This document shows positions 1-64,000 of a stretch of DNA of 64,000 nucleotides, one piece after another. The notes beneath the pieces are model-generated. The model searched no databases, was not told the DNA's origin, and worked only from the letters and a program-made list of their open reading frames with translations. Numbering within the stretch: position 1 is the first letter of the stretch; every line of letters starts with the position of its first letter. The stretch is from NCBI GenBank assembly GCA_016188575.1, contig JACPHN010000044.1, positions 1 to 64,000 of the forward strand. The letters are read 5' to 3'. A program made the translations under genes and the position numbers. This DNA is from Candidatus Schekmanbacteria bacterium. GTDB taxonomy: Bacteria > CSSED10-310 > JACPHN01.

Positions 1-87
1 ACTGTTGTCGGCGACCCGGCGCAAGCTAACGGTTACGAAAGCCTTGTGCACATCGATTCCGGCGCAGATTGGGTGTACGACCTGCAT
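1..87 (-). CDS. IS110-family transposase, N-terminal 29 residues (runs off the left edge)
   Basis: Reading leftwards from an ATG at 87, the frame gives MQVVHPICAGIDVHKAFVTV and continues open to base 1. The GIDVHK motif is the first acidic block of the RuvC-like DEDD domain of IS110/IS1111 recombinases, and it lies near the N-terminus as usual in that family. A good ribosome binding site, GGAGG, sits 8 bases upstream of the ATG on the same strand. Only the first 29 codons are in view, so intactness cannot be judged. IS110 transposases excise and insert elements as circles guided by an element-encoded bridge RNA. The family call rests on a short stretch but the motif is distinctive. Confidence 0.75.
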   Translation of the reverse strand, partial: MQVVHPICAGIDVHKAFVTVSLRRVADNS

Positions 88-234
88 GGGCGTTGCCTCC
101 AAGCTCGCATTGGGGTAAGAAGAGAAGAGAAGCGAGGCGACGAGTCCCGGCGGTGAGCTCTGGTTCTTCCCACTCGTGTGCATGAACGACTCGGCGGGGC
201 GCCCAGGACGGGACAGACCAATTTATTTATTGGT
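88..234 (-). mobile_element. Probable non-coding end of the IS110 element (candidate bridge-RNA region)
   Basis: This is the sequence immediately upstream of the transposase start, reading on the minus strand. It holds no convincing gene. In IS110-group elements the long non-coding end upstream of the transposase encodes the bridge RNA. The outer boundary is not marked by terminal inverted repeats, which IS110-group elements lack. I place it loosely near the AT-rich stretch at about 221-233, after which plus-strand coding character begins. The boundary and the presence of an RNA are inference. Confidence 0.35.
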
Positions 235-372
235 TTCGGGGAGCTCCTGGAGAGCAAGCGCCGCCTCGCCGGTGATACCCTGCGGCCGGCGGGCGCGCCG
301 CAGGTGACGGAGGCGGAGCGGCGCGACTGCCTGGATGCGATGGTTAGTGGGTGGCAGCGGGGGGGCTGGTGA
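235..372 (+). pseudogene. Possible C-terminal fragment of an unknown gene interrupted by the IS end
   Basis: From about 235 to a TGA at 370-372 the plus strand reads as 45 codons with strongly G/C third positions, like the coding genes nearby. The fragment includes FGELLESKRRLAGDTL and ends DAMVSGWQRGGW. There is no start codon with a ribosome binding site; upstream the reading runs into the presumed IS end. It may be the tail of a gene disrupted by insertion. I do not recognise the family, and a chance open stretch in GC-rich DNA remains possible. Confidence 0.25.
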
Positions 373-382
373 ATCGAGGTCA

Positions 383-567
383 GACCGGCCATACTTGTCG
401 CAGATAAAACATCCAAGGCGATTCTGGCCGCCAATTCGCCTCAATTCGCCCCGTTTTCGGCCACTTTTCGCGCAGATGGCCGTATCTATGGCAACTATGG
501 CCGGTTTTCAGGAATTTCCCGGCCAGATTCGCGTTAGATGTTTTATCTCATCGGAAAGCGGCCGGTC
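383..567. repeat. 185-bp imperfect inverted-repeat element (MITE-like)
   Basis: The left arm (383-437) and the reverse complement of the right arm (512-567) align over about 55 bases. They share GACCGGCC at the outer edge, an exact 12-base block AGATAAAACATC (402-413; complement at 537-548), then GCGA-TCTGGCCG and AATTC. About 75 bases separate the arms and contain no gene. This is the form of a small non-autonomous transposable element or of the joined ends of a lost insertion sequence. No target-site duplication is obvious. Confidence 0.6.
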
Positions 568-670
568 CATCGTCTGATCCTCGCGCGGCTACGCTCTTCG
601 CGTTACCGTAGCGGCGCGATTCATCGCGCCGCAATGCCCGTGCAGGCGCGACAATGTGCAGCACGCGTTG

Positions 671-706
671 CAGGGCAGGGTTTCAGACCGGCCGACGAAT
701 GGATGA
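671..706 (+). repeat. Dispersed repeat family A, diverged copy
   Basis: The stretch with GGGTTTCAGACCGGCCGACG followed by AATGGATGA is a diverged copy of the sequence at 3114-3173 and, inverted, at 43258-43316. The surrounding 568-810 carries no gene I can support. Confidence 0.6.
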
Positions 707-727
707 ATCGGAAAATACGAAGCGCTT

Positions 728-772
728 GGTATCTGCTCACCCCCTCCCCCCGCTTGCGGCGCAGGTGGGGGG
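728..772 (+). repeat. Dispersed GC-palindrome family B, degenerate copy
   Basis: GGTATCTGCTCACCCCCTCC followed by CCCCGCTTGCGG matches the left half of the perfect hairpin at 52744-52795. The right half has decayed (GCAGGTGGGGGGGG). It lies just downstream of the FapA-like gene's stop codon. Confidence 0.6.
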
Positions 773-810
773 GGCGTCTTCGTGATTCGGTCTCGCGCGG
801 CGCCTTGGAC

Positions 811-2940
811 CTATCGCCGGCGTCCGCGAACGTCGTCCAGGCGTGCCATTACCGCCTTGATTCTTCCCCCCTGCCCGTGCAGCTCGACTTGCCGAAAGGT
901 CTCGGAGCGCTCCCACGAAAGGTCGCCGATCGTCACCGTCGCGTCCGCGTAAAGCACGCCGCGGGCGCGCACGCGGCCAGATGGCGGGTCGCCATCCGCC
1001 TCGCCGGCCGCCTCGACGATGCCGAGCGGCACTGTTTCGTCCAGCTTGCGATACAGCGCCTGGACCGCAGCGCGCCCGGCGGGATCGAGAGCCGTCCCGA
1101 ATCTGCGGAGGTATTCCGAGACGCGGCGGTGCAAGGCCTCCAAGTCTCGTTGGAGGGCCAGAGTTTCCTGCAGAAATGTCTCATGTGCCGGATCCTTGCT
1201 CACCTCGCCGGCCGAGAATGGAGCCGCGACGCGCACCACGGTGCGTCGGTCCGAGCTTCCGCCGATGACCTCCGCCTCTACCAGGTGCCCCGCCTGATAC
1301 TCGCCTCCCCGAAGAATGCCTTTCTCGCGGGAGAGCACTCGGAGGTCGGCGGCCGCGCGCACTTGGGAGTCGACGACCATGTCGTCAGCGATGACCGAGC
1401 CACCGGCAAGCAGATCGGAGCTCCGGACGACGCCGCAGCGAATGTCCCATCCCGCCTCTACCTTGGCACCGCCGGCAATGGTGGCGGCGTTGATCGAGCC
1501 TCCGGCGCACGACACTTCCGCGCCTTCGATCGCACCTTCGACGCGCAGCCCTTCGCGACACGTCAAGTGGGCGCCCGGGCACAGCGAGCCCGTGACCTCG
1601 ACCGCGCCGGGAAACTGGACCAGACCGACATCGGAACCGATGTCGCCCGCTACCAGAAGCTTGCTAACGACGCCGACCGTGCCGGCCTCGGCGCGAACAT
1701 AGCCTGCCTTGCGCGCCAGGAGCTGGATGCCATCGGCGCTGAGCCCCGTTTCTGGACCCGGGGTGATCGGCTTGTCAACGCCGTCACGGGCGGGCACCAC
1801 CTTTCCGAACACGTTCCGCCCGGGGATGCCATGGCTGGGCGGGATCTTGGTGACGAGCACCTCGCCCGCGTCGACAATCTTTAGCTCCGCCAGGCTTTGC
1901 GCCGGGATGCCGCTGCGGTGGCCCTGCTCGAGATCCTCGAGCTCCGCTAGCGGCCAACGGTACCGCAATTGAGCATCCTCTCCGTGACGCGGCGGAATGG
2001 CGCAAGCGATCATGAGCGGTTCCCCGGCGCCCGCGCTCGCATTCTCTTGTTGCGCGCGCAGCAAACGCAGCAGGTTTTCGTGCAAGACGCCGGTCGTGAT
2101 CCCTTCTTGGCGGAGGCGGAAATGAAGGTCGTCGCGGTCGACGGCAGTCGCCGGTGCGGCCACCACGGTCTGCGCCGGTGGCGGCACCACCGCCGCGTAC
2201 GCGGTCATGTGACCGTCGTCGTAGGAGATGCGAATGCGATCGAGCACATCCGGGTTGGCGGTGATGCGGATCTCGCGGCACACACCGGCATCGACCACGT
2301 CCTGCAAGAAGGCGATATCCACGTACTCGTCGGCCATTCGTTCCGCTTCGACGCGATCGAACAGCTCGTCGAAACTTACCCGGTTGCCGGCGGCCACGGG
2401 TGGGGTAAGCGTCAGGAGCAGGCCGCTCGGGCCGCGGTGCAGCTCGAATGTGCCGTGCGCCATACTACCGGCTTTCGCCGCCGCGTCTGCCGCCGCCTGC
2501 AGGATGGCCAGGCCGAGCTCGTGGCCGTCGTCGCGCAGGATGCGGCCGAGGCAGCGATCCTGTCGTCGCACGAAAAGGTCCGGCCCGCCGAAGAGGACGC
2601 ACGGGGGACTCGGCTCGAAGCTGCGCCCCACTGCGGCCAGGCCGGCGCGCGCCCCGTCAAGCACCACCTGTACAAGCTCTGTGAGCGCCTCGACGAGTGC
2701 CGCCGGGTCGCTCGCGACCGAGCGCCCGAGCAGCGCTGCGGCAATCGCATCCGCCGTGTCCTGTCGCAGGGATAACACCGCGCGCCCGGCGATGTCGCCC
2801 GTGAAGCCGACCAGACAGCAGACATCCGCGTTGCCGAGGCCGCCGTTGCGCCGTGGAGAGGCCGACATCAGCGCCACGCCGGTCCGTGTTTTTAGCGTCC
2901 GCTGAAGTGCCTCTGACAGCGCGTTCAAGACGACTTCCAT
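811..2940 (-). CDS. CheX-like domain fused to FapA/DUF342 protein
   Basis: The protein has 709 residues from an ATG at 2940. Residues 1-150 resemble the CheC/CheX phosphatase fold: an early segment with GFTGDIAGRAVLSL, then helical LVEALTELVQVVLDGA. The rest is a FapA (DUF342) protein. It has the characteristic VTKIPPSHGIPGRNVFGKVV segment followed by a glycine-rich beta-helix (VAGDIGSDVGLVQFPGAVEV onwards, roughly residues 420-600) and a helical C-terminus. FapA-type proteins are polymer or scaffold proteins, some linked to polar flagella. An upstream in-frame extension to 3177 crosses a dispersed repeat, so I prefer the ATG at 2940, preceded by GGAGAG. It lies downstream of cheA on the same strand, which suggests a role in a chemosensory or surface-sensing system. 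Confidence 0.8.
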   Translation of the reverse strand: MEVVLNALSEALQRTLKTRTGVALMSASPRRNGGLGNADVCCLVGFTGDIAGRAVLSLRQDTADAIAAALLGRSVASDPAALVEALTELVQVVLDGARAGLAAVGRSFEPSPPCVLFGGPDLFVRRQDRCLGRILRDDGHELGLAILQAAADAAAKAGSMAHGTFELHRGPSGLLLTLTPPVAAGNRVSFDELFDRVEAERMADEYVDIAFLQDVVDAGVCREIRITANPDVLDRIRISYDDGHMTAYAAVVPPPAQTVVAAPATAVDRDDLHFRLRQEGITTGVLHENLLRLLRAQQENASAGAGEPLMIACAIPPRHGEDAQLRYRWPLAELEDLEQGHRSGIPAQSLAELKIVDAGEVLVTKIPPSHGIPGRNVFGKVVPARDGVDKPITPGPETGLSADGIQLLARKAGYVRAEAGTVGVVSKLLVAGDIGSDVGLVQFPGAVEVTGSLCPGAHLTCREGLRVEGAIEGAEVSCAGGSINAATIAGGAKVEAGWDIRCGVVRSSDLLAGGSVIADDMVVDSQVRAAADLRVLSREKGILRGGEYQAGHLVEAEVIGGSSDRRTVVRVAAPFSAGEVSKDPAHETFLQETLALQRDLEALHRRVSEYLRRFGTALDPAGRAAVQALYRKLDETVPLGIVEAAGEADGDPPSGRVRARGVLYADATVTIGDLSWERSETFRQVELHGQGGRIKAVMARLDDVRGRRR

Positions 2941-3030
2941 GGGCTGTATGCTCTCCACCGCATTTGGGCCCTTCTCTGCAACCTGCCGGCGCGGCGAGGC
3001 AGGCTCAACAGGCGGGCTCAGGCGACCAAT

Positions 3031-3173
3031 AAGGATGCCGGCCTTCAGGCCGGGGTTCGGGAACCCTCCCACCGCCTGCGGCGGCGGGCGCCGCCCTGGA
3101 CCTCGCTGCGCTCGGTTCCGCGGCGATTCCTCCCTGAAGGGCGGGGTTTCGGACCGGCTGACGAATGGATGAT
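3031..3173 (+). repeat. Dispersed repeat family A with palindromes, inside the cheA-fapA spacer
   Basis: The spacer holds GCCGGCCTTCAGGCCGG (from about 3034), a second palindrome-rich block, and a 60-base stretch (3114-3173) beginning GGTTCCGCGGCGATTCC and ending GACCGGCTGACGAATGGATG. The 60-base stretch is nearly identical, in inverted orientation, to 43258-43316. The repeat appears to have inserted between cheA and the fapA-like gene, lengthening a spacer of about 240 bases in an otherwise tight operon. Confidence 0.75.
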
Positions 3174-3183
3174 ACACCCGTAT

Positions 3184-5238
3184 TCATCGGTATATCTCGC
3201 CGCAAAACTGAAGTACGGCGTCGAGGTCGACCACCAGACCTGGCTCACCGCCGGCCAGAATAGCGCCGCCGGTAATGAATGGGCTGGCGGCCAGCGAGCT
3301 CGTGAACGGTTTCACGACGATCTCTTCCTCGCCAATCAGGCGATCGACGGGCACGATCACGGGCTCGACGCCGGCGCCGGCGCCGGCGAGCAGCGCTGGC
3401 GTCGCTGCGGGCGCATCTCCCGAGGGCAGCCGCGGCGGATACCCGAACGCCGCTCGCAGCGAAAGAACGCGGCGGCGCTCGCCGTTCACTTCGACGGTGG
3501 CGCATGGCCCGCTCGTGCTTGCTCCGGCGGGCACCTCCAGTCTCGTTGTTCCGGACGCACTGGCCGCAGCGACCGCGAATACCGTGCCCGCGACTTCGAA
3601 GAGGATCGCGAGCATGGTGGCAGTGGCCGGTGGCATTGTCAGCACGAAGGAGGTCCCGGCGCCGGGCACCGAGGTGACCTCCACGGAGCCCCCAAGCTCG
3701 TGCATGTGGCGCCGCACGATATCGAGACCGACACCCCGTCCGGACACGTCGGAGACCTGCTGCGACGTCGTCAGGCCGGGAAGTGAGAGGAGCTCGGACA
3801 GATCGAGAGCGGCAGGAAGGCGCGGCGGCGTCGTGAGCAGACCTCCGGCCGCGGCGCGCTGCTCGAGCTGCGGGCGGTCGACGCCGCGGCCGTCGTCGGC
3901 AACGGTCACGGTAACGCGCTCGCCGCGCCGGCATGCTGTGAGGGAAACGGTGCCGCGGCGCGCTTTTCCCCGCGAGGCGCGCTCGTCTGGTGGCTCGATA
4001 CCGTGGTCGACGGCGTTTCTGAGCAGGTGCACGAGAGGATCGCCGAGGCGCTCCACGAGAGCGCGGTCGATTTCGGTGTCGAGCCCGCGCAGCTCGAAAT
4101 GCACGTCCTTTCCAAGGCGTGCCGCGAGGTCGCGCACCATGCGCGGGAGCTTGGCGCATGCGGACCCGATGGGGACGAGCCTGCTCTGCCGGGACCCGAC
4201 CTGGAGCCGGCGAATGGCGCGGTCGAGATCGTGCAGGACGATGCGGCGGTCTGCGAGAATCGCCGCGGCGCGTTCGCGGGCGCCCCGCTCTTCCCGGTGC
4301 CCCAGGCGTTCGGGCGAGGCCGGCGCGAGAAGCTCGGAGATGAGGTTCTCGCAGCTTTGTTCCAGGCCGAGCAGGCGATCGCGCCCGGCGGTGAGGGCGG
4401 CGATCGCCTCGGCGATGTCATCGAGGAGCTCCGCGCGCACGCTGACTCGGCGCGGTGCGACGAATACCGGCGGCGGCGCGGCGCGCGCCTCCCCGGTGAC
4501 TGCTGCAGGCGGAGCCGCTGGTTTTCCATACGTGGTCCGCACGACGACGCTGCGAACGCCACCCACGTCGGCCGCACTGCGCAGCTCGTCATCGCCCAGA
4601 TCGCTCTCGATCCAGAACCGCACGGTGTGCCGCGGCAAGCATCCGGAACGTAGCTCCGCAAGCGGGGGGTCGGTGGCGATGATCGCTCCGTGCCCGCTGA
4701 GAAGCTCGTGGAGGAGATGCGCGCGCATGGCCCCGAGCTCGCCTTCTTCGCTCAGCTCCACGACGACCTCGCGCGCGGCCGGGGAGCTCGGCGTCGCGCC
4801 CGGCACCGGCACCTGGTCAGCATACCCTGCCGCGCCGCCATTGACTCCCGCCTCGTCGCCGTCGGGTGCGGACGCGCTCCCGTGACTGTCAGCCCGGTCA
4901 GTTCTGCCTCCAACGCGGCGGCTGCAGACCTCCTCGAGCTCCAGGTCCAGGGCGTCGATCCGCGCGAGTAGGTGGGATGTGCCTGGTGTCGGGCAAGGTC
5001 CCCCGCGCCGCGCTGCTTCTGCCAGCAACGCTTCGAGCTCGTGAACGCTGGCGGCCACGTGGGCCAGCCCTTCGAGCGCCGCCGCGCCCTTGAGCGTGTG
5101 CGCGAGCCGAAAGAGCCGCCCCATCGCCTCCTGGCAGGTGGTCGGATCCGCGAGCTCCTGACACGCGCCGTTCATGGCCAGCAGGATCTCTACGGCTTCC
5201 TCGTGAAAGAGGTGGAACGCCTCGTCGTCAAAGCTCAC
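3184..5238 (-). CDS. cheA: CheA-type chemotaxis histidine kinase
   Basis: The protein has 684 residues from GTG 5238. It begins with an Hpt domain whose phosphorylatable His47 lies in [14 protein letters not shown]. The kinase part shows the N box [21 protein letters not shown], the G1 box ADDGRGVD and the G2 box [13 protein letters not shown] CheW-like regulatory domain closes the protein. The GTG overlaps the stop of the upstream chimera by 11 bases, implying translational coupling. An in-frame extension to 5412 would lie wholly inside the upstream gene and has no conserved content. No cheY, cheR or cheB is visible, so the signalling partner is unknown. The CheX domain of the downstream protein may take part. 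Confidence 0.9.
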
Positions 5239-5629
5239 GGCCGGGGTCCCTGACGCTTGCTGGCAGGTCGAGGAGTCGATCGACGTCCACCGCGTACGTC
5301 GGCGCAGTGGGAGTGCCTTCACGCGTGATGCCAACGACCACTGGCCCCAGGAGCAATGTCGCCCGCGCCTCAACCGGGACCGCCGAGACCGGCGCTGGCA
5401 CCAGCACGTCATCGACGGCGTTGACCTCGACTATGGCAATCCCCTTGCCCTGCTCCCCCGCCTGCGCAGCCTCGATTGCGGCGTTGAGCGCCAGGAGGTT
5501 GGCCTGATCCGCCGTGTCGTGCACCGCGCGGACGACAACCTCTATCTTGAGCAGACCGCCGATCTCCATGAGCGCTGCATTCCCAGCGTTGAGCAGCGGT
5601 GCGGCCAATCGCACCACCTGCTCAAAACT
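5228..5629 (-). pseudogene. MCP signalling-tip/CheW chimera (decayed receptor and coupling protein)
   Basis: The reading frame carries the methyl-accepting protein hairpin tip ([20 protein letters not shown], then QGKG). Within a few residues it passes into a CheW-like C-terminal half ([21 protein letters not shown]). The rest of the receptor after the tip, and the first half of CheW, are missing, as expected from a deletion fusing adjacent mcp and cheW genes. An in-frame TAG at 5630-5632 precedes it. Receptor-like residues (LDAEQAVDSGLATALRNG) seem to continue upstream in a different frame, suggesting a frameshift. The best start is GTG at 5617. It may still be translated and coupled to cheA, but as a receptor it looks broken. 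Confidence 0.6.
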
Positions 5630-5867
5630 CTATGCGCTTGGTTCCCGTTGCGCAACGCTGTGGCCAGACCTGAATCCACCGCCTGCTCGGCGTCGAGACG
5701 ACAGCGCCCCCCTTCGGCGTGCCCATTCGCCGCTGCGCGCAGGGGCTTGGCCAACCCCGAGCAAGGCGCTAGGATACGCTGCGTTTGCCCACACCTCTCC
5801 AAGGAAGTCCTTTGCGGGGGGCACGTCCGATATTGGCATCGGCCGTTCAGCGGCCCAAGAGGTAACA

Positions 5868-7148
5868 ATGAAAGCACGAAGCCGAGCCGCCTTCCTCTGC
5901 CTTGCGCTGGCATCTCTACTGAGCATGCCGGCAAACGGTGTCATGAGCACGGTCGCCAGCGCCGAAACCTTCGACGCCTTGCCCGCCGAAAGCGATCTGA
6001 CCGGGCTTGTCATCGTCAGGCTGCTGTTCCCGCCAAACACACAGTTTCGCGGCTTTGAGCTCGGACACAAGCTGTTGAACGACGCCCATGAGAACCCGGT
6101 GATGGTGCGGCGTTTCTACTGGAAGGGACTCGCGGACGCGCTCAACTCGGTCAACTTGACGCCGGAGGGTCAGGTGTCTCGGCGCCGTGTTGGAGGTCGT
6201 GACATCCTCATTCAAAAGACACCAACCGACGATGGACAGATCCTTGCATCGCTCTATCTCCCACAGGAGCTCGTCAATCCGCGCTCGGGCCGCTTTACAC
6301 TCGGCCTGCAGCTCAACTTCGAGCGTGCCCGGTCCACGACGCGTGAGACGACCACCTTTCCCGTCGCGGCCAATGCCGGTTTTCGCCACGAAACTGCCAG
6401 CGCCGACTCATTCGAAACCCGTGCAAGCTTTGCGCGCACCTACATTCAGGAGAAGGAGCGCGAGGGGCTGCGAGATCAAAATGGCGACCTCATCGAGTTC
6501 CGAGATCTCGATGGACGGACGCTGCAAGATAGCCGCCAGGCGGCTCTCGAGCTCGGCTACTACTTCAACCTCGCCCGCGAGAGCTCGACCGGAAAGGTCG
6601 ACATCGGTATTACGGCGGGCTCTACCTACGATCAGGACGAGATCAACTACATCCAGTCCCGGCTACAGCCCTACCTGGGAAGCACGCTGCGGTTTACCGC
6701 GGAGACCATCGACGACCTCAACTTCGAGCTCAGCGTGCGCCTGGGTGGCAACTTCGAGAAGCTTCTGATCGTCAATACCACGGAGGACGAATCCGGAAAC
6801 ACCGTGACCACGACGACCGTCGAGGAGAACCGCTTGCCGACCGTGCAACTGGCCGTCTCAGGCCAGGCTCCTCTGTATCGTCTCAACCACATCACGATGA
6901 TTCTGGTAAAAAGCAGCGCCAACCTCGTCCAAAGTCTGCAAAAGACGGATTCGGGCAGCGGGCGTCCAGAAAAGCTCGAACGGCTGGCGGGGGCAGAACT
7001 GGGAATCACGGCAACGACGCCGATTGGCGCCGAGCTTGGGCTAAGCGCCAAGTTCGCGTGGAGCGAGCTCCCCGGGGAAGCTTCTGAACGCATCGACACG
7101 CTGCAGTGGAACAGCAGCGCCATGGCTTCGATCACCATGACGTTCTAG
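5868..7148 (+). CDS. Exported, outer-membrane barrel-like protein of unknown function
   Basis: The protein has 426 residues from ATG 5868, preceded by AGAGGTAACA. It starts with a classical signal peptide ([18 protein letters not shown], cleavage probably near ASA-ETF). The body shows many alternating polar/hydrophobic strands, and the protein ends [13 protein letters not shown]. The terminal aromatic residue is typical of outer-membrane beta-barrels recognised by BamA. I do not recognise a named family. It overlaps nothing and is followed after 5 bases by the GT2 gene, so the two may be cotranscribed. Confidence 0.7.
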
Positions 7149-7153
7149 AGGCG

Positions 7154-7897
7154 ATGCTGCACCACAAGCGTATTTGCGTGGTGCTGCCGGCCTATAACGC
7201 CGAACGCACCCTGAAGCGTACGCTCGACGACGTTCCGGCTGACGTCGTCGACGACATTCTCCTTGTAGATGACGCTTCGACGGATCGGACCGCGACGCTC
7301 AGCCGCACGCTCGGCCTCACCACCATCGTGCACGAGCGCAACCGGGGTTATGGGGCGAATCAGAAGACCTGCTACGCCGTGGCGCTGGAGCGCGGCGCGG
7401 ACATCGTCGTAATGGTGCATCCCGACTACCAGTACGACCCGAGGCTGGTGACTCCCATGGCCTCGATGATCGCCAGCGGCGTGTACGACGTCGTGTTGGG
7501 AAGCCGGATCCTCGGCCGCGGAGCTCGCCGCGGTGGCATGCCCCTGTACAAGTACATCGCCAACCGCGTGCTTTCCCTCTTGCAAAACCTCCTGCTTGGC
7601 GAGAAGCTGTCCGAGTACCATACCGGTTACCGCGCCTTTTCTCGAGACGTGCTTGCGCGGTTACCGCTTCATCGGAACTCGGACGACTTCGTGTTCGATA
7701 ATCAGATGCTCGCGCAGGCGCTCTACTTCGGTTTCCGCATCGGGGAGGTTTCCTGCCCGACTCGCTATGACCAGGATTCGTCATCGATCAATTTCGCGCG
7801 TTCCTGCCGCTACGGTCTCGGGGTGCTGCTCACCAGTGTGCGCTACCGGCTCGCGCGGCTGGGATGGGCGCGGCCGGAGATCTTTGCTCCGTTGTAG
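7154..7897 (+). CDS. Glycosyltransferase family 2 (dolichyl-phosphate-mannose-synthase-like)
   Basis: The protein has 247 residues from ATG 7154. It opens with the GT2 nucleotide-sugar fold ([20 protein letters not shown]), the DDAST metal and nucleotide motif ([12 protein letters not shown]), and [12 protein letters not shown]. The polyprenyl-phosphate-type [10 protein letters not shown] and the acceptor-loop [10 protein letters not shown] are also present. No membrane domain follows, so it is a soluble or peripheral enzyme. It probably transfers a sugar to a lipid carrier or sugar chain. Longer in-frame starts fall inside the preceding gene and lack conserved sequence. Confidence 0.85.
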
Positions 7898-7999
7898 CTG
7901 CCGCCCGAGCGTGCTCGCGCCCCCGCCCCGTGGCCACAGCCAGCAAGGTCGCGGGCAACCGCCGGAGCGTGAACCATATCGGCAATCCGGAGGTGTTGG

Positions 8000-8965
8000 G
8001 TGGCCGGCTCCGTAGGCGTCGCGGCCGGAGAGCGCTCTGGTGTGGCCGCGGCGGCGGACGGCGAGGAGCTCGGTCGTCTTGCCGCGCGCCTGGACGCCCA
8101 TCCCGACTACCGCGTACTGCGGCGCTACCAGCGCCCGGCGTTTGCGCCGCCACCCGGCGGCGTCGCGCTGCGAACCGGCCTGCTCGTGGATCTCGAGACG
8201 ACCGGCCTGCATCGCCAGACCGACGCCATCATCGAGATTGGCCTCCTCGCCTTTCACTTTGGTGCGACTGGTGGAATCTTTGGGATCGCGGGAGAGTACT
8301 GCGGTCTCGAAGATCCCGGACGGCCGATTCCGGACGAGGTACAACGGCTTACACGCCTGAGCGACCGTGACGTCGCTGGCCAACGGATCGACGACCGCGC
8401 GGTCCAGACGCTTCTGCTGCAGGCCGACCTGGTCATTGCGCACAACGCGCGCTTCGATCGCGCCTTCGCTGAATGCCGCTGGCCCGAGTTCGCGGCCAAG
8501 TGGTGGGCCTGCAGCGCCAGCGAGATCCCCTGGCGCGAGCTCGGCGTGGAGAGCAGCAAGCTCGAGTACCTCGCATACCGTGTCGGCGGCGTCTTTGCGG
8601 ATGGTCATCGGGCGCTGACGGATTGCGAGATCCTGCTGCACGTGCTGTCGCGGCCGCTTGCGGATGGCAGGACGGCACTCGGCGCGCTGCTGTGCAATAG
8701 CCGCCGCCGGAGCTGGCGCGTTCGCGCCCACGGCGCGCCCTTCGCGGCGAAGGACCGACTGAAGGCGCGCGGCTACACGTGGAGCGCCCAGGAACGCGTC
8801 TGGCGCCGCGACGTATTCGACGAAGACCTTCCGGCCGAACGCCTGTGGCTGCGCGACACCTGCGACGTTCGCGCGCCGTCCGCGCGCCCGTTCGACGGGC
8901 GGCTCCGGTGGTCACCCCGGCTGGACGAGGCGACGCGCGTCTTCTCCCCGCCGCTCTCCCGATAG
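8000..8965 (+). CDS. DEDDh-type 3'-5' exonuclease (DnaQ-like) with C-terminal extension
   Basis: The protein has 321 residues from GTG 8000, chosen because GGAGGTG lies about 5 bases upstream. The exonuclease motifs are Exo I at D64/E66 (LLVDLETTGL), Exo II in IAHNARFDRAF and Exo III in GGVFADGHRALTDCEILL, giving the DEDDh set. A C-terminal part of about 100 residues, with KARGYTWSAQERVWRRDVF, resembles the tail found in stand-alone DnaQ-like exonucleases of many environmental bacteria. The likely role is nucleic-acid proofreading or repair. The bases between the GT2 stop and this start (7898-7999) hold nothing else I can identify. Confidence 0.85.
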   Translation: MAGSVGVAAGERSGVAAAADGEELGRLAARLDAHPDYRVLRRYQRPAFAPPPGGVALRTGLLVDLETTGLHRQTDAIIEIGLLAFHFGATGGIFGIAGEYCGLEDPGRPIPDEVQRLTRLSDRDVAGQRIDDRAVQTLLLQADLVIAHNARFDRAFAECRWPEFAAKWWACSASEIPWRELGVESSKLEYLAYRVGGVFADGHRALTDCEILLHVLSRPLADGRTALGALLCNSRRRSWRVRAHGAPFAAKDRLKARGYTWSAQERVWRRDVFDEDLPAERLWLRDTCDVRAPSARPFDGRLRWSPRLDEATRVFSPPLSR

Positions 8966-9045
8966 GAGCCCTGGGCGTTTGGCCGGGAGCTGACCTGGAT
9001 CCACCGCCTGTCCGACTGCTGGCTGCGCGGAAAGCGCATCACGAA

Positions 9046-9159
9046 GACCCCCCACCTCACCGCTCCCCGCACGGGGGGAGGGAGGGCAGACGCGCTCGGA
9101 TAGGACGGATGCCGCTTCCAACCCCCTCGCCCCGCATGCGGGGCAAGGGACGGAGGGGG
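9046..9159. repeat. Two GC-palindromes of dispersed family B
   Basis: Within the 314-base spacer 8966-9279, a degenerate copy lies at about 9046-9088 (CCACCTCACCGCTCCCCGCA then CGGGGGGAGGG). A second at 9122-9159 contains the perfect palindrome GCCCCGCATGCGGGGC flanked by CCCCCTC and GGAGGGGG. They resemble the hairpin at 52744-52795. The rest of this spacer holds no gene. Confidence 0.6.
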
Positions 9160-9279
9160 CGCGATCGCATCGAGGTCAAACAGGCGGTGGATTCCGCGCT
9201 ACCGCACATCTTGCCCTGAGCTCCGGCTAGCGAGTATGCTGGCTCAATCCGCCTGAAAAATACGAACAGGACCTGAAGA

Positions 9280-9837
9280 ATGTCACACCGAAGTCGGATC
9301 CTTGGAGCGCTCGTGATGCTCGCCGCGGCGAGTAGCCCGCTGGCGGCGGGGGCCGAAGCCGGCAACGCCGAAGCGCACCCCGCCGTCGATTTCACCGGAA
9401 CCTGGCGGCTCGACGTCGAAAAGTCGCGCTCCGCGGGTCTGGACGCCATGATGACCGCGCAAGGACTCTCGGGGCTCGAGCAGGCCGTAGCACGCCGCAC
9501 CAGCGTTACGCAGATTGTGGAGCAACGCGGTCGAGAGCAGCTCACGATCGGTATTCGCAGCACCTTCAAGGACCGCGACGAGCAGCAGTATCTGGATGGG
9601 CGGCACGTGGCGGCGGAGGACATGAAAGGTAACCCGCTGGAGACCTGGAGCCAGTGGGACGAAAGCGGCACCGCTGTGGTCACGGTCGTCGTCATGCGGA
9701 CCGCCCGCGGGGAGCCGGCGACGATGACGATGACGCGCTCCCTGCCGACCATGGACACGATGCGCATCCATACCGTGCTCGAGATCCAGGGCAACGCCCG
9801 CCACGAGGCGGACCGCTGGTTCGACCGCGCGAGGTGA
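9280..9837 (+). CDS. Small exported protein of unknown function
   Basis: The protein has 185 residues from ATG 9280, with an N-terminal signal peptide (RSRILGALVMLAAASSPL, then AAGAEA). The mature part begins DFTGTWRLDVEKSRSAGLDA, a pattern seen in periplasmic lipocalin- or calycin-like proteins whose first strand carries GTW. Alternating beta-strands follow, with no cysteines or catalytic motif that I can see. It stands 49 bases upstream of the M19-family gene, so the two could form a short operon. Confidence 0.65.
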   Translation: MSHRSRILGALVMLAAASSPLAAGAEAGNAEAHPAVDFTGTWRLDVEKSRSAGLDAMMTAQGLSGLEQAVARRTSVTQIVEQRGREQLTIGIRSTFKDRDEQQYLDGRHVAAEDMKGNPLETWSQWDESGTAVVTVVVMRTARGEPATMTMTRSLPTMDTMRIHTVLEIQGNARHEADRWFDRAR

Positions 9838-9886
9838 AGCTCTGCCCCTGTCACTCAGCACACTCCATTCAATCGGAGGCAGGACC

Positions 9887-11023
9887 ATGCATCCTCTTAC
9901 CGCGGAGCAGGAGCGGCGAGCGGCAGACCTTCACGAGGAGGCCATCGTCATCGATACCCAGGGAGGACCGTCCGTCTACACAGCCGACATGATCAAGCTG
10001 ATCGACGAGCGGCTGGCGGCTGGTCACTCCCTCGAGCAGGTCCAACTCGCCATGGCAGACGCGTTTGGTGACGTCATTCTGGAAAACGAACCCGAATGGC
10101 TACAGGCCTGGCAGGCCAGTGGTCTCACCGGTGCAAGCATTACTGCTGACCCTTCCGGACCCCAGGAAAAGGAGTTTGCGGCCGCCGTCCAGAGCGTGGC
10201 CGCGTGGATCCTGGCGTTCGATCGCGCCAAGCACCTGACCAAAGTCTGCTCCGCGGCAGATCTCGAAGCATCGGCACAGGCGGGACGATTCGCGGTGATC
10301 TTGAACTTTCAGGACCCCTCTTGCGTCGGGCGCGATCTCGACAACTTCGACTTGTTCTACCACCTCGGCATTCGCATCATGCAGCTCACGTACAATGACC
10401 TGACGCTTTTCGGCTGCGGCTGCACTGAACGAACGGATTGCGGTCTCAGCAAGCTCGGGGTCAAGGCCGTGGCGCGAATGAACAAGCTGGGCATGGCGAT
10501 CGACCTTTCCCACACGGGAAAACGCACGGCTTTGGACGTGATCGCAGCATCGGACACACCCGTCATGATCAGTCATGCCGGCTGCGCGGCGGTTCATGAG
10601 CACGACCGCGGCAAGTCCGACGAGGAATTGGAGTCGCTAGCACGCAAAGACGGATTCCTCGGAATCTGCCTTGTTCCAGCCATCCTGACGGAAGCGCCAG
10701 CGCCGTCGCTCGATCACTTTCTCGATCACCTGGATCATGCCGTGCGGATCATGGGGGCTGACAAGGTCGGCATCGGCACCGACTGGGGCATGGGCGACAT
10801 GCCGCAGTCGATGGCCAGAAAGCTCAATGAGGATTACCTCTCCACGCTCGGCCTCGAGGCGCGGCACGGCGTGGATTTCATGCAAGAGATTCAGGGGTAC
10901 CGAGGCTGGACGGATTGGCCGAATATCACCCGCGGCCTGGTTTCACGGAGCTATTCGGACCCCGAGATTCGTGGCTTTCTTGGAGAGAGCTTCTTGCGCT
11001 TCTTTCGCACCGTGGCGGGATAG
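9887..11023 (+). CDS. Membrane dipeptidase (peptidase M19) family protein with an altered metal site
   Basis: The protein has 378 residues from ATG 9887, preceded by GGAGGCAGGACC. It matches the renal-dipeptidase TIM barrel from end to end: LHEEAIVIDTQGG at the start, FYHLGIRIMQLTYND, AIDLSHTG, MISHAGCAAVHEHDRG and VGIGTDWGMGD. Two metal-binding elements are changed. The N-terminal His-x-Asp that binds the first zinc reads DTQGG. The bridging glutamate position falls in NFQDP. The two later histidines and the aspartate of GTDW remain. It may be a non-peptidase homologue or use another metal arrangement. No signal peptide is present, so it is probably cytoplasmic. Confidence 0.8.
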   Translation: MHPLTAEQERRAADLHEEAIVIDTQGGPSVYTADMIKLIDERLAAGHSLEQVQLAMADAFGDVILENEPEWLQAWQASGLTGASITADPSGPQEKEFAAAVQSVAAWILAFDRAKHLTKVCSAADLEASAQAGRFAVILNFQDPSCVGRDLDNFDLFYHLGIRIMQLTYNDLTLFGCGCTERTDCGLSKLGVKAVARMNKLGMAIDLSHTGKRTALDVIAASDTPVMISHAGCAAVHEHDRGKSDEELESLARKDGFLGICLVPAILTEAPAPSLDHFLDHLDHAVRIMGADKVGIGTDWGMGDMPQSMARKLNEDYLSTLGLEARHGVDFMQEIQGYRGWTDWPNITRGLVSRSYSDPEIRGFLGESFLRFFRTVAG

Positions 11024-11111
11024 CGGACGAAGGGGATTGGCGCCGCCGGTGTGCCGGAGAGCAACCCTGGACTGTCGCGCGAGCGCTGACGCGGGCGGCT
11101 CAGCTCGTCGG

Positions 11112-11678
11112 TCACGCAGCGCTCGGAGTGTCCGGCGTGCCGGTCATGTCTGCCTGCAGGTCCGGGAAGCGATGGATTGTCGGATCGTGTCCGCGGTCGC
11201 GCATGAAGCCGAGCAGCTCCGCCGGGGTCAGCGAGACGGTGGCCTCGTTGTGCAGGGGATGGCAGTTGATCCACGTCGCGGCCAGGAGCGCCTCGTCGAG
11301 CACCGCAGTGACGCGGCCTGCGCTGTCGTTCATCACCGCGAGTGGGGTGACCGCCCCCTGCTCCACAGCGAGCGTCTCCGCCAGCAGGTCCGGACCTGCG
11401 AACGACAGGGTGCCGGAGGCGCCGAGGACTGGGCGCAGCCCCTTCAGGTCGACAGGGTGGTCTTCCCGCACGGTCACGAGCCAGATGCGTCGTTTCTTGT
11501 CGCGAAGCAACAGATTCTTGATGTGGGAGCCCGGAATGTTGCCGCGAAGCTCCTGCGACTCCTTGACGGTGTGCAAGGGCGGATGGCGGAAGACGCGGAA
11601 AGCGATCGCGAGTCGAGCGAAATGCTCGCGAAGTGGGCGCTCGATGGATGTGCAGTCGGAGGTGTCGGAATTGGTCAT
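11112..11678 (-). CDS. ProX/YbaK-family aminoacyl-tRNA deacylase
   Basis: The protein has 188 residues from ATG 11678. It contains the YbaK/ProX editing fold: HTVKESQELRGNIPGSHIKN, LLRDKKRRIWLVT, FAGPDLLAETLAVEQGAVTP and NCHPLHNEATVSLTPAELL. The conserved lysine of the HIKNL stretch and the late NEAT motif are both present. ProX-type proteins hydrolyse misacylated tRNA-Pro (Ala-tRNA-Pro) in trans. An in-frame ATG at 11747 would add 23 residues that look non-conserved. It is divergent from the SRPBCC gene at 11873, and the 194 bases between them should hold both promoters. Confidence 0.85.
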   Translation of the reverse strand: MTNSDTSDCTSIERPLREHFARLAIAFRVFRHPPLHTVKESQELRGNIPGSHIKNLLLRDKKRRIWLVTVREDHPVDLKGLRPVLGASGTLSFAGPDLLAETLAVEQGAVTPLAVMNDSAGRVTAVLDEALLAATWINCHPLHNEATVSLTPAELLGFMRDRGHDPTIHRFPDLQADMTGTPDTPSAA

Positions 11679-11872
11679 GCTGGTCGGGCTCAATGAAGGT
11701 GAGGGCAGGCGAGCGCGCAGCGCTTTTGGCGGGCGGCCGCCTGTCAACGCCGCCGTTACGAGTGTACGGCTCGCACTGGTTCATGTCCATCGCGATCCTC
11801 TGCGAGCGAAGGTATCGATCTCGGAGTATGATCGAAGTAACCACTCGAAGCAGCGACTCAAGGAGGTGCGCG

Positions 11873-12337
11873 ATGGAGGGGTTTGTAACACACCATGTAA
11901 GACGCACGCATGAATTCGTGCTGGGCGCCGAAATTGATAGCGTATTCCATCTCTTTACACCAGCGGGAGAGCGCCTGTGGGCGGATGGGTGGCGTCCCGT
12001 TTTCCTCTACCCACCGACCGGAGACACGCGGGAGGGAATGGTTTTCACGACTGACCACGACCACGAGCATACCATCTGGGCGCTCGTGGAGCTCAATCCC
12101 GAGCACCATCGCGTCCGCTACGTTCGCGTGACGCCGGGTTCCCGCTTCGGGTTTGTCGAGGTGGCGTGCATGGAGGAGTCAGCGGATCGCACTCTGGTGA
12201 CCGTGACCTACGAGATCACTGCCCTGACCGCAGCGGGGAATGACTATGTCGCGAGCTTTGGCGAGAGTGAGTATCGGGAGATGATCCTGTCCTGGCAGCA
12301 AGACATCGAGGCCTTTCTTGCGAGCTCCAGGACGTAG
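11873..12337 (+). CDS. SRPBCC/START-like ligand-binding protein
   Basis: The protein has 154 residues from ATG 11873, preceded by AAGGAGGTG. The sequence fits the polyketide-cyclase/START helix-grip fold. An N-terminal strand (RRTHEFVLGAEIDSVFHLFT) is followed by GERLWADGWRPVFLY and paired strands around RYVRVTPGSRFGFVEVAC. A long C-terminal helix follows (EYREMILSWQQDIEAFL). Ligand and role are unknown. It is convergent with the regulator at 12352, with only 14 bases between the stops. Confidence 0.75.
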   Translation: MEGFVTHHVRRTHEFVLGAEIDSVFHLFTPAGERLWADGWRPVFLYPPTGDTREGMVFTTDHDHEHTIWALVELNPEHHRVRYVRVTPGSRFGFVEVACMEESADRTLVTVTYEITALTAAGNDYVASFGESEYREMILSWQQDIEAFLASSRT

Positions 12338-12351
12338 GACCGTTCCCTCGG

Positions 12352-13740
12352 TCAGATACCGAGCTTGCGGCGCTTGCGCCACAGCGTTGCGGCGTCGATC
12401 CCCAGGATCGCCGCTGCCTCCTCCAGGGAGTGGGTGCCGGCGAGAACGCGCCGGATGTGCGCCTGCTCGAGTTGCGCGAGCGACACGCGATCGCCTACCT
12501 GGATGACAGGCGGCTGTGGAGCGAGCCCTGGTGGGAGGTGCTCGCGGCCGATGCGCTCGGCCCCGCACAGGATCGCCGCCCGCTCGATAACGTTGCGCAG
12601 CTCGCGGACGTTTCCGGGCCAGGAGTATCTCTTTAGCACGTCGATCGCCTCGTCGGTGAAGCCGATTGGCGAACGGCGCCGCCGCACCTCGGCAAGCAGT
12701 GCCTCAGCAAGCGGAATGAGGTCGGGGAGGCGCTCCCGCAAAGGCGGCAGATCGATCTGGATGACGTTGATCCGATAGTAGAGATCCTGGCGAAAACGGC
12801 CTTCCCGCGCGGCGAGCTCGAGGTCCACGTTGCTCGCGGCCAGGACGCGGACATCTGCCGTGCGCGCTCGTTGCTCGCCCAGCCGCTCGTATTGGCGATC
12901 CTGAAGAAAGCGGAGCAGCTTTGCCTGAAGAGGCAAGGCCAGGTCGGCGATTTCGTCGAGCAGCAGCGTGCCGCGCTCGACGGCGGCGATGCGCCCGGGA
13001 TTGTCGCGCACGGCCCCGGTAAAAGCGCCGCGAGCGTGGCCGAACAGCTCGCTCTCCAGCAGTTCCATGGGCAGCGAGGGACAGGAGACCACGGCGAACG
13101 GGTGCTGCGCCCGATCGCTCCAGGCGTGGATCGCGCGAGCCAGGACGCCCTTGCCCGTCCCGGTCTCGCCGCGCAGGAGCACCGTGGCGTCGGTCGCCGC
13201 GACCTGGTGGGCCAGCCCCACGGCTCGCTGCATGGCCGCGCAGGCGCTGTCGAAGGTCACCGCCGCCCGGTCGGCGCCGGCCTCGAGCGCCGCGATGCGT
13301 CGTTCAAGCTGGCGCAGCTCGCTGACCCGCCGCGTCACCGCCAACACCTGCGCGGGCGTGAAGGGCTTGGACAGGTAGTCGGCGGCGCCGCGCCGCATCG
13401 CCTCGACCGCCGTGTCGATCGCCGCGTACGCCGTGATCATGACGATTTTCATCGCCGAGTTCGTGGCCAACAGCGGTCCGATGAGCTCGAGTCCGCTGGT
13501 GCTCCCGAGGCGGAGGTCCACGAACGCCAGATCGAAAAAGTGTCGCGCTGCCTCCTCGATCGCCTCCGCCGCGCTCCCGACGCTGGAGACGTCATGTCCG
13601 TCACTCTCAAGGCACAGCGCCAGGGTTCGCCGGATGTTGCGCTCGTCGTCGATGACGAGAACGGTCAGCGGGAGCAAGGCGCGGGCGGCGGCGGGACCCG
13701 CCGCCAAGATCGCGGTTGTCGTCCGCTCCTCACCGCTCAT
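12352..13740 (-). CDS. NtrC-family sigma-54-dependent response regulator
   Basis: The protein has 462 residues. The receiver domain (about 25-145) has the acidic pair IDDE, phospho-acceptor D75 (FVDLRLG) and the conserved lysine of YLSKPF. The AAA+ domain shows Walker A GETGTGKG, the sigma-54 contact loop GAFTGA, LLLDEIADL and the RYSWPGNVREL arginine region. The C-terminal Fis-type helix-turn-helix is SLEEAAAILGIDAATLWRKR. Its ATG overlaps the kinase stop by 4 bases (ATGA), so the two are one transcription unit. The pair resembles AlgB/KinB in architecture. The target genes are not evident here. Confidence 0.93.
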   Translation of the reverse strand: MSGEERTTTAILAAGPAAARALLPLTVLVIDDERNIRRTLALCLESDGHDVSSVGSAAEAIEEAARHFFDLAFVDLRLGSTSGLELIGPLLATNSAMKIVMITAYAAIDTAVEAMRRGAADYLSKPFTPAQVLAVTRRVSELRQLERRIAALEAGADRAAVTFDSACAAMQRAVGLAHQVAATDATVLLRGETGTGKGVLARAIHAWSDRAQHPFAVVSCPSLPMELLESELFGHARGAFTGAVRDNPGRIAAVERGTLLLDEIADLALPLQAKLLRFLQDRQYERLGEQRARTADVRVLAASNVDLELAAREGRFRQDLYYRINVIQIDLPPLRERLPDLIPLAEALLAEVRRRRSPIGFTDEAIDVLKRYSWPGNVRELRNVIERAAILCGAERIGREHLPPGLAPQPPVIQVGDRVSLAQLEQAHIRRVLAGTHSLEEAAAILGIDAATLWRKRRKLGI

Positions 13741-15590
13741 GAAAGGATTCGCTTGCCATCGGTCGCACCGGACAGCCGAAGTGTGAAGTTGAAGGTCGCC
13801 CCCTCGCCAGGGGCGCTTTCCACGGAGATCTCGCCGCCGTGTGCCTGCACGATTTCGCGGGCAATCGCCAGACCAAGCCCCACGCCGCTGCGCTCATGTT
13901 GTCCCGGAATCCGAAAAAAGCGCTCGAAGATGCGCCGATGAAAAGCGGCCGGGACCCCGGGGCCGCCATCGCGAACCCGAAATCGCACGAGCTCCTCGGC
14001 GGCCTCCGCGGCCACGGCCACCTCGCCACCCGGTGGCGTGAATCTCAGGGCGTTCGTCAGCAAGTTGGAAAACACGTGAGCGATCCGCACCGGGTCCGCG
14101 AGCACCAGAGGGAGGTCGGCCGGGACGTCCACGGTGAGTGTGACGCCCTGGTCGCGGAATGCGGTCTGCAGCGATTCGACCGCAGCCTCGGTCAGCTCCA
14201 GTGGCGTGTGCGGCTCGAGTCCCATGTGCTCCGCCCCTGTCTCGATGCGGCCGATGTCGAGCAGGTTGTCGACAATCCTGTGCAGGCGGTCGCTGTCGTC
14301 GCGCGCCGCGAGCAACAGCTCGGCTTGTTTGGCCGTCAGCGTCCCGGCACGTTCCTCCAGGAGCAGGTAAACCGCCATGCGCAGCGACGTCAGTGGTGAC
14401 TTGAGCTCGTGAGAGACGACCGATAGCATCCCGCTCTTCATTTCGTCGAGCCGGCGCAGATCCGTGACGTCGGCGAGAATCACGCTGACGCCGGTGACCT
14501 CGCGGCGCTCGTCGAGGATCGGCACGGCGCCCGGCAGGAAAAAGCGTTCGGTGCCGGCGTCGAATACCTGCAGCGCCTGCGCGTAACCGTGCGCCTCCTG
14601 TGGCTGCAGGGAGGAGGTCGCGGCGCGGACGAGCTCGGAGAGTCCCCGGAGGGCGAGATCGGCCAGACGGATACCCGGAGCAATGCCGAACAGGCGCGCC
14701 GCGACCGCGTTGGCAAGCTCCACCGTGCCGTCGGGCAGGACAATCGCCACGGCGCTCGGCAGGCTGTCCAGCGCCAGTTGCGTCGAGCGTTCGATACGTT
14801 CGCAGCGCGCGCGCTGTCGGTGGCGGCGTTCGCGCAAATGTGCCGCCATGGTATTGAAGGCATCGGCGAGCTGGCCGACCTCATCGCCGCTGTCGAGAGT
14901 GACGACCAGGTCGAGATCGCCCGCCGCGATTGCCCGCGCGGAAGCGGTCAGCGTCCGCAGCGGGCCGAGGATCGCCCGGCTCAAGGTGACAATGAGCGCC
15001 ACCGCCAGGACGACGCCCGCGGCCACCAGAGCTACCATCGTGCCGCGCGCCGCGCCGGCCGTCTGTTTCACCTGGCCGTCGTTGGTCACCATGTTCTCGA
15101 GGTTCATGCGCGCGATCGCCAGGGCGTCCTCGCGCAATCGCCGCCCGGTTTCCAGAAAGACCTCCCGGTACACGCGCTCGCGCTCCGCGGCCGGAAGCGC
15201 GGGGGCGCAGAGGCGATCCAGCGCCTCGGCGTGGGTCCGCCAGGTGACCTGTAGCCGCCCGGCAATGTCGCGTTCGCCGGGGAGCGTGATGTTGTCTAGC
15301 TCGGCGGCGAGGTTCTCGGCGAACTGACGATGAGCGGCCGCCGCAAGCTCGCGCGCGGCCGGATCGCCGCGCATCGCCAGGGTGGCCGCGGCCGCCATTT
15401 CTGCCCGGGCGTCCAACATCTTCTGGGCATACGTGACGCTCCGGTAGTTCTCGTAGAGCAGCCGATCGATCAGCGTGCTGTAATGCTCCAGCACGCCGAG
15501 CCCGAGCACACCGACGACCACCAGCAGCGCGAGCAGGCCGCCGAATGCGACCAGAATCTTGGGTCTCAGGCCGAGACGCACACGGGCCAT
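13737..15590 (-). CDS. Membrane sensor histidine kinase (HAMP-PAS-HisKA-HATPase)
   Basis: The protein has 617 residues. A first membrane segment (about 10-32, FGGLLALLVVVGVLGLGVL) precedes a helical periplasmic domain. A second segment follows (about 170-190, GTMVALVAAGVVLAVALIVT), then a HAMP domain (DLVVTLDSGDEVGQLADAFN). The PAS-like domain includes LPDGTVELANAVAARLFG. The dimerisation box is VVSHELKSPLTSLRMAVYL, and the ATPase has SNLLTNALRFTPPGGE and SGVGLGLAIAREIV. The layout matches KinB-type kinases. It partners the NtrC-type regulator downstream, with 4-base overlap. The signal sensed is unknown. Confidence 0.93.
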   Translation of the reverse strand: MARVRLGLRPKILVAFGGLLALLVVVGVLGLGVLEHYSTLIDRLLYENYRSVTYAQKMLDARAEMAAAATLAMRGDPAARELAAAAHRQFAENLAAELDNITLPGERDIAGRLQVTWRTHAEALDRLCAPALPAAERERVYREVFLETGRRLREDALAIARMNLENMVTNDGQVKQTAGAARGTMVALVAAGVVLAVALIVTLSRAILGPLRTLTASARAIAAGDLDLVVTLDSGDEVGQLADAFNTMAAHLRERRHRQRARCERIERSTQLALDSLPSAVAIVLPDGTVELANAVAARLFGIAPGIRLADLALRGLSELVRAATSSLQPQEAHGYAQALQVFDAGTERFFLPGAVPILDERREVTGVSVILADVTDLRRLDEMKSGMLSVVSHELKSPLTSLRMAVYLLLEERAGTLTAKQAELLLAARDDSDRLHRIVDNLLDIGRIETGAEHMGLEPHTPLELTEAAVESLQTAFRDQGVTLTVDVPADLPLVLADPVRIAHVFSNLLTNALRFTPPGGEVAVAAEAAEELVRFRVRDGGPGVPAAFHRRIFERFFRIPGQHERSGVGLGLAIAREIVQAHGGEISVESAPGEGATFNFTLRLSGATDGKRILS

Positions 15591-15663
15591 GGCGCCGGGC
15601 TCCTCCTCGAGTGGCGGTGCGCGGCGCCCCGCTCAGACCGCTATTGCGAACGGCTCGCGCCGC

Positions 15664-18264
15664 TCAGTCGCGGTCCTTTCCCGCGCCTGCCTCGGCTCCA
15701 CGTCCTGCAGCGTCCGGGGAGTTGCGGCGGCGAATCTGCATCCGGTTGCGAAAGCGCGACGCTTCCGTGGCGATGCTCGAGAGGACGTCCCGTGCCGCGA
15801 CGCGATCGCGGTTGCGGTAGGAATCAAAGAAGCGGTCGCACACCTCCTTGAACCGCGCCCGCTGCTCGTCCATGGTTTCCCGGGGCACGGGCCCGACCTC
15901 ACGCCACGCGAGCTGCAGCGCCTTTGCCCGTTCCATCGCCGCGGTGTCGAGATCGCCGGCAGCGAGCGCGACGATCTGGGCGATGATCTCCTGCTTGCGC
16001 TCGTAGTTGGCATCCAGCTCTGCCCGGCGATCCGCGAAGTGCGCTTCCCGGCCCTGGAAGAACGCGTCGCAGGCGGTTCTGAAGCGCTTCCACAACGCCT
16101 CCGACTCCTCTTTCGGCGCGGGACCTACCAGCTTCCATTCTGCCTGCAAGGCTTTGAGGGCATCGGCTGTTTCCTTCCAGTCTGTGGACTGAGTAACCGC
16201 TTCGGCGCGCTCGCAAAGGCTGGTCAGGATGCGGGCGTTCTCGTGGCGATCCGCGTCCCGCGCCGAGTAGTGCCCGTCACGCCGCGCGAAAAAGTGGTCG
16301 CAGGCGGCGCGGAATCGCCTCCAGATGGCGTCTGATTTCGCCTTGGGAACGGGGCCGATCGCCTTCCACTCTTCCTGAGCCGCCTTGATGCGGTCCGCGG
16401 CCTCCTTCCATTCACAGGATTCGCCGAGCGCCTCGACCTCCTCACACAGTTTTTCCTTCTTCTGGAGGTTTTCCTTGCGCTCTTCGTCGATCGCCGCGAA
16501 GCGCTGCTGACAGGCGGCGTACACCTCGTCGCAGGTGGCCTTGAAGCGATCCCAAAGATCCCGGGATTGCTCGCGAGTGGCGGGTCCTACCTGTTTCCAG
16601 CGATTCTGCAGCGCTTTGAGCTCCTTGAGGAGCTCGCTGGCGATGGCTTCAGCGGCGCCGGCCTGCTCCCGGAGTGCAGCGGCCTCGGTGCAAAGCTGCT
16701 CGAGCATGTTGACGTTGGACCAGCGTTGCCATTCGCCTTCGTGCTGCAGCTTGGCGAGGTGCCCTTGGACGCGCTCGCCCAGCTCGGCGAAGCGGCGCTC
16801 CAGGGCGGCAAGCTTCTCGCGCGCGACGTCGCCCGGGTGCTTGAAGGCAGCCACGGCATCCTTCATCGCCAGCCGCACCGCTTTCATGTCCTGAAGCTCG
16901 AGCACCCTTTCGAGCGCATCGAGCGCAGTCGTGAGCGCGGCGGCAGCGACCCGCTGTTCTTCGGCGCGCCGCTCGCCTTCCTCGCGCGCGCTCGCTTCGA
17001 CGCGCTGCTCCACGGCGGAGAATCTCTGGGCGAGGCCGGGTGACACGGTTACGCCCTGGGTGGCGCTGTTCCAGCGCTCGCGCAGCCCCGCCATGGCGCG
17101 GCTGGCGCTCCTGTCGCTCGCATCCAGCGCCTCGGCCTCCGCGCAGAGCTGTTCGAGAGTCGCTCCGAGCTCGGCCGTCCGGCGCGCCTCTTCGTGGCGG
17201 GAGCTCGCGGCGCGCAAGGCGCGCCGATAGCGCTCGTCGAGGTCCTCCTGGTGACGGGCCGGCAGCACCGCGAGCGCGTCCCACTGCGCCGAGACCTCGC
17301 TGATCACCTCTCCGACCCCGGCACCGCGGGCCGCCTCCAGCCGGTCGCACAGCGCCTTGCGGGCGGCGACCAGCGCGGCGCGCTGGCGCTCCTGGCGTCC
17401 CTCGAACTGCTCGCTTGCGCGGCCGAACGCCTTCTGCATGCGGCTATTCCCCGCGGCGCCGCCGAGCGCTCGCCAGGACATCTTGAGGTCATTGTACGCG
17501 GTCTCCGCTGCGGTCCAGTCGAGCTCGCCAGGCAGCGCCGCGATCGTCGCGCAGATTTTCTCTAACGGCGCGTCGGCGGACGCGGCCTCCGCCACTTCGG
17601 CTCCGGCTGCGGCGTTCTCCGCCTTGCTGTCCTGACCCTGCTCCAGCCGGTCACGAGCGGCCTTGCGCGCCACCTTCATGTTCGCCTTCATGGCTACGGC
17701 CTCGAGCGACGCGGGATCGGTGAGCCTCGCCACCAGCGCCACGGCGTGCTCCTTGCTGGGCTCCGTAAGCGCCAGGTCGCGAATGAGGTGCTCGCTCGAA
17801 ATTCGTTCCGCCGCCAGCCGCCTGATGGCTACGTCTTCCGTTGAACGCGCCAGCGTGGCGAGGAGCTCCTCGTCCTGGATCTGGGAAAGCGCGGCCTCGC
17901 GCGACGCGGGCAGCGGCGCCTGACGCGCCACCCTGGCCAGAAACGGCAGGTGTATCAGCTTGCGGATCGCGGCGCCGCTCTGCTCCGCGGTCTCCGACAG
18001 CGCCAGCGCCAGATACGCCGCTTGTGCCTGGTCGCTTGCCGCCTTCTTCACCTCATGGTCCGGCTCGGAGTGAAGCAAGCGCTCGAGCACTTCCGGGTTC
18101 TCGATCCGGCTGAGAGCAAGGCGCCGGATTCGCGGGCTCGGATCGCTTTCGGCAATCTCCACGACGGTTTGAAGGTCGTCGCTCCCCAGGGTCCTCAGCG
18201 CGTCCTCGCGGACAGCTTCGTCGCTGTGGCGCCACTTCGGTCGGAACATGTCAAGCAGGGCCAT
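15664..18264 (-). CDS. DUF349 repeat protein with N-terminal HEAT-like region
   Basis: The protein has 866 residues from ATG 18264, with GGAGAGTGGAGA just upstream. The first 170 residues look like HEAT-type helical pairs (RRLALSRIENPEVLERLL and similar). The remainder holds several DUF349 units, each with a tryptophan helix and a GP turn: WKQVGPATREQSRDLWDRFK, WKAIGPVPKAKSDAIWRRFR, WKLVGPAPKEESEALWKRFR and WREVGPVPRETMDEQRARFK are the clearest. Earlier units are more diverged. DUF349 proteins are cytoplasmic, largely alpha-helical and of uncertain function, some linked to stress. It follows the two-component pair on the same strand but is separated by 73 bases. Confidence 0.85.
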   Translation of the reverse strand: MALLDMFRPKWRHSDEAVREDALRTLGSDDLQTVVEIAESDPSPRIRRLALSRIENPEVLERLLHSEPDHEVKKAASDQAQAAYLALALSETAEQSGAAIRKLIHLPFLARVARQAPLPASREAALSQIQDEELLATLARSTEDVAIRRLAAERISSEHLIRDLALTEPSKEHAVALVARLTDPASLEAVAMKANMKVARKAARDRLEQGQDSKAENAAAGAEVAEAASADAPLEKICATIAALPGELDWTAAETAYNDLKMSWRALGGAAGNSRMQKAFGRASEQFEGRQERQRAALVAARKALCDRLEAARGAGVGEVISEVSAQWDALAVLPARHQEDLDERYRRALRAASSRHEEARRTAELGATLEQLCAEAEALDASDRSASRAMAGLRERWNSATQGVTVSPGLAQRFSAVEQRVEASAREEGERRAEEQRVAAAALTTALDALERVLELQDMKAVRLAMKDAVAAFKHPGDVAREKLAALERRFAELGERVQGHLAKLQHEGEWQRWSNVNMLEQLCTEAAALREQAGAAEAIASELLKELKALQNRWKQVGPATREQSRDLWDRFKATCDEVYAACQQRFAAIDEERKENLQKKEKLCEEVEALGESCEWKEAADRIKAAQEEWKAIGPVPKAKSDAIWRRFRAACDHFFARRDGHYSARDADRHENARILTSLCERAEAVTQSTDWKETADALKALQAEWKLVGPAPKEESEALWKRFRTACDAFFQGREAHFADRRAELDANYERKQEIIAQIVALAAGDLDTAAMERAKALQLAWREVGPVPRETMDEQRARFKEVCDRFFDSYRNRDRVAARDVLSSIATEASRFRNRMQIRRRNSPDAAGRGAEAGAGKDRD

Positions 18265-18418
18265 TCTCCACTCTCCCTACCGCGTCACGTGGGCGTAGTA
18301 TGTTGGAATAAGCGCACTGTCCCCGAGGTCGCCTCGGGCGTTGGCCGGACTTTTCGGTGCGCGCACGAACGGTACGTTCCGGCTGCGCCGATATCCTAAA
18401 GCGGCGTGTGCGCGCAGG

Positions 18419-19264
18419 TCAACGGCGGTCGCCACCGGCGGTCGGCGCGGCGGCGGTCGGGGCGGCGGCGGACGAGCGCACCCAGGAAATGAACGCCTTC
18501 AGCGCGCGAAGCTGCTCGCCGTCAATGCGGCTCCGGTAGGCCGGCATCGAGATTACCTGGTTGTCGAGGAAGCGGCGCGCTACGGGATTCTGCTTCAGGC
18601 GCTTGCAAACGCCGTCCAGGATCCATTCCTCGAGCTCCTCGTCGTTCTCCACCAGCGCGGCGAAATCGTTCGAAGTCCAGGCCGGAACGATTCCCTTGAA
18701 GGAGCCGGGATTGCGATTGCCGAGCGCCCCGGACGCTCCATGGCAGCCGAAGCAGCCGAGCTCGAAGGCCAGCTCCCGGCCGCGGTGCGCCGCCGCGTCG
18801 GGCGGATCGCGGACCCATGACACCGCCGCAAAATACGCGAGCAGCGCCTCGAGGTCCGGGTCGCTCACGCGGTCGCGGTAGGCCGGCATCGCCAGCAGCG
18901 ACTTCTTCCTGTTCTCCAGATGCGAAGCGGACGCCTTCAGCCGCCGGGGAGCGCCGTCGAGGATCCATTCGCGAATCTCCGCCTCGTTCTCGGCGTACAT
19001 CATGACAGTCCCGCCGCTCCAGGCGGGCACCTCGCCGCTCTCGGATCCGGGGTTGAACACGCCGCCGGAGCCACCGGGCCCGTGGCAAGCGAAGCAGCCG
19101 AGGGACTCGGCAACTCGGCGGCCGTGCTCGGCAATGGATTCGTCCGGGGTGCGCAGCCAGCGCACCCCCATCCACGCCGCGAGCGCCATGTTTTCGCACG
19201 CCAGCAGGGCGAGCAGAACCGGCAGCCCGCGACGCCTCGCCGCGAAGCGAATCCTACTTGGCAA
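18419..19264 (-). CDS. Membrane-anchored diheme cytochrome c
   Basis: The protein has 281 residues if it starts at TTG 19264, the only early start in frame. An N-terminal hydrophobic segment (GLPVLLALLACENMALAAWM) probably anchors it. Two class-I cytochrome c domains follow, with heme sites LGCFACHGPGG (near residue 59) and LGCFGCHGASG (near 165). Each is followed by a distal methionine in a matching context: LAMPAYRDRV and ISMPAYRSRI. It ends in an alanine/proline-rich tail. The start overlaps the stop of the small exported gene upstream by 11 bases, so the two are probably cotranslated and work together in periplasmic electron transfer. Confidence 0.88.
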   Translation of the reverse strand: MPSRIRFAARRRGLPVLLALLACENMALAAWMGVRWLRTPDESIAEHGRRVAESLGCFACHGPGGSGGVFNPGSESGEVPAWSGGTVMMYAENEAEIREWILDGAPRRLKASASHLENRKKSLLAMPAYRDRVSDPDLEALLAYFAAVSWVRDPPDAAAHRGRELAFELGCFGCHGASGALGNRNPGSFKGIVPAWTSNDFAALVENDEELEEWILDGVCKRLKQNPVARRFLDNQVISMPAYRSRIDGEQLRALKAFISWVRSSAAAPTAAAPTAGGDRR

Positions 19265-19652
19265 CGGCCTGGACGCTCAGGGCGCGAACTCCCGCCGCCT
19301 CGCGAACCGGTCCCTTCACGGTGACCACCTCGGCGACCATCTTGACGGCATCCTTGTAGGCGTCCGCCATTTTGTGGTCCTCCACCAGCAGGTAGAGCTT
19401 GCCATCCTCCGCCAGCAGGCCGACCGGCAATCCCTTGAGCGCGCAGTCCGTCGCGCACTTCTTGTGCGAGGCGCCTTTCGCTCCATGGTCGAGGTAGCAG
19501 GACAGGTCTACGATTTCCCCTTTGATGGAGGCCGCGGCCGGCGCCGCCATTTCGTCGTGCTTGGCCATCTCCCCTTCCTCTGCCGCGGCAGCCGCCACGA
19601 GCAGAAGAAGGACGCTTGCGACCGCCGCGAAGCTGCCAACGAGCTTGCTCAT
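19254..19652 (-). CDS. Small exported cysteine-containing protein, partner of the diheme cytochrome
   Basis: The protein has 132 residues from ATG 19652 with a signal peptide (LVGSFAAVASVLLLLVAAAA). The mature part begins with a Met/His-containing stretch and then IKGEIVDLSCYLDHGAKG, SHKKCATDCALKGLPVGLL and beta-strands around LYLLVEDHK. The Cys/His spacing suggests metal or redox use. This type of small periplasmic protein often accompanies cytochromes. Its exact function is unknown. It overlaps the cytochrome gene by 11 bases. Confidence 0.75.
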   Translation of the reverse strand: MSKLVGSFAAVASVLLLLVAAAAAEEGEMAKHDEMAAPAAASIKGEIVDLSCYLDHGAKGASHKKCATDCALKGLPVGLLAEDGKLYLLVEDHKMADAYKDAVKMVAEVVTVKGPVREAAGVRALSVQAVAK

Positions 19653-19905
19653 CCGATCACCTCTTGTTGACTGGTTTGGCCTCTTGGGCCGGCACGTTCG
19701 GCAGCAACGCGCTGCCGGAACTGCGAGTCAAAGCGTACAGCCGTTGCCGCACCCCGGCAAGGGACCGCGCCGGCATTGCTGGCGGACGTGCCGGCGCGCG
19801 CAAGGGCGAGGCGAATCGCGCCCACTGCCATCCGAAGTTAGAGTGTTCCTCCCCGCCGTGTCATGATGTGACTTTGCAACCGCGCCACCCCGGAGGTTCG
19901 ACCGC

Positions 19906-20145
19906 ATGAGCACGGCACCAGCCATCGACATCCCCGCGCTCGATCTGCTGTATGAGGACGGAATTCCGATGGACTCTCCCTGGCACCGCGACCAGATGAA
20001 TCTGTTGATCGCGCTGTTGCACGGTGCGACCATCTGCGACCCGATGCGCACCGGGCCGCTGGCCGCGCCGGCCCATTCCTGCAGCGGCAAGCACACCGGG
20101 CGCCTCTTCAGAGTCGTGCCAGAAGGCCACGCACGCGGGCTTTGA
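19906..20145 (+). pseudogene. Truncated Uma2/DUF820-type protein
   Basis: From ATG 19906, with GGAGG upstream, the first 36 or so residues (PALDLLYEDGIPMDSPWHRD then QMNLLI) resemble the opening of Uma2-family putative endonucleases. After that the similarity stops, and the frame ends at 79 residues. Intact Uma2 proteins are about 180-200 residues. The 3' end overlaps the C-terminus of the convergent gene at 20108. It looks like a gene cut by rearrangement. The family call rests on a short N-terminal stretch. Confidence 0.5.
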
Positions 20146-22600
20146 TCGACGCGGGCAAGCGCGCGTGCAACCACCGCGCGCTCGCCATCACCCGGCGCGC
20201 CGTGGCGTGGAGAATCGGCACCGAACGTACTCGCGCTTCCAGCCGCACTGCGGGAGAGCGGCGCAGCCTCCTGAGCTCTGCCCGGGCGACCTCCAGCTCC
20301 TCGCGCTGCTGGCAGACAGCGGCAGCCAACGACGCCGAGTCCGCGGTGACCACGCGCTCGTCCCGCACTGCCGGAGAGCGGCGCAGCCTGTCGAGCTCTG
20401 CCCGGGCGGCTTCCAGCTCCTCGCGCTGCTGGCACACGGCGACCTCCAGTTCCGCGCGCTGCCGGCAGACGGCGGCCGTCTCTGCCCGGGCGACTTCCAG
20501 CTCCTTGCGCTGCTGGCAGACGGCGGCCGTCAACGACGCCGAGTCCGCGGTGACCACGCGCTCATCGCCGGGTGCTCCCGCCAGCACGTGAGCGCTTAGC
20601 GCCGGCAACAGCTCGGGGGCAGCGCGCTGCACCACCGCGGCCGGCCAGTACACGTCCAGGTCGCGCCACAGCGAATGCAGCGTGCGACCGGCCGCCGCCG
20701 CGACTTGCGCGGCGGACACGATGGGCCGGCGAGCACCAGTGCCCATGTTGTCGTCGTGATACATCTGACAGGCAAGCTCGACCTCGCAATCGATCGGGTA
20801 GAGCAGGTGCCGCGCGAGAATCTCCTCTGCCCAGAGGCCGACGTCACCCGCGTGCTCCCACGGCGCGCCCGCAGCCCCGGTCACGTCGAGGTACTGGCGC
20901 AGAAAAACGCGCACGCCGTCCTGTAGCGCTGCTCGCAGTGCGACCTGCGGGCGCGAATCCGGTGGACCGAGGCGAGCCGCGACGCCGCCATCGCACCGCT
21001 CGTAGGACTCCACACTACCCATGTCGGGCATCGCCGCCTGTTCGAGGAGCTCGGGTGATCGCCAGATGACTTCGTTGAGCCCGCGCGCGTCGTCCACCGG
21101 GACAAAGCTTTGCGCCCGCCCCCAACGACCGAGGTCGTCTACACAGGCGTGCTCGCGCAGGCTCAAATAGAGCGCTCTCGGCGCCTCGTCGCGGCCCGCC
21201 GTGCGCAGCGCGGTCACGATTTGCTGTTGTATTGTCCCGTTCCAGCCCAGGTCTACAAAGCAGAGAGGCTCCCGCCCCAGGCCGATCGTCTCCAGGTGCG
21301 CTACGAGCAGGTGTCGCTGCTCCTCCGCGTGCGCGGCGATGAGATCGCGAAACGGCCGGCGCAGCGCCAGCGCGACCACGCGCTCCCGCACCGGGCCAGG
21401 TGTCATCGTCGACTCCGGCCCGAGTGATGCCAGGTGCTCTGCCATGGACTCCACCGAGAGGCCGAAGGTGCGGGCAAATTCCGCCAGGGTCGGGTAGGCG
21501 CGCTGGCGGTTCAGCACCGCATGCAGGGCACCTTCGTCAATCGTCGTGAGACAGGGCACGTACGTCGACAGCCGCGAAACAAGGGCGAGCTCGCTCCGGA
21601 TCGGCAGCCCCCAGGCGGCTTGTGCCCGGTCGAACAGCTCGCGCAGGAACACCCCATCGCGCGTCATGAACGCCAGGCGTCTTACCTCGTCGCGCAGGGC
21701 GGTGCGCGTGAGCCAGAGCAGAAACGCGAGAAAAACCGGACCGACAACGAAGCTGCCCACCGTGAATGCGGCGTGCTCGGGGGATCCGGGAGGAGCGGCC
21801 ACGGCGGCGCCGGCGCTGCTGCGCACGGCAAGCAGGTAGTGATCCGCCGCGGCGCGGCGGGTGCGAAAGCGCCGCTCGAGACTCAGAACGTCGTCGCACG
21901 GCGGCGTGAAGCGCAGCACGGGGAAAACCGCGATGCCGAGCTCTCGAGGGCGCGCGACGTCGGCGTGCGGGTTGTCGCCGACGTGGAGAAGCTCGCCCGC
22001 CGTGATCCCGAGATCTACGAGAACGAGCTCGAACAGGCGATCACCCTTGCCAGCGCCGCGTTCCGCGGAGGCGTATATCCGCGACGCCTCGACGCGGTCC
22101 GCCGGCGGCAACCCATCCTGGACGCGAGCAAAAAACGCCTGCAGCGTGGCCGCGGAAAAATATGTATCGGAGACGATGACCAACCCCAAGCCAGCTCGTG
22201 CGCAAGCCCGCAGTAGCGGCGCTACACGCGGACTGAGTCGCAACGACTCACCCTCGACCGCAGTTTCCTGCCGGCAAGCGCTCTCGATTTGTTCTGGAGC
22301 GATGATGCCGGCAGCGGCAATTGCCTCGTAGATGTCGTGCAGCGCGATCTCTGCGGTACCCCGCTCGCGCAGTGCGACGACGCGCGCGCGCTCCTCAGCC
22401 TCCCGGCGGACCGCGCGCAGCTCGCGAAGCGAATGGCGCATGGCGACCACGCCCGCATCCAGTAGCCGACGTCCCACTTCCAGAAATACGTCGGTCGGAT
22501 GAGCATAGGGCCGGATCACGCAGGTGTCGAAAAAGTCGAAAGATACCCAGGCCGGCGCATGCGTCGCCAGTAGCTCCGAAAAGCGCTCTATTTCGTTCAA
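20108..22600 (-). CDS. HAD phosphatase-like protein fused to an uncharacterised glycan-cluster module and coiled coil
   Basis: The protein has 830 residues from TTG 22600, whose TTGA overlaps the galE-like stop. The N-terminal HAD domain shows motif I VSFDFFDTCV, motif II VIVSDTYFS, the lysine in GAGKGDRL and motif IV LHVGDNPHADV. Residues of about 275-600 form a second module shared with the gene at 24877 (FMTRDGVFLRELFD, SRLSTYVP, VDLGWNGTIQQQI). A coiled-coil tail contains 40-residue tandem repeats (AAVCQQREELEVARAEL). An ATG at 22645 is an alternative start. The protein is cytoplasmic, and its place in a glycosyltransferase operon suggests a role in assembling or modifying a surface glycan. 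The activity is unproven. Confidence 0.75.
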   Translation of the reverse strand: MNEIERFSELLATHAPAWVSFDFFDTCVIRPYAHPTDVFLEVGRRLLDAGVVAMRHSLRELRAVRREAEERARVVALRERGTAEIALHDIYEAIAAAGIIAPEQIESACRQETAVEGESLRLSPRVAPLLRACARAGLGLVIVSDTYFSAATLQAFFARVQDGLPPADRVEASRIYASAERGAGKGDRLFELVLVDLGITAGELLHVGDNPHADVARPRELGIAVFPVLRFTPPCDDVLSLERRFRTRRAAADHYLLAVRSSAGAAVAAPPGSPEHAAFTVGSFVVGPVFLAFLLWLTRTALRDEVRRLAFMTRDGVFLRELFDRAQAAWGLPIRSELALVSRLSTYVPCLTTIDEGALHAVLNRQRAYPTLAEFARTFGLSVESMAEHLASLGPESTMTPGPVRERVVALALRRPFRDLIAAHAEEQRHLLVAHLETIGLGREPLCFVDLGWNGTIQQQIVTALRTAGRDEAPRALYLSLREHACVDDLGRWGRAQSFVPVDDARGLNEVIWRSPELLEQAAMPDMGSVESYERCDGGVAARLGPPDSRPQVALRAALQDGVRVFLRQYLDVTGAAGAPWEHAGDVGLWAEEILARHLLYPIDCEVELACQMYHDDNMGTGARRPIVSAAQVAAAAGRTLHSLWRDLDVYWPAAVVQRAAPELLPALSAHVLAGAPGDERVVTADSASLTAAVCQQRKELEVARAETAAVCRQRAELEVAVCQQREELEAARAELDRLRRSPAVRDERVVTADSASLAAAVCQQREELEVARAELRRLRRSPAVRLEARVRSVPILHATARRVMASARWLHARLPASIKARVRGLLARL

Positions 22601-23619
22601 GCGATGCCCCCGAGCCCGAGCACACCATCGCGAACCGCGCCCCATCGCAAAGCGTCTCTGATCCCTTCCTGGATGGAGAGCTCGGCGCGCCAGCCGAGGA
22701 GCTTCGCGGCGCGGTCAGCGTTGGCGTATGCTCCGGCGACATCGCCCGGCCGCCGCGCTGCGTCGCACTTGCTGATTGGGCGGCCGAACACCTCTTCGAA
22801 CGCGGCGACCAGCTCGCGCACGGTCACACCCGTGCCGGTTCCCAGGTTGATTGCCCGGTAGCGGTTCTCCGCACCCGGCGCGAAAAGCTGGTCGAAGCGC
22901 TCGACGGCCAGGACGTGCGCACGGGCGAGATCCCAGACGTGAATGTAATCGCGCACGCCGGTGCCGTCCCGCGTGTCGTAGTCGGTGCCCGTGATCTGGA
23001 ATTCCGGAAGCTGGCCAAGCGCGGTCCGCACCAACCGCCAGATAACCTGGGACGGATCCTTGACCGGATTACCGCTGCGCAGCCGGGGGTCGGCGCCGAT
23101 GGGATTGAAATAGCGCAGCGCCACGCCGCGGAGGTCATAGGCGCGGCAGAAGTCCTCAAGGATCATTTCCATGACGACCTTGGTGCGCGCGTACGGGCTA
23201 CCGGGAGCGATCGGCGCGTCTTCGGTGACCATGAAACCCGGCACCGTGCCGTATACTGAGGCCGAAGAGCTGAACACGATGCGCCGGCAGCCGTTGTCGA
23301 CGAGTGACTTGAAGAGGCTCAGGGACTTCGCGACGTTCTCCTGGTAGTAGAGGTGTGGGTCGCGAGTCGACTCGGGGACGACGATGAGCGCGGCGCAATG
23401 AATGGTACAGGCGATATCCGGGTGGTCGCGAAAGAGGCGCGCGACGCTGTCCGCATCGGCGATGTCCGCCTCGTAGAACGAGCGGTTCGCAGTAAAGGCG
23501 CGCGCACCCGTGACCAGCGAATCCAGCACCACGGGCGTATGTCCCTGATCTTCGAGGGCGGAGCAGATGGTGCCGCCGATGTACCCGGCGCCGCCGGTTA
23601 CGAGTACTTTCAATTTCAT
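22597..23619 (-). CDS. galE: UDP-glucose 4-epimerase family enzyme
   Basis: The protein has 340 residues. The extended-SDR Rossmann motif TGGAGYIGGTICSALED, the active-site serine strand FSSSASVYG and YxxxK (SPYARTK) are present. GalE-type signatures include ALRYFNPIGADP and the loop TRDGTGVRDYIHVWDLARAH. It interconverts UDP-glucose and UDP-galactose or the N-acetyl forms, supplying precursors to the neighbouring glycosyltransferases. The start overlaps the upstream glycosyltransferase stop by 4 bases (ATGA), and its stop overlaps the next start, so it lies in the middle of a tightly coupled operon. Confidence 0.9.
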   Translation of the reverse strand: MKLKVLVTGGAGYIGGTICSALEDQGHTPVVLDSLVTGARAFTANRSFYEADIADADSVARLFRDHPDIACTIHCAALIVVPESTRDPHLYYQENVAKSLSLFKSLVDNGCRRIVFSSSASVYGTVPGFMVTEDAPIAPGSPYARTKVVMEMILEDFCRAYDLRGVALRYFNPIGADPRLRSGNPVKDPSQVIWRLVRTALGQLPEFQITGTDYDTRDGTGVRDYIHVWDLARAHVLAVERFDQLFAPGAENRYRAINLGTGTGVTVRELVAAFEEVFGRPISKCDAARRPGDVAGAYANADRAAKLLGWRAELSIQEGIRDALRWGAVRDGVLGLGGIA

Positions 23620-24887
23620 GCCTCCTTGGTGCGCTGTCGGGTCGCGACGAGCTCTCGATAGAGCGCAAGGTGATTGGCCAGGAATCGCTCGTAGGTGAAC
23701 TGCTCTTCGATCCGCTGGCGCGCCGCGGCAGCCCAGGCGGCGGCAGTTTCGGGCTGCGCAGCGCGGCGAATGCCGTCGACGAGTCCGGCGACGTCGCGCT
23801 TGGGAACGACGAGGCCGGTTTGCTCGTGAGCAACGAGCTCGGGTATGCCGCCCGTGGCAAACGCGACGGTCGGAGTACCGGCCGCCATGGTCTCGAGCAA
23901 GACCAGCGGCGCATTATCCTCGAGAGAGCAGAGCAGAAACAAGTCGGCGGCGGCGTAGTAGGCGGCCAGGGCAACCTCGTCCCGCAGGTAGCCGGTAGCG
24001 TGAAAATCCAGTCCCTCCATCTGATCGCGCCAGTATGAATCGCGCTCCTCCGGCGCCCGCCCCACCAGCAGGACGAAGGGTTGCAAGTCGCGCACCGCTT
24101 GCAGCGCCTGCAGAGCGTAGTGGTGTCCCTTGCGCTCCTCGAATGCGCCCGCAGCCACCAGTACGATGAAGCGATGCCTCGGCAAACACAACAGGTCCCG
24201 CACACATTGGCGCTCGCACGGGTGAAAGACCTTCGCGTCGATGCCATAAGCGACGACTCGGGGCGGCACGGCGAACATTCCCGACGAGAACGCGGTCTCG
24301 GCCATCCAGCGGCACGGGGCAACTGCAGCATAGTTGCCGGCACGGGCCGCTGCGCGCTTGACTCGCGAGAAGTGCGAGGTGGAATCGAGCATGCCCGTAA
24401 GCGGCCAGGATCCGCGCTGCGGGCAGGAACCACAGCGCTGTGCATAGCGGAGACACTCGCGCGGGTACAGACACCCACCGGTGAACGGGGAGCAGTCGTG
24501 GAAGGTCCACACCGTCGGTAGCCGGCGGGCGGCCCAGCTCACGGTCAGCGGCGAAATTGCCGAGGAAAGATCGTGAAAATGCAGAACGTCGTACGCCCCA
24601 ATCCGTCCTGACGCGGCCATGAGCGCGTACTCGACGGGGATGAGCTCCTGCAGCCCGAACATCTGAGTGGTTCGATGGACGCGCCGAAGGAGCCGATCTT
24701 TCAGGCCTTTGCCGTACAGCGACATTTGATAGTGGCGGTGGCTGCCGCTCCAGGCGAGGTAATGATGGGCCTCGTGACCGGCGTCCCTGAGCAAACGCGT
24801 CAGATCCGCGGCGACCCGGCTAGCGCCACCGCCGGAGGCGTCGGACTTGCTCAGCACCGCCACTTGGAGTCGCGACTCATCGCTCAC
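23616..24887 (-). CDS. Glycosyltransferase family 4 (GT-B fold)
   Basis: The protein has 423 residues. The N-terminal half has the acceptor-side glycine loop SDASGGGASRVAADLTRLL and DVLHFHDLSSAI. The C-terminal half has the nucleotide-sugar region FIVLVAAGAFEERKGHHYAL and the E-x7-E-type motif SLEDNAPLVLLETMAAGTP. A stretch of paired cysteines (around CSPFTGGCLYPRECLRYAQR and CGSC) probably binds zinc, as in some surface-polysaccharide GT4 enzymes. It overlaps the preceding gene (24877) by 11 bases and galE by 4. It likely adds a sugar to the surface glycan. Confidence 0.87.
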   Translation of the reverse strand: MSDESRLQVAVLSKSDASGGGASRVAADLTRLLRDAGHEAHHYLAWSGSHRHYQMSLYGKGLKDRLLRRVHRTTQMFGLQELIPVEYALMAASGRIGAYDVLHFHDLSSAISPLTVSWAARRLPTVWTFHDCSPFTGGCLYPRECLRYAQRCGSCPQRGSWPLTGMLDSTSHFSRVKRAAARAGNYAAVAPCRWMAETAFSSGMFAVPPRVVAYGIDAKVFHPCERQCVRDLLCLPRHRFIVLVAAGAFEERKGHHYALQALQAVRDLQPFVLLVGRAPEERDSYWRDQMEGLDFHATGYLRDEVALAAYYAAADLFLLCSLEDNAPLVLLETMAAGTPTVAFATGGIPELVAHEQTGLVVPKRDVAGLVDGIRRAAQPETAAAWAAAARQRIEEQFTYERFLANHLALYRELVATRQRTKEA

Positions 24888-26202
24888 CGTCTGACCTCCT
24901 CGTCATGGCCACCATGCGCACCACCTGGGAAGCCGCCGCCCGCATGCCGAAGTTGCGACCATATTCACGCGCACCGTAGAGGAGACCCCAGAACAGCAGC
25001 CCCATGTTGTACAGCGCCAGGATTGGCCAAGGCCAGAGCTCGCCCTTCGCCGGCCGATTCCTGATCAGGGCCAGGAGCATTCGCGCTCGCCGCCGGCAGG
25101 AGGGAGGGGACACAGCGAAATGTGTCCATTCGAAGAGACCGAAGTTCTGGTAGTGCGACGTTTTGCCGAACACCTCAAGCTCCTCCTTTCTGGGAAGATA
25201 GACCATTCTCGCGTGGGCCTTGGCAATTTCGCGGTTCAGTACGGCCGCATCGAGCTCGGTGCTCGCCAACCGACGACAGACCTCGTGGAAGGCTTCGGCG
25301 ATCCGCAGTTGAAGTGGGCGAACGTTGCGAGCGTAGAGCTCCATTTCGTCGTCGACAGCGCGCGTTATCGCGACGACGCGGCCGTCGCGTCGGGCATAGG
25401 CGGTCGCGCTGCCATGCGGCGCTCCCAGGATCATCTCGAAGAGCTGCCAATTCTCGTCATAGACGTCAAAAAAGACGGAGCGCTCCGGGAGCTCGGAGAA
25501 CAGCAACCCCTTCTTTCTGTTGCGCGGAGAGGTCGCGGCCTCTTTCCTGAGCCCAACGTAGTACCCGACAACCGGTACCGTATCATGCAGCGCGCTGGAG
25601 ATGTTGTCCTGGATGGTTCCCATCCATCCGACGTCGACCAGATGAAGCCCGCTTTCGTCGAGCGAGGCTCCGAAGGAGGCGAGGTATTCTCGAAAGAGCG
25701 CGTTCTGGCTTGATCGACAGCTTTCGTAGGCGTCGCGGAATTCGGTGTCGCGACAGAGCGCGGCCAGCACAGGGCTCTGCGCGAAATCCCTGATCTTCCC
25801 ATCTTGGTGCGAGTCGTGGCGTTGCCGCAGAACCTCGGCAGTGTCGCCCTCGATGCCAATGCTCGCCAGGAAAGCAGATACTGAAAGGTCTCGATACCGC
25901 CTCGTCAGACGCGCGAAACGCTCGTGGTCGAGGGGTGCCAGCGACGGTGGATAGGTCGATTTTCGGGACGCGATCAGGTAGTGTGGTCGCGGTGGTGACG
26001 GCAGAGGCGTGTGCTCGCAGAAGATCGCGAACAGGTCCTTGAGAAGGAAGCCTTCCTTCGAAAGAAAGAACAGGTCGGGAGGGCCGCTGCCAGCGAGCTC
26101 TGCCGCCAGATTCCGGCAGAATAGCCAAAGCGAGTACGTCATCTCGATGAAGGGAGCCGTGCCGAGACGACTATGCTGGAAGATCTCTCTTGCGCGCACC
26201 AT
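24877..26202 (-). CDS. Uncharacterised glycan-cluster protein sharing the module of the HAD fusion
   Basis: The protein has 441 residues from ATG 26202; TTG 26214 is an alternative. It has no HAD domain, but its body aligns with the middle of the 20108 protein: LFFLSKEGFLLKDLFAIFCE, IASRKSTYPPSL and HLVDVGWMGTIQDNISSAL. Proteins with this pairing recur in O-antigen and capsule loci, sometimes as one chain with a HAD domain. No catalytic motif is recognised. The C-terminus has a hydrophobic stretch (WPWPILALYNMGLLFWGLLY) that could be membrane-associated. It overlaps the downstream GT4 by 11 bases. Confidence 0.65.
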   Translation of the reverse strand: MVRAREIFQHSRLGTAPFIEMTYSLWLFCRNLAAELAGSGPPDLFFLSKEGFLLKDLFAIFCEHTPLPSPPRPHYLIASRKSTYPPSLAPLDHERFARLTRRYRDLSVSAFLASIGIEGDTAEVLRQRHDSHQDGKIRDFAQSPVLAALCRDTEFRDAYESCRSSQNALFREYLASFGASLDESGLHLVDVGWMGTIQDNISSALHDTVPVVGYYVGLRKEAATSPRNRKKGLLFSELPERSVFFDVYDENWQLFEMILGAPHGSATAYARRDGRVVAITRAVDDEMELYARNVRPLQLRIAEAFHEVCRRLASTELDAAVLNREIAKAHARMVYLPRKEELEVFGKTSHYQNFGLFEWTHFAVSPPSCRRRARMLLALIRNRPAKGELWPWPILALYNMGLLFWGLLYGAREYGRNFGMRAAASQVVRMVAMTRRSDGER

Positions 26203-26223
26203 AGAACGTTCCAAGACTGCGGC

Positions 26224-27291
26224 CTAAGGGGCCAGCCGGCCGCCGACCCAGCGCAGAGGCGACAGCAGAGCATGTCCGAGGCGAAAGCTCGAGCTACCCC
26301 AGACCTCGTGAAGCGCATGGTCGAGCTCGGCGATGCGCGCCTCCTGTGTGATCATTCGCGCCTCGAGCTGTCGCGACCGGAGCTCGGAAATTTCGCTCGC
26401 CTGCCGCTCCCGCGCGAGGTCTTGCTCATACCGGCTCCCTTGCTGCGCCAGCGCCGCTGCGCGGAGCTGCTCGTGTGCGTCCGCCAGGTAGCCGAGGAGG
26501 CGTGTGGCGTGGTTCGACAAGATGACCAGCGTGTCGTCGTCGAGATTCCGTGCGAACGTCTGCATCGACCGCAAGAGCAGCTCGAGAGTCTCGCGATTGG
26601 CGCCAACGGGATCTGTTCTGATCGTATTGGTGTGGTGGAGGCGATAATAGAGCCAGCGAGCGCCGGCCGCAAAGGTGAACCGCTCTCCGCCGAAGTGCTC
26701 CAGAAAGCGCAGGACGTAGTCGTAGTCGTGTACGTAGCGATAGGCGGAAAAGCCGCCGAGGGCGTCGACGGCTCGCCTGGAAAGGAAAAAATTGGACGAG
26801 GTGATGGCGAGATTTCCGGTCAGAAAGGCCTTGAGCGGGCTGCCGGTGCGCCGGAGTTGCTCCTTGAGGCCGTTGAACCAACTGACCCACCAGTGCGCGG
26901 GGTCATCGATTATGTCGCCGGCGGAGTCGATCAGCGCGATATCGGACATGACCAGGTCCGCCGAGCTCGCCCGCGCGAGGTGCACGAGCTGCGCCAGGCG
27001 GTCGTCGGCGTAGACGTCGTCGGAGTTGAGTATCGATACGTAGTCGCCGGTGGCGAGCCGAAGGGCCTCGTTGAGTGTCTCCGTCGCGCCCCGGTTGGCG
27101 TCGTGAACGGAAAAGCGCAGGCGTCGATCGCCGGTGTGCTCTGCAATGACCTGAGGGGTCTGGTCCGCCGAGGCGTCATCGATGACGATGAGCTCGAGGT
27201 CGCCGAGCGACTGCCCCAGAACGCTGTCGATGGCCGCACCCACGTATCGAGCGTGATTGAAGGCGGGCATGAGGACGCTGACCGTCGGCAT
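26224..27291 (-). CDS. Glycosyltransferase family 2 with C-terminal coiled coil
   Basis: The protein has 355 residues from ATG 27291. It has GT2 signatures: VSVLMPAFNHARYVGAAIDS, LIVIDDASADQT, NRGATETLNEAL and the DXD-like ILNSDDVYADDR. The later FSAYRYVHDYDYVLRFLE is typical of the catalytic base region. A C-terminal helix of about 80 residues (RERQASEISELRSRQLEARM) is probably coiled coil. It lies between the cysteine desulfurase (10 bases upstream) and the uncharacterised glycan protein (21 bases downstream). Reading frames extending further upstream are antisense overlap with no GT2 content. Confidence 0.87.
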   Translation of the reverse strand: MPTVSVLMPAFNHARYVGAAIDSVLGQSLGDLELIVIDDASADQTPQVIAEHTGDRRLRFSVHDANRGATETLNEALRLATGDYVSILNSDDVYADDRLAQLVHLARASSADLVMSDIALIDSAGDIIDDPAHWWVSWFNGLKEQLRRTGSPLKAFLTGNLAITSSNFFLSRRAVDALGGFSAYRYVHDYDYVLRFLEHFGGERFTFAAGARWLYYRLHHTNTIRTDPVGANRETLELLLRSMQTFARNLDDDTLVILSNHATRLLGYLADAHEQLRAAALAQQGSRYEQDLARERQASEISELRSRQLEARMITQEARIAELDHALHEVWGSSSFRLGHALLSPLRWVGGRLAP

Positions 27292-27301
27292 GGGCAAGGT
27301 C

Positions 27302-28504
27302 TCAGCTTTGGGCCACCATCGAGGGCTCGGGCGGCGCGCCGCGCAGGCGGCGCACGGCGGTGGAGATGGCGTCGGCGGCGGCGCCGACTTCGTCCTCCCG
27401 AGTGAAGCGGCCGACACCAAGGCGGATGGTCGAGAAGGCGAGAGACTCGGACATGCCGATGGCGAGCAGCACGTGGGACGGTTCCAGCGCCAGGGCGTGG
27501 CAGGCCGACCCCGCCGAGAAGCACAGATGGGGGCATGCGGCGAACAGCGCCTCGGCTTCGACACCAGGGAGGGTGAGCGACGCCGTTCCCGGCAAGCCAT
27601 CACCCGGCCGGCCGTTGACCTGCACGGCAGCGGCGCCGAGAGCCTGGCGCAAGTGCTCGATGAGCTTGTCGCGCAGGCGGCGCAGGCGCGGAATTTCCTC
27701 GTCGAGGAGCTGGCGGGCGAGCGCGCTGGCGACCCCGAGGCCGACGATGCCCGGCACGTTGAGCGTGCCCGGGCGCAGGCCATGCTCCTGACCGCCGCCA
27801 TGAACGAGCGGCGAGAGTGGCACGGGCGAGCTGCGGTGCCGGCGGCGGCGATAGAGAGCACCGACGCCCTTTGGGCCGTAAAACTTGTGGGCGGAAAGCG
27901 AGAGCAAATCGATGTGCGCGGCGTCGACGTCGAGGGGAACCTTGCCGGCGGCCTGAGCGGCGTCGGTGTGTAACAGGATGCCCCTGTCCTTGCAGAGCGC
28001 ACCGATCTCCGCCAGCGGCGCGACCGTGCCGATCTCGTTGTTCGCGGCAATGACGCTGACGATGCGGACGCGGCCCGCGGCAACGAGACGTTCGAGCTGC
28101 GGCAGGTCGACGCGGCCGCTCCCATCGACGGGAACGTAGGCGACCTCGGCCCCGTGGCGGGCGAGATGAGCGCAGGTGGACCGCACGCTGGCGTGCTCCA
28201 CAGTGGTAGTCACGATCAGGGTCGCGCCGACACCGAGCGCCAGCGCGGCGCCCGCAAGCGCGAGGTTGTTGGCTTCGGTTGCGCCACTGGTGAAGATGAT
28301 CTCCTCGGGCTCGGCACCGAGAAGCTCGGCGACCTGTCCGCGCGCCTGTTCGACGGCGTCCGCCGCGTCCCGCCCGAGCGCGTGGCTGCTCGCCGGATTG
28401 CCGAAGCGATCGCCGAGAAACGGCGCCATCGCCGCGAAAACCCGCGGATCGACGGGCGTGGTCGCATTGTTGTCCAAGTAGATGGGCTGGGCGGGTGCTG
28501 TCAT
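27302..28504 (-). CDS. Cysteine desulfurase (NifS/IscS family)
   Basis: The protein has 400 residues. It has the family opening IYLDNNATTPVDPRVFAAM, the PLP-phosphate loop FTSGATEANNLAL, the PLP aspartate in HTDAAQAAGKVPLDV and the Schiff-base lysine in SLSAHKFYGPKGVGALY. The catalytic cysteine is in CFSAGSACHALALEPSHVLL. The enzyme removes sulfur from cysteine for Fe-S cluster or thiocofactor assembly. No iscU, iscA or tRNA-thiolase gene is adjacent. It sits 10 bases upstream of a glycosyltransferase, an unusual neighbour that may be chance. Confidence 0.93.
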   Translation of the reverse strand: MTAPAQPIYLDNNATTPVDPRVFAAMAPFLGDRFGNPASSHALGRDAADAVEQARGQVAELLGAEPEEIIFTSGATEANNLALAGAALALGVGATLIVTTTVEHASVRSTCAHLARHGAEVAYVPVDGSGRVDLPQLERLVAAGRVRIVSVIAANNEIGTVAPLAEIGALCKDRGILLHTDAAQAAGKVPLDVDAAHIDLLSLSAHKFYGPKGVGALYRRRRHRSSPVPLSPLVHGGGQEHGLRPGTLNVPGIVGLGVASALARQLLDEEIPRLRRLRDKLIEHLRQALGAAAVQVNGRPGDGLPGTASLTLPGVEAEALFAACPHLCFSAGSACHALALEPSHVLLAIGMSESLAFSTIRLGVGRFTREDEVGAAADAISTAVRRLRGAPPEPSMVAQS

Positions 28505-28536
28505 GTCCTGTGTCTGCTCTCTTCTCGGTGTCTGGG

Positions 28537-28860
28537 CTAGCTGCGGCGGAAGTCGCTCCCGAAGCCGGCGCGGCTCAAGCCGAGCTCGAAATCGCTCACT
28601 GCCCCGTCTGGCCGGTCGCCCCCCGGCTTGCCGAAGGTGACCACCATGGTCTGCTCGCCGATTACGCCGGCAGCCCTGAACACGCCGGCGCGCTGGATGA
28701 CGAGGTGGTCCTTCGCTCCCTGCACCAGGCGCGAAAAGGCGTCCACGGTGACTTCGGCATCTGGAAAGTAGTCACCGAGCGACGCCAGCACCGGAGCCGG
28801 CAGGTCGTAGTGGATGCGGAGCTTGTTCGCGCAGTCGAGCGTCTGGCGTGCGAGAATCAT
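28537..28860 (-). CDS. Small conserved-looking protein of unknown function
   Basis: The protein has 107 residues from ATG 28860, chosen over an upstream in-frame ATG because the sequence from here (MILARQTLDCANKLRIHYDL) looks folded and the extra residues do not. It has alternating strands and helices (FPDAEVTVDAFSRLVQGAKD, RAGVFRAAGVIGEQTMVVTF) and no cofactor motif. It is 32 bases upstream of the cysteine desulfurase and probably in the same operon. Family not recognised. Confidence 0.6.
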   Translation of the reverse strand: MILARQTLDCANKLRIHYDLPAPVLASLGDYFPDAEVTVDAFSRLVQGAKDHLVIQRAGVFRAAGVIGEQTMVVTFGKPGGDRPDGAVSDFELGLSRAGFGSDFRRS

Positions 28861-28957
28861 CGTTGCCGAAATTGTAGGCTTCCGGGCGCACGAGCGCAAC
28901 TCCGGCGTGTCATGAGGGAGCCCATCGAGCCTTGATCTTTCCGAGCCGTCGCCTTAC

Positions 28958-29407
28958 ATGGAGAAAAACAGACGGAACGAAAGAGAGGGCGGCGTGGCGG
29001 CTTCCGGAAGAGATATGTTGAAACTATGGGCAGGGCTCGGCCTGGTGCTCGCGGTTTTTGTGGTCGCCATGCGGGCGATCTCGTCAAGCCCAAAACGTGA
29101 GGACGTGGTGGAGGCGTTGCAAGAGGTGCCGGCGGTGACCTCGCCGCAGTCCGCCGCGCCCCCGGCGACTGGCGCGAAAGCGCCTCCTGCCGCGCCGGGG
29201 TCTTCGTTGGGGCCGGTCCGCGGCGACACCACCATGATCGGGCCGAACTTCGCGTCGTGGTCGCCCGCGTCTCCGATCGTCAACGTGGTGCCGCGGCAGC
29301 GCGACCAGGTCAACAAGATCCGGGAGTACCGGCGGCAGCAAGAGGCGGAAGCGCTGGGCACTTCCCCCGCTCCGGCGGAGTCGACATCGCCGCGGTTGCA
29401 TCGATAG
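28958..29407 (+). CDS. Single-pass membrane protein with low-complexity periplasmic tail
   Basis: The protein has 149 residues from ATG 28958. A charged N-terminus precedes one transmembrane helix (about 22-42, LKLWAGLGLVLAVFVVAMRA). A Pro/Ala-rich tail follows (TSPQSAAPPATGAKAPPAAP) and then a charged segment (RQRDQVNKIREYRRQQEAEA). No enzyme motif is present. It stands first in the plus-strand sugar-nucleotide group and diverges from the minus-strand operon across a 97-base gap. Confidence 0.6.
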   Translation: MEKNRRNEREGGVAASGRDMLKLWAGLGLVLAVFVVAMRAISSSPKREDVVEALQEVPAVTSPQSAAPPATGAKAPPAAPGSSLGPVRGDTTMIGPNFASWSPASPIVNVVPRQRDQVNKIREYRRQQEAEALGTSPAPAESTSPRLHR

Positions 29408-29482
29408 GCGGGCCGGTGTATATGGATGGCGCCCCGGAGACAGGTCCCGGGGCGGAGAATCTCCGCAGAGAGCCCTTCCCGC

Positions 29483-30634
29483 ATGTCGGCCGTTCCATTT
29501 GTCAACCTGATCGCCCAGCATCGCGGCCTGCGCGATGAGATCGCTGCAGCGCTCGATCGCCTGGTTTCGTCCGCGAGCTTCATCGGGGGCGAAGCGGTAG
29601 CGGCGTTCGAAGCGGCCTGCGCCGCGCGGCTCGGGGTGTCTACTACCTGCGGCGTGGCCAATGGTACCGATGCGCTGCAGCTTTGCTTGCGTGCGCTCGG
29701 CATCGGCCCCGGTGATGAGGTCATCGTCCCCGCGCTCACGTTTTTCGCCACCGCCGAGGCGGTCGCGCTGGTGGGCGCCGAGCCGGTCTTTTGCGACGTG
29801 GACGAGGACACGCTGGTGGTAGGCCCGGATCAAGTTGCGCCGAGACTGAGCGCGCGCACGCGAGCCATCATGACGGTGGACCTGTACGGCCGCCTGGCGC
29901 CGGTGCGGGCCATCCGCGAGCTCGTCGCCGATCGCGGCATTCACGTCATCGAGGACGCCGCGCAGTCCTTCGGCGCTCACGCGGCCGCGCGCGGTGACGC
30001 CCGCGTCGCCGATGCCGTAACGTTCAGCTTCTATCCCACCAAAAACCTGGGCGCATGTGGCGACGCGGGACTTGTCGCTTGCGCGGATCCCGGCTTGCTG
30101 GATCACGTCCGGTCGCTCGCCAACCACGGCCGCCAGGCGCACTACTTGCACGGGGCAGTGGGCACCAACAGTCGTCTCGACGCTTTCCAGGCGGCAATTC
30201 TGGCGTTGAAGCTGCCCTACCTCGACACCTGGACGCGACGTCGCCGGCAGCTCGCGCTGCGCTACTGGCGGCACCTTCAGGGCCTCGAGACCCTCGTGCC
30301 GGTGAGCGCCGATGTGCTCCGGGCCTACGCCGGCGGCGCCGCCGCGGAGGTGGCCGAGCACGTCTGGCACCTCTTCGTGATTCGCGTTACCCGCGGCCGG
30401 CGCGACGAGCTGGCGCACGCCCTAGGGAGTCGGGGAATCGGTACCGCCGTAGCCTATCCAGTGCCTCTGCCTCATCTCGACGCGTTCAAACACCAGGGCT
30501 ATCAGCGCGGCGACTTCCCCGCTGCGGAGCTCGCCGCTGAACAGGTCCTCTCGCTGCCTCTTTACCCGGAGCTCGCCGACGCGCAGGTAGATTTCGTCGC
30601 GGAATCGTGCGGGCAAATCCTCCGCAGCTCATAG
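29483..30634 (+). CDS. DegT/DnrJ/EryC1-family sugar aminotransferase
   Basis: The protein has 383 residues from ATG 29483. The fold-type-I PLP features are FVNLIAQHRGLRDEI, GVANGTDALQLCLRALGIGP, IEDAAQSFGAH and the internal aldimine lysine in SFYPTKNLGACGDAG. The late sugar-binding loop VWHLFVIRVT and AVAYPVPLPHL are typical of nucleotide-sugar aminotransferases. It likely makes an amino sugar from a keto-sugar nucleotide produced by the adjacent RmlB. A longer in-frame start at 29426 adds no conserved residues. Confidence 0.9.
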   Translation: MSAVPFVNLIAQHRGLRDEIAAALDRLVSSASFIGGEAVAAFEAACAARLGVSTTCGVANGTDALQLCLRALGIGPGDEVIVPALTFFATAEAVALVGAEPVFCDVDEDTLVVGPDQVAPRLSARTRAIMTVDLYGRLAPVRAIRELVADRGIHVIEDAAQSFGAHAAARGDARVADAVTFSFYPTKNLGACGDAGLVACADPGLLDHVRSLANHGRQAHYLHGAVGTNSRLDAFQAAILALKLPYLDTWTRRRRQLALRYWRHLQGLETLVPVSADVLRAYAGGAAAEVAEHVWHLFVIRVTRGRRDELAHALGSRGIGTAVAYPVPLPHLDAFKHQGYQRGDFPAAELAAEQVLSLPLYPELADAQVDFVAESCGQILRSS

Positions 30635-30770
30635 CTTCCATGTGCTCGGCAAATGCACACCTGCGCCTTGTCTCGGGTCGCACCGCCTCTCAGCGCTCGC
30701 CGCGCGGGTGCCGGCCAGCAGCGCTCAGGTTTTCACCTCAACCAAGAAAGCTTCTCACGGGCGGTTCGCA

Positions 30771-31883
30771 ATGGCCACAACTGACGCGTGCCTTCAGGAA
30801 ACTCCTCAGCTCCCGACCCCGCTACTGGTAACGGGCGGAGCGGGCTTCATCGGCAGCCACTTTGTCGAGCACATGCTATTGATGCATCCCGCGCTGCGTA
30901 TCGTCGTGCTCGACAAGCTCACCTACGCCGGCCGCAAGGAAAATCTGGCCGACGTGGAGGCGGAACCGAGCCTGGCGAAGCGGTTGCGCTTCGTCCATGG
31001 CGACATCGCCGATCGCGCGCTTGTAGGCGAGCTCCTCAAGAAGGAGCACATCGCGGCGGTCGTCAACTTCGCGGCCGAGACCCACGTGGATCGCTCACTT
31101 CACGAGGCGATCGACTTTCTGAACACCGACGTGGTCGGCGTGTATCAGCTCCTCGTTGCCGCCAGACAACACAACGTCAGCCGCTTTGTCCAGGTATCCA
31201 CCGACGAGGTGTACGGGTCCGTCGAGTCAGGTGCCTCCAAGGAATCGGATCCGATGGAACCGCGATCGCCGTATTCTGCCAGCAAGGCCGCGGCTGACCT
31301 CATGGCGCTTGCGTTCTTCACGTCCTACGGCATGCACGTCTCGATCACGCGTGGCTCCAACACCTATGGTCCGCGGCAGTTCCCTGAGAAGCTCATCCCG
31401 CTCTTCATCACCAACGCGCTGGAGGATCGACCGCTGCCGCTGTATGGAGATGGCAAGAACGTCCGCGACTGGTTGCACGTGCGCGATCATTGCCGGGGAA
31501 TCGAGGCGGTGCTCATGCGCGGGGAAGCGGGGAGCATCTACAATATCGGTGGAGACTGCGGCAAAACCAACCTCGAAGTTACTGAGGCGATACTCAACAT
31601 CATCGGCAAGCCGACTGCCTTGATTCGCTTCGTACAGGACCGGCCCGGGCACGACCGGCGGTACGCGCTGGACACCTCGCGCGCGCGGCGGCTGGGGTTT
31701 CAACCGCAGACGAACTTCGAGCTTGGCCTGCGCCAGACGGTGCTCTGGTATCGCGACAACGTCGACTGGTGGAAGTCCGTGATTCATCAGGACAAGGACT
31801 TTCGCGCCTACTACGAGCGCCAGTATGGAAATCGTCTGAGGAATGGGGTGGAGGCCTTGGCGGAATCTGGTCATGGGGAATGA
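30771..31883 (+). CDS. rmlB: dTDP-glucose 4,6-dehydratase
   Basis: The protein has 370 residues from ATG 30771. Typical RmlB elements are LLVTGGAGFIGSHFVEHML, VVLDKLTYAGRKENL, NFAAETHVDRSLHEAIDFLN, VSTDEVYGSVESG, YSASK and NTYGPRQFPEKLIPLF, with the late YGDGKNVRDWLHVRDH and RPGHDRRYALD. It forms dTDP-4-keto-6-deoxyglucose. Its partners RmlA and RmlC are not in the window. The 136 bases upstream (30635-30770) contain no gene and could hold a promoter. The next gene starts 11 bases before its stop. Confidence 0.93.
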   Translation: MATTDACLQETPQLPTPLLVTGGAGFIGSHFVEHMLLMHPALRIVVLDKLTYAGRKENLADVEAEPSLAKRLRFVHGDIADRALVGELLKKEHIAAVVNFAAETHVDRSLHEAIDFLNTDVVGVYQLLVAARQHNVSRFVQVSTDEVYGSVESGASKESDPMEPRSPYSASKAAADLMALAFFTSYGMHVSITRGSNTYGPRQFPEKLIPLFITNALEDRPLPLYGDGKNVRDWLHVRDHCRGIEAVLMRGEAGSIYNIGGDCGKTNLEVTEAILNIIGKPTALIRFVQDRPGHDRRYALDTSRARRLGFQPQTNFELGLRQTVLWYRDNVDWWKSVIHQDKDFRAYYERQYGNRLRNGVEALAESGHGE

Positions 31884-32724
31884 GCGCGTCGTGGTCACCG
31901 GCGGGGCAGGAATGCTGGCCCGCGACCTCGTGAAGGTGTTTACAAACCAGTACGAGGTTACCTGCCTGCCCCGCGCGGCGCTCGACGTAGCTGACGAAAA
32001 CGCGGTGCTCTCATGCTTTCGCGAGCTTCAGCCGAACGTCGTGCTACATGCGGCGGCATACACGCAGGTCGACAGGGCGGAAATGGAATCCGCTGAGGCG
32101 TTCCGCGTCAATGCTTCCGGGGCGCGCGCGGTCGCCCGGGCGAGTGCCGCCGTGGGCGCCTTTCTGGTTGCATATTCCACGGATTTTGTGTTCTCGGGTC
32201 TGGCGTCCGCGCCCTACGGTGAGGAGGCCCAGACCGGTCCACTGTGCGCGTACGGGCGCTCGAAGCTCGCCGGTGAGCTGGCGGTCCAGGAAGAAACTGA
32301 CCGCTACGCCGTGCTGCGCACGGCCTGGCTCTATGGCGCCGGCGGTGGCTGCTTTCCAAAGACCATGCTCCGCCTCGCGGCAGCCGCGGACAAGCCGCTG
32401 GCGGTCGTCTGCGACCAGTTCGGCTCGCCGACATTTTCTGGAGACCTCGCGGCATTGACGGTCGCGGTTGTGCGCCTGCGCTGTCAGGGCCTCTATCACG
32501 CCGTCAACGAAGGGGTCGTGTCGTGGTTCGAGTTTGCTCGGGAAGTCTTGCGGTGCGCCGGCGTGGCCCGCGGCGTGACGGCGATCGGTAGCGACGAGCT
32601 CGACCGCCCGGCGAAGCGCCCCGCCTATTCGGCGCTGTGCACGCGGCGGCTCCGGTCCGCCATACGGCTGGCACCGCGATCCTGGCGAGAGGCGCTGGCC
32701 GACTTCCTGGAGGAGATCAGGTGA
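31873..32724 (+). CDS. rmlD: dTDP-4-dehydrorhamnose reductase family enzyme
   Basis: The protein has 283 residues from ATG 31873, overlapping rmlB by 11 bases. It shows VVVTGGAGMLARDLVKVF, VVLHAAAYTQVDRAEMESAE, YSTDFVFSG, the catalytic YGRSKLAGE and LRTAWLYGAGG, all RmlD signatures. It reduces the 4-keto sugar to dTDP-L-rhamnose if the RmlC epimerase is supplied elsewhere, or makes a related 6-deoxy sugar. The next gene starts at the GTGA overlapping this stop. Confidence 0.9.
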   Translation: MGNERVVVTGGAGMLARDLVKVFTNQYEVTCLPRAALDVADENAVLSCFRELQPNVVLHAAAYTQVDRAEMESAEAFRVNASGARAVARASAAVGAFLVAYSTDFVFSGLASAPYGEEAQTGPLCAYGRSKLAGELAVQEETDRYAVLRTAWLYGAGGGCFPKTMLRLAAAADKPLAVVCDQFGSPTFSGDLAALTVAVVRLRCQGLYHAVNEGVVSWFEFAREVLRCAGVARGVTAIGSDELDRPAKRPAYSALCTRRLRSAIRLAPRSWREALADFLEEIR

Positions 32725-33725
32725 GCAGCAGCCAGCAGCAGCAGCGGCGCGCCCTGGTCACCGGCGCGGCCGGCTTTGTGGGCCGCCACTTGTGTCGTGA
32801 GCTCGCCGCTCGCGGCGTGATCGTGCATGGCACGCGCCGGCCGCATCCCGGTCAGAGCGTCGCGATGGTCGAAGCTGCCATGCTGCACGAGGCCGAAATC
32901 TCCGACCGGGAGCGCCTGACCGCGATTCTGCGGGAGGTTGAGCCTACCGAGATCTACCACCTTGCCGGCCTCGCCGACGTCGGCGCCGCCTGGCGCCAGC
33001 GCGAGCAAACCTACCGCGTGAATGTCTGGGGCTGTCTCGAGCTCCTCGAGGCGATCGTCACCATTGGCATGACGAACGCTTCGCTGCTCGTCGTGGGCTC
33101 CTCGGAGGAATACGGGACCGTGCCCGCGGAGGAGCAGCCGATACACGAAGACCGACCCCTGGCACCGCGCAGCCCTTACGGCGCCAGCAAGGCTTGCCAG
33201 GAGATCCTGGCGTGCCAGTACGCGCGCGCGTTCGGGCTCGGCGTGCTCGTCGCGCGCCCATTCAACCACGCCGGCCCCGGGCAGCAGACGGGTTTCGTCT
33301 GCTCGGACTTCGCCCGTCAGATCGCGGCCATCGAGCTCGGCCTGGAAGAAGCGCCGCTCCGTGTCGGCAATTTGTCCGCACAGCGCGATTTTACCGACGT
33401 GCGCGACGTGGTGCGAGCATACGCGGATCTGATCGAGAAGGGGCGCCCAGGGGTTGCCTACAACGTCTGCTCGGGGCGGCCGGTGCCCATCGAGGACATT
33501 CTCGGGATTCTGCGCGAAAGCGCGCACCAGCGCATCGCCGTCGCGCGCGACAGCGAGCGGATGCGGCCGAGCGATACGCCGATATTTGTCGGCAGCAGCG
33601 AGCGCCTGCAGCGCGACACGGGGTGGTCGCCGCAGATTGCTCTCGAGCAGACGCTGCGCGACGTCCTCGCGTACTGGCGCGCGACACTCGGCGCGGAAGG
33701 CGCTTCTGCGCGCCGCGGTCCCTAG
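32721..33725 (+). CDS. GDP-mannose 4,6-dehydratase-like SDR
   Basis: The protein has 334 residues from GTG 32721, with GGAGGAGATCAG upstream and the GTGA overlap with rmlD's stop. It has LVTGAAGFVGRHLCREL, EIYHLAGLADVGAAWRQREQ, VGSSEEYGTVPAEEQP and YGASK. The GMD-type RPFNHAGPGQQTGFVCSDFA, RDFTDVRDVVRAY and TPIFVGSSERLQRDTGW are also present. These point to GDP-mannose 4,6-dehydratase or the GDP-6-deoxy-lyxo-hexulose reductase (Rmd) subgroup. So the operon mixes dTDP- and GDP-linked deoxysugar steps. It is convergent with the glycyl radical enzyme, 17 bases away. Confidence 0.88.
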   Translation: MSSSQQQQRRALVTGAAGFVGRHLCRELAARGVIVHGTRRPHPGQSVAMVEAAMLHEAEISDRERLTAILREVEPTEIYHLAGLADVGAAWRQREQTYRVNVWGCLELLEAIVTIGMTNASLLVVGSSEEYGTVPAEEQPIHEDRPLAPRSPYGASKACQEILACQYARAFGLGVLVARPFNHAGPGQQTGFVCSDFARQIAAIELGLEEAPLRVGNLSAQRDFTDVRDVVRAYADLIEKGRPGVAYNVCSGRPVPIEDILGILRESAHQRIAVARDSERMRPSDTPIFVGSSERLQRDTGWSPQIALEQTLRDVLAYWRATLGAEGASARRGP

Positions 33726-33742
33726 GCGCGGGGCGTCGCGAG

Positions 33743-36223
33743 CTACGGCATCCCGTGCTCCGCGCGCGAAATGATCTCGTTCTGGGTACTTGGCGTGAGC
33801 TCCACGAAGCGCGCACTGTAGCCGGAAATGCGCACGAGCAGATCCCCGTACAGGTGGGGCTGGCGCTGCGCGTCGCGCAGGACCTCCGAGCTGACCACGT
33901 TCACCTGCAGATGCTGCCCGCGCAGGCGGAAGAAGTGCGCCTTCACGAGGCTCTTGAACCACCCGGCATCGCCTTTCGACGCGAACAGGCGGGGGTGGAA
34001 TCGCAAGTTGGCGGAGGTTCCACCGATCGTGCGCGTGGCGTCGAGGCTCGCGATCGACTTCAGCGTCGCCGTATAGCCCTTGCGCTCGCGCCCCGAGGCC
34101 GGGCCGACGCCCACGGAAAGCGGCTCCGTCGCCTTTCTGCCGTCGGGGGTCGCGCCCACGGCTGCGCCGTAGACGACGTGGCCGGACTCGGAGTGAAAAC
34201 CCAGCCCGTGCAGTCCGCCGCGAAAGGTCTTGCGCGACATCAGGGCGTCATGGAAGCGCCCGACCAAATCAGCCGCAACCTCGTCTGCCCGCGGATCGCC
34301 GTTGCCGAATTTCGGGATCTTGTTAAGGAGATAGAGCCGATCGGCCTCGCGGGAGACGAAGTTGGCGCGAAGCAGGCCGCGGAGCTCCGGCAGCGAGTAC
34401 CGCTGCTCCTCGAACACCGCCGACCGGATGGCGGTCAGCGAATCGGCTAGCGTGGCCAGGCCCACCAGGCTGATCCCGGTGAGGTTGCCGCGGGCTCCAC
34501 CGGATTTCACGTCCCGGCCCGATGCCAGCGTGCCCTCGTGGAAAATCGACACGAAGGAGTCCGGAATCAGCTCGCTCTGCGCCGCATCGACTTTCGCCAG
34601 GGCGCCCATCGTCACGTCCAGAACGTCCTCGGCGAACGCCGCGTAGGCGTCCTCAAAGGAGGCGAAATCCGCGTGCCCGTCTGCGGCCGCGCCGTGCACG
34701 AAAAGCTCGAGCGTCCGCGGCAGGTTCACGAACGCCGCGCAAACCGAACCGTAGGCGCCGCGCGGCGCCGGCTGGACGCACCCGGCGATAATGTAGTCGC
34801 GAGCGTCCGCCAGGGAAAAACCATGGTGCAGGAAGCCGTCGACAATGACCGCATCGTTGAACACGTGCAGGGCGTTCGCGCCGCTCGTGAGGACTTCCAT
34901 GACGCGGTCGGTGAACGCCTCCGGCGATTCTTCGTGCAGGCGGGCGGCGACGTTCGGCTGCAGGAAAGGTGCCGATTCGAGCGCGTCCAACACCATGAAC
35001 GACAGGTCCGACGTCACGTCGCGGCCATCCGCGTTGATCCCCCCGATCGTCAGGGTCAACCGGCCCGTGTTGCCGTCCTCCCAGAGATTGGCGCCGTTCT
35101 CGAGGAAGAACACCAGCTCGTTCGCTTTCACGAAAAACGCCTCGACCAGCTCGCGCGCCGCCTCCCGCGTCAGCCGCCCGGCCGCCAGATCCCGCTCGTA
35201 GTAGGGGCGCAGGATCACATCAAAGCGCCCGAACGGCACCTCGGACCCGCCGTCGTGCAGCACCATGCCCAGATAGAGGAACCAGTACGCCTGAATGGCC
35301 TCGCGAAAGGTCTGCGGCGGCTGCTCCGGGACCGCGCGCAGCGTGCGCGCCATGTCCAGGAGCTCGGCGCGCCGCTGAGCGTCCTGCGTCTCCACCGCGG
35401 CCAGGCGCTCGGCTTCGCCGGCATACCGCCTGGCCAGCGTGATCAGCGCTGCCGCCGAGACGGCGATCGCCTCATGGAATGCCCGCTGCGGCGCGCCCGC
35501 CCCCGCCGCTTCCGCCCGCTCGCGCGCCTCGCGTGCCACGTCCAGAAGCCCCCGGCTCATCACGCCCGCGATGTCCGGATTGTACAGGTTCACCGCGAAC
35601 TGGTTGTCGGCCGTGTACGCGAGCTTGCGCTGCAACGCCTTTTCGCGGCGGGTCAGCGACGACCAGTAGCGGCGATAGGAGGTCCGGGTGCGCCAGTAGG
35701 GAAGCACTTGCCGGCGCAGCCGCGCGCGGTCCTGAGCCGCGATGTGAAACGCCTGAGAGCTCCGCGTCTCGAAACCGTCGAGGGCGCGGTCGAGCAGCAG
35801 GGCCACGGCGGGCCGCATGGCACGCAGCCAGGGACTGAACGGCGCGGCAGCCCGCGTTGCCACCAAAACCGCCGCCGAGGCGGCGTGCTTCGCCACGCGA
35901 CGCCAGGGGCCGTCGACGCGGATGCCGCCGGCCTTGATCTCCGGGAAGATCACCGCGCCACGGCGCTTTTCGGTCATGCTGCCGGCGATCAGCTCACCCG
36001 GATAAATGCGGACCGGGATCTCCTCCATCACCGCCTGGTTTGCGAGCGCGCGCCGCAGGACGAGCGGCTGGCCGTCGTGGCGCGCAAACTCCCGCGTGAA
36101 GATCTCGGCGCGGAGCGTCGAGACCTCGAGGCCCGCTTTCCAGCTTTTCTCGTGCAGCGCGCGCGTGCGTGGTGTTGACAGACCCTGGCGCACGACCGGC
36201 GCCGCCATGGTAGCGATATCCAT
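33743..36223 (-). CDS. Glycyl radical enzyme (PFL/dehydratase superfamily), atypical GCVQP active site
   Basis: The protein has 826 residues from ATG 36223, with AGGAG 7 bases upstream. The PFL-type N-terminal domain (ELIAGSMTEKRRGAVIFPEI) and core (TVGG-like RLTLTIGGINADGRD) are clear. The thiyl-radical cysteine is C482 in DYIIAGCVQPAPRGAYGS. The glycyl radical loop near the C-terminus is RISGYSARFVEL, with G801. Most eliminases of this family have GCVE, with the glutamate as base; here it is glutamine (Q484). No radical-SAM activase is present in the window, though one is required for activity. It is preceded by an ArsR-type gene on the same strand. Substrate unknown; the enzyme would work only without oxygen. 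Confidence 0.88.
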   Translation of the reverse strand: MDIATMAAPVVRQGLSTPRTRALHEKSWKAGLEVSTLRAEIFTREFARHDGQPLVLRRALANQAVMEEIPVRIYPGELIAGSMTEKRRGAVIFPEIKAGGIRVDGPWRRVAKHAASAAVLVATRAAAPFSPWLRAMRPAVALLLDRALDGFETRSSQAFHIAAQDRARLRRQVLPYWRTRTSYRRYWSSLTRREKALQRKLAYTADNQFAVNLYNPDIAGVMSRGLLDVAREARERAEAAGAGAPQRAFHEAIAVSAAALITLARRYAGEAERLAAVETQDAQRRAELLDMARTLRAVPEQPPQTFREAIQAYWFLYLGMVLHDGGSEVPFGRFDVILRPYYERDLAAGRLTREAARELVEAFFVKANELVFFLENGANLWEDGNTGRLTLTIGGINADGRDVTSDLSFMVLDALESAPFLQPNVAARLHEESPEAFTDRVMEVLTSGANALHVFNDAVIVDGFLHHGFSLADARDYIIAGCVQPAPRGAYGSVCAAFVNLPRTLELFVHGAAADGHADFASFEDAYAAFAEDVLDVTMGALAKVDAAQSELIPDSFVSIFHEGTLASGRDVKSGGARGNLTGISLVGLATLADSLTAIRSAVFEEQRYSLPELRGLLRANFVSREADRLYLLNKIPKFGNGDPRADEVAADLVGRFHDALMSRKTFRGGLHGLGFHSESGHVVYGAAVGATPDGRKATEPLSVGVGPASGRERKGYTATLKSIASLDATRTIGGTSANLRFHPRLFASKGDAGWFKSLVKAHFFRLRGQHLQVNVVSSEVLRDAQRQPHLYGDLLVRISGYSARFVELTPSTQNEIISRAEHGMP

Positions 36224-36309
36224 TTCTTTTCTCCTGGTACGAGGTGAGAGTAGGCTCGTCGAATTCGCGCGGCCGCGTGCGCCCGAGACCGCGACGGCCG
36301 TGGCGGCGG

Positions 36310-36636
36310 CTAGGCGCAACATCCGAGCGCCAGACACTGGCGCACCAGCGATGCGAGCGCCTCCAGCCGCGCCAGCATGGTCTCGCCGTCGATGGCATAG
36401 AGCACATGCCGCCCTTCCTTTCGGCGTCTGAGCAGGCCCGCCTCCGCCATCTGCGCGAGGTGACGCGAGACTACCGAGGTGTCCTGGGGCATCTCCGCCG
36501 CGATCGCCGCCACGTCCGCCCACGGCCGGTGGGCGAGGCGCTCGAGCAGGCGAATGCGCACAGGGTCGGCCATGGCGCGGAAAAATGCCGTGTCGAGATT
36601 GTCGAAGAGCTGCTGAACGGAACAGGTCTGGTCCAT
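36310..36636 (-). CDS. ArsR/SmtB-family transcriptional regulator
   Basis: The protein has 108 residues from ATG 36636. The winged helix reads FFRAMADPVRIRLLERLAHR, ADVAAIAAEMPQDTSVVSRH, then LAQMAEAGLLRRRKEGRHVLY. Cysteines C5, C101, C106 and C107 (LVRQCLALGCCA) could form a metal- or thiol-sensing site, although the usual ELCVCDL motif of arsenic repressors is absent. It lies 86 bases upstream of the glycyl radical enzyme on the same strand and is the obvious candidate regulator of it. Confidence 0.85.
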   Translation of the reverse strand: MDQTCSVQQLFDNLDTAFFRAMADPVRIRLLERLAHRPWADVAAIAAEMPQDTSVVSRHLAQMAEAGLLRRRKEGRHVLYAIDGETMLARLEALASLVRQCLALGCCA

Positions 36637-36654
36637 GGTGTACCTCGCGCCTTG

Positions 36655-36675
36655 ATATATGCATTCATGCGCAAC
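36655..36675. promoter_or_regulatory. Candidate operator of the ArsR-type regulator
   Basis: About 20 bases upstream of the regulator start, in an AT-rich patch, GCATTCATGC (36661-36670) is an inverted repeat GCAT-TC-ATGC set within ATATATGCATTCATGCGCAA. ArsR proteins usually bind imperfect palindromes over their own promoter. Position and symmetry support autoregulation; there is no direct evidence. Confidence 0.35.
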
Positions 36676-37555
36676 TGTGCAAGTATGGCGCGAACCCGGG
36701 GACCGCATGGGGCGGCGGACCGCGTTGCCAGGCCAATCGCTGCTGTGGGCGAAAGCCGGAATCCCGTTCTGGTGTTGGTGTCGAGGAAAGAATCGACCAA
36801 CGCCGGCACCGCGCGCTCGTCCGCCATGCCTCCAAGCTCAGTCGTGGCATAGTCGAAGACCGCCGCGCGGCGGACGCTCGGACGGTAGTCGCTAGACTCG
36901 AGGCGAGTCAGCCCCAGGCTGCACCTCCGCGAGGGGCCGAGTTTCTCCGGGCGCCATTGTCGGATTGGATCGAGGCCTACCAGAACAACACGGCCCGATG
37001 ATCCCCGGCCCGGCATTGGGGCCTGATGAGGCGCGCCCTGCTCAGCCAAGCCCGCGGTGGGAAGAAGTCTATAGGACGAAACCGGACATTCGGCCGGCGC
37101 CCGGTTCTGTCTGGCGAAGCGAGGCGAAACAAGCAGTCATGTCCGACGCCCACGGACCGTTAGCCATGCACGCCGCTAGAACGATCCATCGACCCCATCC
37201 GTGACGGAGCCCGCAACTCCCAGCGTCTTACCGAGCGAAAGTTGCGCGAGGCGCGGCGCCTTCCACGGCAGACGCCGCTCACTGCCGTGATGCGACCTCT
37301 CTTTTTCGCGGTCCGAGTGGTCCGATGATGACCCGGAATCTCCTGCAACGGGAGCACGGTGGTCCATGTCTATTGCCATCTCCGCTGAAAGGGTATGGGG
37401 AGCAGTGCTGACGGCGCCAATACCATCGCACTGCCTCGCTGTCAAGCAGGCCCCCCGTCACCGTGGTCAAGCAGCCGCCAGGCAGCCGACAACTCCTGGC
37501 CTCGGGCGCGTGCCTTACATTGTTGTGGATCGCCAGGTCAGACATTCGTTCCGAG
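36676..37555. other. 880-base stretch with no supportable gene
   Basis: Open frames exist on both strands, but none has a credible start with a ribosome binding site, a recognisable domain or coherent third-position bias. A minus-strand stretch near 36700-36890 (MADERAVPALVDSFLDTN) might be the remains of a gene. The right part of the stretch also shows weak coding character in several frames. It probably contains decayed sequence. Confidence 0.4.
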
Positions 37556-39202
37556 TCAGGGCGAAATGCGGTCCGCCGCGAGCTTCTGGACAACGGCCTC
37601 GAGCTGCGCGATCCGCGCCGACATCTCATCGATCCGAGCGTTCTTGGCTTCGAGCTCTGCCTGAAGCTCTTTTACGGCCACCAGCGCGACGCCGGCGACA
37701 TCCGAAACCGCGATTCCAGTACTGGATTCGCCGAGCCCAAACGCGGCGTGAAAATCCTCGGCAAACGGCCCCAGGTGCTTCACGGTCGGAGCATCGTGCT
37801 TGTAGCTCCACAGTGCAACCTCCAAGTTCTTCAGATGCCCGAGCACGTTCAATGACTCTGCCGATACCACATGCCCCTTGACCGCGCGACTCGAGCTCTG
37901 TGTCAAGGTGCCGGCGATCCACAAGTTCCCCGCCGCAGTGACCGCGAGGCGCAGGTCGGCGCCGTTATAGAAGGCGGCATTGCCGGCGGGGTAAAGACGC
38001 AGGCTGGCGCCGGTGCCGTCCGACCGGCCGATCTCGAATCCGTCCGTGTACGTCGAGAAGTCAGTCATCCTGAGTCTCCACTGGACGCCCGAAGTCACAT
38101 GGTCCAGCAAGATGGTGGGTTGCGCGGGTCTGGCGAGATGGAGGCTGGCAGTCGGTCCGTACGTTCCGAGCCCGATGTTACCCGAGGCGGCGATGGCGAG
38201 ACTGTTCTGGGGGGAACCGGGAAAAATCCGGAACGGGAGCCTCGATCCCGCAGTTACGTCGCGCACGAAGAAGTTCGCCTCGTTGCCAGCGACATCCCAC
38301 GTCTGTGCCGTGTAGCCAGAGGTGCCGTCCTGGTTGAATCGGACGGCAGGCGTGTCACCGCTGACCACATCCACATCCTTGACCGGGGAGGAGGTGCCAA
38401 GCCCAAGGCGCCCGCTACTATCAATATAGAGTGACGAGGTCGGTGCGCCCGCAGTTACCAAGAAGGGCGTCCTGGCATTGGTAACGTCATCGATTGCAAA
38501 CATGCTCCGGCCGCCGCTAGAAGAATCATTTGCGGTCAGTTGCCAATCGTTGGAAGGAAATGATCCGGTCGAGCTCGTGTCGTCGAACTTGATTCTGAGG
38601 TTATTTTCCTTGAGGCGAATGGTATCGAAGTCAAAATTCTCGTTGTTTACACAATCGAGCCCCACGCACAGGCTGCCAATGGTGATTTGATCGTCGCTGG
38701 TCACGACATCGAAGGGTTGCGCCGTGCCACCGCGGGCTGCGCGATCTCCTGAGGCCGGACCTCGGCCGCCTGGCCCGGGTTCTTCGTCCAAGGGGATTTC
38801 GCCGTCGCGGACGGTGAACGCTCCGGTCATCGTCGCCACCACCGTAGGAAGACGTCTCGAGAGGACCGACGGGCGGCCGTCGGCAGCCAGATCGCTGGCG
38901 CTCGGGAAGCGGAACAAGGTCAGCTCGTAGCGGTAGCTTCCATCCTTGATTGACTTGCCATTCTTGTCATAAGTGCGGAAGACGATCTGCTTGTCAGAGC
39001 CGACCGATACATCACTAATTGCCGCATTGCCAACCGATATCTTCAGGTTTGCCCTGTGATAAGATACGTTTGGTATGAATAAGAGCTCCGACGGATAGAC
39101 CTGTAGCGAGACATCGTTAGAAGCAGAGAGCATGGAGCTCGACATAGATAAGGCGACAACAAACAGAATTGTCAGAACAGGCAGAAGCGGCGATCGTATC
39201 AC
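37556..39202 (-). CDS. Exported protein with C-terminal S74 intramolecular chaperone domain
   Basis: The protein has 548 residues from GTG 39202, with AGGAG 8 bases upstream. An N-terminal hydrophobic signal (LLPVLTILFVVALSMSSSML) leads into a beta-rich region. Repeated tail-fibre-like segments follow (SSLYIDSSGRLGLGTSSPVK, IAASGNIGLGTYGPTASLHL). The last 120 residues match the peptidase S74 chaperone of phage tailspikes: the self-cleavage region QSSSRAVKGHV with serine five residues before lysine, HLGPFAEDFHAAFGLGESST, and GVALVAVKELQAELEAKNAR with a coiled coil. Here it is on a secreted bacterial protein, so it probably trimerises a surface fibre and then cleaves itself. Extending the frame to 39451 adds nothing conserved. 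Confidence 0.8.
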   Translation of the reverse strand: MIRSPLLPVLTILFVVALSMSSSMLSASNDVSLQVYPSELLFIPNVSYHRANLKISVGNAAISDVSVGSDKQIVFRTYDKNGKSIKDGSYRYELTLFRFPSASDLAADGRPSVLSRRLPTVVATMTGAFTVRDGEIPLDEEPGPGGRGPASGDRAARGGTAQPFDVVTSDDQITIGSLCVGLDCVNNENFDFDTIRLKENNLRIKFDDTSSTGSFPSNDWQLTANDSSSGGRSMFAIDDVTNARTPFLVTAGAPTSSLYIDSSGRLGLGTSSPVKDVDVVSGDTPAVRFNQDGTSGYTAQTWDVAGNEANFFVRDVTAGSRLPFRIFPGSPQNSLAIAASGNIGLGTYGPTASLHLARPAQPTILLDHVTSGVQWRLRMTDFSTYTDGFEIGRSDGTGASLRLYPAGNAAFYNGADLRLAVTAAGNLWIAGTLTQSSSRAVKGHVVSAESLNVLGHLKNLEVALWSYKHDAPTVKHLGPFAEDFHAAFGLGESSTGIAVSDVAGVALVAVKELQAELEAKNARIDEMSARIAQLEAVVQKLAADRISP

Positions 39203-39508
39203 GGTACTAGCTCCTGAGGGGAGGATGAGGAAATTCGCATGGGCACTTGGAGAAAGGGCCGGCAACCGGTCACCGCCGCCGCCAGGGGGGAACTCGTGAA
39301 AGAGTCTGCAGCAGAGGTCGCCGAGCATTTGCGAGGCTGCGCCAACGACATTCCGAATGCTCCGAGATTTATCTTCTTGCCTTGTCACTCGCGCCAATAG
39401 CCCATCGCCTGCACCCCCGGGGGCGGCCGGCTGCCGGACACACCCATTCATCGACAGGCCTGTTGCTTGCCCGCGCGACTCGATGACAGACGAAGTAAGG
39501 GCTTCATA
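39203..39508. other. Spacer without a supportable gene
   Basis: These 306 bases separate the S74 protein gene from the asparagine-synthetase-like gene on the same strand. I see no leader-peptidase gene, RNA or clear hairpin here. It must hold the promoter of the S74 protein gene. Confidence 0.4.
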
Positions 39509-41452
39509 CTATCGCCTTCGTTCCCCGTCAAGGCAAGGCAGTGCACCGAAGCCCTCGGGCTCCAGACTGCGAGCGATGAATCGGCTGGCGGAAAGCCCCC
39601 TCGTCAGAATGCACACCGCGTCGCGGTAACTGCGAGGAGAATCCACGCTTTGGACGAGACGCCACGCCTGCTGTATGGCGCTCAGGTCGAGGTAGTGCCT
39701 GAGGGCGGGCGAGAGGTGGATCGCGCGCAAATGTGCCTCGACCGCCGTCGCCTCTCTGCGCAAGCGAGCGCACAGGTCCGCGGCCTGGCGGCCGCGGAGG
39801 CGGTTCATCCTCACCGCGTCCGGGAGGCGTCCGAGCATCGCGGTGCGGATCAATAGCCGGTCCAGGCCGGTTTCCCGGTCAAAAAACAAATGGTCCGGTA
39901 CGCCGAGGCAGAAGCGCACCACGCGGATGTCCGCCGTCGGATCGCGGATCGAGAGGCCATGAGCCGCGCCATCCTCGGCGAACAGGTCACCCAGGATCGA
40001 GCGCCCCAGGCGCAGCATGCCGAGCCGCGCCTCCAGGGGATGGTGCCATGGCGCCCACATGGGGTGCAGCGCGTCGCCGACCGAGGCCCGTACGATGTCG
40101 AGTCGCGAGGCCAGGCGATCGTTCAGGGCCGTGTTCCCCCTCCACGGTTTGCCGAGCCGCAGGCGCAAGGCAAGCAACGGCCCCAGAACGGACTGCGGCA
40201 TGATCCCATACCCCGCTCGCTTCAGCCAACCCTTCTTCGCGGTAATATATTCGCGAAACGTTTTTCCGGGCAGCGATCTCGGCATTCCCTTCCAGGAAAT
40301 CGTCGCGTTGCCAAGCTGACCCGTGAGCACGACCGCGGCGCCCTCGGCGGCGGCAGCGGCATGGATGTCAGTCATCCAGTAGGCGTTGGCGCTCGCGTGC
40401 AGCGGCGACGCGTGAATGCACACCGATCGATCGATGGCCTCAAGCACAGATATGGCTTCGGAGCGGAGCGGCAGGTGTTGGATCCCGGGAGCTGCTCGCG
40501 CCGCCAGCTCCGCGAGTGATTGCTCATCTCCAAATCGGTCCGAGGAAACCGATGAGGAGGTGTCGAAGATAGGGACAGAGGTATAGGCGAGCAGAGCGCG
40601 GCCCTGGGCTGCCAGGTGCCGAGCGGCGGTCACGGCAACAGACGAGGAGTCGAGCCCTCCGGACAGCGTTGCTGCCACGCGGCCGCTGCTGCGGAGTCGG
40701 CAGCGCACCGCTTCGTCGAAGACCGGTAAAAAGGCCTCGCTGCATTCCTCGATGGATTTGTAAGGGACTTCGTGGAAGTCCTCCTGGAGCGCGTACTGCC
40801 GGGCGCTGGCGAGGCCGCTTTGCACCGTCAGCAGGTGTGCGGGCGGCAGGCGGCGAATCGGCGCGAACGCTGTGCGGTCTCCGTGATAGACCGGCCAGGA
40901 CAGCAGGAGCTGCGCGACGAAGAGCTCGTCAACGGTTGCGAGGCTGGCGTCCAGGGCCAGAAGCGCCTTCTTGTCGCTGGCAAAGGCAAACCATCGCGGA
41001 CCCGCATGGTAGTGAATGGGACACTGGCCAATTGGGTCGCGCGCCAGCAACAGGCGATGGGCGCCGGGCGAATAGACGGCAAACGCCCAGTCGCCGATGA
41101 GCCTCTCGGCACAGCCCTCGGCCCAGTGCTCGTAGCACCGGCCAAGCAGCGCGCCGTCGCTCAGCGATGCCCGCTCCGCGAGCGGAACCTTCAACGCGTC
41201 CATGAGCTCCTCGCGGTTGTCGAGCCGCGCCGCGGAGATCGAGATGTCGCCGTTGGCGAGCGCGACAGGCTGGCGCTCATGCAGTCCCTCAGGCGTATCC
41301 GCCCGCAACCGGCAGCCGAGCCCCGCGCGCTCGCTTTGCCACGCTCCGGACTCCTGTCGGCCCCAGCAGCTCGAACCGGCATCCAGGCGAGCCAGGTCCT
41401 GTCCCACGCATCGCCGATCATCCCAGCGGAGGATGCCGAAAATCGCGCTCAC
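39509..41452 (-). CDS. Asparagine-synthetase-family amidotransferase homologue (RiPP macrocyclase-like)
   Basis: The protein has 647 residues from GTG 41452. The N-terminal class-II glutaminase-like domain starts SAIFGILRWDD. The second residue is serine, not the nucleophilic cysteine, so glutamine hydrolysis is unlikely. DWAFAVYSPGAHRLLLARDP follows. The synthetase domain has the PP-loop SGGLDSSSVAVTAARHL and later LFAEDGAAHGLSIRDPTADI and MNRLRGRQAADL. Asparagine-synthetase homologues lacking Cys2 include lasso-peptide cyclases, which adenylate an Asp/Glu side chain. The adjacent PqqD-like and kinase-like genes support a role in modifying a ribosomal peptide. A plain asparagine synthetase is less likely. 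Confidence 0.85.
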   Translation of the reverse strand: MSAIFGILRWDDRRCVGQDLARLDAGSSCWGRQESGAWQSERAGLGCRLRADTPEGLHERQPVALANGDISISAARLDNREELMDALKVPLAERASLSDGALLGRCYEHWAEGCAERLIGDWAFAVYSPGAHRLLLARDPIGQCPIHYHAGPRWFAFASDKKALLALDASLATVDELFVAQLLLSWPVYHGDRTAFAPIRRLPPAHLLTVQSGLASARQYALQEDFHEVPYKSIEECSEAFLPVFDEAVRCRLRSSGRVAATLSGGLDSSSVAVTAARHLAAQGRALLAYTSVPIFDTSSSVSSDRFGDEQSLAELAARAAPGIQHLPLRSEAISVLEAIDRSVCIHASPLHASANAYWMTDIHAAAAAEGAAVVLTGQLGNATISWKGMPRSLPGKTFREYITAKKGWLKRAGYGIMPQSVLGPLLALRLRLGKPWRGNTALNDRLASRLDIVRASVGDALHPMWAPWHHPLEARLGMLRLGRSILGDLFAEDGAAHGLSIRDPTADIRVVRFCLGVPDHLFFDRETGLDRLLIRTAMLGRLPDAVRMNRLRGRQAADLCARLRREATAVEAHLRAIHLSPALRHYLDLSAIQQAWRLVQSVDSPRSYRDAVCILTRGLSASRFIARSLEPEGFGALPCLDGERRR

Positions 41453-41471
41453 CTGCGGCGCTCCCGGTCAA

Positions 41472-41780
41472 TCAATCGACCGCGTCAGCGCCGATCAGGC
41501 CAACGCGGTACAGCTCGTCGAGAAACTCCAGCACGTCGGATTCGCAGCGCGCCGCCGACACGTCGTAGCGCTGCTTCAAGAGCTCGCACAGATCGCGAAC
41601 CCGGATCGGCGCGCGGAGCAGCTCCCAGATGTGCCGTCCAATTGGGTCGAGCCCATAATAGGCGTCAGCCCGTTGGCTGATCATGACGAGCTCGTCATCG
41701 ATGGGCGCGGAGTCGATGCCCGGTGAGTGACAAACGAGACTGTCTCGCGAAATGGCGGGAGGGGAATGGCGGCGGCTCAT
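41472..41780 (-). CDS. PqqD-like RiPP recognition element protein
   Basis: The protein has 102 residues from ATG 41780, with GGAG 9 bases upstream. The PqqD/RRE winged-helix pattern is present: DDELVMISQRADAYYGLDPI, GRHIWELLRAPIRVRDLCEL and CESDVLEFLDELYRVGLI. Such proteins bind the leader of a precursor peptide and deliver it to the modifying enzyme. It lies 19 bases upstream of the amidotransferase homologue. Its ATG overlaps the stop of the 60-residue ORF by 4 bases (ATGA). Confidence 0.88.
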   Translation of the reverse strand: MSRRHSPPAISRDSLVCHSPGIDSAPIDDELVMISQRADAYYGLDPIGRHIWELLRAPIRVRDLCELLKQRYDVSAARCESDVLEFLDELYRVGLIGADAVD

Positions 41781-41959
41781 GGCTCGTGCTCCGACAAGTG
41801 AGTAGAGGGCGTCGCGCCCGCGACGCATCTCGAGGACCAGCCGAGGTCGGGCACCGGCGCCTGCTCCGCGGGTGGTCCGCACGCGTGCCCACATACGCAG
41901 GGCTCGCGTCCTCGCGCTCGAGGACTCGGGACAGGGTATCCGCCGGTGGTCCGGTGCAT
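41777..41959 (-). CDS. Candidate precursor peptide or other small protein in the RiPP-like cassette
   Basis: The frame has 60 residues from ATG 41959, one base after the kinase stop, and ends in an ATGA overlap with the PqqD-like start, so it fills the only gap in the cassette. The sequence runs MHRTTGGYPVPSPRARG, then REPCVCGHACGPPAEQAP, a middle stretch with GWSSRC, and ends PSTHLSEHEP. Tyr8, Pro11 and Gly17 match three positions of the lasso leader pattern YxxPxLxxxG, with proline in place of leucine. Gly24 and Glu32 could delimit a nine-residue ring. The ribosome binding site is weak and the frame could be chance. Confidence 0.35.
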   Translation of the reverse strand: MHRTTGGYPVPSPRARGREPCVCGHACGPPAEQAPVPDLGWSSRCVAGATPSTHLSEHEP

Positions 41960-41960
41960 G

Positions 41961-42872
41961 CTACGTCTCGGCAAGAAGCAACGAAGTCAGCTCGGCGGCC
42001 GTCCACCGCTGCCGCGGGCGACAGACGCGGAACATCGGCAGCGCGGCAGCGCGCAACAGCGGACCGGTGAAAGCCAGAGCGCCTCCCGCAGTTCCCGGTG
42101 GGAGACACGCGCCTTCCAGCCACGCAAGCTTCTCGAGTCCGCGGATCTCTTCGACGGCGATCTCCTCCCCATCGTGCACGGACAGGAAGAACAGACGCCC
42201 CACGCGAGCAGCCGGCGAGAGCGCGTCGCGGCATTCGAGGTGGATCAGGCGTTTGGCGGCAAACACTCCCGGCGGCACCGCACTGGGGCCGGGCGCCCGG
42301 AGATGCATGCGCTCGGCTGCGTCCGCGCAGAGGCGGTACTGCGGATAGGCTGGGAGCACGACGAGCTCACCATTGTCGTCCGACCGAATCACGCTCACGT
42401 CATCGGCGATGAGCCGCGCGCCGCTCCGCACGGCGGTCGCAAGCCACGTCGACTTGCCGGCGCCGGATTCGCCCGCAACGACCACCGCGCCGGAGGCGGT
42501 GCGGGCGGCATTGGCGTGCAGCACCAGGCAACCCCTCTGTGCCATGATGGCGGGCATGCAGGAATAGAGGAGGAAGCGATGTAGGGTCCCCGGGTCGCTG
42601 CCGGCCTCGGCGTCAATCACGATCTCGCAGCCATTCGCTGCCAGAAAACGACCGTATCCCGTCCTCCACAAGGTCGTGCCATCGCGTCCGACCTGCACCT
42701 GGACCCCGTCCTGCAGCCGATGGGCCTGTAAGGCCCGAGCCGCCAGCAACGGTTCCAGGGGGGCGAGCCGGACCCACACGTCCACGCTCTGCCCGCATGC
42801 GTCTTGCAGGACCGGGCTGCGGAATGGAAAGGCGAAGCACAGCCCGAACGCCGTGTAGAAATGCCTGCTCAC
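41961..42872 (-). CDS. HPr-kinase-like protein (HprK-related peptide kinase)
   Basis: The protein has 303 residues from GTG 42872. Walker A is VVAGESGAGKSTWLATAV (G134-T142). The HPrK-type acidic pair follows in GARLIADDVSVIRSDDNGEL, and LVLHANAARTASGAV precedes the loop. The N-terminal 110 residues are a separate domain seen in HprK-related kinases. True HPr kinases regulate sugar transport. The shorter relatives found beside PqqD-like and asparagine-synthetase-like genes are peptide or amino-acid-side-chain kinases in lasso and 'HPr-rel' loci. No HPr or PTS gene is nearby. It probably starts the cassette's transcription unit. Confidence 0.85.
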   Translation of the reverse strand: MSRHFYTAFGLCFAFPFRSPVLQDACGQSVDVWVRLAPLEPLLAARALQAHRLQDGVQVQVGRDGTTLWRTGYGRFLAANGCEIVIDAEAGSDPGTLHRFLLYSCMPAIMAQRGCLVLHANAARTASGAVVVAGESGAGKSTWLATAVRSGARLIADDVSVIRSDDNGELVVLPAYPQYRLCADAAERMHLRAPGPSAVPPGVFAAKRLIHLECRDALSPAARVGRLFFLSVHDGEEIAVEEIRGLEKLAWLEGACLPPGTAGGALAFTGPLLRAAALPMFRVCRPRQRWTAAELTSLLLAET

Positions 42873-42900
42873 CGCTTACCGGCGGCCGAAACGTATGTGT

Positions 42901-42940
42901 TCACCTCCCCCCCGCGTGCGGGGGGAACCGCGGGGGGGCG
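42901..42940. repeat. GC-palindrome of dispersed family B
   Basis: TCACCTCCCCCCCGCGTGCG followed by GGGGGAACCGCGGGGGGG contains the perfect stem CCCCCCGC-GT-GCGGGGGG and resembles the family at 728, 9046, 9122 and 52744. It lies about 30 bases upstream of the kinase start, so it could act in the cassette's 5' leader. The rest of 42941-43257 has no gene I can support. Confidence 0.55.
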
Positions 42941-43257
42941 ATCAGCAATGGCGCAACAATGCGGTCGCGCGCGCTGCGAGCAATCCGCATCGCTGACCTT
43001 CCGAGAGCGGTAGCGCACCACTTGCCATCCCCGGGTTGATCGCCGACATGCAAACGAGGGGCAGATTCAGATTTGACGAGCGCCTGTTTCCGCGCCAGGA
43101 GCCGCCGCCAGCATACCAAACGGCGCGGCGAACGCGGGCCAACAGTGGAGTCCGCGATCTGGACTGCGAGCGTAGCGCGACAAGACCGATTTGTGAAGGC
43201 GTTCTTGCTCGCCCGTAGGATTGCTTGACCAGATCGACTGCGAAGCGTCGGCTCACG

Positions 43258-43408
43258 TCATCCCTTCGTCAGCCGGTCCGAAACCCCGCCCTTCAGGGCG
43301 GAATCGCCGCGGAACCCCGGCCTGAAGGCCGGGGTTTCAGCGGTGGTTTGGGCGGGGTCCAAACCCCGCCCAAACATGTCGCCGGCCTAAAGGCCGGCTC
43401 CGGGACAG
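43258..43408 (-). repeat. Dispersed repeat family A with strong palindromes
   Basis: 43258-43316 is the inverted near-identical copy of 3114-3173. It is followed by AACCCCGGCCTGAAGGCCGG (stem-loop), by GGCGGGGTCCAAACCCCGCC (perfect inverted repeat) and by GCCGGCCTAAAGGCCGGC. The succession of hairpins is typical of REP-like intergenic elements. Confidence 0.75.
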
Positions 43409-43463
43409 CGAGCGCGACGCTGACCGTCTGGGATGCCGTTCCCGTTCCCCAAAAAACTTTCTG

Positions 43464-43720
43464 CCCAGCCTGATCCTGGTGGGCGAGAACAGCCTACTGA
43501 CGCTGACGATCGACAACTCGTCGAGCCTGTCGCCGGAGGAAGGACTCGACTTTTCCGACTCGGTCCCCGCCGGACTGGTCATCGCCACGCTCGGAAACGC
43601 CGCGAGGTCTGCATCGCCGGCCTTGGAGATGCGCGAGGCGAGCGCCACCTCGTCGCTGGCGCGGCGCTCCCGGATGCCGCCGGCGCGCCGCGGGTGGACA
43701 AGCGAAACCTGGCGCGGAGC
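43464..43720 (+). pseudogene. Fragment of a DUF11/DUF7933-type surface repeat protein
   Basis: The frame reads PSLILVGENSLLTLTIDNSS, then GLDFSDSVPAGLVIATLGNA. This is the recognisable core of bacterial surface-adhesin repeats (usual form: a VG-STLTFTIDN strand, then FTDTLPAGLVIA). There is no start codon with a ribosome binding site, and after about 60 residues the similarity is lost. The remnant sits between repeat family A and the VWFA gene and shows that a large surface-protein gene was once here. Confidence 0.6.
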
Positions 43721-43792
43721 TTGCACAAGAGGTCGGCACGCGGCACGCAGAGGATGCCGCGAACAGCCTGTGAACTTTCGGAGGACAGTCAC

Positions 43793-46048
43793 ATGTCGAC
43801 CACGACGGCTCGAAATGACACGCGATCTCACCGATCCCCCCGACTCCGGCCGCTTGGGAGCACTCCGGCGAGCATGATGCGTACGTTGCTGGCGCTGTTG
43901 ATGCTGGCGTGCCTGCCCGCCTCCGCGCTCCCGGCAGCGCCTGCGGAATCCCCCGCGGATCGCTTGGATATCAGCGTTTCCACGGTGCACGTGCGCGTCC
44001 CGGTCACGGTCGTCGACAGCCGCGGCCGACCCGTGCGCGGCCTCACGGCGAGCGACTTCGCGCTGACCGACGATCGCGTCGATCAGGAAATCACCTCCTT
44101 CGAGGCCGTCGATCTCCAGAGCTCCGAAGCCGCGGAGCTCGTTCGCAACCTGCCGGCGGCGCGGCGGAACATCTTGTTTCTCTTCGATTTGAGTAATTCT
44201 ACAATGAAGGGGATATTGGAGGCCAGAGCAGCAGCGCTAGGCGCAGTCGCGAGTCTGCTGCCAACCGACAGTGCCGCAGTGATGGTCGCGAGCAGCGGCG
44301 GTATCCGTTTCGAGCTTGCATTCACGCACGACCGCGACCAGCTCCGCCGCGCCCTGACCAACGTCGGAATCGAAACCGGCGGGGTGCGCCGCGATCCGCT
44401 GGCACTCTTCCTCGACGTGATGGAAAACCAGAACGCCGCGACTTCATTGACCCCACTGCAGCACGACGACCCGATCTCAAAGGGCGGGACCGGCGGGGGC
44501 GGCGATGCCGGCGGGCAGCTCGGGGCCGTCGCGGCCAGCGGCAAACGCATGGGAGAGCGGGAGATTCAGGACCGCGCGGCGGACTGGGCGAGCGAGCTGG
44601 CGGCGGTCGGCCTGACCCTGAACGCGATTGATGGGCGCAAGCACGTGCTGCTGTTTTCCGCGGGCGTTCCGGACGAGGCGCTGGTGGGTAGCCAGTCGTT
44701 GTCGGAAACCACCGCGGCCGTGGAAAGCAACATCTGGGGAGCCGGCTCGCTCGAATCCGGCAACGGTGATGCGATATTCGGCGCCGCAGGAGTGAAGACC
44801 GCGCTCGCGAAAGCCGTGGAGCAGCTCCAGCGCGCCGATGTGGTCGTTCATTGCGTGGATACGAGCCTGCTCGTCGCCGGCGGGGCAATGGGCCTTCCGG
44901 AGGGCAGCGGGCGCGGCCAGGCGTCACTGCACATGGTTGCCGAGGACACTGGCGGCAACCTCTGGAAAAACGCCAACGACCTCAGCGTGCCGCTGGCTGA
45001 AATCGTCGAGCGGTCCCGCTACACCTATGTCGTCGGCTTCGAGTCGAAGGAACAGCGCGGAGCCGGACAGTATCACAAGCTGGCCCTCGAGCTTCGCAAG
45101 GACACAAACGGATGGCGCGTCATTCACCGGCCGGGCTACTTCGAGCCACGGCCGTTCACGGCGCTCACCGCGATCGAGCGCCAACTGCTCGCGTCGGAGC
45201 AAATCGTCAGCGGCATTGTGGCGAGCGACATTCCCTTGGACGTCGTCGCCGCACCACTGGTCCCCGGCAAGAATCGGACCGGGGTTTTCACCGTCGTCGA
45301 GCTCCCCGAAATCCTGCGCCGTGAGCCCGCGAAGCAGCTCGATCTCGAGCTCTATGGTTACGCGCGCAAGCTGTCCGGAGAGGTTCTCGCTTTCTTCTCC
45401 GACCGCGTGTCATTCGACGTCGAGCTGGCGCGATCTCAGAACAAGGCCGGCGGCGTCAAGCTCATCGCCCGCCTGGATGTCCCCGCGGGCGATGCCGAGC
45501 TCGTGTTCCTGGCGCGCAACGCCCGCACCGGTGCGACCGGCCTTGGCCGGCAGACGCTGCGCGTTCCCGACCTCGCAAGTGGCGCCCCGGGGATCCTCTC
45601 GCCGCTGTTCGTCGACGCGTCGTCGTCCTGGATCGTGCGCCGCAGCAGCAGCATTCCGGAAGGCGACGCCTATCCCTTCACGGTGCTCGGCAGCTCCTTC
45701 CTGCCCGCGGCGGCGCCGGCGACGGCGGGTTCGGCCTACCGCGCGTGCCTCACGACTTTTGGTCTGTCAGCGGCGGCGGCCGCCGGCCAGGTCGACATCT
45801 CCGGTCGCCTTGTGGATAGCTTCGGGCGACCCGTTCGGGGCGCGACGTTCCGCGTCGTGGGCAAGGCGACGGCAAGCGATAGCAGCGGGCGCGTCGATTT
45901 TCTGCTCGTAATCGAGGCGGGCGACGCCACCCACGGACCGCACTCCGTGGAGATCGCGGCGCAGGCGCCCGGAATGCCACCGCAGCGGCTGATCGCGCCG
46001 CTCGGCGTCGATCGCACCGCTGCGGTGGCGGTCGCCGCTACGGAGTGA
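43793..46048 (+). CDS. Exported VWFA-related (acidobacterial-type) protein
   Basis: The protein has 751 residues from ATG 43793, chosen because GGAGGAC lies 7 bases upstream. A signal peptide follows 28 leading residues (RTLLALLMLACLPASALP). The mature protein opens with the family strand TVHVRVPVTVVDSRGRPVRG and LTASDFALTDDRVDQEITSF. A von Willebrand A domain has MIDAS FLFDLSNSTMKG (DxSxS), with later VLLFSAGVPDE. The C-terminal 350 residues are beta-rich, ending in an Ig-like or carboxypeptidase-regulatory-like domain (DISGRLVDSFGRPVRGATFR). The location is periplasm or surface, probably with an adhesion or protein-binding role. No operon partner is obvious. Confidence 0.88.
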   Translation: MSTTTARNDTRSHRSPRLRPLGSTPASMMRTLLALLMLACLPASALPAAPAESPADRLDISVSTVHVRVPVTVVDSRGRPVRGLTASDFALTDDRVDQEITSFEAVDLQSSEAAELVRNLPAARRNILFLFDLSNSTMKGILEARAAALGAVASLLPTDSAAVMVASSGGIRFELAFTHDRDQLRRALTNVGIETGGVRRDPLALFLDVMENQNAATSLTPLQHDDPISKGGTGGGGDAGGQLGAVAASGKRMGEREIQDRAADWASELAAVGLTLNAIDGRKHVLLFSAGVPDEALVGSQSLSETTAAVESNIWGAGSLESGNGDAIFGAAGVKTALAKAVEQLQRADVVVHCVDTSLLVAGGAMGLPEGSGRGQASLHMVAEDTGGNLWKNANDLSVPLAEIVERSRYTYVVGFESKEQRGAGQYHKLALELRKDTNGWRVIHRPGYFEPRPFTALTAIERQLLASEQIVSGIVASDIPLDVVAAPLVPGKNRTGVFTVVELPEILRREPAKQLDLELYGYARKLSGEVLAFFSDRVSFDVELARSQNKAGGVKLIARLDVPAGDAELVFLARNARTGATGLGRQTLRVPDLASGAPGILSPLFVDASSSWIVRRSSSIPEGDAYPFTVLGSSFLPAAAPATAGSAYRACLTTFGLSAAAAAGQVDISGRLVDSFGRPVRGATFRVVGKATASDSSGRVDFLLVIEAGDATHGPHSVEIAAQAPGMPPQRLIAPLGVDRTAAVAVAATE

Positions 46049-46068
46049 GCCGTCCCGCTGCGATGTAG

Positions 46069-46809
46069 CCGGCGACACCATGCGGCCTTCTGTCGACCAC
46101 CGACCCGGCCGGCAACGCCACGCTCTACGCCTACGACGCTTCGGGAAACGTGCTCTCGACGACCGATGCCGCCGGCGCGGTGACGCGCTTCGCCTACGAC
46201 GCGCGGGGAAACCAGACCAGGGAGATCGATGCGCTCGGTAACGAGACGGCGATGACCTACGACACTTCGCGGCGGGTGCTCACGCGGGTGCGTAGCCGGT
46301 CGCTGGATGGGCTGACCGAGCCGCTCGTGACCGCCAACGGCTGCGACGACCTCGGCCGCCTGGTCGCGGTGACCCACGCCGACGGTAGTGTCACCCGCAC
46401 GGTCTACTACGCGGTGGGACAGCCGATCGAACAGATCGACGCGCTCGGCCGGGTGACCGCGGTGACCTATCCGGACGGCACCCGGCTCCAGAACGTCTAC
46501 GACGCGGAGGGACAGATGATCGCCCGGACGGATCGCGCCGGGCGGACGACGACGCGCGCCTACGATCCGATGGGGCGCCACATCGCCACCGCCTTCGCCG
46601 ACGGGGCGACGGAGACGCGAGCGTACGACGCGGCCGGCCGCTTGGTGGCGAGCACCGGCGCGCTCGGGGCAAAGACCACCTACACCTACGACGCCGCCGG
46701 GAGAATGCTCAGCGCGACAGATGCGGTAGGGCATGCGACGACGTACGAGCACGACGCGGTCGGGAACCTGGTTCGCACCGCAACACCGGCCGGCGCACAA
46801 AGACGGTGA
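46069..46809 (+). pseudogene. Fragment of an RHS/YD-repeat protein
   Basis: From just after an in-frame TAG (46066-46068) the frame shows at least eight YD repeats, for example YAYDASGNVLSTTDAAGAVT, YDARGNQTREIDALGNETAM and YDAAGRMLSATDAVGHATTY. It ends abruptly at 46809 without the RHS core or a toxin domain. There is no start codon with a ribosome binding site before the repeats. RHS proteins are normally over 1,000 residues, so this is an internal fragment left by recombination. Confidence 0.75.
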
Positions 46810-46946
46810 CCTCAGCGGTGGCCATGTCGATCTGGCGGGGAGCCACGCCTCATCCATGGGCTATCGGATTGGCTTGAAATCCTCTCATCTTGTCCATAAC
46901 CTCAGGCCACACAGCTTTGGCCTGACCTGGTTTCTCGGAGGCGGTC

Positions 46947-48158
46947 GTGACCCGATTCATCGCGCCCTTGCTTGTGCTCACCCTGGCGTGCACCCCGGTA
47001 GCCAGCGCCGCGAGCTCCGTTCCGCCGTTTCCCTCGAGCCGGCTCGCGTTGGCGGCCGGCGTCATGGGTGACTTCCCGCTGCTGAGGAGTCACCTTGACA
47101 GCTTCGAAAGCAAGGCGGAGGCAACATATTACGTTTGCGTTGCAGATGAGCTCGATCGGGGAAACGGCGCAACCGATTACGTAGACAAGGTGTTCGACGC
47201 GTGGGAGGAGAGGCTAGATCCGGCCAGGCACGTTCTCATCGTGGCGTCAGTCAAGGGCGGCGAAGTGGCCATCCATGCCGGCTCCGACTTCACGGCGCTC
47301 GGATTTACCGAGGCTGCGATCAATAGTGTCATCGATAGTCTTTTCGAACGGCCAGCCAAGCGCGAGGGGACTCGTATGTTCCGTGGCCGCGGCAGGATCA
47401 CGGGGATGAAAACCAGCTTGACATCACGGCGGTCTTTCCACCTCGACGAGTATGGGAGTGCCATCATTAGCCTCATCACCGCGGTGGACGAAAACCTCGC
47501 GGCGCGCGAGGCGTCGGCGCCGCGAAGGGAGCGCGAGACGGATACCGCCCACGAGCGCTTCTCGGCAAGGCTTGGGGAGGTGGCTGCGGCGGTGCGGGCC
47601 GCGCGGGGGACGCTTCTGGCTCATCAGCATGAGGCGATCAGCGTGCCGCCTGAGGCGCTCGCCTGGGCTGATCCGGCGCTCGCCGAAGCGGCGGTGCTCT
47701 CGAAATCGGACCCTAAATCGGCGGTGCGGTCGCTCGAGCTCGTTGCGGACGCGATGAAGGCGATCGAGCGGGATGCCGCGGAAGGGTTCCCGAACCGCCG
47801 GCTGGCGCTGGCCGGAGTCGAGGAGAGGCGTCTGGAGCACCGGTCCCTCGAGGTCAGAATTCGGGCGGAGAATTTCGATACCGCGTCTGTTGCCGAAAAG
47901 CTCTCGATGATCAAGGAGGAAATCGCGGGGGCGGAAGCATGGCTTGCAGAGGGAAGGACGGACCGTGCTTTGTATGCGGTGTCGGGTCTTCGCCGCGAGC
48001 TGGAAGATGCGGAGCGCACGCTCGCATGGTTGGGCTTCCTGCAAACTGTCGAGCTCCGGGTCCTCCCGGGGATCGGCGCCGGTGCGGTCGTAATCCTGCT
48101 CCTCGCTCTGTGGTGCCGCACGCGGAGTCGCCGGAAGAAGTGCGCGTTGGGAGCTTGA
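46947..48158 (+). CDS. TPM-domain membrane-anchored protein
   Basis: The protein has 403 residues from GTG 46947, with GGAGG 6 bases upstream. A signal peptide (FIAPLLVLTLACTPVASA) precedes a TPM domain (about 40-170: YYVCVADELDRGNGATDYVD, HVLIVASVKGGEVAIHAGSD, ALGFTEAAINSVIDSLFE). A long helical region follows, then a C-terminal membrane helix (LPGIGAGAVVILLLALWCRT) with a basic tail. TPM domains occur in YgcG and TLP18.3-type proteins of the cell envelope and some have phosphatase activity. Function here unknown. Confidence 0.78.
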   Translation: MTRFIAPLLVLTLACTPVASAASSVPPFPSSRLALAAGVMGDFPLLRSHLDSFESKAEATYYVCVADELDRGNGATDYVDKVFDAWEERLDPARHVLIVASVKGGEVAIHAGSDFTALGFTEAAINSVIDSLFERPAKREGTRMFRGRGRITGMKTSLTSRRSFHLDEYGSAIISLITAVDENLAAREASAPRRERETDTAHERFSARLGEVAAAVRAARGTLLAHQHEAISVPPEALAWADPALAEAAVLSKSDPKSAVRSLELVADAMKAIERDAAEGFPNRRLALAGVEERRLEHRSLEVRIRAENFDTASVAEKLSMIKEEIAGAEAWLAEGRTDRALYAVSGLRRELEDAERTLAWLGFLQTVELRVLPGIGAGAVVILLLALWCRTRSRRKKCALGA

Positions 48159-48658
48159 GATAGGCGGGCACGATTGGGCACAGGACTGGGTCATGCGAAC
48201 CGACACCGTTGTCGAGGGCGCGTTCGAGCATGCGTTGGCATTCGCCGTGGAAATAGGCGGGGGCGTCCTGGGCTGGTGAAGCGGAGTGCGGCTGCGCTTT
48301 GGCCACGAGATGACAAGTGTCGTCTCAAGAAACGTAATGTGTCTTGACGACGGTCCGTTTCCCGCCCCATCACCCCACCAAGAACCTCTCGAATCGCGCC
48401 CAATCCGCTTCTCCCGCACGGGACAGCGCCCTGGCTTCGGCCGCCGCGATGGCACACGGCGTGCACCAAAGGGGGACAGAGCTGGCGTCGTGACCAGCTC
48501 GACTGCGGCGACGGCGCAAACATTGACAAAATGTCCAACTGGCAGCGCCGGGCGCGTGCCACAGCTCGTGAGCGCACCGCCGCGATCCTCCTGGAAGAAT
48601 GTCGGAAAATCCTCACAGCTTGGGAAGCCAGCGAGCGGTCCCACGCAGGAGAAAGCAA
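48159..48658. other. 500-base stretch with no supportable gene
   Basis: Several short frames exist. A minus-strand one near 48180-48300 (DAPAYFHGECQRMLERALDN) looks faintly protein-like but has no start signal or recognisable family. I see no RNA gene or strong hairpin. The right end must carry the promoter of the barrel protein at 48659. Confidence 0.35.
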
Positions 48659-49237
48659 ATGAAGTGCTGCTCATTCATCAGTCTGACCATCATCGTCGCT
48701 TTGGTATCCCTTGCCGCCACGCAGACCGTCGCCAAGACCGGATTCGCTGTCGGCGGTGGCTTCGGCTACGCCCGCGGCACCGGCGACCTCGACGACCTCG
48801 AGGGTTACCTCATCCCGCTGATCGGCGAGTACGAGCTAAGCTCGACTTTCGCCTTGAGAACCTACTTCGGGCGCTCGTCAATCGACTACGGGTGCGATAG
48901 CGGCTACTTCTGCACGACCAGCATCGAGCATACGTATCTCACCATCAATGGCGTCGCCTATGCTCGCCCCTTTTACGCCACTGCCGGCCTCGGCTACTAT
49001 GACACGAGGATCGAGCACGAGTGCAAGCTCTTCGGAGATTGCCTCGTGGACGACGACCTGCGGGATCCCGGCGTGAATATCGGCGCGGGACTCGACTTTC
49101 CAGTGGGTTCCTCGCGCACTGTCCACCTCTTTACCGAGGTCACCTTTCACCACATCCTGCTCTATGATCGCGACCTCGGAGAAGACTTGGAGGACGGGGA
49201 GCTTTTCGCCACAGGCGGCCTGAAGCTCCACTTCTAG
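48659..49237 (+). CDS. Small outer-membrane beta-barrel protein
   Basis: The protein has 192 residues from ATG 48659, with AGGAG 8 bases upstream. A signal peptide (CSFISLTIIVALVSLAATQT) precedes eight or so amphipathic strands typical of OmpA-like/OmpW-like barrels (GFAVGGGFGYARGTGDLDDL, FYATAGLGYYDTRIEHECKL). The protein ends GLKLHF with a terminal phenylalanine. Cysteine pairs in the loops (CDSGYFC, CKLFGDC) may form disulfides. Specific role unknown. Confidence 0.75.
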   Translation: MKCCSFISLTIIVALVSLAATQTVAKTGFAVGGGFGYARGTGDLDDLEGYLIPLIGEYELSSTFALRTYFGRSSIDYGCDSGYFCTTSIEHTYLTINGVAYARPFYATAGLGYYDTRIEHECKLFGDCLVDDDLRDPGVNIGAGLDFPVGSSRTVHLFTEVTFHHILLYDRDLGEDLEDGELFATGGLKLHF

Positions 49238-49269
49238 CGCCAGCCGGACCGGGCATCCCACCTTGGTGT

Positions 49270-49300
49270 GCCGTGGGCGGGGGGCTCTACCGCCCACGGC
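49270..49300. terminator. Hairpin between convergent genes, probable bidirectional terminator
   Basis: GCCGTGGGCGG (49270-49280) pairs perfectly with CCGCCCACGGC (49290-49300) around a 9-base loop, giving an 11-bp stem. It sits in the 137-base gap between the barrel gene and the convergent ABC exporter. No T-run follows, so it may be a weak or processing hairpin rather than a classical intrinsic terminator. Confidence 0.5.
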
Positions 49301-49374
49301 CCGGGGTGTAAGCACGCTGCGCCGGGCCCCGCTGCGGGGCGCCGGCACGCAGACGGGCGCCGGTAGGCTGGCGT

Positions 49375-51930
49375 TCATTCCGTGCGCATGGATTCGAGCG
49401 TCGGCTGGCGGGCGGCCCAGAGCGCCGGGTAGATGCCCGCGAGCACGCTGGCAGCGGTGACGGCGATGACGATGGTGGGGAGGACGCTCAGGGGAATGCG
49501 CCAGGGGAAGCTCCAGCCCACGGTGGCGACGATGACCGACTTCAGAAACAGCGCGCCGGTGAGGCTGCCGATGAAGGCGCCGAGCAGCGCCGAGAAGCCG
49601 CCGAGGAAGGCAGCTTCGGTCAGGACGATCCGGACGATCTGACGTGGAGTCGAGCCGACGGCGCGCATCACCCCGACCTCTTGCGTACGATCCAGCACGG
49701 CAGCAATCAGCGTGGTGGCCACCCCGAGCACGGCGATGAGCAGGGTGACCAGCTCGAGCAGCCGCATAAGCTGGAAGAAGTCGTCGAGGATGCGCAAGCC
49801 CTCAGCCTTGAATTCCGTGCTGGTGAGGACGAACAGGTCGTACATCTCCCCCCAGCGCTGGCGAATCGTCTGCTGCATACGGCTGGTGTCCCGTGGGTCC
49901 CTGAGGAAGATATCGAAGGTGTCGACGAGCGGGTCTCGGAACATGTCGATGAAGATGGTACGATCGACGAGCACCAGGCCCTGGTCACTGGTGAAATCCA
50001 TGATCACGGCGAGGACCTCCAGGTCCTTGGGTCCGGTCGGTGTTTTCAGGCGGATGGTCGAGCCGGGGCGCAAGTGATCGCGCCGGGCGATGTTCTCGCT
50101 GACCAAGGCGCGCGGGGCATGTGCGAGGCTTCCGGGCGCCGGCACCGATCCTGCGAGGATGACCGGCCTGGCGCGGCGCAGGTAATCGTCGACCTCTACC
50201 GACAACACCTTGATCGGTCTGCCGCCGTAGTCGACGTCTTGCATGCGCACGTGGAGCACGGCCTCGACCTCGGGTAGCGCGCTGAACAGCTCGCCGATCT
50301 TCGGGTCGAGGGGCGTATTCTGGGTCATGCCGATGGTGGCGCCGGAGGTGATGTAGAGGTTGGCCGGCAATGCGGCGTTCAGCCAGGCATGGTAGGTGAC
50401 GGTCATCGAGTGGACATAGGTGGCGATCGTGACTACCGTGGCGACGCCGGCGACGAGGGAGGCGACGGTGAGCGCGGCGCGGCGGCGGTCCCGGATGACG
50501 TGGTCGATGGCGATCGTCGCTTCGGCTCCGAGGCGCGATCCGAACAACCGGTACAGCCAGCGAGCCAGCGACGAGACCGCAGCCGGCGCGAGAAAAACCG
50601 AGGCGAGCACGACGAAACCGAAGCTGATCTGCCCGACCCTCGGGTCCAGCGTTGCCTGCGGGCTGAGGAAGGCCACCAGCCCCGCGGCTACCAGCAGCGC
50701 GCCGACCACGAGGCCGCGGCGCACGCCCTGGCGATCCTCGCCCTCCTCAGGGGGGCGGGTCAGCCCCGCGACCGGAGGCTGGTTGGCGACCCAGCGAGCC
50801 GGCCGCACCGCGCCCGCCACCGGCACGAACAGGCCGACGAACAGTGCGGGCAAGAGGTTCCACAGCGTGAGACGGACCTCATCGACCTTGACCAGGACGT
50901 AAATTTCGCTGACGGTGCGAGCCGTCGAAGCCAGCCCGCCTCGCGCCAGGCCAAAGCCCACGCCGACACCCAGAGCGGTCGCGCCGGCACCGAGCACGAA
51001 CGCCTCGAGCAGCACCAGCGCCATGATCGCCCGGCGGCCGGCGCCCAGAGCCCGCAACACCGCCAGCTCGCGCTGCCGCTGGCGCACGCTGATCTCCACG
51101 GCGTTATACGCCAGGAGAACCCCGACCCAGATGGCCAGGACCGCCATCATCGACAGCGCCTGATTCAGGCCGGACATCATCTCTTCGAGCCTGGCCCCGC
51201 GCTGCAGCGGGTAGCCCACGTCGTACGCCTCGCCTAGCTCCTGCTGCAGCCGCTGTTTCAGCACGGCCGGCTCGAGATTGTCGTCGCCGGATAGATCGAC
51301 TCTGGTGATCGCCTGATCCAGCTCGAGGGCGACTTGCGCCGCATCCAGGTACATCATCACCACGTCGCCGCCAAAGGTCTTCGCCGGCCCCTTGTCCTTG
51401 AGCAAGCCCCGGATCACGAAGCGCCGCCGGCCCACCTTGGTCATGAGCTCGAAGGCGTCGCCCTTCTTCAGTCCCCGGGCCGCAGCGAAGCTGCGGGGGA
51501 CGACCACGGATTCGCGGGAGTTGAGGAAGGCGATCGGATCCTCTATGACCTCCGCGTCGCCCTCTTCGGCCTCGATGTCACGCAAGGCGTCATCCCCGAG
51601 GAAATCGATACCGAGCAGCACGATGGGACCCTTGCCGGGTTCGATCAGCACCTTCTCGAGGAGAGGCTCGACGTGAGCGACCCCCGGAACCTGACTGATC
51701 CGATCGGCGAGGTCCCGCTCCATGCCCGACTGTCCGGCCGACACGACGAGCTGTGCCTTGCCGGCGATGTGTTCGAGACTGCGCTCATGCGAGGACAGGA
51801 TCTCCTCACCGATGAGGTTGACGGCCAGCGTCACCGAGACGCCGAGGGCGACGCCGAGCAGAGTCAGGCCGGTGCGGACGGGATGCTGCAACCAATGTCG
51901 CAGGCTCAGCCAGCGAAGCAGCGCGCCCAC
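49375..51930 (-). CDS. FtsX/MacB-type ABC transporter permease (two FtsX domains)
   Basis: The protein has 851 residues from GTG 51930, with GAGGAC upstream inside the ATPase gene's end. One N-terminal membrane helix (TGLTLLGVALGVSVTLAVNL) precedes a large periplasmic domain. Several helices follow (SMMAVLAIWVGVLLAYNAVE, ALVLLEAFVLGAGATALGVG). A second periplasmic domain and a C-terminal three-helix FtsX block come next (LVTLLIAVLGVATTLIAAVL, LGGFSALLGAFIGSLTGALF). MacB/LolCE-like proteins move lipoproteins or peptides out of the inner membrane by mechanotransmission. The ATPase gene ends 4 bases upstream. Confidence 0.9.
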   Translation of the reverse strand: MGALLRWLSLRHWLQHPVRTGLTLLGVALGVSVTLAVNLIGEEILSSHERSLEHIAGKAQLVVSAGQSGMERDLADRISQVPGVAHVEPLLEKVLIEPGKGPIVLLGIDFLGDDALRDIEAEEGDAEVIEDPIAFLNSRESVVVPRSFAAARGLKKGDAFELMTKVGRRRFVIRGLLKDKGPAKTFGGDVVMMYLDAAQVALELDQAITRVDLSGDDNLEPAVLKQRLQQELGEAYDVGYPLQRGARLEEMMSGLNQALSMMAVLAIWVGVLLAYNAVEISVRQRQRELAVLRALGAGRRAIMALVLLEAFVLGAGATALGVGVGFGLARGGLASTARTVSEIYVLVKVDEVRLTLWNLLPALFVGLFVPVAGAVRPARWVANQPPVAGLTRPPEEGEDRQGVRRGLVVGALLVAAGLVAFLSPQATLDPRVGQISFGFVVLASVFLAPAAVSSLARWLYRLFGSRLGAEATIAIDHVIRDRRRAALTVASLVAGVATVVTIATYVHSMTVTYHAWLNAALPANLYITSGATIGMTQNTPLDPKIGELFSALPEVEAVLHVRMQDVDYGGRPIKVLSVEVDDYLRRARPVILAGSVPAPGSLAHAPRALVSENIARRDHLRPGSTIRLKTPTGPKDLEVLAVIMDFTSDQGLVLVDRTIFIDMFRDPLVDTFDIFLRDPRDTSRMQQTIRQRWGEMYDLFVLTSTEFKAEGLRILDDFFQLMRLLELVTLLIAVLGVATTLIAAVLDRTQEVGVMRAVGSTPRQIVRIVLTEAAFLGGFSALLGAFIGSLTGALFLKSVIVATVGWSFPWRIPLSVLPTIVIAVTAASVLAGIYPALWAARQPTLESMRTE

Positions 51931-51934
51931 GGGC

Positions 51935-52681
51935 TCAGTCCTCTGCCGCAGGCGAATGCGCCGCCGCTGGGGCGGCGGACCCAGCATGCGAGGCCCGTTC
52001 CGGAGTGGCGCCAGTATCGATGCGGCCATCGCGCAAGGTCACAATGCGATCACAGGCGGCTGCGACCTCCATGTCATGAGTCACGATCATCACCGTGCGC
52101 CCCTGCTGATGTGCCAGGTCCAGAAGCAATGTCAGGACCGAGGCGCCCGTCTCGTGATCGAGGTTGCCCGTCGGCTCGTCGGCCAGGACGACCTGAGGCT
52201 CGAGAATCAGCGAGCGGGCGATTGCCACCCGTTGCCTCTCACCCCCGCTCAGCTTGGCCGGCGGGTGTCCGAGGCGTGCCTTCAGCCCCACGCGCTCGAG
52301 CAGGCCCTGCGCCCTGGAGCGGCACTCCGAGCTGCTCACCCGCGCCATGCGCGCCGGGATCATGACATTCTCCAGTGCGCTGAGCGTCGGCAGAAGATGG
52401 AAGAACTGGAAAATGAACCCGAGGTGGTCTCTGCGGAATCGGGTCAGGACCTCGTCGCCGGCTCGCGACAGATCGGTGCCCAGGACGCGTACCGTGCCCG
52501 AGGTCGGGGTGTCCAGAGCCCCACAGATGTGCAGCAGCGTGCTCTTGCCCGATCCGGACGGGCCCACGACGGCAGTGGCAGAGCCTGCCTCCAGCGTCAG
52601 CTCCACGCCTCTAAGGGCCCGAACCTCGCTTGCGCCGCGGTCGTAGACGCGGGTGACGTTTTGTAGCTCGATCGCCGCCAT
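51935..52681 (-). CDS. LolD/MacB-family ABC transporter ATPase
   Basis: The protein has 248 residues. It has Walker A VVGPSGSGKSTLLH, the Q-loop FIFQFFHLLP, signature KLSGGERQRVAIA, Walker B QVVLADEPTGNLD and the switch histidine in VMIVTHDME. The extra C-terminal 25 residues are low complexity. It powers the FtsX-type permease encoded immediately downstream. No membrane-fusion partner (MacA-like) is next to it. The promoter must lie in 52682-52870, which also holds a large hairpin. Confidence 0.93.
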   Translation of the reverse strand: MAAIELQNVTRVYDRGASEVRALRGVELTLEAGSATAVVGPSGSGKSTLLHICGALDTPTSGTVRVLGTDLSRAGDEVLTRFRRDHLGFIFQFFHLLPTLSALENVMIPARMARVSSSECRSRAQGLLERVGLKARLGHPPAKLSGGERQRVAIARSLILEPQVVLADEPTGNLDHETGASVLTLLLDLAHQQGRTVMIVTHDMEVAAACDRIVTLRDGRIDTGATPERASHAGSAAPAAAHSPAAED

Positions 52682-52743
52682 GACTCAGATGCCCTCGCTT
52701 GCTGGTGAAGATCTGCCGGATTCTCTCGAAAACCTCATCTGCC

Positions 52744-52795
52744 GTATCTGTTCACCCCCTCCCCTCGCTTGCGGGGGGAGGGGGTGAACAGATAC
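52744..52795. repeat. Perfect 21-bp-stem hairpin, best copy of family B
   Basis: GTATCTGTTCACCCCCTCCC plus one C (52744-52764) is exactly complementary to 52775-52795, around a 10-base loop TCGCTTGCGG. It lies between the divergent ABC ATPase and VOC genes. Related copies occur at 728, 9046, 9122 and 42901, so this is a dispersed palindrome rather than a local terminator. There is no T-run. Confidence 0.8.
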
Positions 52796-52874
52796 CATCT
52801 TGCCATCATCATCTGTGATCCGTCAAACATGTCGTGACTGTGCAGCATCATTCACGAATCCACTGTGAAGGTCA

Positions 52875-53948
52875 ATGATCAACGCTTTGCAGCATATCGC
52901 CATCGGCGTCACCAACCTCGACCACAGCTATCGCTTCTACCGCGACGTGCTCGGTTTTCGCGTGAAACTGGCAGACGCGGCGGTGCGTCTGCCTGAAGTC
53001 GTACTGTCGCGGCCACGGCCGCCTCACCCGGTTCACCTCGAGGCCCGCGTCGTGTTCGCCTTCCATCCGCAGGGTGGCGCCGGGCTGGAGCTCGTGCAGC
53101 TTCTCTCCACACCCCCGCGAATGCCGCCCGAGGCGATTTCCTGGCGGGACCTCGGCATCGTCGAGCTTGGCATCGAGGTGGCCGACTTGCCGCGATTCCA
53201 TCGCTCCTTGACGGCACACGAGTGTGCGGGCATGAGTGCGATCAGCCAGGAAACCGGGCCCGACGGTGTTTCTTACGCGGTGGCTTATCTGCGCGATCCG
53301 GACGGATTGCTCATCCAGTTGGTCGACCGCCGTCACGCTGGCAGCGCCGGTACTCGCGGAATCCACCATCTCGGCATCGCCGTGGCCGATTTGTCGCGCG
53401 CCCGGCGCTTTTACGCAGAATGCCTGGGCTTTGATCGCCCGTCCTGTTGCGGGCCCGTGACGCTCAGAGACCCCGAAGCAGCAAGCGGCGCTTTCCTGGA
53501 GGCCGAGGTATTGTGGCTCGAGAGGTCGCAGCCTTCTCGAAGCAATATTTCCAGCTTCGACCGGGGAATGATCAAGCTCGCATCTGTGGCCAACCATCGG
53601 GGCGTTCATGCCTTTCTTGGGCGGCGTTGGGGCGATATCGGTTTACACGAGGTGGCTCTGGATGTGGCTAACGTTCAGCAAACGCTCGAGGACCTGGCGA
53701 TGCGAGGCGTGGCCACCTACTGGCAAGCGAGCCCGCTGCGCCTCGGCCCTGGTTCTGCGGCGTCCTTTGGGCACGTACAAGATCCCGAAACCAATACCAT
53801 CGAGCTCGTGGCGATTCACCGGCTACTCGGCCTGGCCGCCCGGCTTCCTGGCTCGCTGTTCTTCGGGATCGTCCGGCGCCTGTCCCGGGTTTGGCCTCGT
53901 GAGATTGACGTGAGCCGTTTGCTGGCGTCCAGAATCGAGCTGGATTGA
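52875..53948 (+). CDS. Two-domain VOC (glyoxalase/dioxygenase-like) protein
   Basis: The protein has 357 residues from ATG 52875. Two vicinal-oxygen-chelate modules are visible. Residues 1-150 have ALQHIAIGVTNLDHSYRFYR, FRVKLADAAV and AYLRDPDGLLIQLVD. Residues 160-310 have GIHHLGIAVADLSRARRFYA, ECLGF and HVQDPETNTIELVA. Each has the usual N-terminal histidine and C-terminal glutamate ligand positions in whole or part. The last 45 residues are basic and helical. Family members include glyoxalase I and extradiol dioxygenases; the substrate cannot be inferred. Confidence 0.82.
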   Translation: MINALQHIAIGVTNLDHSYRFYRDVLGFRVKLADAAVRLPEVVLSRPRPPHPVHLEARVVFAFHPQGGAGLELVQLLSTPPRMPPEAISWRDLGIVELGIEVADLPRFHRSLTAHECAGMSAISQETGPDGVSYAVAYLRDPDGLLIQLVDRRHAGSAGTRGIHHLGIAVADLSRARRFYAECLGFDRPSCCGPVTLRDPEAASGAFLEAEVLWLERSQPSRSNISSFDRGMIKLASVANHRGVHAFLGRRWGDIGLHEVALDVANVQQTLEDLAMRGVATYWQASPLRLGPGSAASFGHVQDPETNTIELVAIHRLLGLAARLPGSLFFGIVRRLSRVWPREIDVSRLLASRIELD

Positions 53949-54142
53949 GGCGGCACTCGGCGCCCGCAGCGCCAACGGCGGCGCAGCGATCGAAAGTAAC
54001 CGTCGCGTGGACGCCAACGCCGGCGCGTGGGAACCCCCATGAACCGCGAGCGCGAGATTCCCCCGGCCCGAGTACCGGCTATACTCGTCACTCGTCCAGG
54101 AACGCGGACGAAAAACAAGCTTCGCATGAGAGCTCGGAGACC

Positions 54143-54907
54143 ATGGACGCAACCGTCGTCATGATTGTGCTGTGGGTATTGTTTGCGACGTCCCATGTGG
54201 GAATCGCCGCCTCTCGAATGCGCACCGCGCTGATTGGTCGATTTGGCAAGTTGCCCTACCTGTACGCATACATTGGGCTGGCTCAGGTCCTGTTCGCGAT
54301 TCTGCCCATCTACTACGCGACCCATCGTTTCGCGGGACCGCGCGGTCCTGCTCTCGGCGAGCTGGCCTGGGTGCATCCCATCCTGATCGCATCGATAGTC
54401 TGTGGGCTGCTGCTGATCGTCGGATCTTTCTCACCCAAGCAGTACGTAAGCTCGATGCCCTTCGCGGCGCTCGTGAGACAACCTTATGGGCTCGAACGGA
54501 TCACCCGGCACCCGTTCTTCGTCGGGACCGCGCTCTGGGCCGGCGCGCACGCGCTGCTCTCGACGCGATTGATCGGTACCGTGTTTTTCTCCGGCTTTGT
54601 GTGCCTCGGGCTGCTCGGAACGATCCATCAAGAGCGCAAGCTCATTCGGGAGAAGGGGCCCGAGTACGAGCGGTACCTTCGCAGCACGTCGCTGTTGCCG
54701 CTTGCCGCAGTGCTGGCCGGGAGGCAGTCGATGGAATGGCGAGAGCAACCCTGGATGTTTCTGATGCTCGGCGGTGTCTGTACCTGGCTGCTTCGCACGA
54801 GGCACGAGCACCTGCTCGGTTGGAACGGCGCCGGCTTTGCTCTGTTCTTCTTCGTGGCGACCTCATACTTGACGCTCGAAGTCCTGCGGCGCGAGCAGCA
54901 GGCGTGA
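54143..54907 (+). CDS. NnrU-family membrane protein
   Basis: The protein has 254 residues from ATG 54143. It has about six membrane helices (ATVVMIVLWVLFATSHVGIA, HPILIASIVCGLLLIVGSF, LIGTVFFSGFVCLGLLGTIH, GAGFALFFFVATSYLTL). The NnrU signature GLERITRHPFFVGTALWAGA followed by HALLS, and the later basic ERKLIREKGPEYERYL, are present. NnrU proteins are inner-membrane proteins related to isoprenylcysteine methyltransferase-like enzymes and named from denitrification loci. No nitrogen-oxide genes are nearby, so the role is open. Confidence 0.8.
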   Translation: MDATVVMIVLWVLFATSHVGIAASRMRTALIGRFGKLPYLYAYIGLAQVLFAILPIYYATHRFAGPRGPALGELAWVHPILIASIVCGLLLIVGSFSPKQYVSSMPFAALVRQPYGLERITRHPFFVGTALWAGAHALLSTRLIGTVFFSGFVCLGLLGTIHQERKLIREKGPEYERYLRSTSLLPLAAVLAGRQSMEWREQPWMFLMLGGVCTWLLRTRHEHLLGWNGAGFALFFFVATSYLTLEVLRREQQA

Positions 54908-55051
54908 TCCTCGCACACCAGCACAGCGATGGGCGCGTCGAGGACGTCGCCGAGCTCTTGTGCGCCGACGTGATCAGGGAGAATCCGCCGATCGACAGCT
55001 TCGCCAGCGGCGCGGAAAACCGCAGCGGCGCCCCCGGGCGCGCCGGGGCCT

Positions 55052-55822
55052 CTACCGCAAGAGCTCCAGAACCTCGCCGTGGAGAATGCCGTTGGTGGCG
55101 AAACCGTTGCCACCGTGATGGGTTTCGCGACCGCTCCAGTCCGTGAATCGCCCCCCCGCTTCGGCCAGGATCGGGATCAGCGGCGCGCAATCCCACGGAT
55201 AGAGCGCCGGGTCCACCATCACGTCGGCCCTGCCCGTGGCCACGAGCGCGTAGCCGTAGGCGTCGCCCCAGCCGCGCATCAAGCGCGCGCGTGACGCCAG
55301 CGCCTGGCGCGCCCGCACGGCGGCGGGTCCGGACGCGTCGAAGGTGCGCAGCTCGGTGTAAATGACGGTCGCCTCCTCCAGCCGCGCGGTGGGTGACACG
55401 TGGCAGGAGGCACCGTTCCAGAAGCACCCGCCGCCCTGCGAAGCGGCCACCATTTCGTCGAGGCCCGGAAGAAAGCAGGCGCCGACGACCGGCGCGCCGG
55501 CAACCTCGAGAGCCACCAGAACCGCAAACAACGGCACGCCGCAAATAAAGCACTTCGTGCCGTCGATGGGGTCCAGAACCCAGCGGCGTCCGGACGTCCC
55601 GAGGTGCTCGCCCCCCTCCTCGCCCAGCACCCCGTCCGCGGGAAAGCGCTCGCCGATGCGCTGGCGCAATAGCACTTCGGCTTCGCGGTCCGCCACGGTC
55701 ACCGGCGAGGCGTCCGCCTTCCACTCCGTGCGCACACCGCGCCGAAAGTGCTCCAGCACGAGGCCGCCCGCTTCGCGGGCGATGCGCGCGGCAAAGTCCC
55801 TTTCCAGCTCCCAACTGCTCAC
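55052..55822 (-). CDS. Inositol-monophosphatase-family enzyme, histidinol-phosphatase (HisN) type
   Basis: The protein has 256 residues from ATG 55822. Metal-site motifs are FPADGVLGEEGGEHLG, WVLDPIDGTKCFICGVPLFA and the late PWDCAPLIPILAEAGG. The segment RLMRGWGDAYGYALVATGRA and the ending FTDW/GGNGFATNGILHGEVL match HisN-type histidinol-phosphatases better than inositol monophosphatases. It would release phosphate from histidinol phosphate in histidine synthesis, or from a related sugar phosphate. No other his genes are in view. It is divergent from the P1 peptidase gene across 105 bases. Confidence 0.87.
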   Translation of the reverse strand: MSSWELERDFAARIAREAGGLVLEHFRRGVRTEWKADASPVTVADREAEVLLRQRIGERFPADGVLGEEGGEHLGTSGRRWVLDPIDGTKCFICGVPLFAVLVALEVAGAPVVGACFLPGLDEMVAASQGGGCFWNGASCHVSPTARLEEATVIYTELRTFDASGPAAVRARQALASRARLMRGWGDAYGYALVATGRADVMVDPALYPWDCAPLIPILAEAGGRFTDWSGRETHHGGNGFATNGILHGEVLELLR

Positions 55823-55927
55823 GGGTCACCTCGCAAGATCGCGGAACACCCCGGCCGGGTGCCGAGGCCGTGGCGGCGCGGCCGGGGGTGCCGTAGACCG
55901 CCAGCGCTCACTATACTGGAAGCCGCG

Positions 55928-56947
55928 ATGGAAAACGATACGCTCACGGCGATTGCGGGCATCAAGGTCGGGCATTACACGGACACGGACGGCATCACGG
56001 GCTGCACGGCCATTCTCTGTCCCGGCGGTGCCGTGGCCGGCGTCGATATCCGCGGCACGGCCGCCGGCACGCGGCAGGTGGACGCGCTGAGCCCGTTGCA
56101 CCTGGTCCCCGTGATTCACGGGGTGTGCCTGTCTGGCGGCAGCGCCTACGGGCTCGAAGCCGGTGGCGGCGTCATGCGCTACCTGGAGGACCACGGCGTG
56201 GGGCTCCGCGTTGGTGTCGCGCTGGTGCCGATCGTGCCGACAGCAGTGCTGTTCGATCTCGGCGTGGGCAAGCCCGGCGTGCGGCCGGCGATGAGCGCCG
56301 GCTACAGCGCGGCGGCGGCGGCTACCGCGGCACCGGTCGTGCAAGGATCGGTCGGCGCCGGCACCGGAGCGACCGTGGGCAAGGTGCTCGGAATCGCGCA
56401 CGCCACCAAGGGCGGTGTCGGCTCGGCCGCGGTCGCGCGGGGGGAGCTCGTCGTGGCCGCGCTTGCCGCCGTCAACGCTTATGGCGACGTGGTGCGCGAA
56501 AGTGGGCTACAGGCGCGCATCATTGCAGGTACGCGCGCGACGCCTGCGGGGAGCGAAATGGCCGGCTCGGAGCGCCTGCTGTCGTTGGGCGGTGTTCAGG
56601 CCGGCCCATCATCGCAGCTCGCTTTGCCCGGCCCGACGCCGCCGGTGACGCCGGAGCAGGCGTTTCAGCACACGACCCTGGTGGTTCTGGCGACCAATGC
56701 CTTGTTGACGAAGGCGGAGGCGACCAAGATTGCGCAGCTCGGGCAGGTCGGGGTCGCCCGATCCTTGTCGCCGGCGCACACCCTGTACGACGGCGACGTG
56801 GTGTTTGCGCTGTCGACGGGGACGCTGGCGGCGCCGCTGAACCAGGTGGGAGTGCTCGCGATCGAGGCGGTGTTGGCCGCGGTGGCGCGCGGCGTGGAGC
56901 GCGCTGTGGGCCTCGGTGGGGTGCCGGCGATGGCGGAGCTGCGCTGA
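55928..56947 (+). CDS. P1 (S58, DmpA-like) family peptidase
   Basis: The protein has 339 residues from ATG 55928. It has the N-terminal AIAGIKVGHYTDTDGITGCT, RGTAAGTRQVDALSPLH, and LSGGSAYGLEAGGGVMRYLE. The autoprocessing region around SVGAGTGATVGKVLGIAHAT, then GGVGS, corresponds to the segment before the nucleophile, and the later half has HTTLVVLATNALLTK and FALSTGT. Members are cytoplasmic N-terminal-nucleophile-type aminopeptidases or beta-aminopeptidases that self-cleave. No signal peptide is seen. In-frame starts upstream of 55928 lie in the divergent gene's promoter region. Confidence 0.88.
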   Translation: MENDTLTAIAGIKVGHYTDTDGITGCTAILCPGGAVAGVDIRGTAAGTRQVDALSPLHLVPVIHGVCLSGGSAYGLEAGGGVMRYLEDHGVGLRVGVALVPIVPTAVLFDLGVGKPGVRPAMSAGYSAAAAATAAPVVQGSVGAGTGATVGKVLGIAHATKGGVGSAAVARGELVVAALAAVNAYGDVVRESGLQARIIAGTRATPAGSEMAGSERLLSLGGVQAGPSSQLALPGPTPPVTPEQAFQHTTLVVLATNALLTKAEATKIAQLGQVGVARSLSPAHTLYDGDVVFALSTGTLAAPLNQVGVLAIEAVLAAVARGVERAVGLGGVPAMAELR

Positions 56948-56992
56948 GAGATCGGCCGGGCGCCGCCGGCCGGGCGCGCGTCCCCTCAGGTC

Positions 56993-57292
56993 TCAGTCGC
57001 GGGGCTCTTTTTGTCCGCTCGGGCCTGCCGCATCTTCCAGTGCTTGCAAGTCGCCTTCAGCGATTTTCTCGATGGTCTCCCGGTGCAGCCGCAGGACGAT
57101 CTTCGTGATGAGCTCGGGGAGATCCGCGCGTCCGGCAAACTTGGTGTAGCCGATCTCGCGCTTGAAGCGCACGGCACCGTTGGCGAAGACGGTACACACG
57201 ACCTTCGCGTAGGGATCGCCAAAGTCCTGCGTCTGAACACTATACGTCACGCCCTCTCGGGTGACGAGGTCGTTGAGGCCGCGGATGTCCAT
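56993..57292 (-). CDS. Small protein of unknown function
   Basis: The protein has 99 residues from ATG 57292. It shows a beta-rich first half (REGVTYSVQTQDFGDPYAKV, VCTVFANGAVRFKREIGYTK) and a helical acidic C-terminus (ITKIVLRLHRETIEKIAEGD). The pattern looks like a genuine folded protein, but I do not recognise the family. It is downstream of the tRNA gene on the same strand. A longer in-frame start would run through the tRNA, so it is rejected. Confidence 0.6.
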   Translation of the reverse strand: MDIRGLNDLVTREGVTYSVQTQDFGDPYAKVVCTVFANGAVRFKREIGYTKFAGRADLPELITKIVLRLHRETIEKIAEGDLQALEDAAGPSGQKEPRD

Positions 57293-57350
57293 TGAGCTTA
57301 CTGGTGGGTTGCCATCGAGGCCCCGCAGCGGGCGCCTGGCGGGGCGGGAA

Positions 57351-57423
57351 TGGGCGATACTGGACTTGAACCAGTGACCCCTGCCGTGTGAAGACAGTGC
57401 TCTACCAACTGAGCTAATCGCCC
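57351..57423 (-). tRNA. tRNA-Val (anticodon CAC)
   Basis: On the minus strand the 73 bases fold as a standard cloverleaf. The acceptor GGGCGAT pairs with ATCGCCC. The D arm is GCTCAGTTGGTAGAGC. The anticodon stem CTGTC/GGCAG encloses loop TTCACAC with anticodon CAC. The variable loop GGGTC is followed by the T arm ACTGG-TTCAAGT-CCAGT. The discriminator base is A and the 3' CCA is not encoded. It reads GUG valine codons. Confidence 0.95.
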
Positions 57424-57476
57424 GGCTCTTGCGCCCCTTGTCGGGCGCGCACTCGGGATGCTTACATAGCATCGTC

Positions 57477-58607
57477 TCACGGTTTCAGCAACTGTTCATA
57501 GCCCGCATGCACGCGTGCGGCCGTCGCGCGCCACGAGAAGTGCCGAAGGCGGCGACAACCCGCCCCGGAGAGCTCCTTGCGGAGCACGTCGCGCGCCAGC
57601 ACCTCGGAAAGCACGGACGCCATGGCGGCCGCGGAGTCAGGCGGAAAAAAGGCGGCCGCGTCGCCCGCGACCTCCCGAAACGCCGGGATGGCGCTGGCGC
57701 AAACCGGCGCCCCCATCGCAAAGGCTTCGAGTAGCGGCAGTCCGAAGCCTTCATAGACGCTGGGCAGGACGACGCAGGCACATCCCTGATAGAGTACTGC
57801 GAGAGCGATTCTGTCTACGTATCCAGGAAAGATCGCCGCGCCGTCCAGAGCGCGGGCGGCCGCGCGCACGTCCCGAGCGCCCACGCCATCCGCTCCCGCC
57901 AGTACCACCGCGCCGTCCCATCCGCGCGCGCGCAGCTCCTTGACGGCCTGCAGCAGCCGCACCAGGTTCTTGCGCCGCTCGATCGTGCCCACGTGCAACA
58001 CGTAGCGCTCGGGAAGCCGCAACTGCGCCCGCGTTGCCGCCACCTCGGCAGCAGTCGGCACCGCGATCTCGGGAACGCCGCACGCGGCCACGGCGATGCG
58101 GGATGCGGGCACAGCGAGCCGGTCGCGCAACTCGCCGGCGACGGCCTCCGTGTCGGCGAAGACCAGGTCCGCGCGCGACACCGAGCGGCGAATGCAGTGC
58201 CGCAGGTAGGCGGCGAACCGCCGCGGGAAACAGTCCGGCACCTGGAAGACGGCCAGGTCGTGGATGGTCACGACGGTGCGCACACCCGCTGGAAGCGGGG
58301 GGAGAACGAACGCCGGGGAGTGGAACAGCGCGCACTCCCGGCGCCGCAGCTCGGGTCGCAGGTGCAGCAGCTCCCACAGCTCCGACCACGGGTGTGACTC
58401 CGGGGAGCACGGCGCCGTCAGGTGGCCGGCAGGCGCCTGCAAGCGCCGGTCGCGGCCCAGCAACTCGCGCGTGTGCGCGTTCCCCACGACCAGCACTGCG
58501 GTCCCGGCGATCTCCAGAAGCGCTGTCAGGAGCTCCGCCACGTACGCGGCCACGCCCGTGCCCTGCGGGATGCAGCGCCGCGCGTCAAAGGCGACCAGCG
58601 ACGTCAT
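57477..58607 (-). CDS. Glycosyltransferase family 4
   Basis: The protein has 376 residues from ATG 58607. The N-terminal SLVAFDARRCIPQGTGVAAY is the donor-fold glycine-rich start of this GT4 subgroup. LFHSPAFVLPPL, TVVTIHDLAVFQVPDCFPRR, YVLHVGTIERRKNLVRLLQA and CVVLPSVYEGFGLPLLEAFA (E-x7-E) follow. It overlaps the preceding GT4 gene by 23 bases. The two homologous enzymes probably act in sequence on one glycan. Extending the frame to 58874 would read far into the neighbour and adds no conserved sequence. Confidence 0.88.
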   Translation of the reverse strand: MTSLVAFDARRCIPQGTGVAAYVAELLTALLEIAGTAVLVVGNAHTRELLGRDRRLQAPAGHLTAPCSPESHPWSELWELLHLRPELRRRECALFHSPAFVLPPLPAGVRTVVTIHDLAVFQVPDCFPRRFAAYLRHCIRRSVSRADLVFADTEAVAGELRDRLAVPASRIAVAACGVPEIAVPTAAEVAATRAQLRLPERYVLHVGTIERRKNLVRLLQAVKELRARGWDGAVVLAGADGVGARDVRAAARALDGAAIFPGYVDRIALAVLYQGCACVVLPSVYEGFGLPLLEAFAMGAPVCASAIPAFREVAGDAAAFFPPDSAAAMASVLSEVLARDVLRKELSGAGCRRLRHFSWRATAARVHAGYEQLLKP

Positions 58608-59793
58608 CGGTGTTGCCTGCGAGCGCGGTGCGCGCCGGCCCTGCCCCGGCAGCGATGCTGGCAGCGGCCAGATAGCACGCCCTGGTCCGCGCCGCGAGGT
58701 TGTCCCAAGTAAAACGAGCGGCCACCGCCACGGCTCGCTGCGCCAGACGCTGCCGCTCCGCGCGATCACGCCCGAGCACCTCGAGCGCATCGGCGAGCAT
58801 TGCGCCGTGCAACGCATCGACCACGATGCCAGCCTCCGCGATCCGTGCCGCGATGGCGAGCCCCCGGCTGACAATCACCGGAGTGCCGCACGCCAGCGCC
58901 TCCAGGGGTGGCAGCCCAAAGCCCTCGCTCAGGGATGGGAAGACCAGCGCCACGGCGCCGCGGTACAGAGCGCGCAGGCGCGCATCCGCGACATGGCCGC
59001 AGTGCAACACTCGCCGGCGCAGAGTCGCGCTGGCGGCGATGCGGCCCATGATCGCAGCGTGCTCGGACCCCGCGCGGCCCGCGAGCACCAGCGCGGGGGC
59101 GTCCGGCCATCGCGCCGTCACCGCCTCATAGGCCAGCAGCAGCGTGGCCACGTTCTTGCGCGGCTCGGTGGTGCCCACCCACAGGTAGTAGCCGCCCGGC
59201 ACCACGCCGGAGCTCGCGAGCTCGGCCGCGACGCGCTCCCTCTCATACGGCTCGGCAAAGAACGGATCAGCGGCCTCCTCGATGAGCTGCACGCGGTCCG
59301 GTGAATAGTCGAAGCGGTTCAGAAATTCCGCGCGGGTTTCCGCGCTCACCGCGATCACGTGGTGAACCTGCTCGAGATGGCGCGACAAGGATACTCGCCA
59401 CATCCGCCCTCCGAAAAAGTCGGCGTGCTCGGGACGATTGAAGAAATGGAGATCGTGGACGGTTATCACCTGTGCGGCGTGTCGCGCCGGGAAGATGAAA
59501 TAGTTCGGCGAATGCACCACGTCGAATGGACCGAGCAGCGTCTGGAGCACCGGCTTGCGACCGTACAGCCAGCTCAGGTAGAGCACCTTTGCCGGGAGCG
59601 CGAGGTGGCGATGCGAAAAGTTGGCCGCCTGCGGCAAGAGCCCGGGCGGCATGCGATTGCGCGCGGACGCGGAGAAGAGCCTGTACTCGTTGGCGGTATC
59701 GACGGCGGCGAGGTTGGCAACCAGATTCAGAGTATATCGGGCGATACCGGTGCGCTCGCCCAGCAGCGAGGACACGTCAATAGCGATACGCAC
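58585..59793 (-). CDS. Glycosyltransferase family 4
   Basis: The protein has 402 residues from GTG 59793, with GGGGG 7 bases upstream; TTG 59799 is an alternative. It has RIAIDVSSLLGERTGIARYT, FDVVHSPNYFIFPARHAAQV, ITVHDLHFFNRPEHADFFGG, YYLWVGTTEPRKNVATLLLA and LVFPSLSEGFGLPPLEALAC (E-x7-E). It belongs to the same mannosyl/rhamnosyl-transferase-like subgroup as its downstream neighbour, with which it overlaps. Donor sugar not determined. Confidence 0.88.
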   Translation of the reverse strand: MRIAIDVSSLLGERTGIARYTLNLVANLAAVDTANEYRLFSASARNRMPPGLLPQAANFSHRHLALPAKVLYLSWLYGRKPVLQTLLGPFDVVHSPNYFIFPARHAAQVITVHDLHFFNRPEHADFFGGRMWRVSLSRHLEQVHHVIAVSAETRAEFLNRFDYSPDRVQLIEEAADPFFAEPYERERVAAELASSGVVPGGYYLWVGTTEPRKNVATLLLAYEAVTARWPDAPALVLAGRAGSEHAAIMGRIAASATLRRRVLHCGHVADARLRALYRGAVALVFPSLSEGFGLPPLEALACGTPVIVSRGLAIAARIAEAGIVVDALHGAMLADALEVLGRDRAERQRLAQRAVAVAARFTWDNLAARTRACYLAAASIAAGAGPARTALAGNTDDVAGRL

Positions 59794-59847
59794 AGACAAG
59801 CCCCCAAACGCTGCTACCAGGCGCGAAACGCGAGCACGGTTCGTAGC

Positions 59848-60342
59848 CTAGCTGAAGAGGCTATCAATCTCCTCGTCCGAGATTTCCGAGAACGGCGTGA
59901 CTTCCTTGTGCCGAGGCATCGAGTGGGCCAGGGACTTGGTTTCCAGTTCCTCGAAGATGCGATCGAGCTCCTCCGTCGCCTTTCGGACTCGTAGCCTCAC
60001 CAGACCGAGGCTGCTGCGCTCATCAAAAATTACGACCAGGATCCCGCGCTTGCCCACGATCGAGATGTGCAGGTTGTCGCGCTCACCCTCATGAAAGAGA
60101 TTCGCGAACTCCTTTTCTCCGAGCAGTTGCGCAAGGCCGCCTGTCGCCGCGATGTTGCCGGCCGCCAGCGAGGCCAGCGACGTCGTGTCGATGTCCTGGG
60201 TTTCGCCATGAGAAGCAATGAGCTGACCGCTCTTGTCGACCAGAAATACGATGCGAGCGTTGGCGTCGGCGTGAAGGCGAGCGATCGCAGACGTGATCGC
60301 CCTGTATTCCTCCTCGTAAACGACCATATCCGAACTTGCCAC
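59848..60342 (-). CDS. Roadblock/LC7 (MglB-like) protein
   Basis: The protein has 164 residues from GTG 60342, with AGAGGA 6-7 bases upstream. The roadblock fold is clear: helix EEEYRAITSAIARLHADANA, strand RIVFLVDKSGQLIASHGETQ, the second helix TTSLASLAAGNIAATGGLAQ, then LHISIVGKRGILVVIFDERS. A charged C-terminal tail (KEVTPFSEISDEEIDSLFS) follows. MglB-type proteins are GTPase-activating partners of small Ras-like GTPases (MglA), which set polarity. No GTPase gene is adjacent. The 190-base region upstream (60343-60533) has no gene. Confidence 0.85.
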   Translation of the reverse strand: MASSDMVVYEEEYRAITSAIARLHADANARIVFLVDKSGQLIASHGETQDIDTTSLASLAAGNIAATGGLAQLLGEKEFANLFHEGERDNLHISIVGKRGILVVIFDERSSLGLVRLRVRKATEELDRIFEELETKSLAHSMPRHKEVTPFSEISDEEIDSLFS

Positions 60343-60533
60343 GGTGCTTCCTCTCCACGCTAGCAAACGTGTTGACTAACCGCCGAGCTTATACCGCCGC
60401 GCGGTGGGCTTTGCAAGAGAGCGCAACCGCCTCGCCCGGAGAAATCCCGCCCGGAGCAAACCCGGCCCGAGCAAACCCGCAAGCCAGGAGCGGAGAAGGT
60501 CGAGGGGCGGGAGCGCTGTCGTTGTCCGCGCGC

Positions 60534-61574
60534 CTATTTCGCTTCCGCCGGCTCCTTCATCTCGGAGAGCTCGTCTGGGTGTAGCAACTGCCGCATTATC
60601 GGCGTGGCGAGGATGCCGGGGTTGAGCTCGAGCGCGGCGACGTTCCAGCGCAGGTTGGCGAAGAAGGCGCCGATCAACTGGTCCGTCTGCGGATGAAAGC
60701 GGGCGCGAACGATAGAACGGGCGCTGGCGGCGATCGCGACCGGGATCGGCGTCGGTCCGGCCGTCACCGCGCCGCCGCCAAACCCATAGGCCACGAGCCC
60801 ACCGCGAGCTGCGGTGTCAGGAGAGGACCACGAGCAAACCAGCGTCTGACCGTCGGGGCTGAAGGCGGGAAACAGCTCGTTCTCGGCCAGCGATGTCAAT
60901 TGCCGCGGCTTGCCGCCCGCGGCCGGCATGATCCACAGGTCGATCGAGCTCGCCGCGTCGCTTGCATAGACGATCCACTCGCCGTCCGGCGAGTAGGCGG
61001 GGGAGTAGCTGTTTACGCCTTCCGGGGTCAGTCTGGTCAGCCGATGGGTCGCGAGGTCGAGCTCGAAAACGTGGTGGTGCTCGTTGCGGGCAGAGCTGAA
61101 CGCCAGTCGCCCGCCGTCTGGGGAGAAGGCGGGGTTTTCCCCGCCGAGAAAGGTGGCCTGAGTCGTGGGCACGCGCGGCAGCTCCGAACCGCGAGGCTGC
61201 GCCAGCAGGTCGAGGTCGGCAATGACCACCTGGGGTTCGCCATCAAAGCTCGAGGTGAAAGCGAGGCGTTTTCCGTCCGGAGAGAACACCGGTTCGCCGT
61301 CGTAGGTGGCGTTGTAGGTAACGCGAAGGTCCGGCTCGCGCCCGCTGGCCGCTCGCAACCAGATCTCGGATTTCCAGATCCGTCCGGGGTCATCCGAGCG
61401 AAAGGCGATCCACTTGCCGTCCGGCGACCACGCGGGATCGGCGGCACCGGGAATGAGCAGTAGTGGCGACTGCTGGCGCTTGGCGTTGCGGTCGCGCCCG
61501 CAGCCTTCCGCGCCGAGACCGAGCGGCAAGACGGCGAGCAGCAAGAGCGCCGTGTAGCGCGCGCCGCGGCTCAA
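60534..61574 (-). CDS. TolB-like PD40 beta-propeller protein, exported
   Basis: The protein has 346 residues from ATG 61574. The N-terminal signal (RYTALLLLAVLPLGLGAEGC) ends in a possible but non-canonical lipobox. Five WD40-like PD40 repeats are visible: AWSPDGKWIAF, VFSPDGKRLAF, AFSPDGGRLAF, AYSPDGEWIVY and AFSPDGQTLVC. This forms the TolB-type propeller that binds partner proteins in the periplasm. The start overlaps the stop of the SDR gene by 4 bases (ATGA), so both are in one operon. No Tol-Pal genes are nearby. Confidence 0.85.
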   Translation of the reverse strand: MSRGARYTALLLLAVLPLGLGAEGCGRDRNAKRQQSPLLLIPGAADPAWSPDGKWIAFRSDDPGRIWKSEIWLRAASGREPDLRVTYNATYDGEPVFSPDGKRLAFTSSFDGEPQVVIADLDLLAQPRGSELPRVPTTQATFLGGENPAFSPDGGRLAFSSARNEHHHVFELDLATHRLTRLTPEGVNSYSPAYSPDGEWIVYASDAASSIDLWIMPAAGGKPRQLTSLAENELFPAFSPDGQTLVCSWSSPDTAARGGLVAYGFGGGAVTAGPTPIPVAIAASARSIVRARFHPQTDQLIGAFFANLRWNVAALELNPGILATPIMRQLLHPDELSEMKEPAEAK

Positions 61575-62305
61575 AACTGCTGCTCCGTCGGCCTGATCAG
61601 GATCTCACTTACCGATACGCGCGGCGGGCGGGTTGCCGCCCAGACGACGGCATCGGCCACATCCTCCGGCTCCAGCGGCGGAAACATCTGATAGAGATTG
61701 CTCGCAGCGTCCGCGCCCTGTCCAACTTCGGCGAACTCGGTCCGCACCAGGCCCGGCTGTACGGAGGTCACCCGCACGCCGCGCTCGCGAAGCTCGAGGC
61801 GCAGCGCCTCCGTGATGGGGTGGAGCGCGAACTTGGTGGCCGAGTAGACCGGCATGCTGCGGCTCGGCTTGCGGCCGACGACCGACGACACTACCACTAC
61901 TGTGCCTCCGGTGCTCATGAGGGGCAGCGCTTCCTGGATCGTGACCAGAGCCCCCAGAAGATTCGTCTCGATTTCTTCTCGCCACCGTTCCACGGCGCCG
62001 TCCGCAATCGTGCTCGGATAGCCCAGCCCGGCGTTGACGACGAGCACGTCGAGGTGCTCATACCGATCGCGGATGCTGCCAAAGACGCGCCGCATGCGGG
62101 TAACGTCGCGCACGTCGCAGACGCGCGTGCCGTGCGATGCTCCCCGTGCGTCCAGCTCGGCCGACAAGGCCTCGAGCCGATCGGCGCGGCGCGCCAGCGC
62201 GATCACACAGGCCCCCTCGCGCGCCACGGCAAGAATCACGGCGCGGCCGATCCCGCTCGACGCCCCGGTTACCAGGACATTCTTGTTGTGCAGTGCTCCC
62301 ATCAT
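61571..62305 (-). CDS. Short-chain dehydrogenase/reductase
   Basis: The protein has 244 residues from ATG 62305. Classical SDR motifs are present: NVLVTGASSGIGRAVILAVA, VLVVNAGLG, the catalytic serine in VVVSSVVGRK, VYSATKFALHPI (YxxxK) and VQPGLVRTEF. The arginines following the second strand (ALARRADRLEALSAEL) favour NADP. Substrate unknown. It overlaps the propeller gene by 4 bases and diverges from the DUF1571 gene across 146 bases. Confidence 0.9.
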   Translation of the reverse strand: MMGALHNKNVLVTGASSGIGRAVILAVAREGACVIALARRADRLEALSAELDARGASHGTRVCDVRDVTRMRRVFGSIRDRYEHLDVLVVNAGLGYPSTIADGAVERWREEIETNLLGALVTIQEALPLMSTGGTVVVVSSVVGRKPSRSMPVYSATKFALHPITEALRLELRERGVRVTSVQPGLVRTEFAEVGQGADAASNLYQMFPPLEPEDVADAVVWAATRPPRVSVSEILIRPTEQQF

Positions 62306-62451
62306 CCGAATGAGCTCCTCCGTTGCTGCGGCAAGCGCGAGCGGACCGCGCTAAAATATGTGCCGGTCGAGACCAGGCACTCGACCGGCGACCCCACACG
62401 CGGTTCCCAAGTTTCCCGCGCTTCCAAACACTCCATAGGAGACCTCGTCTC

Positions 62452-63351
62452 ATGAGCTCGCCTCGCCCACGCATAGTTGCTGCTCTGCTCGCAGCCACGG
62501 CTTTCCTGTTCCTTTCCGCCGCCGCCAGCTCTCGCGATGCCGCGGCTCCTGGCAGTCCCGATGCGATGGAGCTGCTTACCAAGATGACCCCGGCCTGGGA
62601 GAAAGTTTACGACTGTACCTATACGCTCGACAAGAAGGAGCTCATGGTTGACGGTAGCACCGTTGAGGAGCAGCTTCTCTTCAAGTTCCGGCGGCAACCG
62701 CTCGAGGTGTACAGCCGGCTCGTCAAGCCGGAACGCTCCCAGGAGACCCTCTTCCGCGAAGGGTGGAACGACGGAAAAATGCGCGCCCACCCCGGCAAGT
62801 TCCCGGACGTCACCGTGAACATCGATCCGCAGGGCTCCCTGGCCATGAAGAATCAGCACCACTCGGTGAAGAATGCGGGGTTCGGCACGTTCTTGCGCCT
62901 CGTCTCGCACGCCATCGAAAAGGGCAAGCAGCATACAGACGCGGGAGCCGCGGTGACATATCAGGGGGAGGGCACATACGATGGCCGCGCCACCCACAAG
63001 GTCGAGCTCGTGCCGCCGAAGGTGCCGCTTGCGTCCTACACGGTGAAGGATGGCGAGGACTTCTGGGGGATCGGGGATGCGAAGGGGCTCTCGATGTATC
63101 TCCTGCTCTACTGGAACCGCGATTACAACGACCCGGATGACGCTGACGCCGGGGACGTCATCAAGCTTCCGGAATATTATGCGGGCAAGGTCGTCGTCGA
63201 CATCGACAAGGAGACGAACTTGCCGATTTTCCAACAGATCTATGGACACGACGACAAGCTGTACGAACAATACGGCTTCCTGAATCTCAAGCTGAACGTC
63301 GGCTTGAAGGAAACAGACTTCGATCCAGAGAACAAGGAATACAACTTTTAG
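62452..63351 (+). CDS. Exported DUF1571 protein
   Basis: The protein has 299 residues from ATG 62452, with AGGAGAC upstream. A signal peptide (RIVAALLAATAFLFLSAAAS) precedes the DUF1571 fold, which is related to outer-membrane lipoprotein-sorting (LolA-like) beta-sheets. It has DCTYTLDKKELMVDGSTVEE, QLLFKFRRQPLEVYSRLVKP, then MLAHPG-like KMRAHPGKFPDVTVNIDPQG and KVVVDIDKETNLPIFQQIYG. It would act in the periplasm, perhaps binding a lipid; function unproven. Confidence 0.85.
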   Translation: MSSPRPRIVAALLAATAFLFLSAAASSRDAAAPGSPDAMELLTKMTPAWEKVYDCTYTLDKKELMVDGSTVEEQLLFKFRRQPLEVYSRLVKPERSQETLFREGWNDGKMRAHPGKFPDVTVNIDPQGSLAMKNQHHSVKNAGFGTFLRLVSHAIEKGKQHTDAGAAVTYQGEGTYDGRATHKVELVPPKVPLASYTVKDGEDFWGIGDAKGLSMYLLLYWNRDYNDPDDADAGDVIKLPEYYAGKVVVDIDKETNLPIFQQIYGHDDKLYEQYGFLNLKLNVGLKETDFDPENKEYNF

Positions 63352-63752
63352 TGCATGGCGTGAGGCTCGTCCGCGCGTTTCTCGTGTCGACGATGTGCTC
63401 GCCGCCACAGCGTTCGGTGCGGTATGTTCCAGCGGACGAATACGAGCTGTGGATGGAGCTCATCGCATCGCGCGGAGCGTATCACATCGAGAGCCAGCGG
63501 TCGTGCCTGTGGTTGGAGCGTGAGGCGCTGTCGGCTTCCGAACGCGCCTCCGCCTCTTTCGTGCGCGAACCGGTGTGGCGCATTGCGGTTGCGGTGCGCG
63601 GCGCGGAGGATGCGCGACACGAGCCGATCGTGCGCTACCTGCCGGACAGCGACTACGAGAATGAAAAGGCGGCTCTCCTGCGGCATTTCGGTCGCGAAGA
63701 GATCTTTGAGAGCGTGACGGAGACGCGCGGGTGGTGCCTCTTGAAGCCGTGA
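63351..63752 (+). CDS. Small protein of unknown function
   Basis: The protein has 133 residues if it starts at GTG 63351, where TAGTG overlaps the DUF1571 stop. A later start near residue 15 (MCSPPQRSVRYVPADEYELW) is also possible. It has strands and helices (RGAYHIESQRSCLWLEREAL, PIVRYLPDSDYENEKAALLR) ending SVTETRGWCLLKP. No family recognised. Coupling to the DUF1571 gene suggests a shared transcript. Confidence 0.55.
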   Translation: MHGVRLVRAFLVSTMCSPPQRSVRYVPADEYELWMELIASRGAYHIESQRSCLWLEREALSASERASASFVREPVWRIAVAVRGAEDARHEPIVRYLPDSDYENEKAALLRHFGREEIFESVTETRGWCLLKP

Positions 63753-63834
63753 GCTGCGCTGCTTCGCCCGTGCGTGCGCGTACTGTGGCTGCTAGAATGA
63801 TGACAACTGCGTCGAGCGAGGGCCGGAGGTGCCT

Positions 63835-64000
63835 GTGCCGCGAATCGGAGGCGTGTCGCATTCTTCCCTGGTAGGGCTTCTTGCCGCGGGGCTCGCCGCG
63901 CTTTCGGTACCCGCCTGTCCCACCGTTGCGGGTGCTCAAACCGTCTTCGCCGAGGATTTCGCCAACGATCTGAACCCGCTGCAGGAGGAAATCGACCCCA
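63835..64000 (+). CDS. Exported protein, N-terminal 55 residues (runs off the right edge)
   Basis: GTG 63835 follows GGAGGTG at 5 bases. The frame gives a signal peptide (SSLVGLLAAGLAALSVPACP, then TVAGAQ) and a mature start VFAEDFANDLNPLQEEIDP, open to the end of the window. Too little is visible to name a family. Confidence 0.6.
   Translation, partial: MPRIGGVSHSSLVGLLAAGLAALSVPACPTVAGAQTVFAEDFANDLNPLQEEIDP

Follow-up and report, generated by a model that had tools for sequence, protein, structure and literature searches.

Genes of the locus

On the minus strand of the window (the whole stretch of 64,000 nucleotides that was analysed), a HprK-like kinase, a PqqD-like protein and an AsnB-like protein are encoded, and a small ORF with the pattern of a lasso precursor lies downstream of them, beyond a gene coding for an S74-chaperone-like protein. 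The features are as follows:

37176..37367, minus strand: likely lasso precursor (A), 63 aa, ending in RRLPWKAPRLAQLSLGKTL and then GVAGSVTDGVDGSF; leader/core pattern, rank 1 with the precursor profile
37179..37220, minus strand: predicted core peptide GVAGSVTDGVDGSF, placed by Thr(-2), G1 and D8
37556..39451, minus strand: S74-chaperone-like protein, between precursor and enzymes; weak Peptidase_S74 match, GC3 0.49
39509..41452, minus strand: lasso-peptide cyclase (C), AsnB-like, with Ser2, 647 aa; best model NF033535, cyclase tree
41472..41780, minus strand: B1, PqqD-like RiPP recognition element (RRE), 102 aa; Pfam PqqD, NF033536, structure relatives
41777..41959, minus strand: 60-residue ORF, probably not a gene; flat codon-position GC, without relatives in the fetched loci
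41961..42872, minus strand: HprK-like precursor kinase (K), 303 aa; H119, K140, D157-D158
43027..43191, minus strand: possible relic of a local B2 leader peptidase; 10.6 bits with the B2 profile, a weak hint

The protein encoded at 39509-41452 matches best the lasso cyclase model NF033535 (270.6 bits, cut-off 525), against 129.8 bits for the ordinary asparagine synthase model (NCBIfam). A reading made earlier from the sequence only (hereafter the sequence-only reading) had described an AsnB homologue with Ser as residue 2, and the frame is confirmed: it starts with V/M-S-A-I and has Ser2 in place of the catalytic Cys2 of a glutamine-hydrolysing asparagine synthetase. Since Ser2 is general among lasso cyclases with a readable start, a protein lacking Cys2 is expected here and is not odd. 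Among 45 AsnB-like proteins placed in a tree, the window cyclase falls inside a seven-member group (SH-aLRT 100) together with the C95 cyclase of the same genome and cyclases from further kinase-lasso clusters, and the four ordinary AsnB-type proteins of the genome, which all start with MCGI, form a group of their own (support 100); the clustering with ordinary asparagine synthetases that would have spoken against a peptide-modifying role is thus not seen. The cyclase was found in no genome but the window's own in a search of the 60 nearest-relative genomes, and a search of a broader contig collection returned only two distant relatives (L016 and L017), both of which carry a local B2. A single-B2 query had come back empty for L016, suggesting a B2-less locus; a family search and a profile place a B2 between its B1 and C, and it was counted as B2-positive.

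The PqqD/RRE-like protein of the sequence-only reading is likewise present (41472-41780, minus strand) and is a lasso B1/RRE, as indicated by its matches to Pfam PqqD (1.9e-17), to NF033536 lasso_PqqD (63.7 bits, cut-off 80) and to the solved relatives TbiB1 (5v1u, 2e-9) and a lasso PqqD-family chaperone (9x90, 6.5e-10). Since the NCBIfam cut-offs are missed, the proteins are assigned to these families by best match, tree and context. The HPr-kinase-like frame at 41961-42872 also holds: the protein retains H119, K140, D157 and D158, i.e. the H-K-D-D set of lasso-precursor kinases of the PadeK/ThcoK/BsfK type, residues that are needed in the characterised enzymes (PMC9266682, PMC10368454). Its matches to HprK_rel_A (TIGR04352, 29.2 bits) and HprK_rel_B (TIGR04355, 28.3 bits) are weak, the cut-offs being 200, and its match to the metabolic HPr kinase/phosphatase TIGR00679 (21.6 bits, cut-off 240) covers the P-loop region only, so that it lies far under the HprK cut-offs and does not group with metabolic HPr kinases.

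Four minus-strand frames packed end to end had been described; the kinase, PqqD-like and AsnB-like frames stand, and the 60-residue ORF is not supported as a gene. Its geometry is neat, with a start one base past the kinase stop and an ATGA overlap with B1. Its codon-position GC is 0.69/0.70/0.74 versus about 0.70/0.52/0.79 in real genes, and no relatives were found in the fetched loci other than copies of the window locus. Considered as a precursor or small protein, it was rejected, being without codon signal, relatives or lasso leader pattern, and it is probably a chance frame. The S74-like gene has a low GC3 and is not seen in the sister clusters described below, and its product is probably an intruder, outside the pathway. 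Finally, the score of the B2-like stretch at 43027-43191 is equalled in 2 of 1000 shuffles of the region, and no HAW motif follows; this faint signal may hint at a decayed local B2 and, coming from one of several places examined, is not to be leaned on.

Precursor and predicted core peptide

The ORF at 37176-37367, which the sequence-only reading had overlooked, is likely the lasso precursor of the cluster. Indeed, it has the leader/core form W-x-x-P-x-L...T(-2) followed by the core, and it carries an aromatic residue (-15), Pro(-12), Leu(-10), Leu(-7), Thr(-2), Gly1 and Asp8, spaced as in paeninodin. Given the positions of Thr(-2), G1 and D8, a G1-D8 bond would close the ring, D8 lying within the range of core positions 7-9 where a lasso precursor carries Asp or Glu. 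The predicted core ends in ...GSF, with Phe last and Ser second to last, and so lacks the C-terminal Ser of a PadeK/ThcoK substrate; its candidate phospho-sites are Ser5, Thr7 and Ser13. The masses calculated for the predicted core are 1249.57 ([M+H]+) for the lasso form and 1329.54 with phosphate.

The leader/core pattern, which was defined with the ORF already in view, has a single match in the window versus 0.02 expected per random window. With a precursor profile built without it, the ORF ranks first among 1045 small ORFs (E 0.24). This E-value is not significant on its own. Genome-wide, the precursor profile (including these three sequences) matches only at C95, at C150 and in the window, in all cases beside or near kinase-cyclase clusters. 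The gap between precursor and cyclase is 2.1 kb, with the S74-like gene in between. A small conserved ORF had been looked for at homologous loci as a sign of a peptide product: it is present as the lasso precursor, and it is not the 60-residue frame.

Leader peptidase and other lasso genes of the genome

The locus had been described as lacking a leader peptidase. This is true of the cluster, as no B2 above noise was found in the window or elsewhere on its 95.6-kb contig, and it is false for the genome (9.2 Mb searched), which encodes one genuine B2 (G000:C250:32204-32704, 166 aa, 5.9e-24), the next match having an E-value of 0.07. The C250 B2 passes the cut-off of NF033537 lasso_biosyn_B2 (89.9 bits, cut-off 33), retains the Cys and the His of AHAW and is flanked by a serC-like gene and a peroxiredoxin-like gene (names from sequence alone); no cyclase, kinase or B1 was found within 8 kb of it. 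Contamination of the MAG was considered as the origin of this orphan B2 and rejected, the composition of C250 fitting that of the window (GC 0.641, tetranucleotide r 0.987), although composition alone is no proof. Since the assembly is a draft of 275 contigs with 94% completeness, a second B2 could sit in the part that is missing.

Four other loci of the same genome encode lasso-type genes:

C95, sister cluster: C, K, B1 and a precursor ending in ...GSGTDSSIYS; no B2 nearby
C150, sister cluster: precursor ending in ...NSSTDGGGYS, B1, C and K; no B2 nearby
C154, kinase-cyclase pair: kinase without the catalytic His and the second Asp; no B2 nearby
C230, orphan B1; no B2 nearby

Neither a B1 nor a precursor was found near the C154 pair, which does look degenerate. 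The C95 and C150 precursors both end in Ser, unlike the window core. Three precursors are thus encoded beside or near three B1-C-K sets (window, C95 and C150) in a single genome whose sole B2 is that of C250, which suggests that one B2 is common to several clusters.

Comparison with Acidobacteriota genomes and B2 subtypes

The comparison set consisted of 396 genomes from the phylum of the Sulfopaludibacter relative (Acidobacteriota), 86 of which have matches to the kinase profile. Forty regions were fetched and 31 of these hold both C and K: a local B2 is encoded in 24, six are without B2 (L053, L058, L072, L075, L076 and L077, spread over five genomes; the flank is short on one side in L053, L072 and L075) and one (L080) is cut by the contig end. 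A B2 is encoded elsewhere in each of these five genomes, versus 78 of the 396 genomes overall, for which the chance is about 0.0003 if the genomes are independent. One of them, G123, mirrors the window genome in having a single orphan B2 besides two clusters that lack B2, and its precursor has the same P..[LV]..L.LGKT spacing as the window precursor. In the other genomes, the distant B2 is alone (G291), paired with a B1 (G447) or part of or near another cluster (G429 and G209); since it lies beside or near another cyclase in G429 and G209, sharing does not necessarily follow in these two genomes.

As the B2 tree was poorly resolved and could not place the orphan B2, a two-profile test was run. 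A clade of 14 members, including the window, C95, C150 and C154 cyclases, was chosen from the cyclase tree alone; the clade B2 profile was built from the eight members with a local B2, and size-matched random sets of other B2s served as control. With the clade profile, the C250 B2 reaches 130 bits versus 80 with the size-matched others, and the orphan B2 of G123 reaches 114 versus 80. When left out, all eight B2s of the clade do better with the clade profile than with the control, and 24 of 26 non-clade B2s do worse, the exceptions being L068 and L055, whose fetched regions contained no cyclase. Lower scores with the clade profile were also obtained for the distant B2s of G447 and G291, genomes in which the B2-less cyclases fall outside the clade. 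These scores indicate that the unlinked C250 B2 is of the kind used by the window's cyclase clade.

Proposed pathway and alternatives

The modification of a ribosomal peptide by phosphorylation plus amide formation, as put forward in the sequence-only reading, is well supported as a prediction from sequence by the lasso cyclase, the B1, the lasso-type kinase and the lasso-like precursor, the amide being a macrolactam. Quite probably, the window holds a kinase-type (paeninodin-like) lasso-peptide cluster that depends on a shared leader peptidase encoded elsewhere in the genome. In characterised systems, the leader is bound by B1, which hands it to B2 and can also accelerate phosphorylation (PMC5067487, PMC10368454), and B2 is stimulated by B1 (PMC5067487, PMC10368454, PMC10885120); the most economical reading is therefore one B2 shared by clusters that each have a B1 adaptor of their own. 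The enzymatic steps that we infer, with the phosphorylation site and the sharing of the B2, are the following: (i) the local B1 would bind the precursor 37176-37367 via its W..P.L leader, (ii) the kinase would probably phosphorylate a core Ser or Thr, Ser13 being the likeliest, (iii) the leader-bound B1 would recruit the unlinked C250 B2, which would cut after Thr(-2)-Leu(-1), and (iv) the cyclase would then link Gly1 to Asp8. The C250 B2 would also serve the C95 and C150 clusters, each with its own precursor, B1, cyclase and kinase. The broader proposal, that one unlinked B2 is the common leader peptidase of at least three kinase-type lasso clusters, with the B1s as substrate adaptors, and that this layout arose more than once (also in the Acidobacteriota genome G123), is one that we consider evenly balanced.

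The absence of a B2 from the cluster itself could also mean that maturation proceeds without this enzyme, another cellular protease or slow non-specific trimming exposing Gly1 before the cyclase closes the ring; a precedent would be pseudomycoidin, a kinase-type lasso peptide that was reported to be made in vivo in the absence of both leader and leader peptidase (Zyubko 2019, cited in PMC9266682). Such a route is unlikely here, as the genome retains an intact B2 of matching subtype, every intact cluster retains a B1, a protein known for leader recognition for B2, and the precursor retains the Thr(-2) that is read by B2. Decay of the window cluster carries a similarly small probability: its own B2 would have been lost, an S74-like insertion would have cut off the precursor, no product would be made and the C250 B2 would serve only the other clusters. 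The intact kinase, B1 and cyclase frames with their strong codon bias, the conserved catalytic residues, the intact precursor core and the two sister clusters, which likewise are without B2 and have a precursor beside B1, all argue against this, whereas the weak relic signal at 43027-43191, the low-GC3 gene separating precursor from enzymes and the degenerate appearance of the C154 pair are consistent with it.

A non-threaded or otherwise different amide-linked RiPP, along the lines of the HPr-rel loci with which the sequence-only reading had compared this one, is very improbable. Threading is invisible in sequence and the kinase does have HprK_rel_A/B matches, but these stay at 28-29 bits (cut-offs 200), lasso models fit the cyclase and B1 best, and G1 and D8 are present in the core.

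Comparison with known systems

No description of a trans-acting lasso B2 was found in the non-subscription papers that were searched. A B2 in the same cluster is usual in lasso-peptide systems but does not strictly define them. Genome-mining rules usually expect a B2 beside the cyclase, and B2-less lasso clusters may therefore be rejected as defective. Should B2 act in trans, these clusters count as intact as soon as the distant B2 is included, and a single protease working with several B1 adaptors would offer a natural test of B1-dictated substrate choice. A set of phosphorylated lasso peptides is also predicted for a phylum that, among the relatives taken from the collection, is represented by only seven other genomes.

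The window cluster shares with paeninodin-type clusters a precursor, a HprK-like kinase with H-K-D-D, a split B1 and an AsnB-like cyclase, and its leader has the aromatic(-15), Pro(-12), Leu(-10) and Thr(-2) of paeninodin. Unlike in these clusters, its B2 is unlinked and apparently shared, no ABC exporter is encoded in it, and its core ends in Ser-Phe and not in the C-terminal Ser of paeninodin. Phosphorylated lasso clusters of the paeninodin type are known from Firmicutes, with the gene order C-A-K-B1-B2-D (PMC5067487, PMC9266682). The Bradymonas bsf cluster shares the kinase (HprK-like, of low identity), B1, B2 and C, as well as the 8-residue Gly1-Asp8 ring that is predicted in the window, and its B1 aids both phosphorylation and cleavage; unlike the window, it has a local B2, a nucleotidyltransferase, an exporter, Ile(-2) and phosphorylation at Ser3 (PMC10368454). 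Lasso clusters of Acidobacteriota from soil metagenomes encode the same families of B1, B2 and Asn-synthase-type C, one of them with a kinase, but their B2 adjoins or is near B1 and C (PMC9064862). In the case of the unclustered lanthipeptide proteases, a leader protease is likewise encoded away from the peptide cluster; the peptide class and the protease families are different ones (PMC8960859), whereas the distant enzyme of the window genome is a dedicated lasso B2.

Neighbourhood of the kinase-type lasso clusters

Besides the cluster enzymes, the following features were identified in the window and on contigs C95, C154 and C230 of the same genome:
Window, 37556-39451, minus strand: S74-chaperone-like protein, low GC3 (0.49)
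Window, 43027-43191, minus strand: faint B2-like stretch, immediately upstream of the kinase
C95, 8268-11730: glycosyltransferase-like gene, radical-SAM-like fragment and LanC-like protein, assigned by eye only, adjoining the sister cluster (L018)
C154, 4918-8566: kinase-cyclase pair (L019), adjoining a sulfotransferase-like gene
C230, 9273-9728: orphan B1-like PqqD protein (L036)

The S74-chaperone-like gene separates the precursor from the enzymes and looks like an insertion, and the B2-like stretch is possibly a relic of a lost local B2. In the C154 kinase, the catalytic His is replaced by Glu and ADD by ADG, and neither a B1 nor a precursor was found at this locus, which is therefore read as a decayed or repurposed cluster. 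The pair could be served by the orphan B1 of C230, around which no cyclase, kinase or B2 was found within the 12.3 kb fetched.

Precursor tails and B2 catalytic residues

Many Acidobacteriota kinase-lasso precursors (L054, L056, L060, L067, L071, L086, L088, L089, L099) have a tail that loosely follows an N/P-x-[KR]-T pattern (MNKT, NNKTD, NNSKT, NNLRT, PKTRTTAAP) instead of a terminal Ser, which suggests Thr or an internal site as the kinase target. In the Acidobacteriota genome G123, an ORF (L075, 3-155) with the tail KPWVKPEMTELGHEMTESSAPGGYSPG has the leader spacing, lacks the ring acid and may represent another precursor type.

Cys and His are conserved in nearly all B2 proteins compared. 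Several of them (L023, L017, L095, L099, L100 and others) carry Gly 12 residues past the His, at the position of the triad Asp in McjB-type peptidases (McjB numbering).
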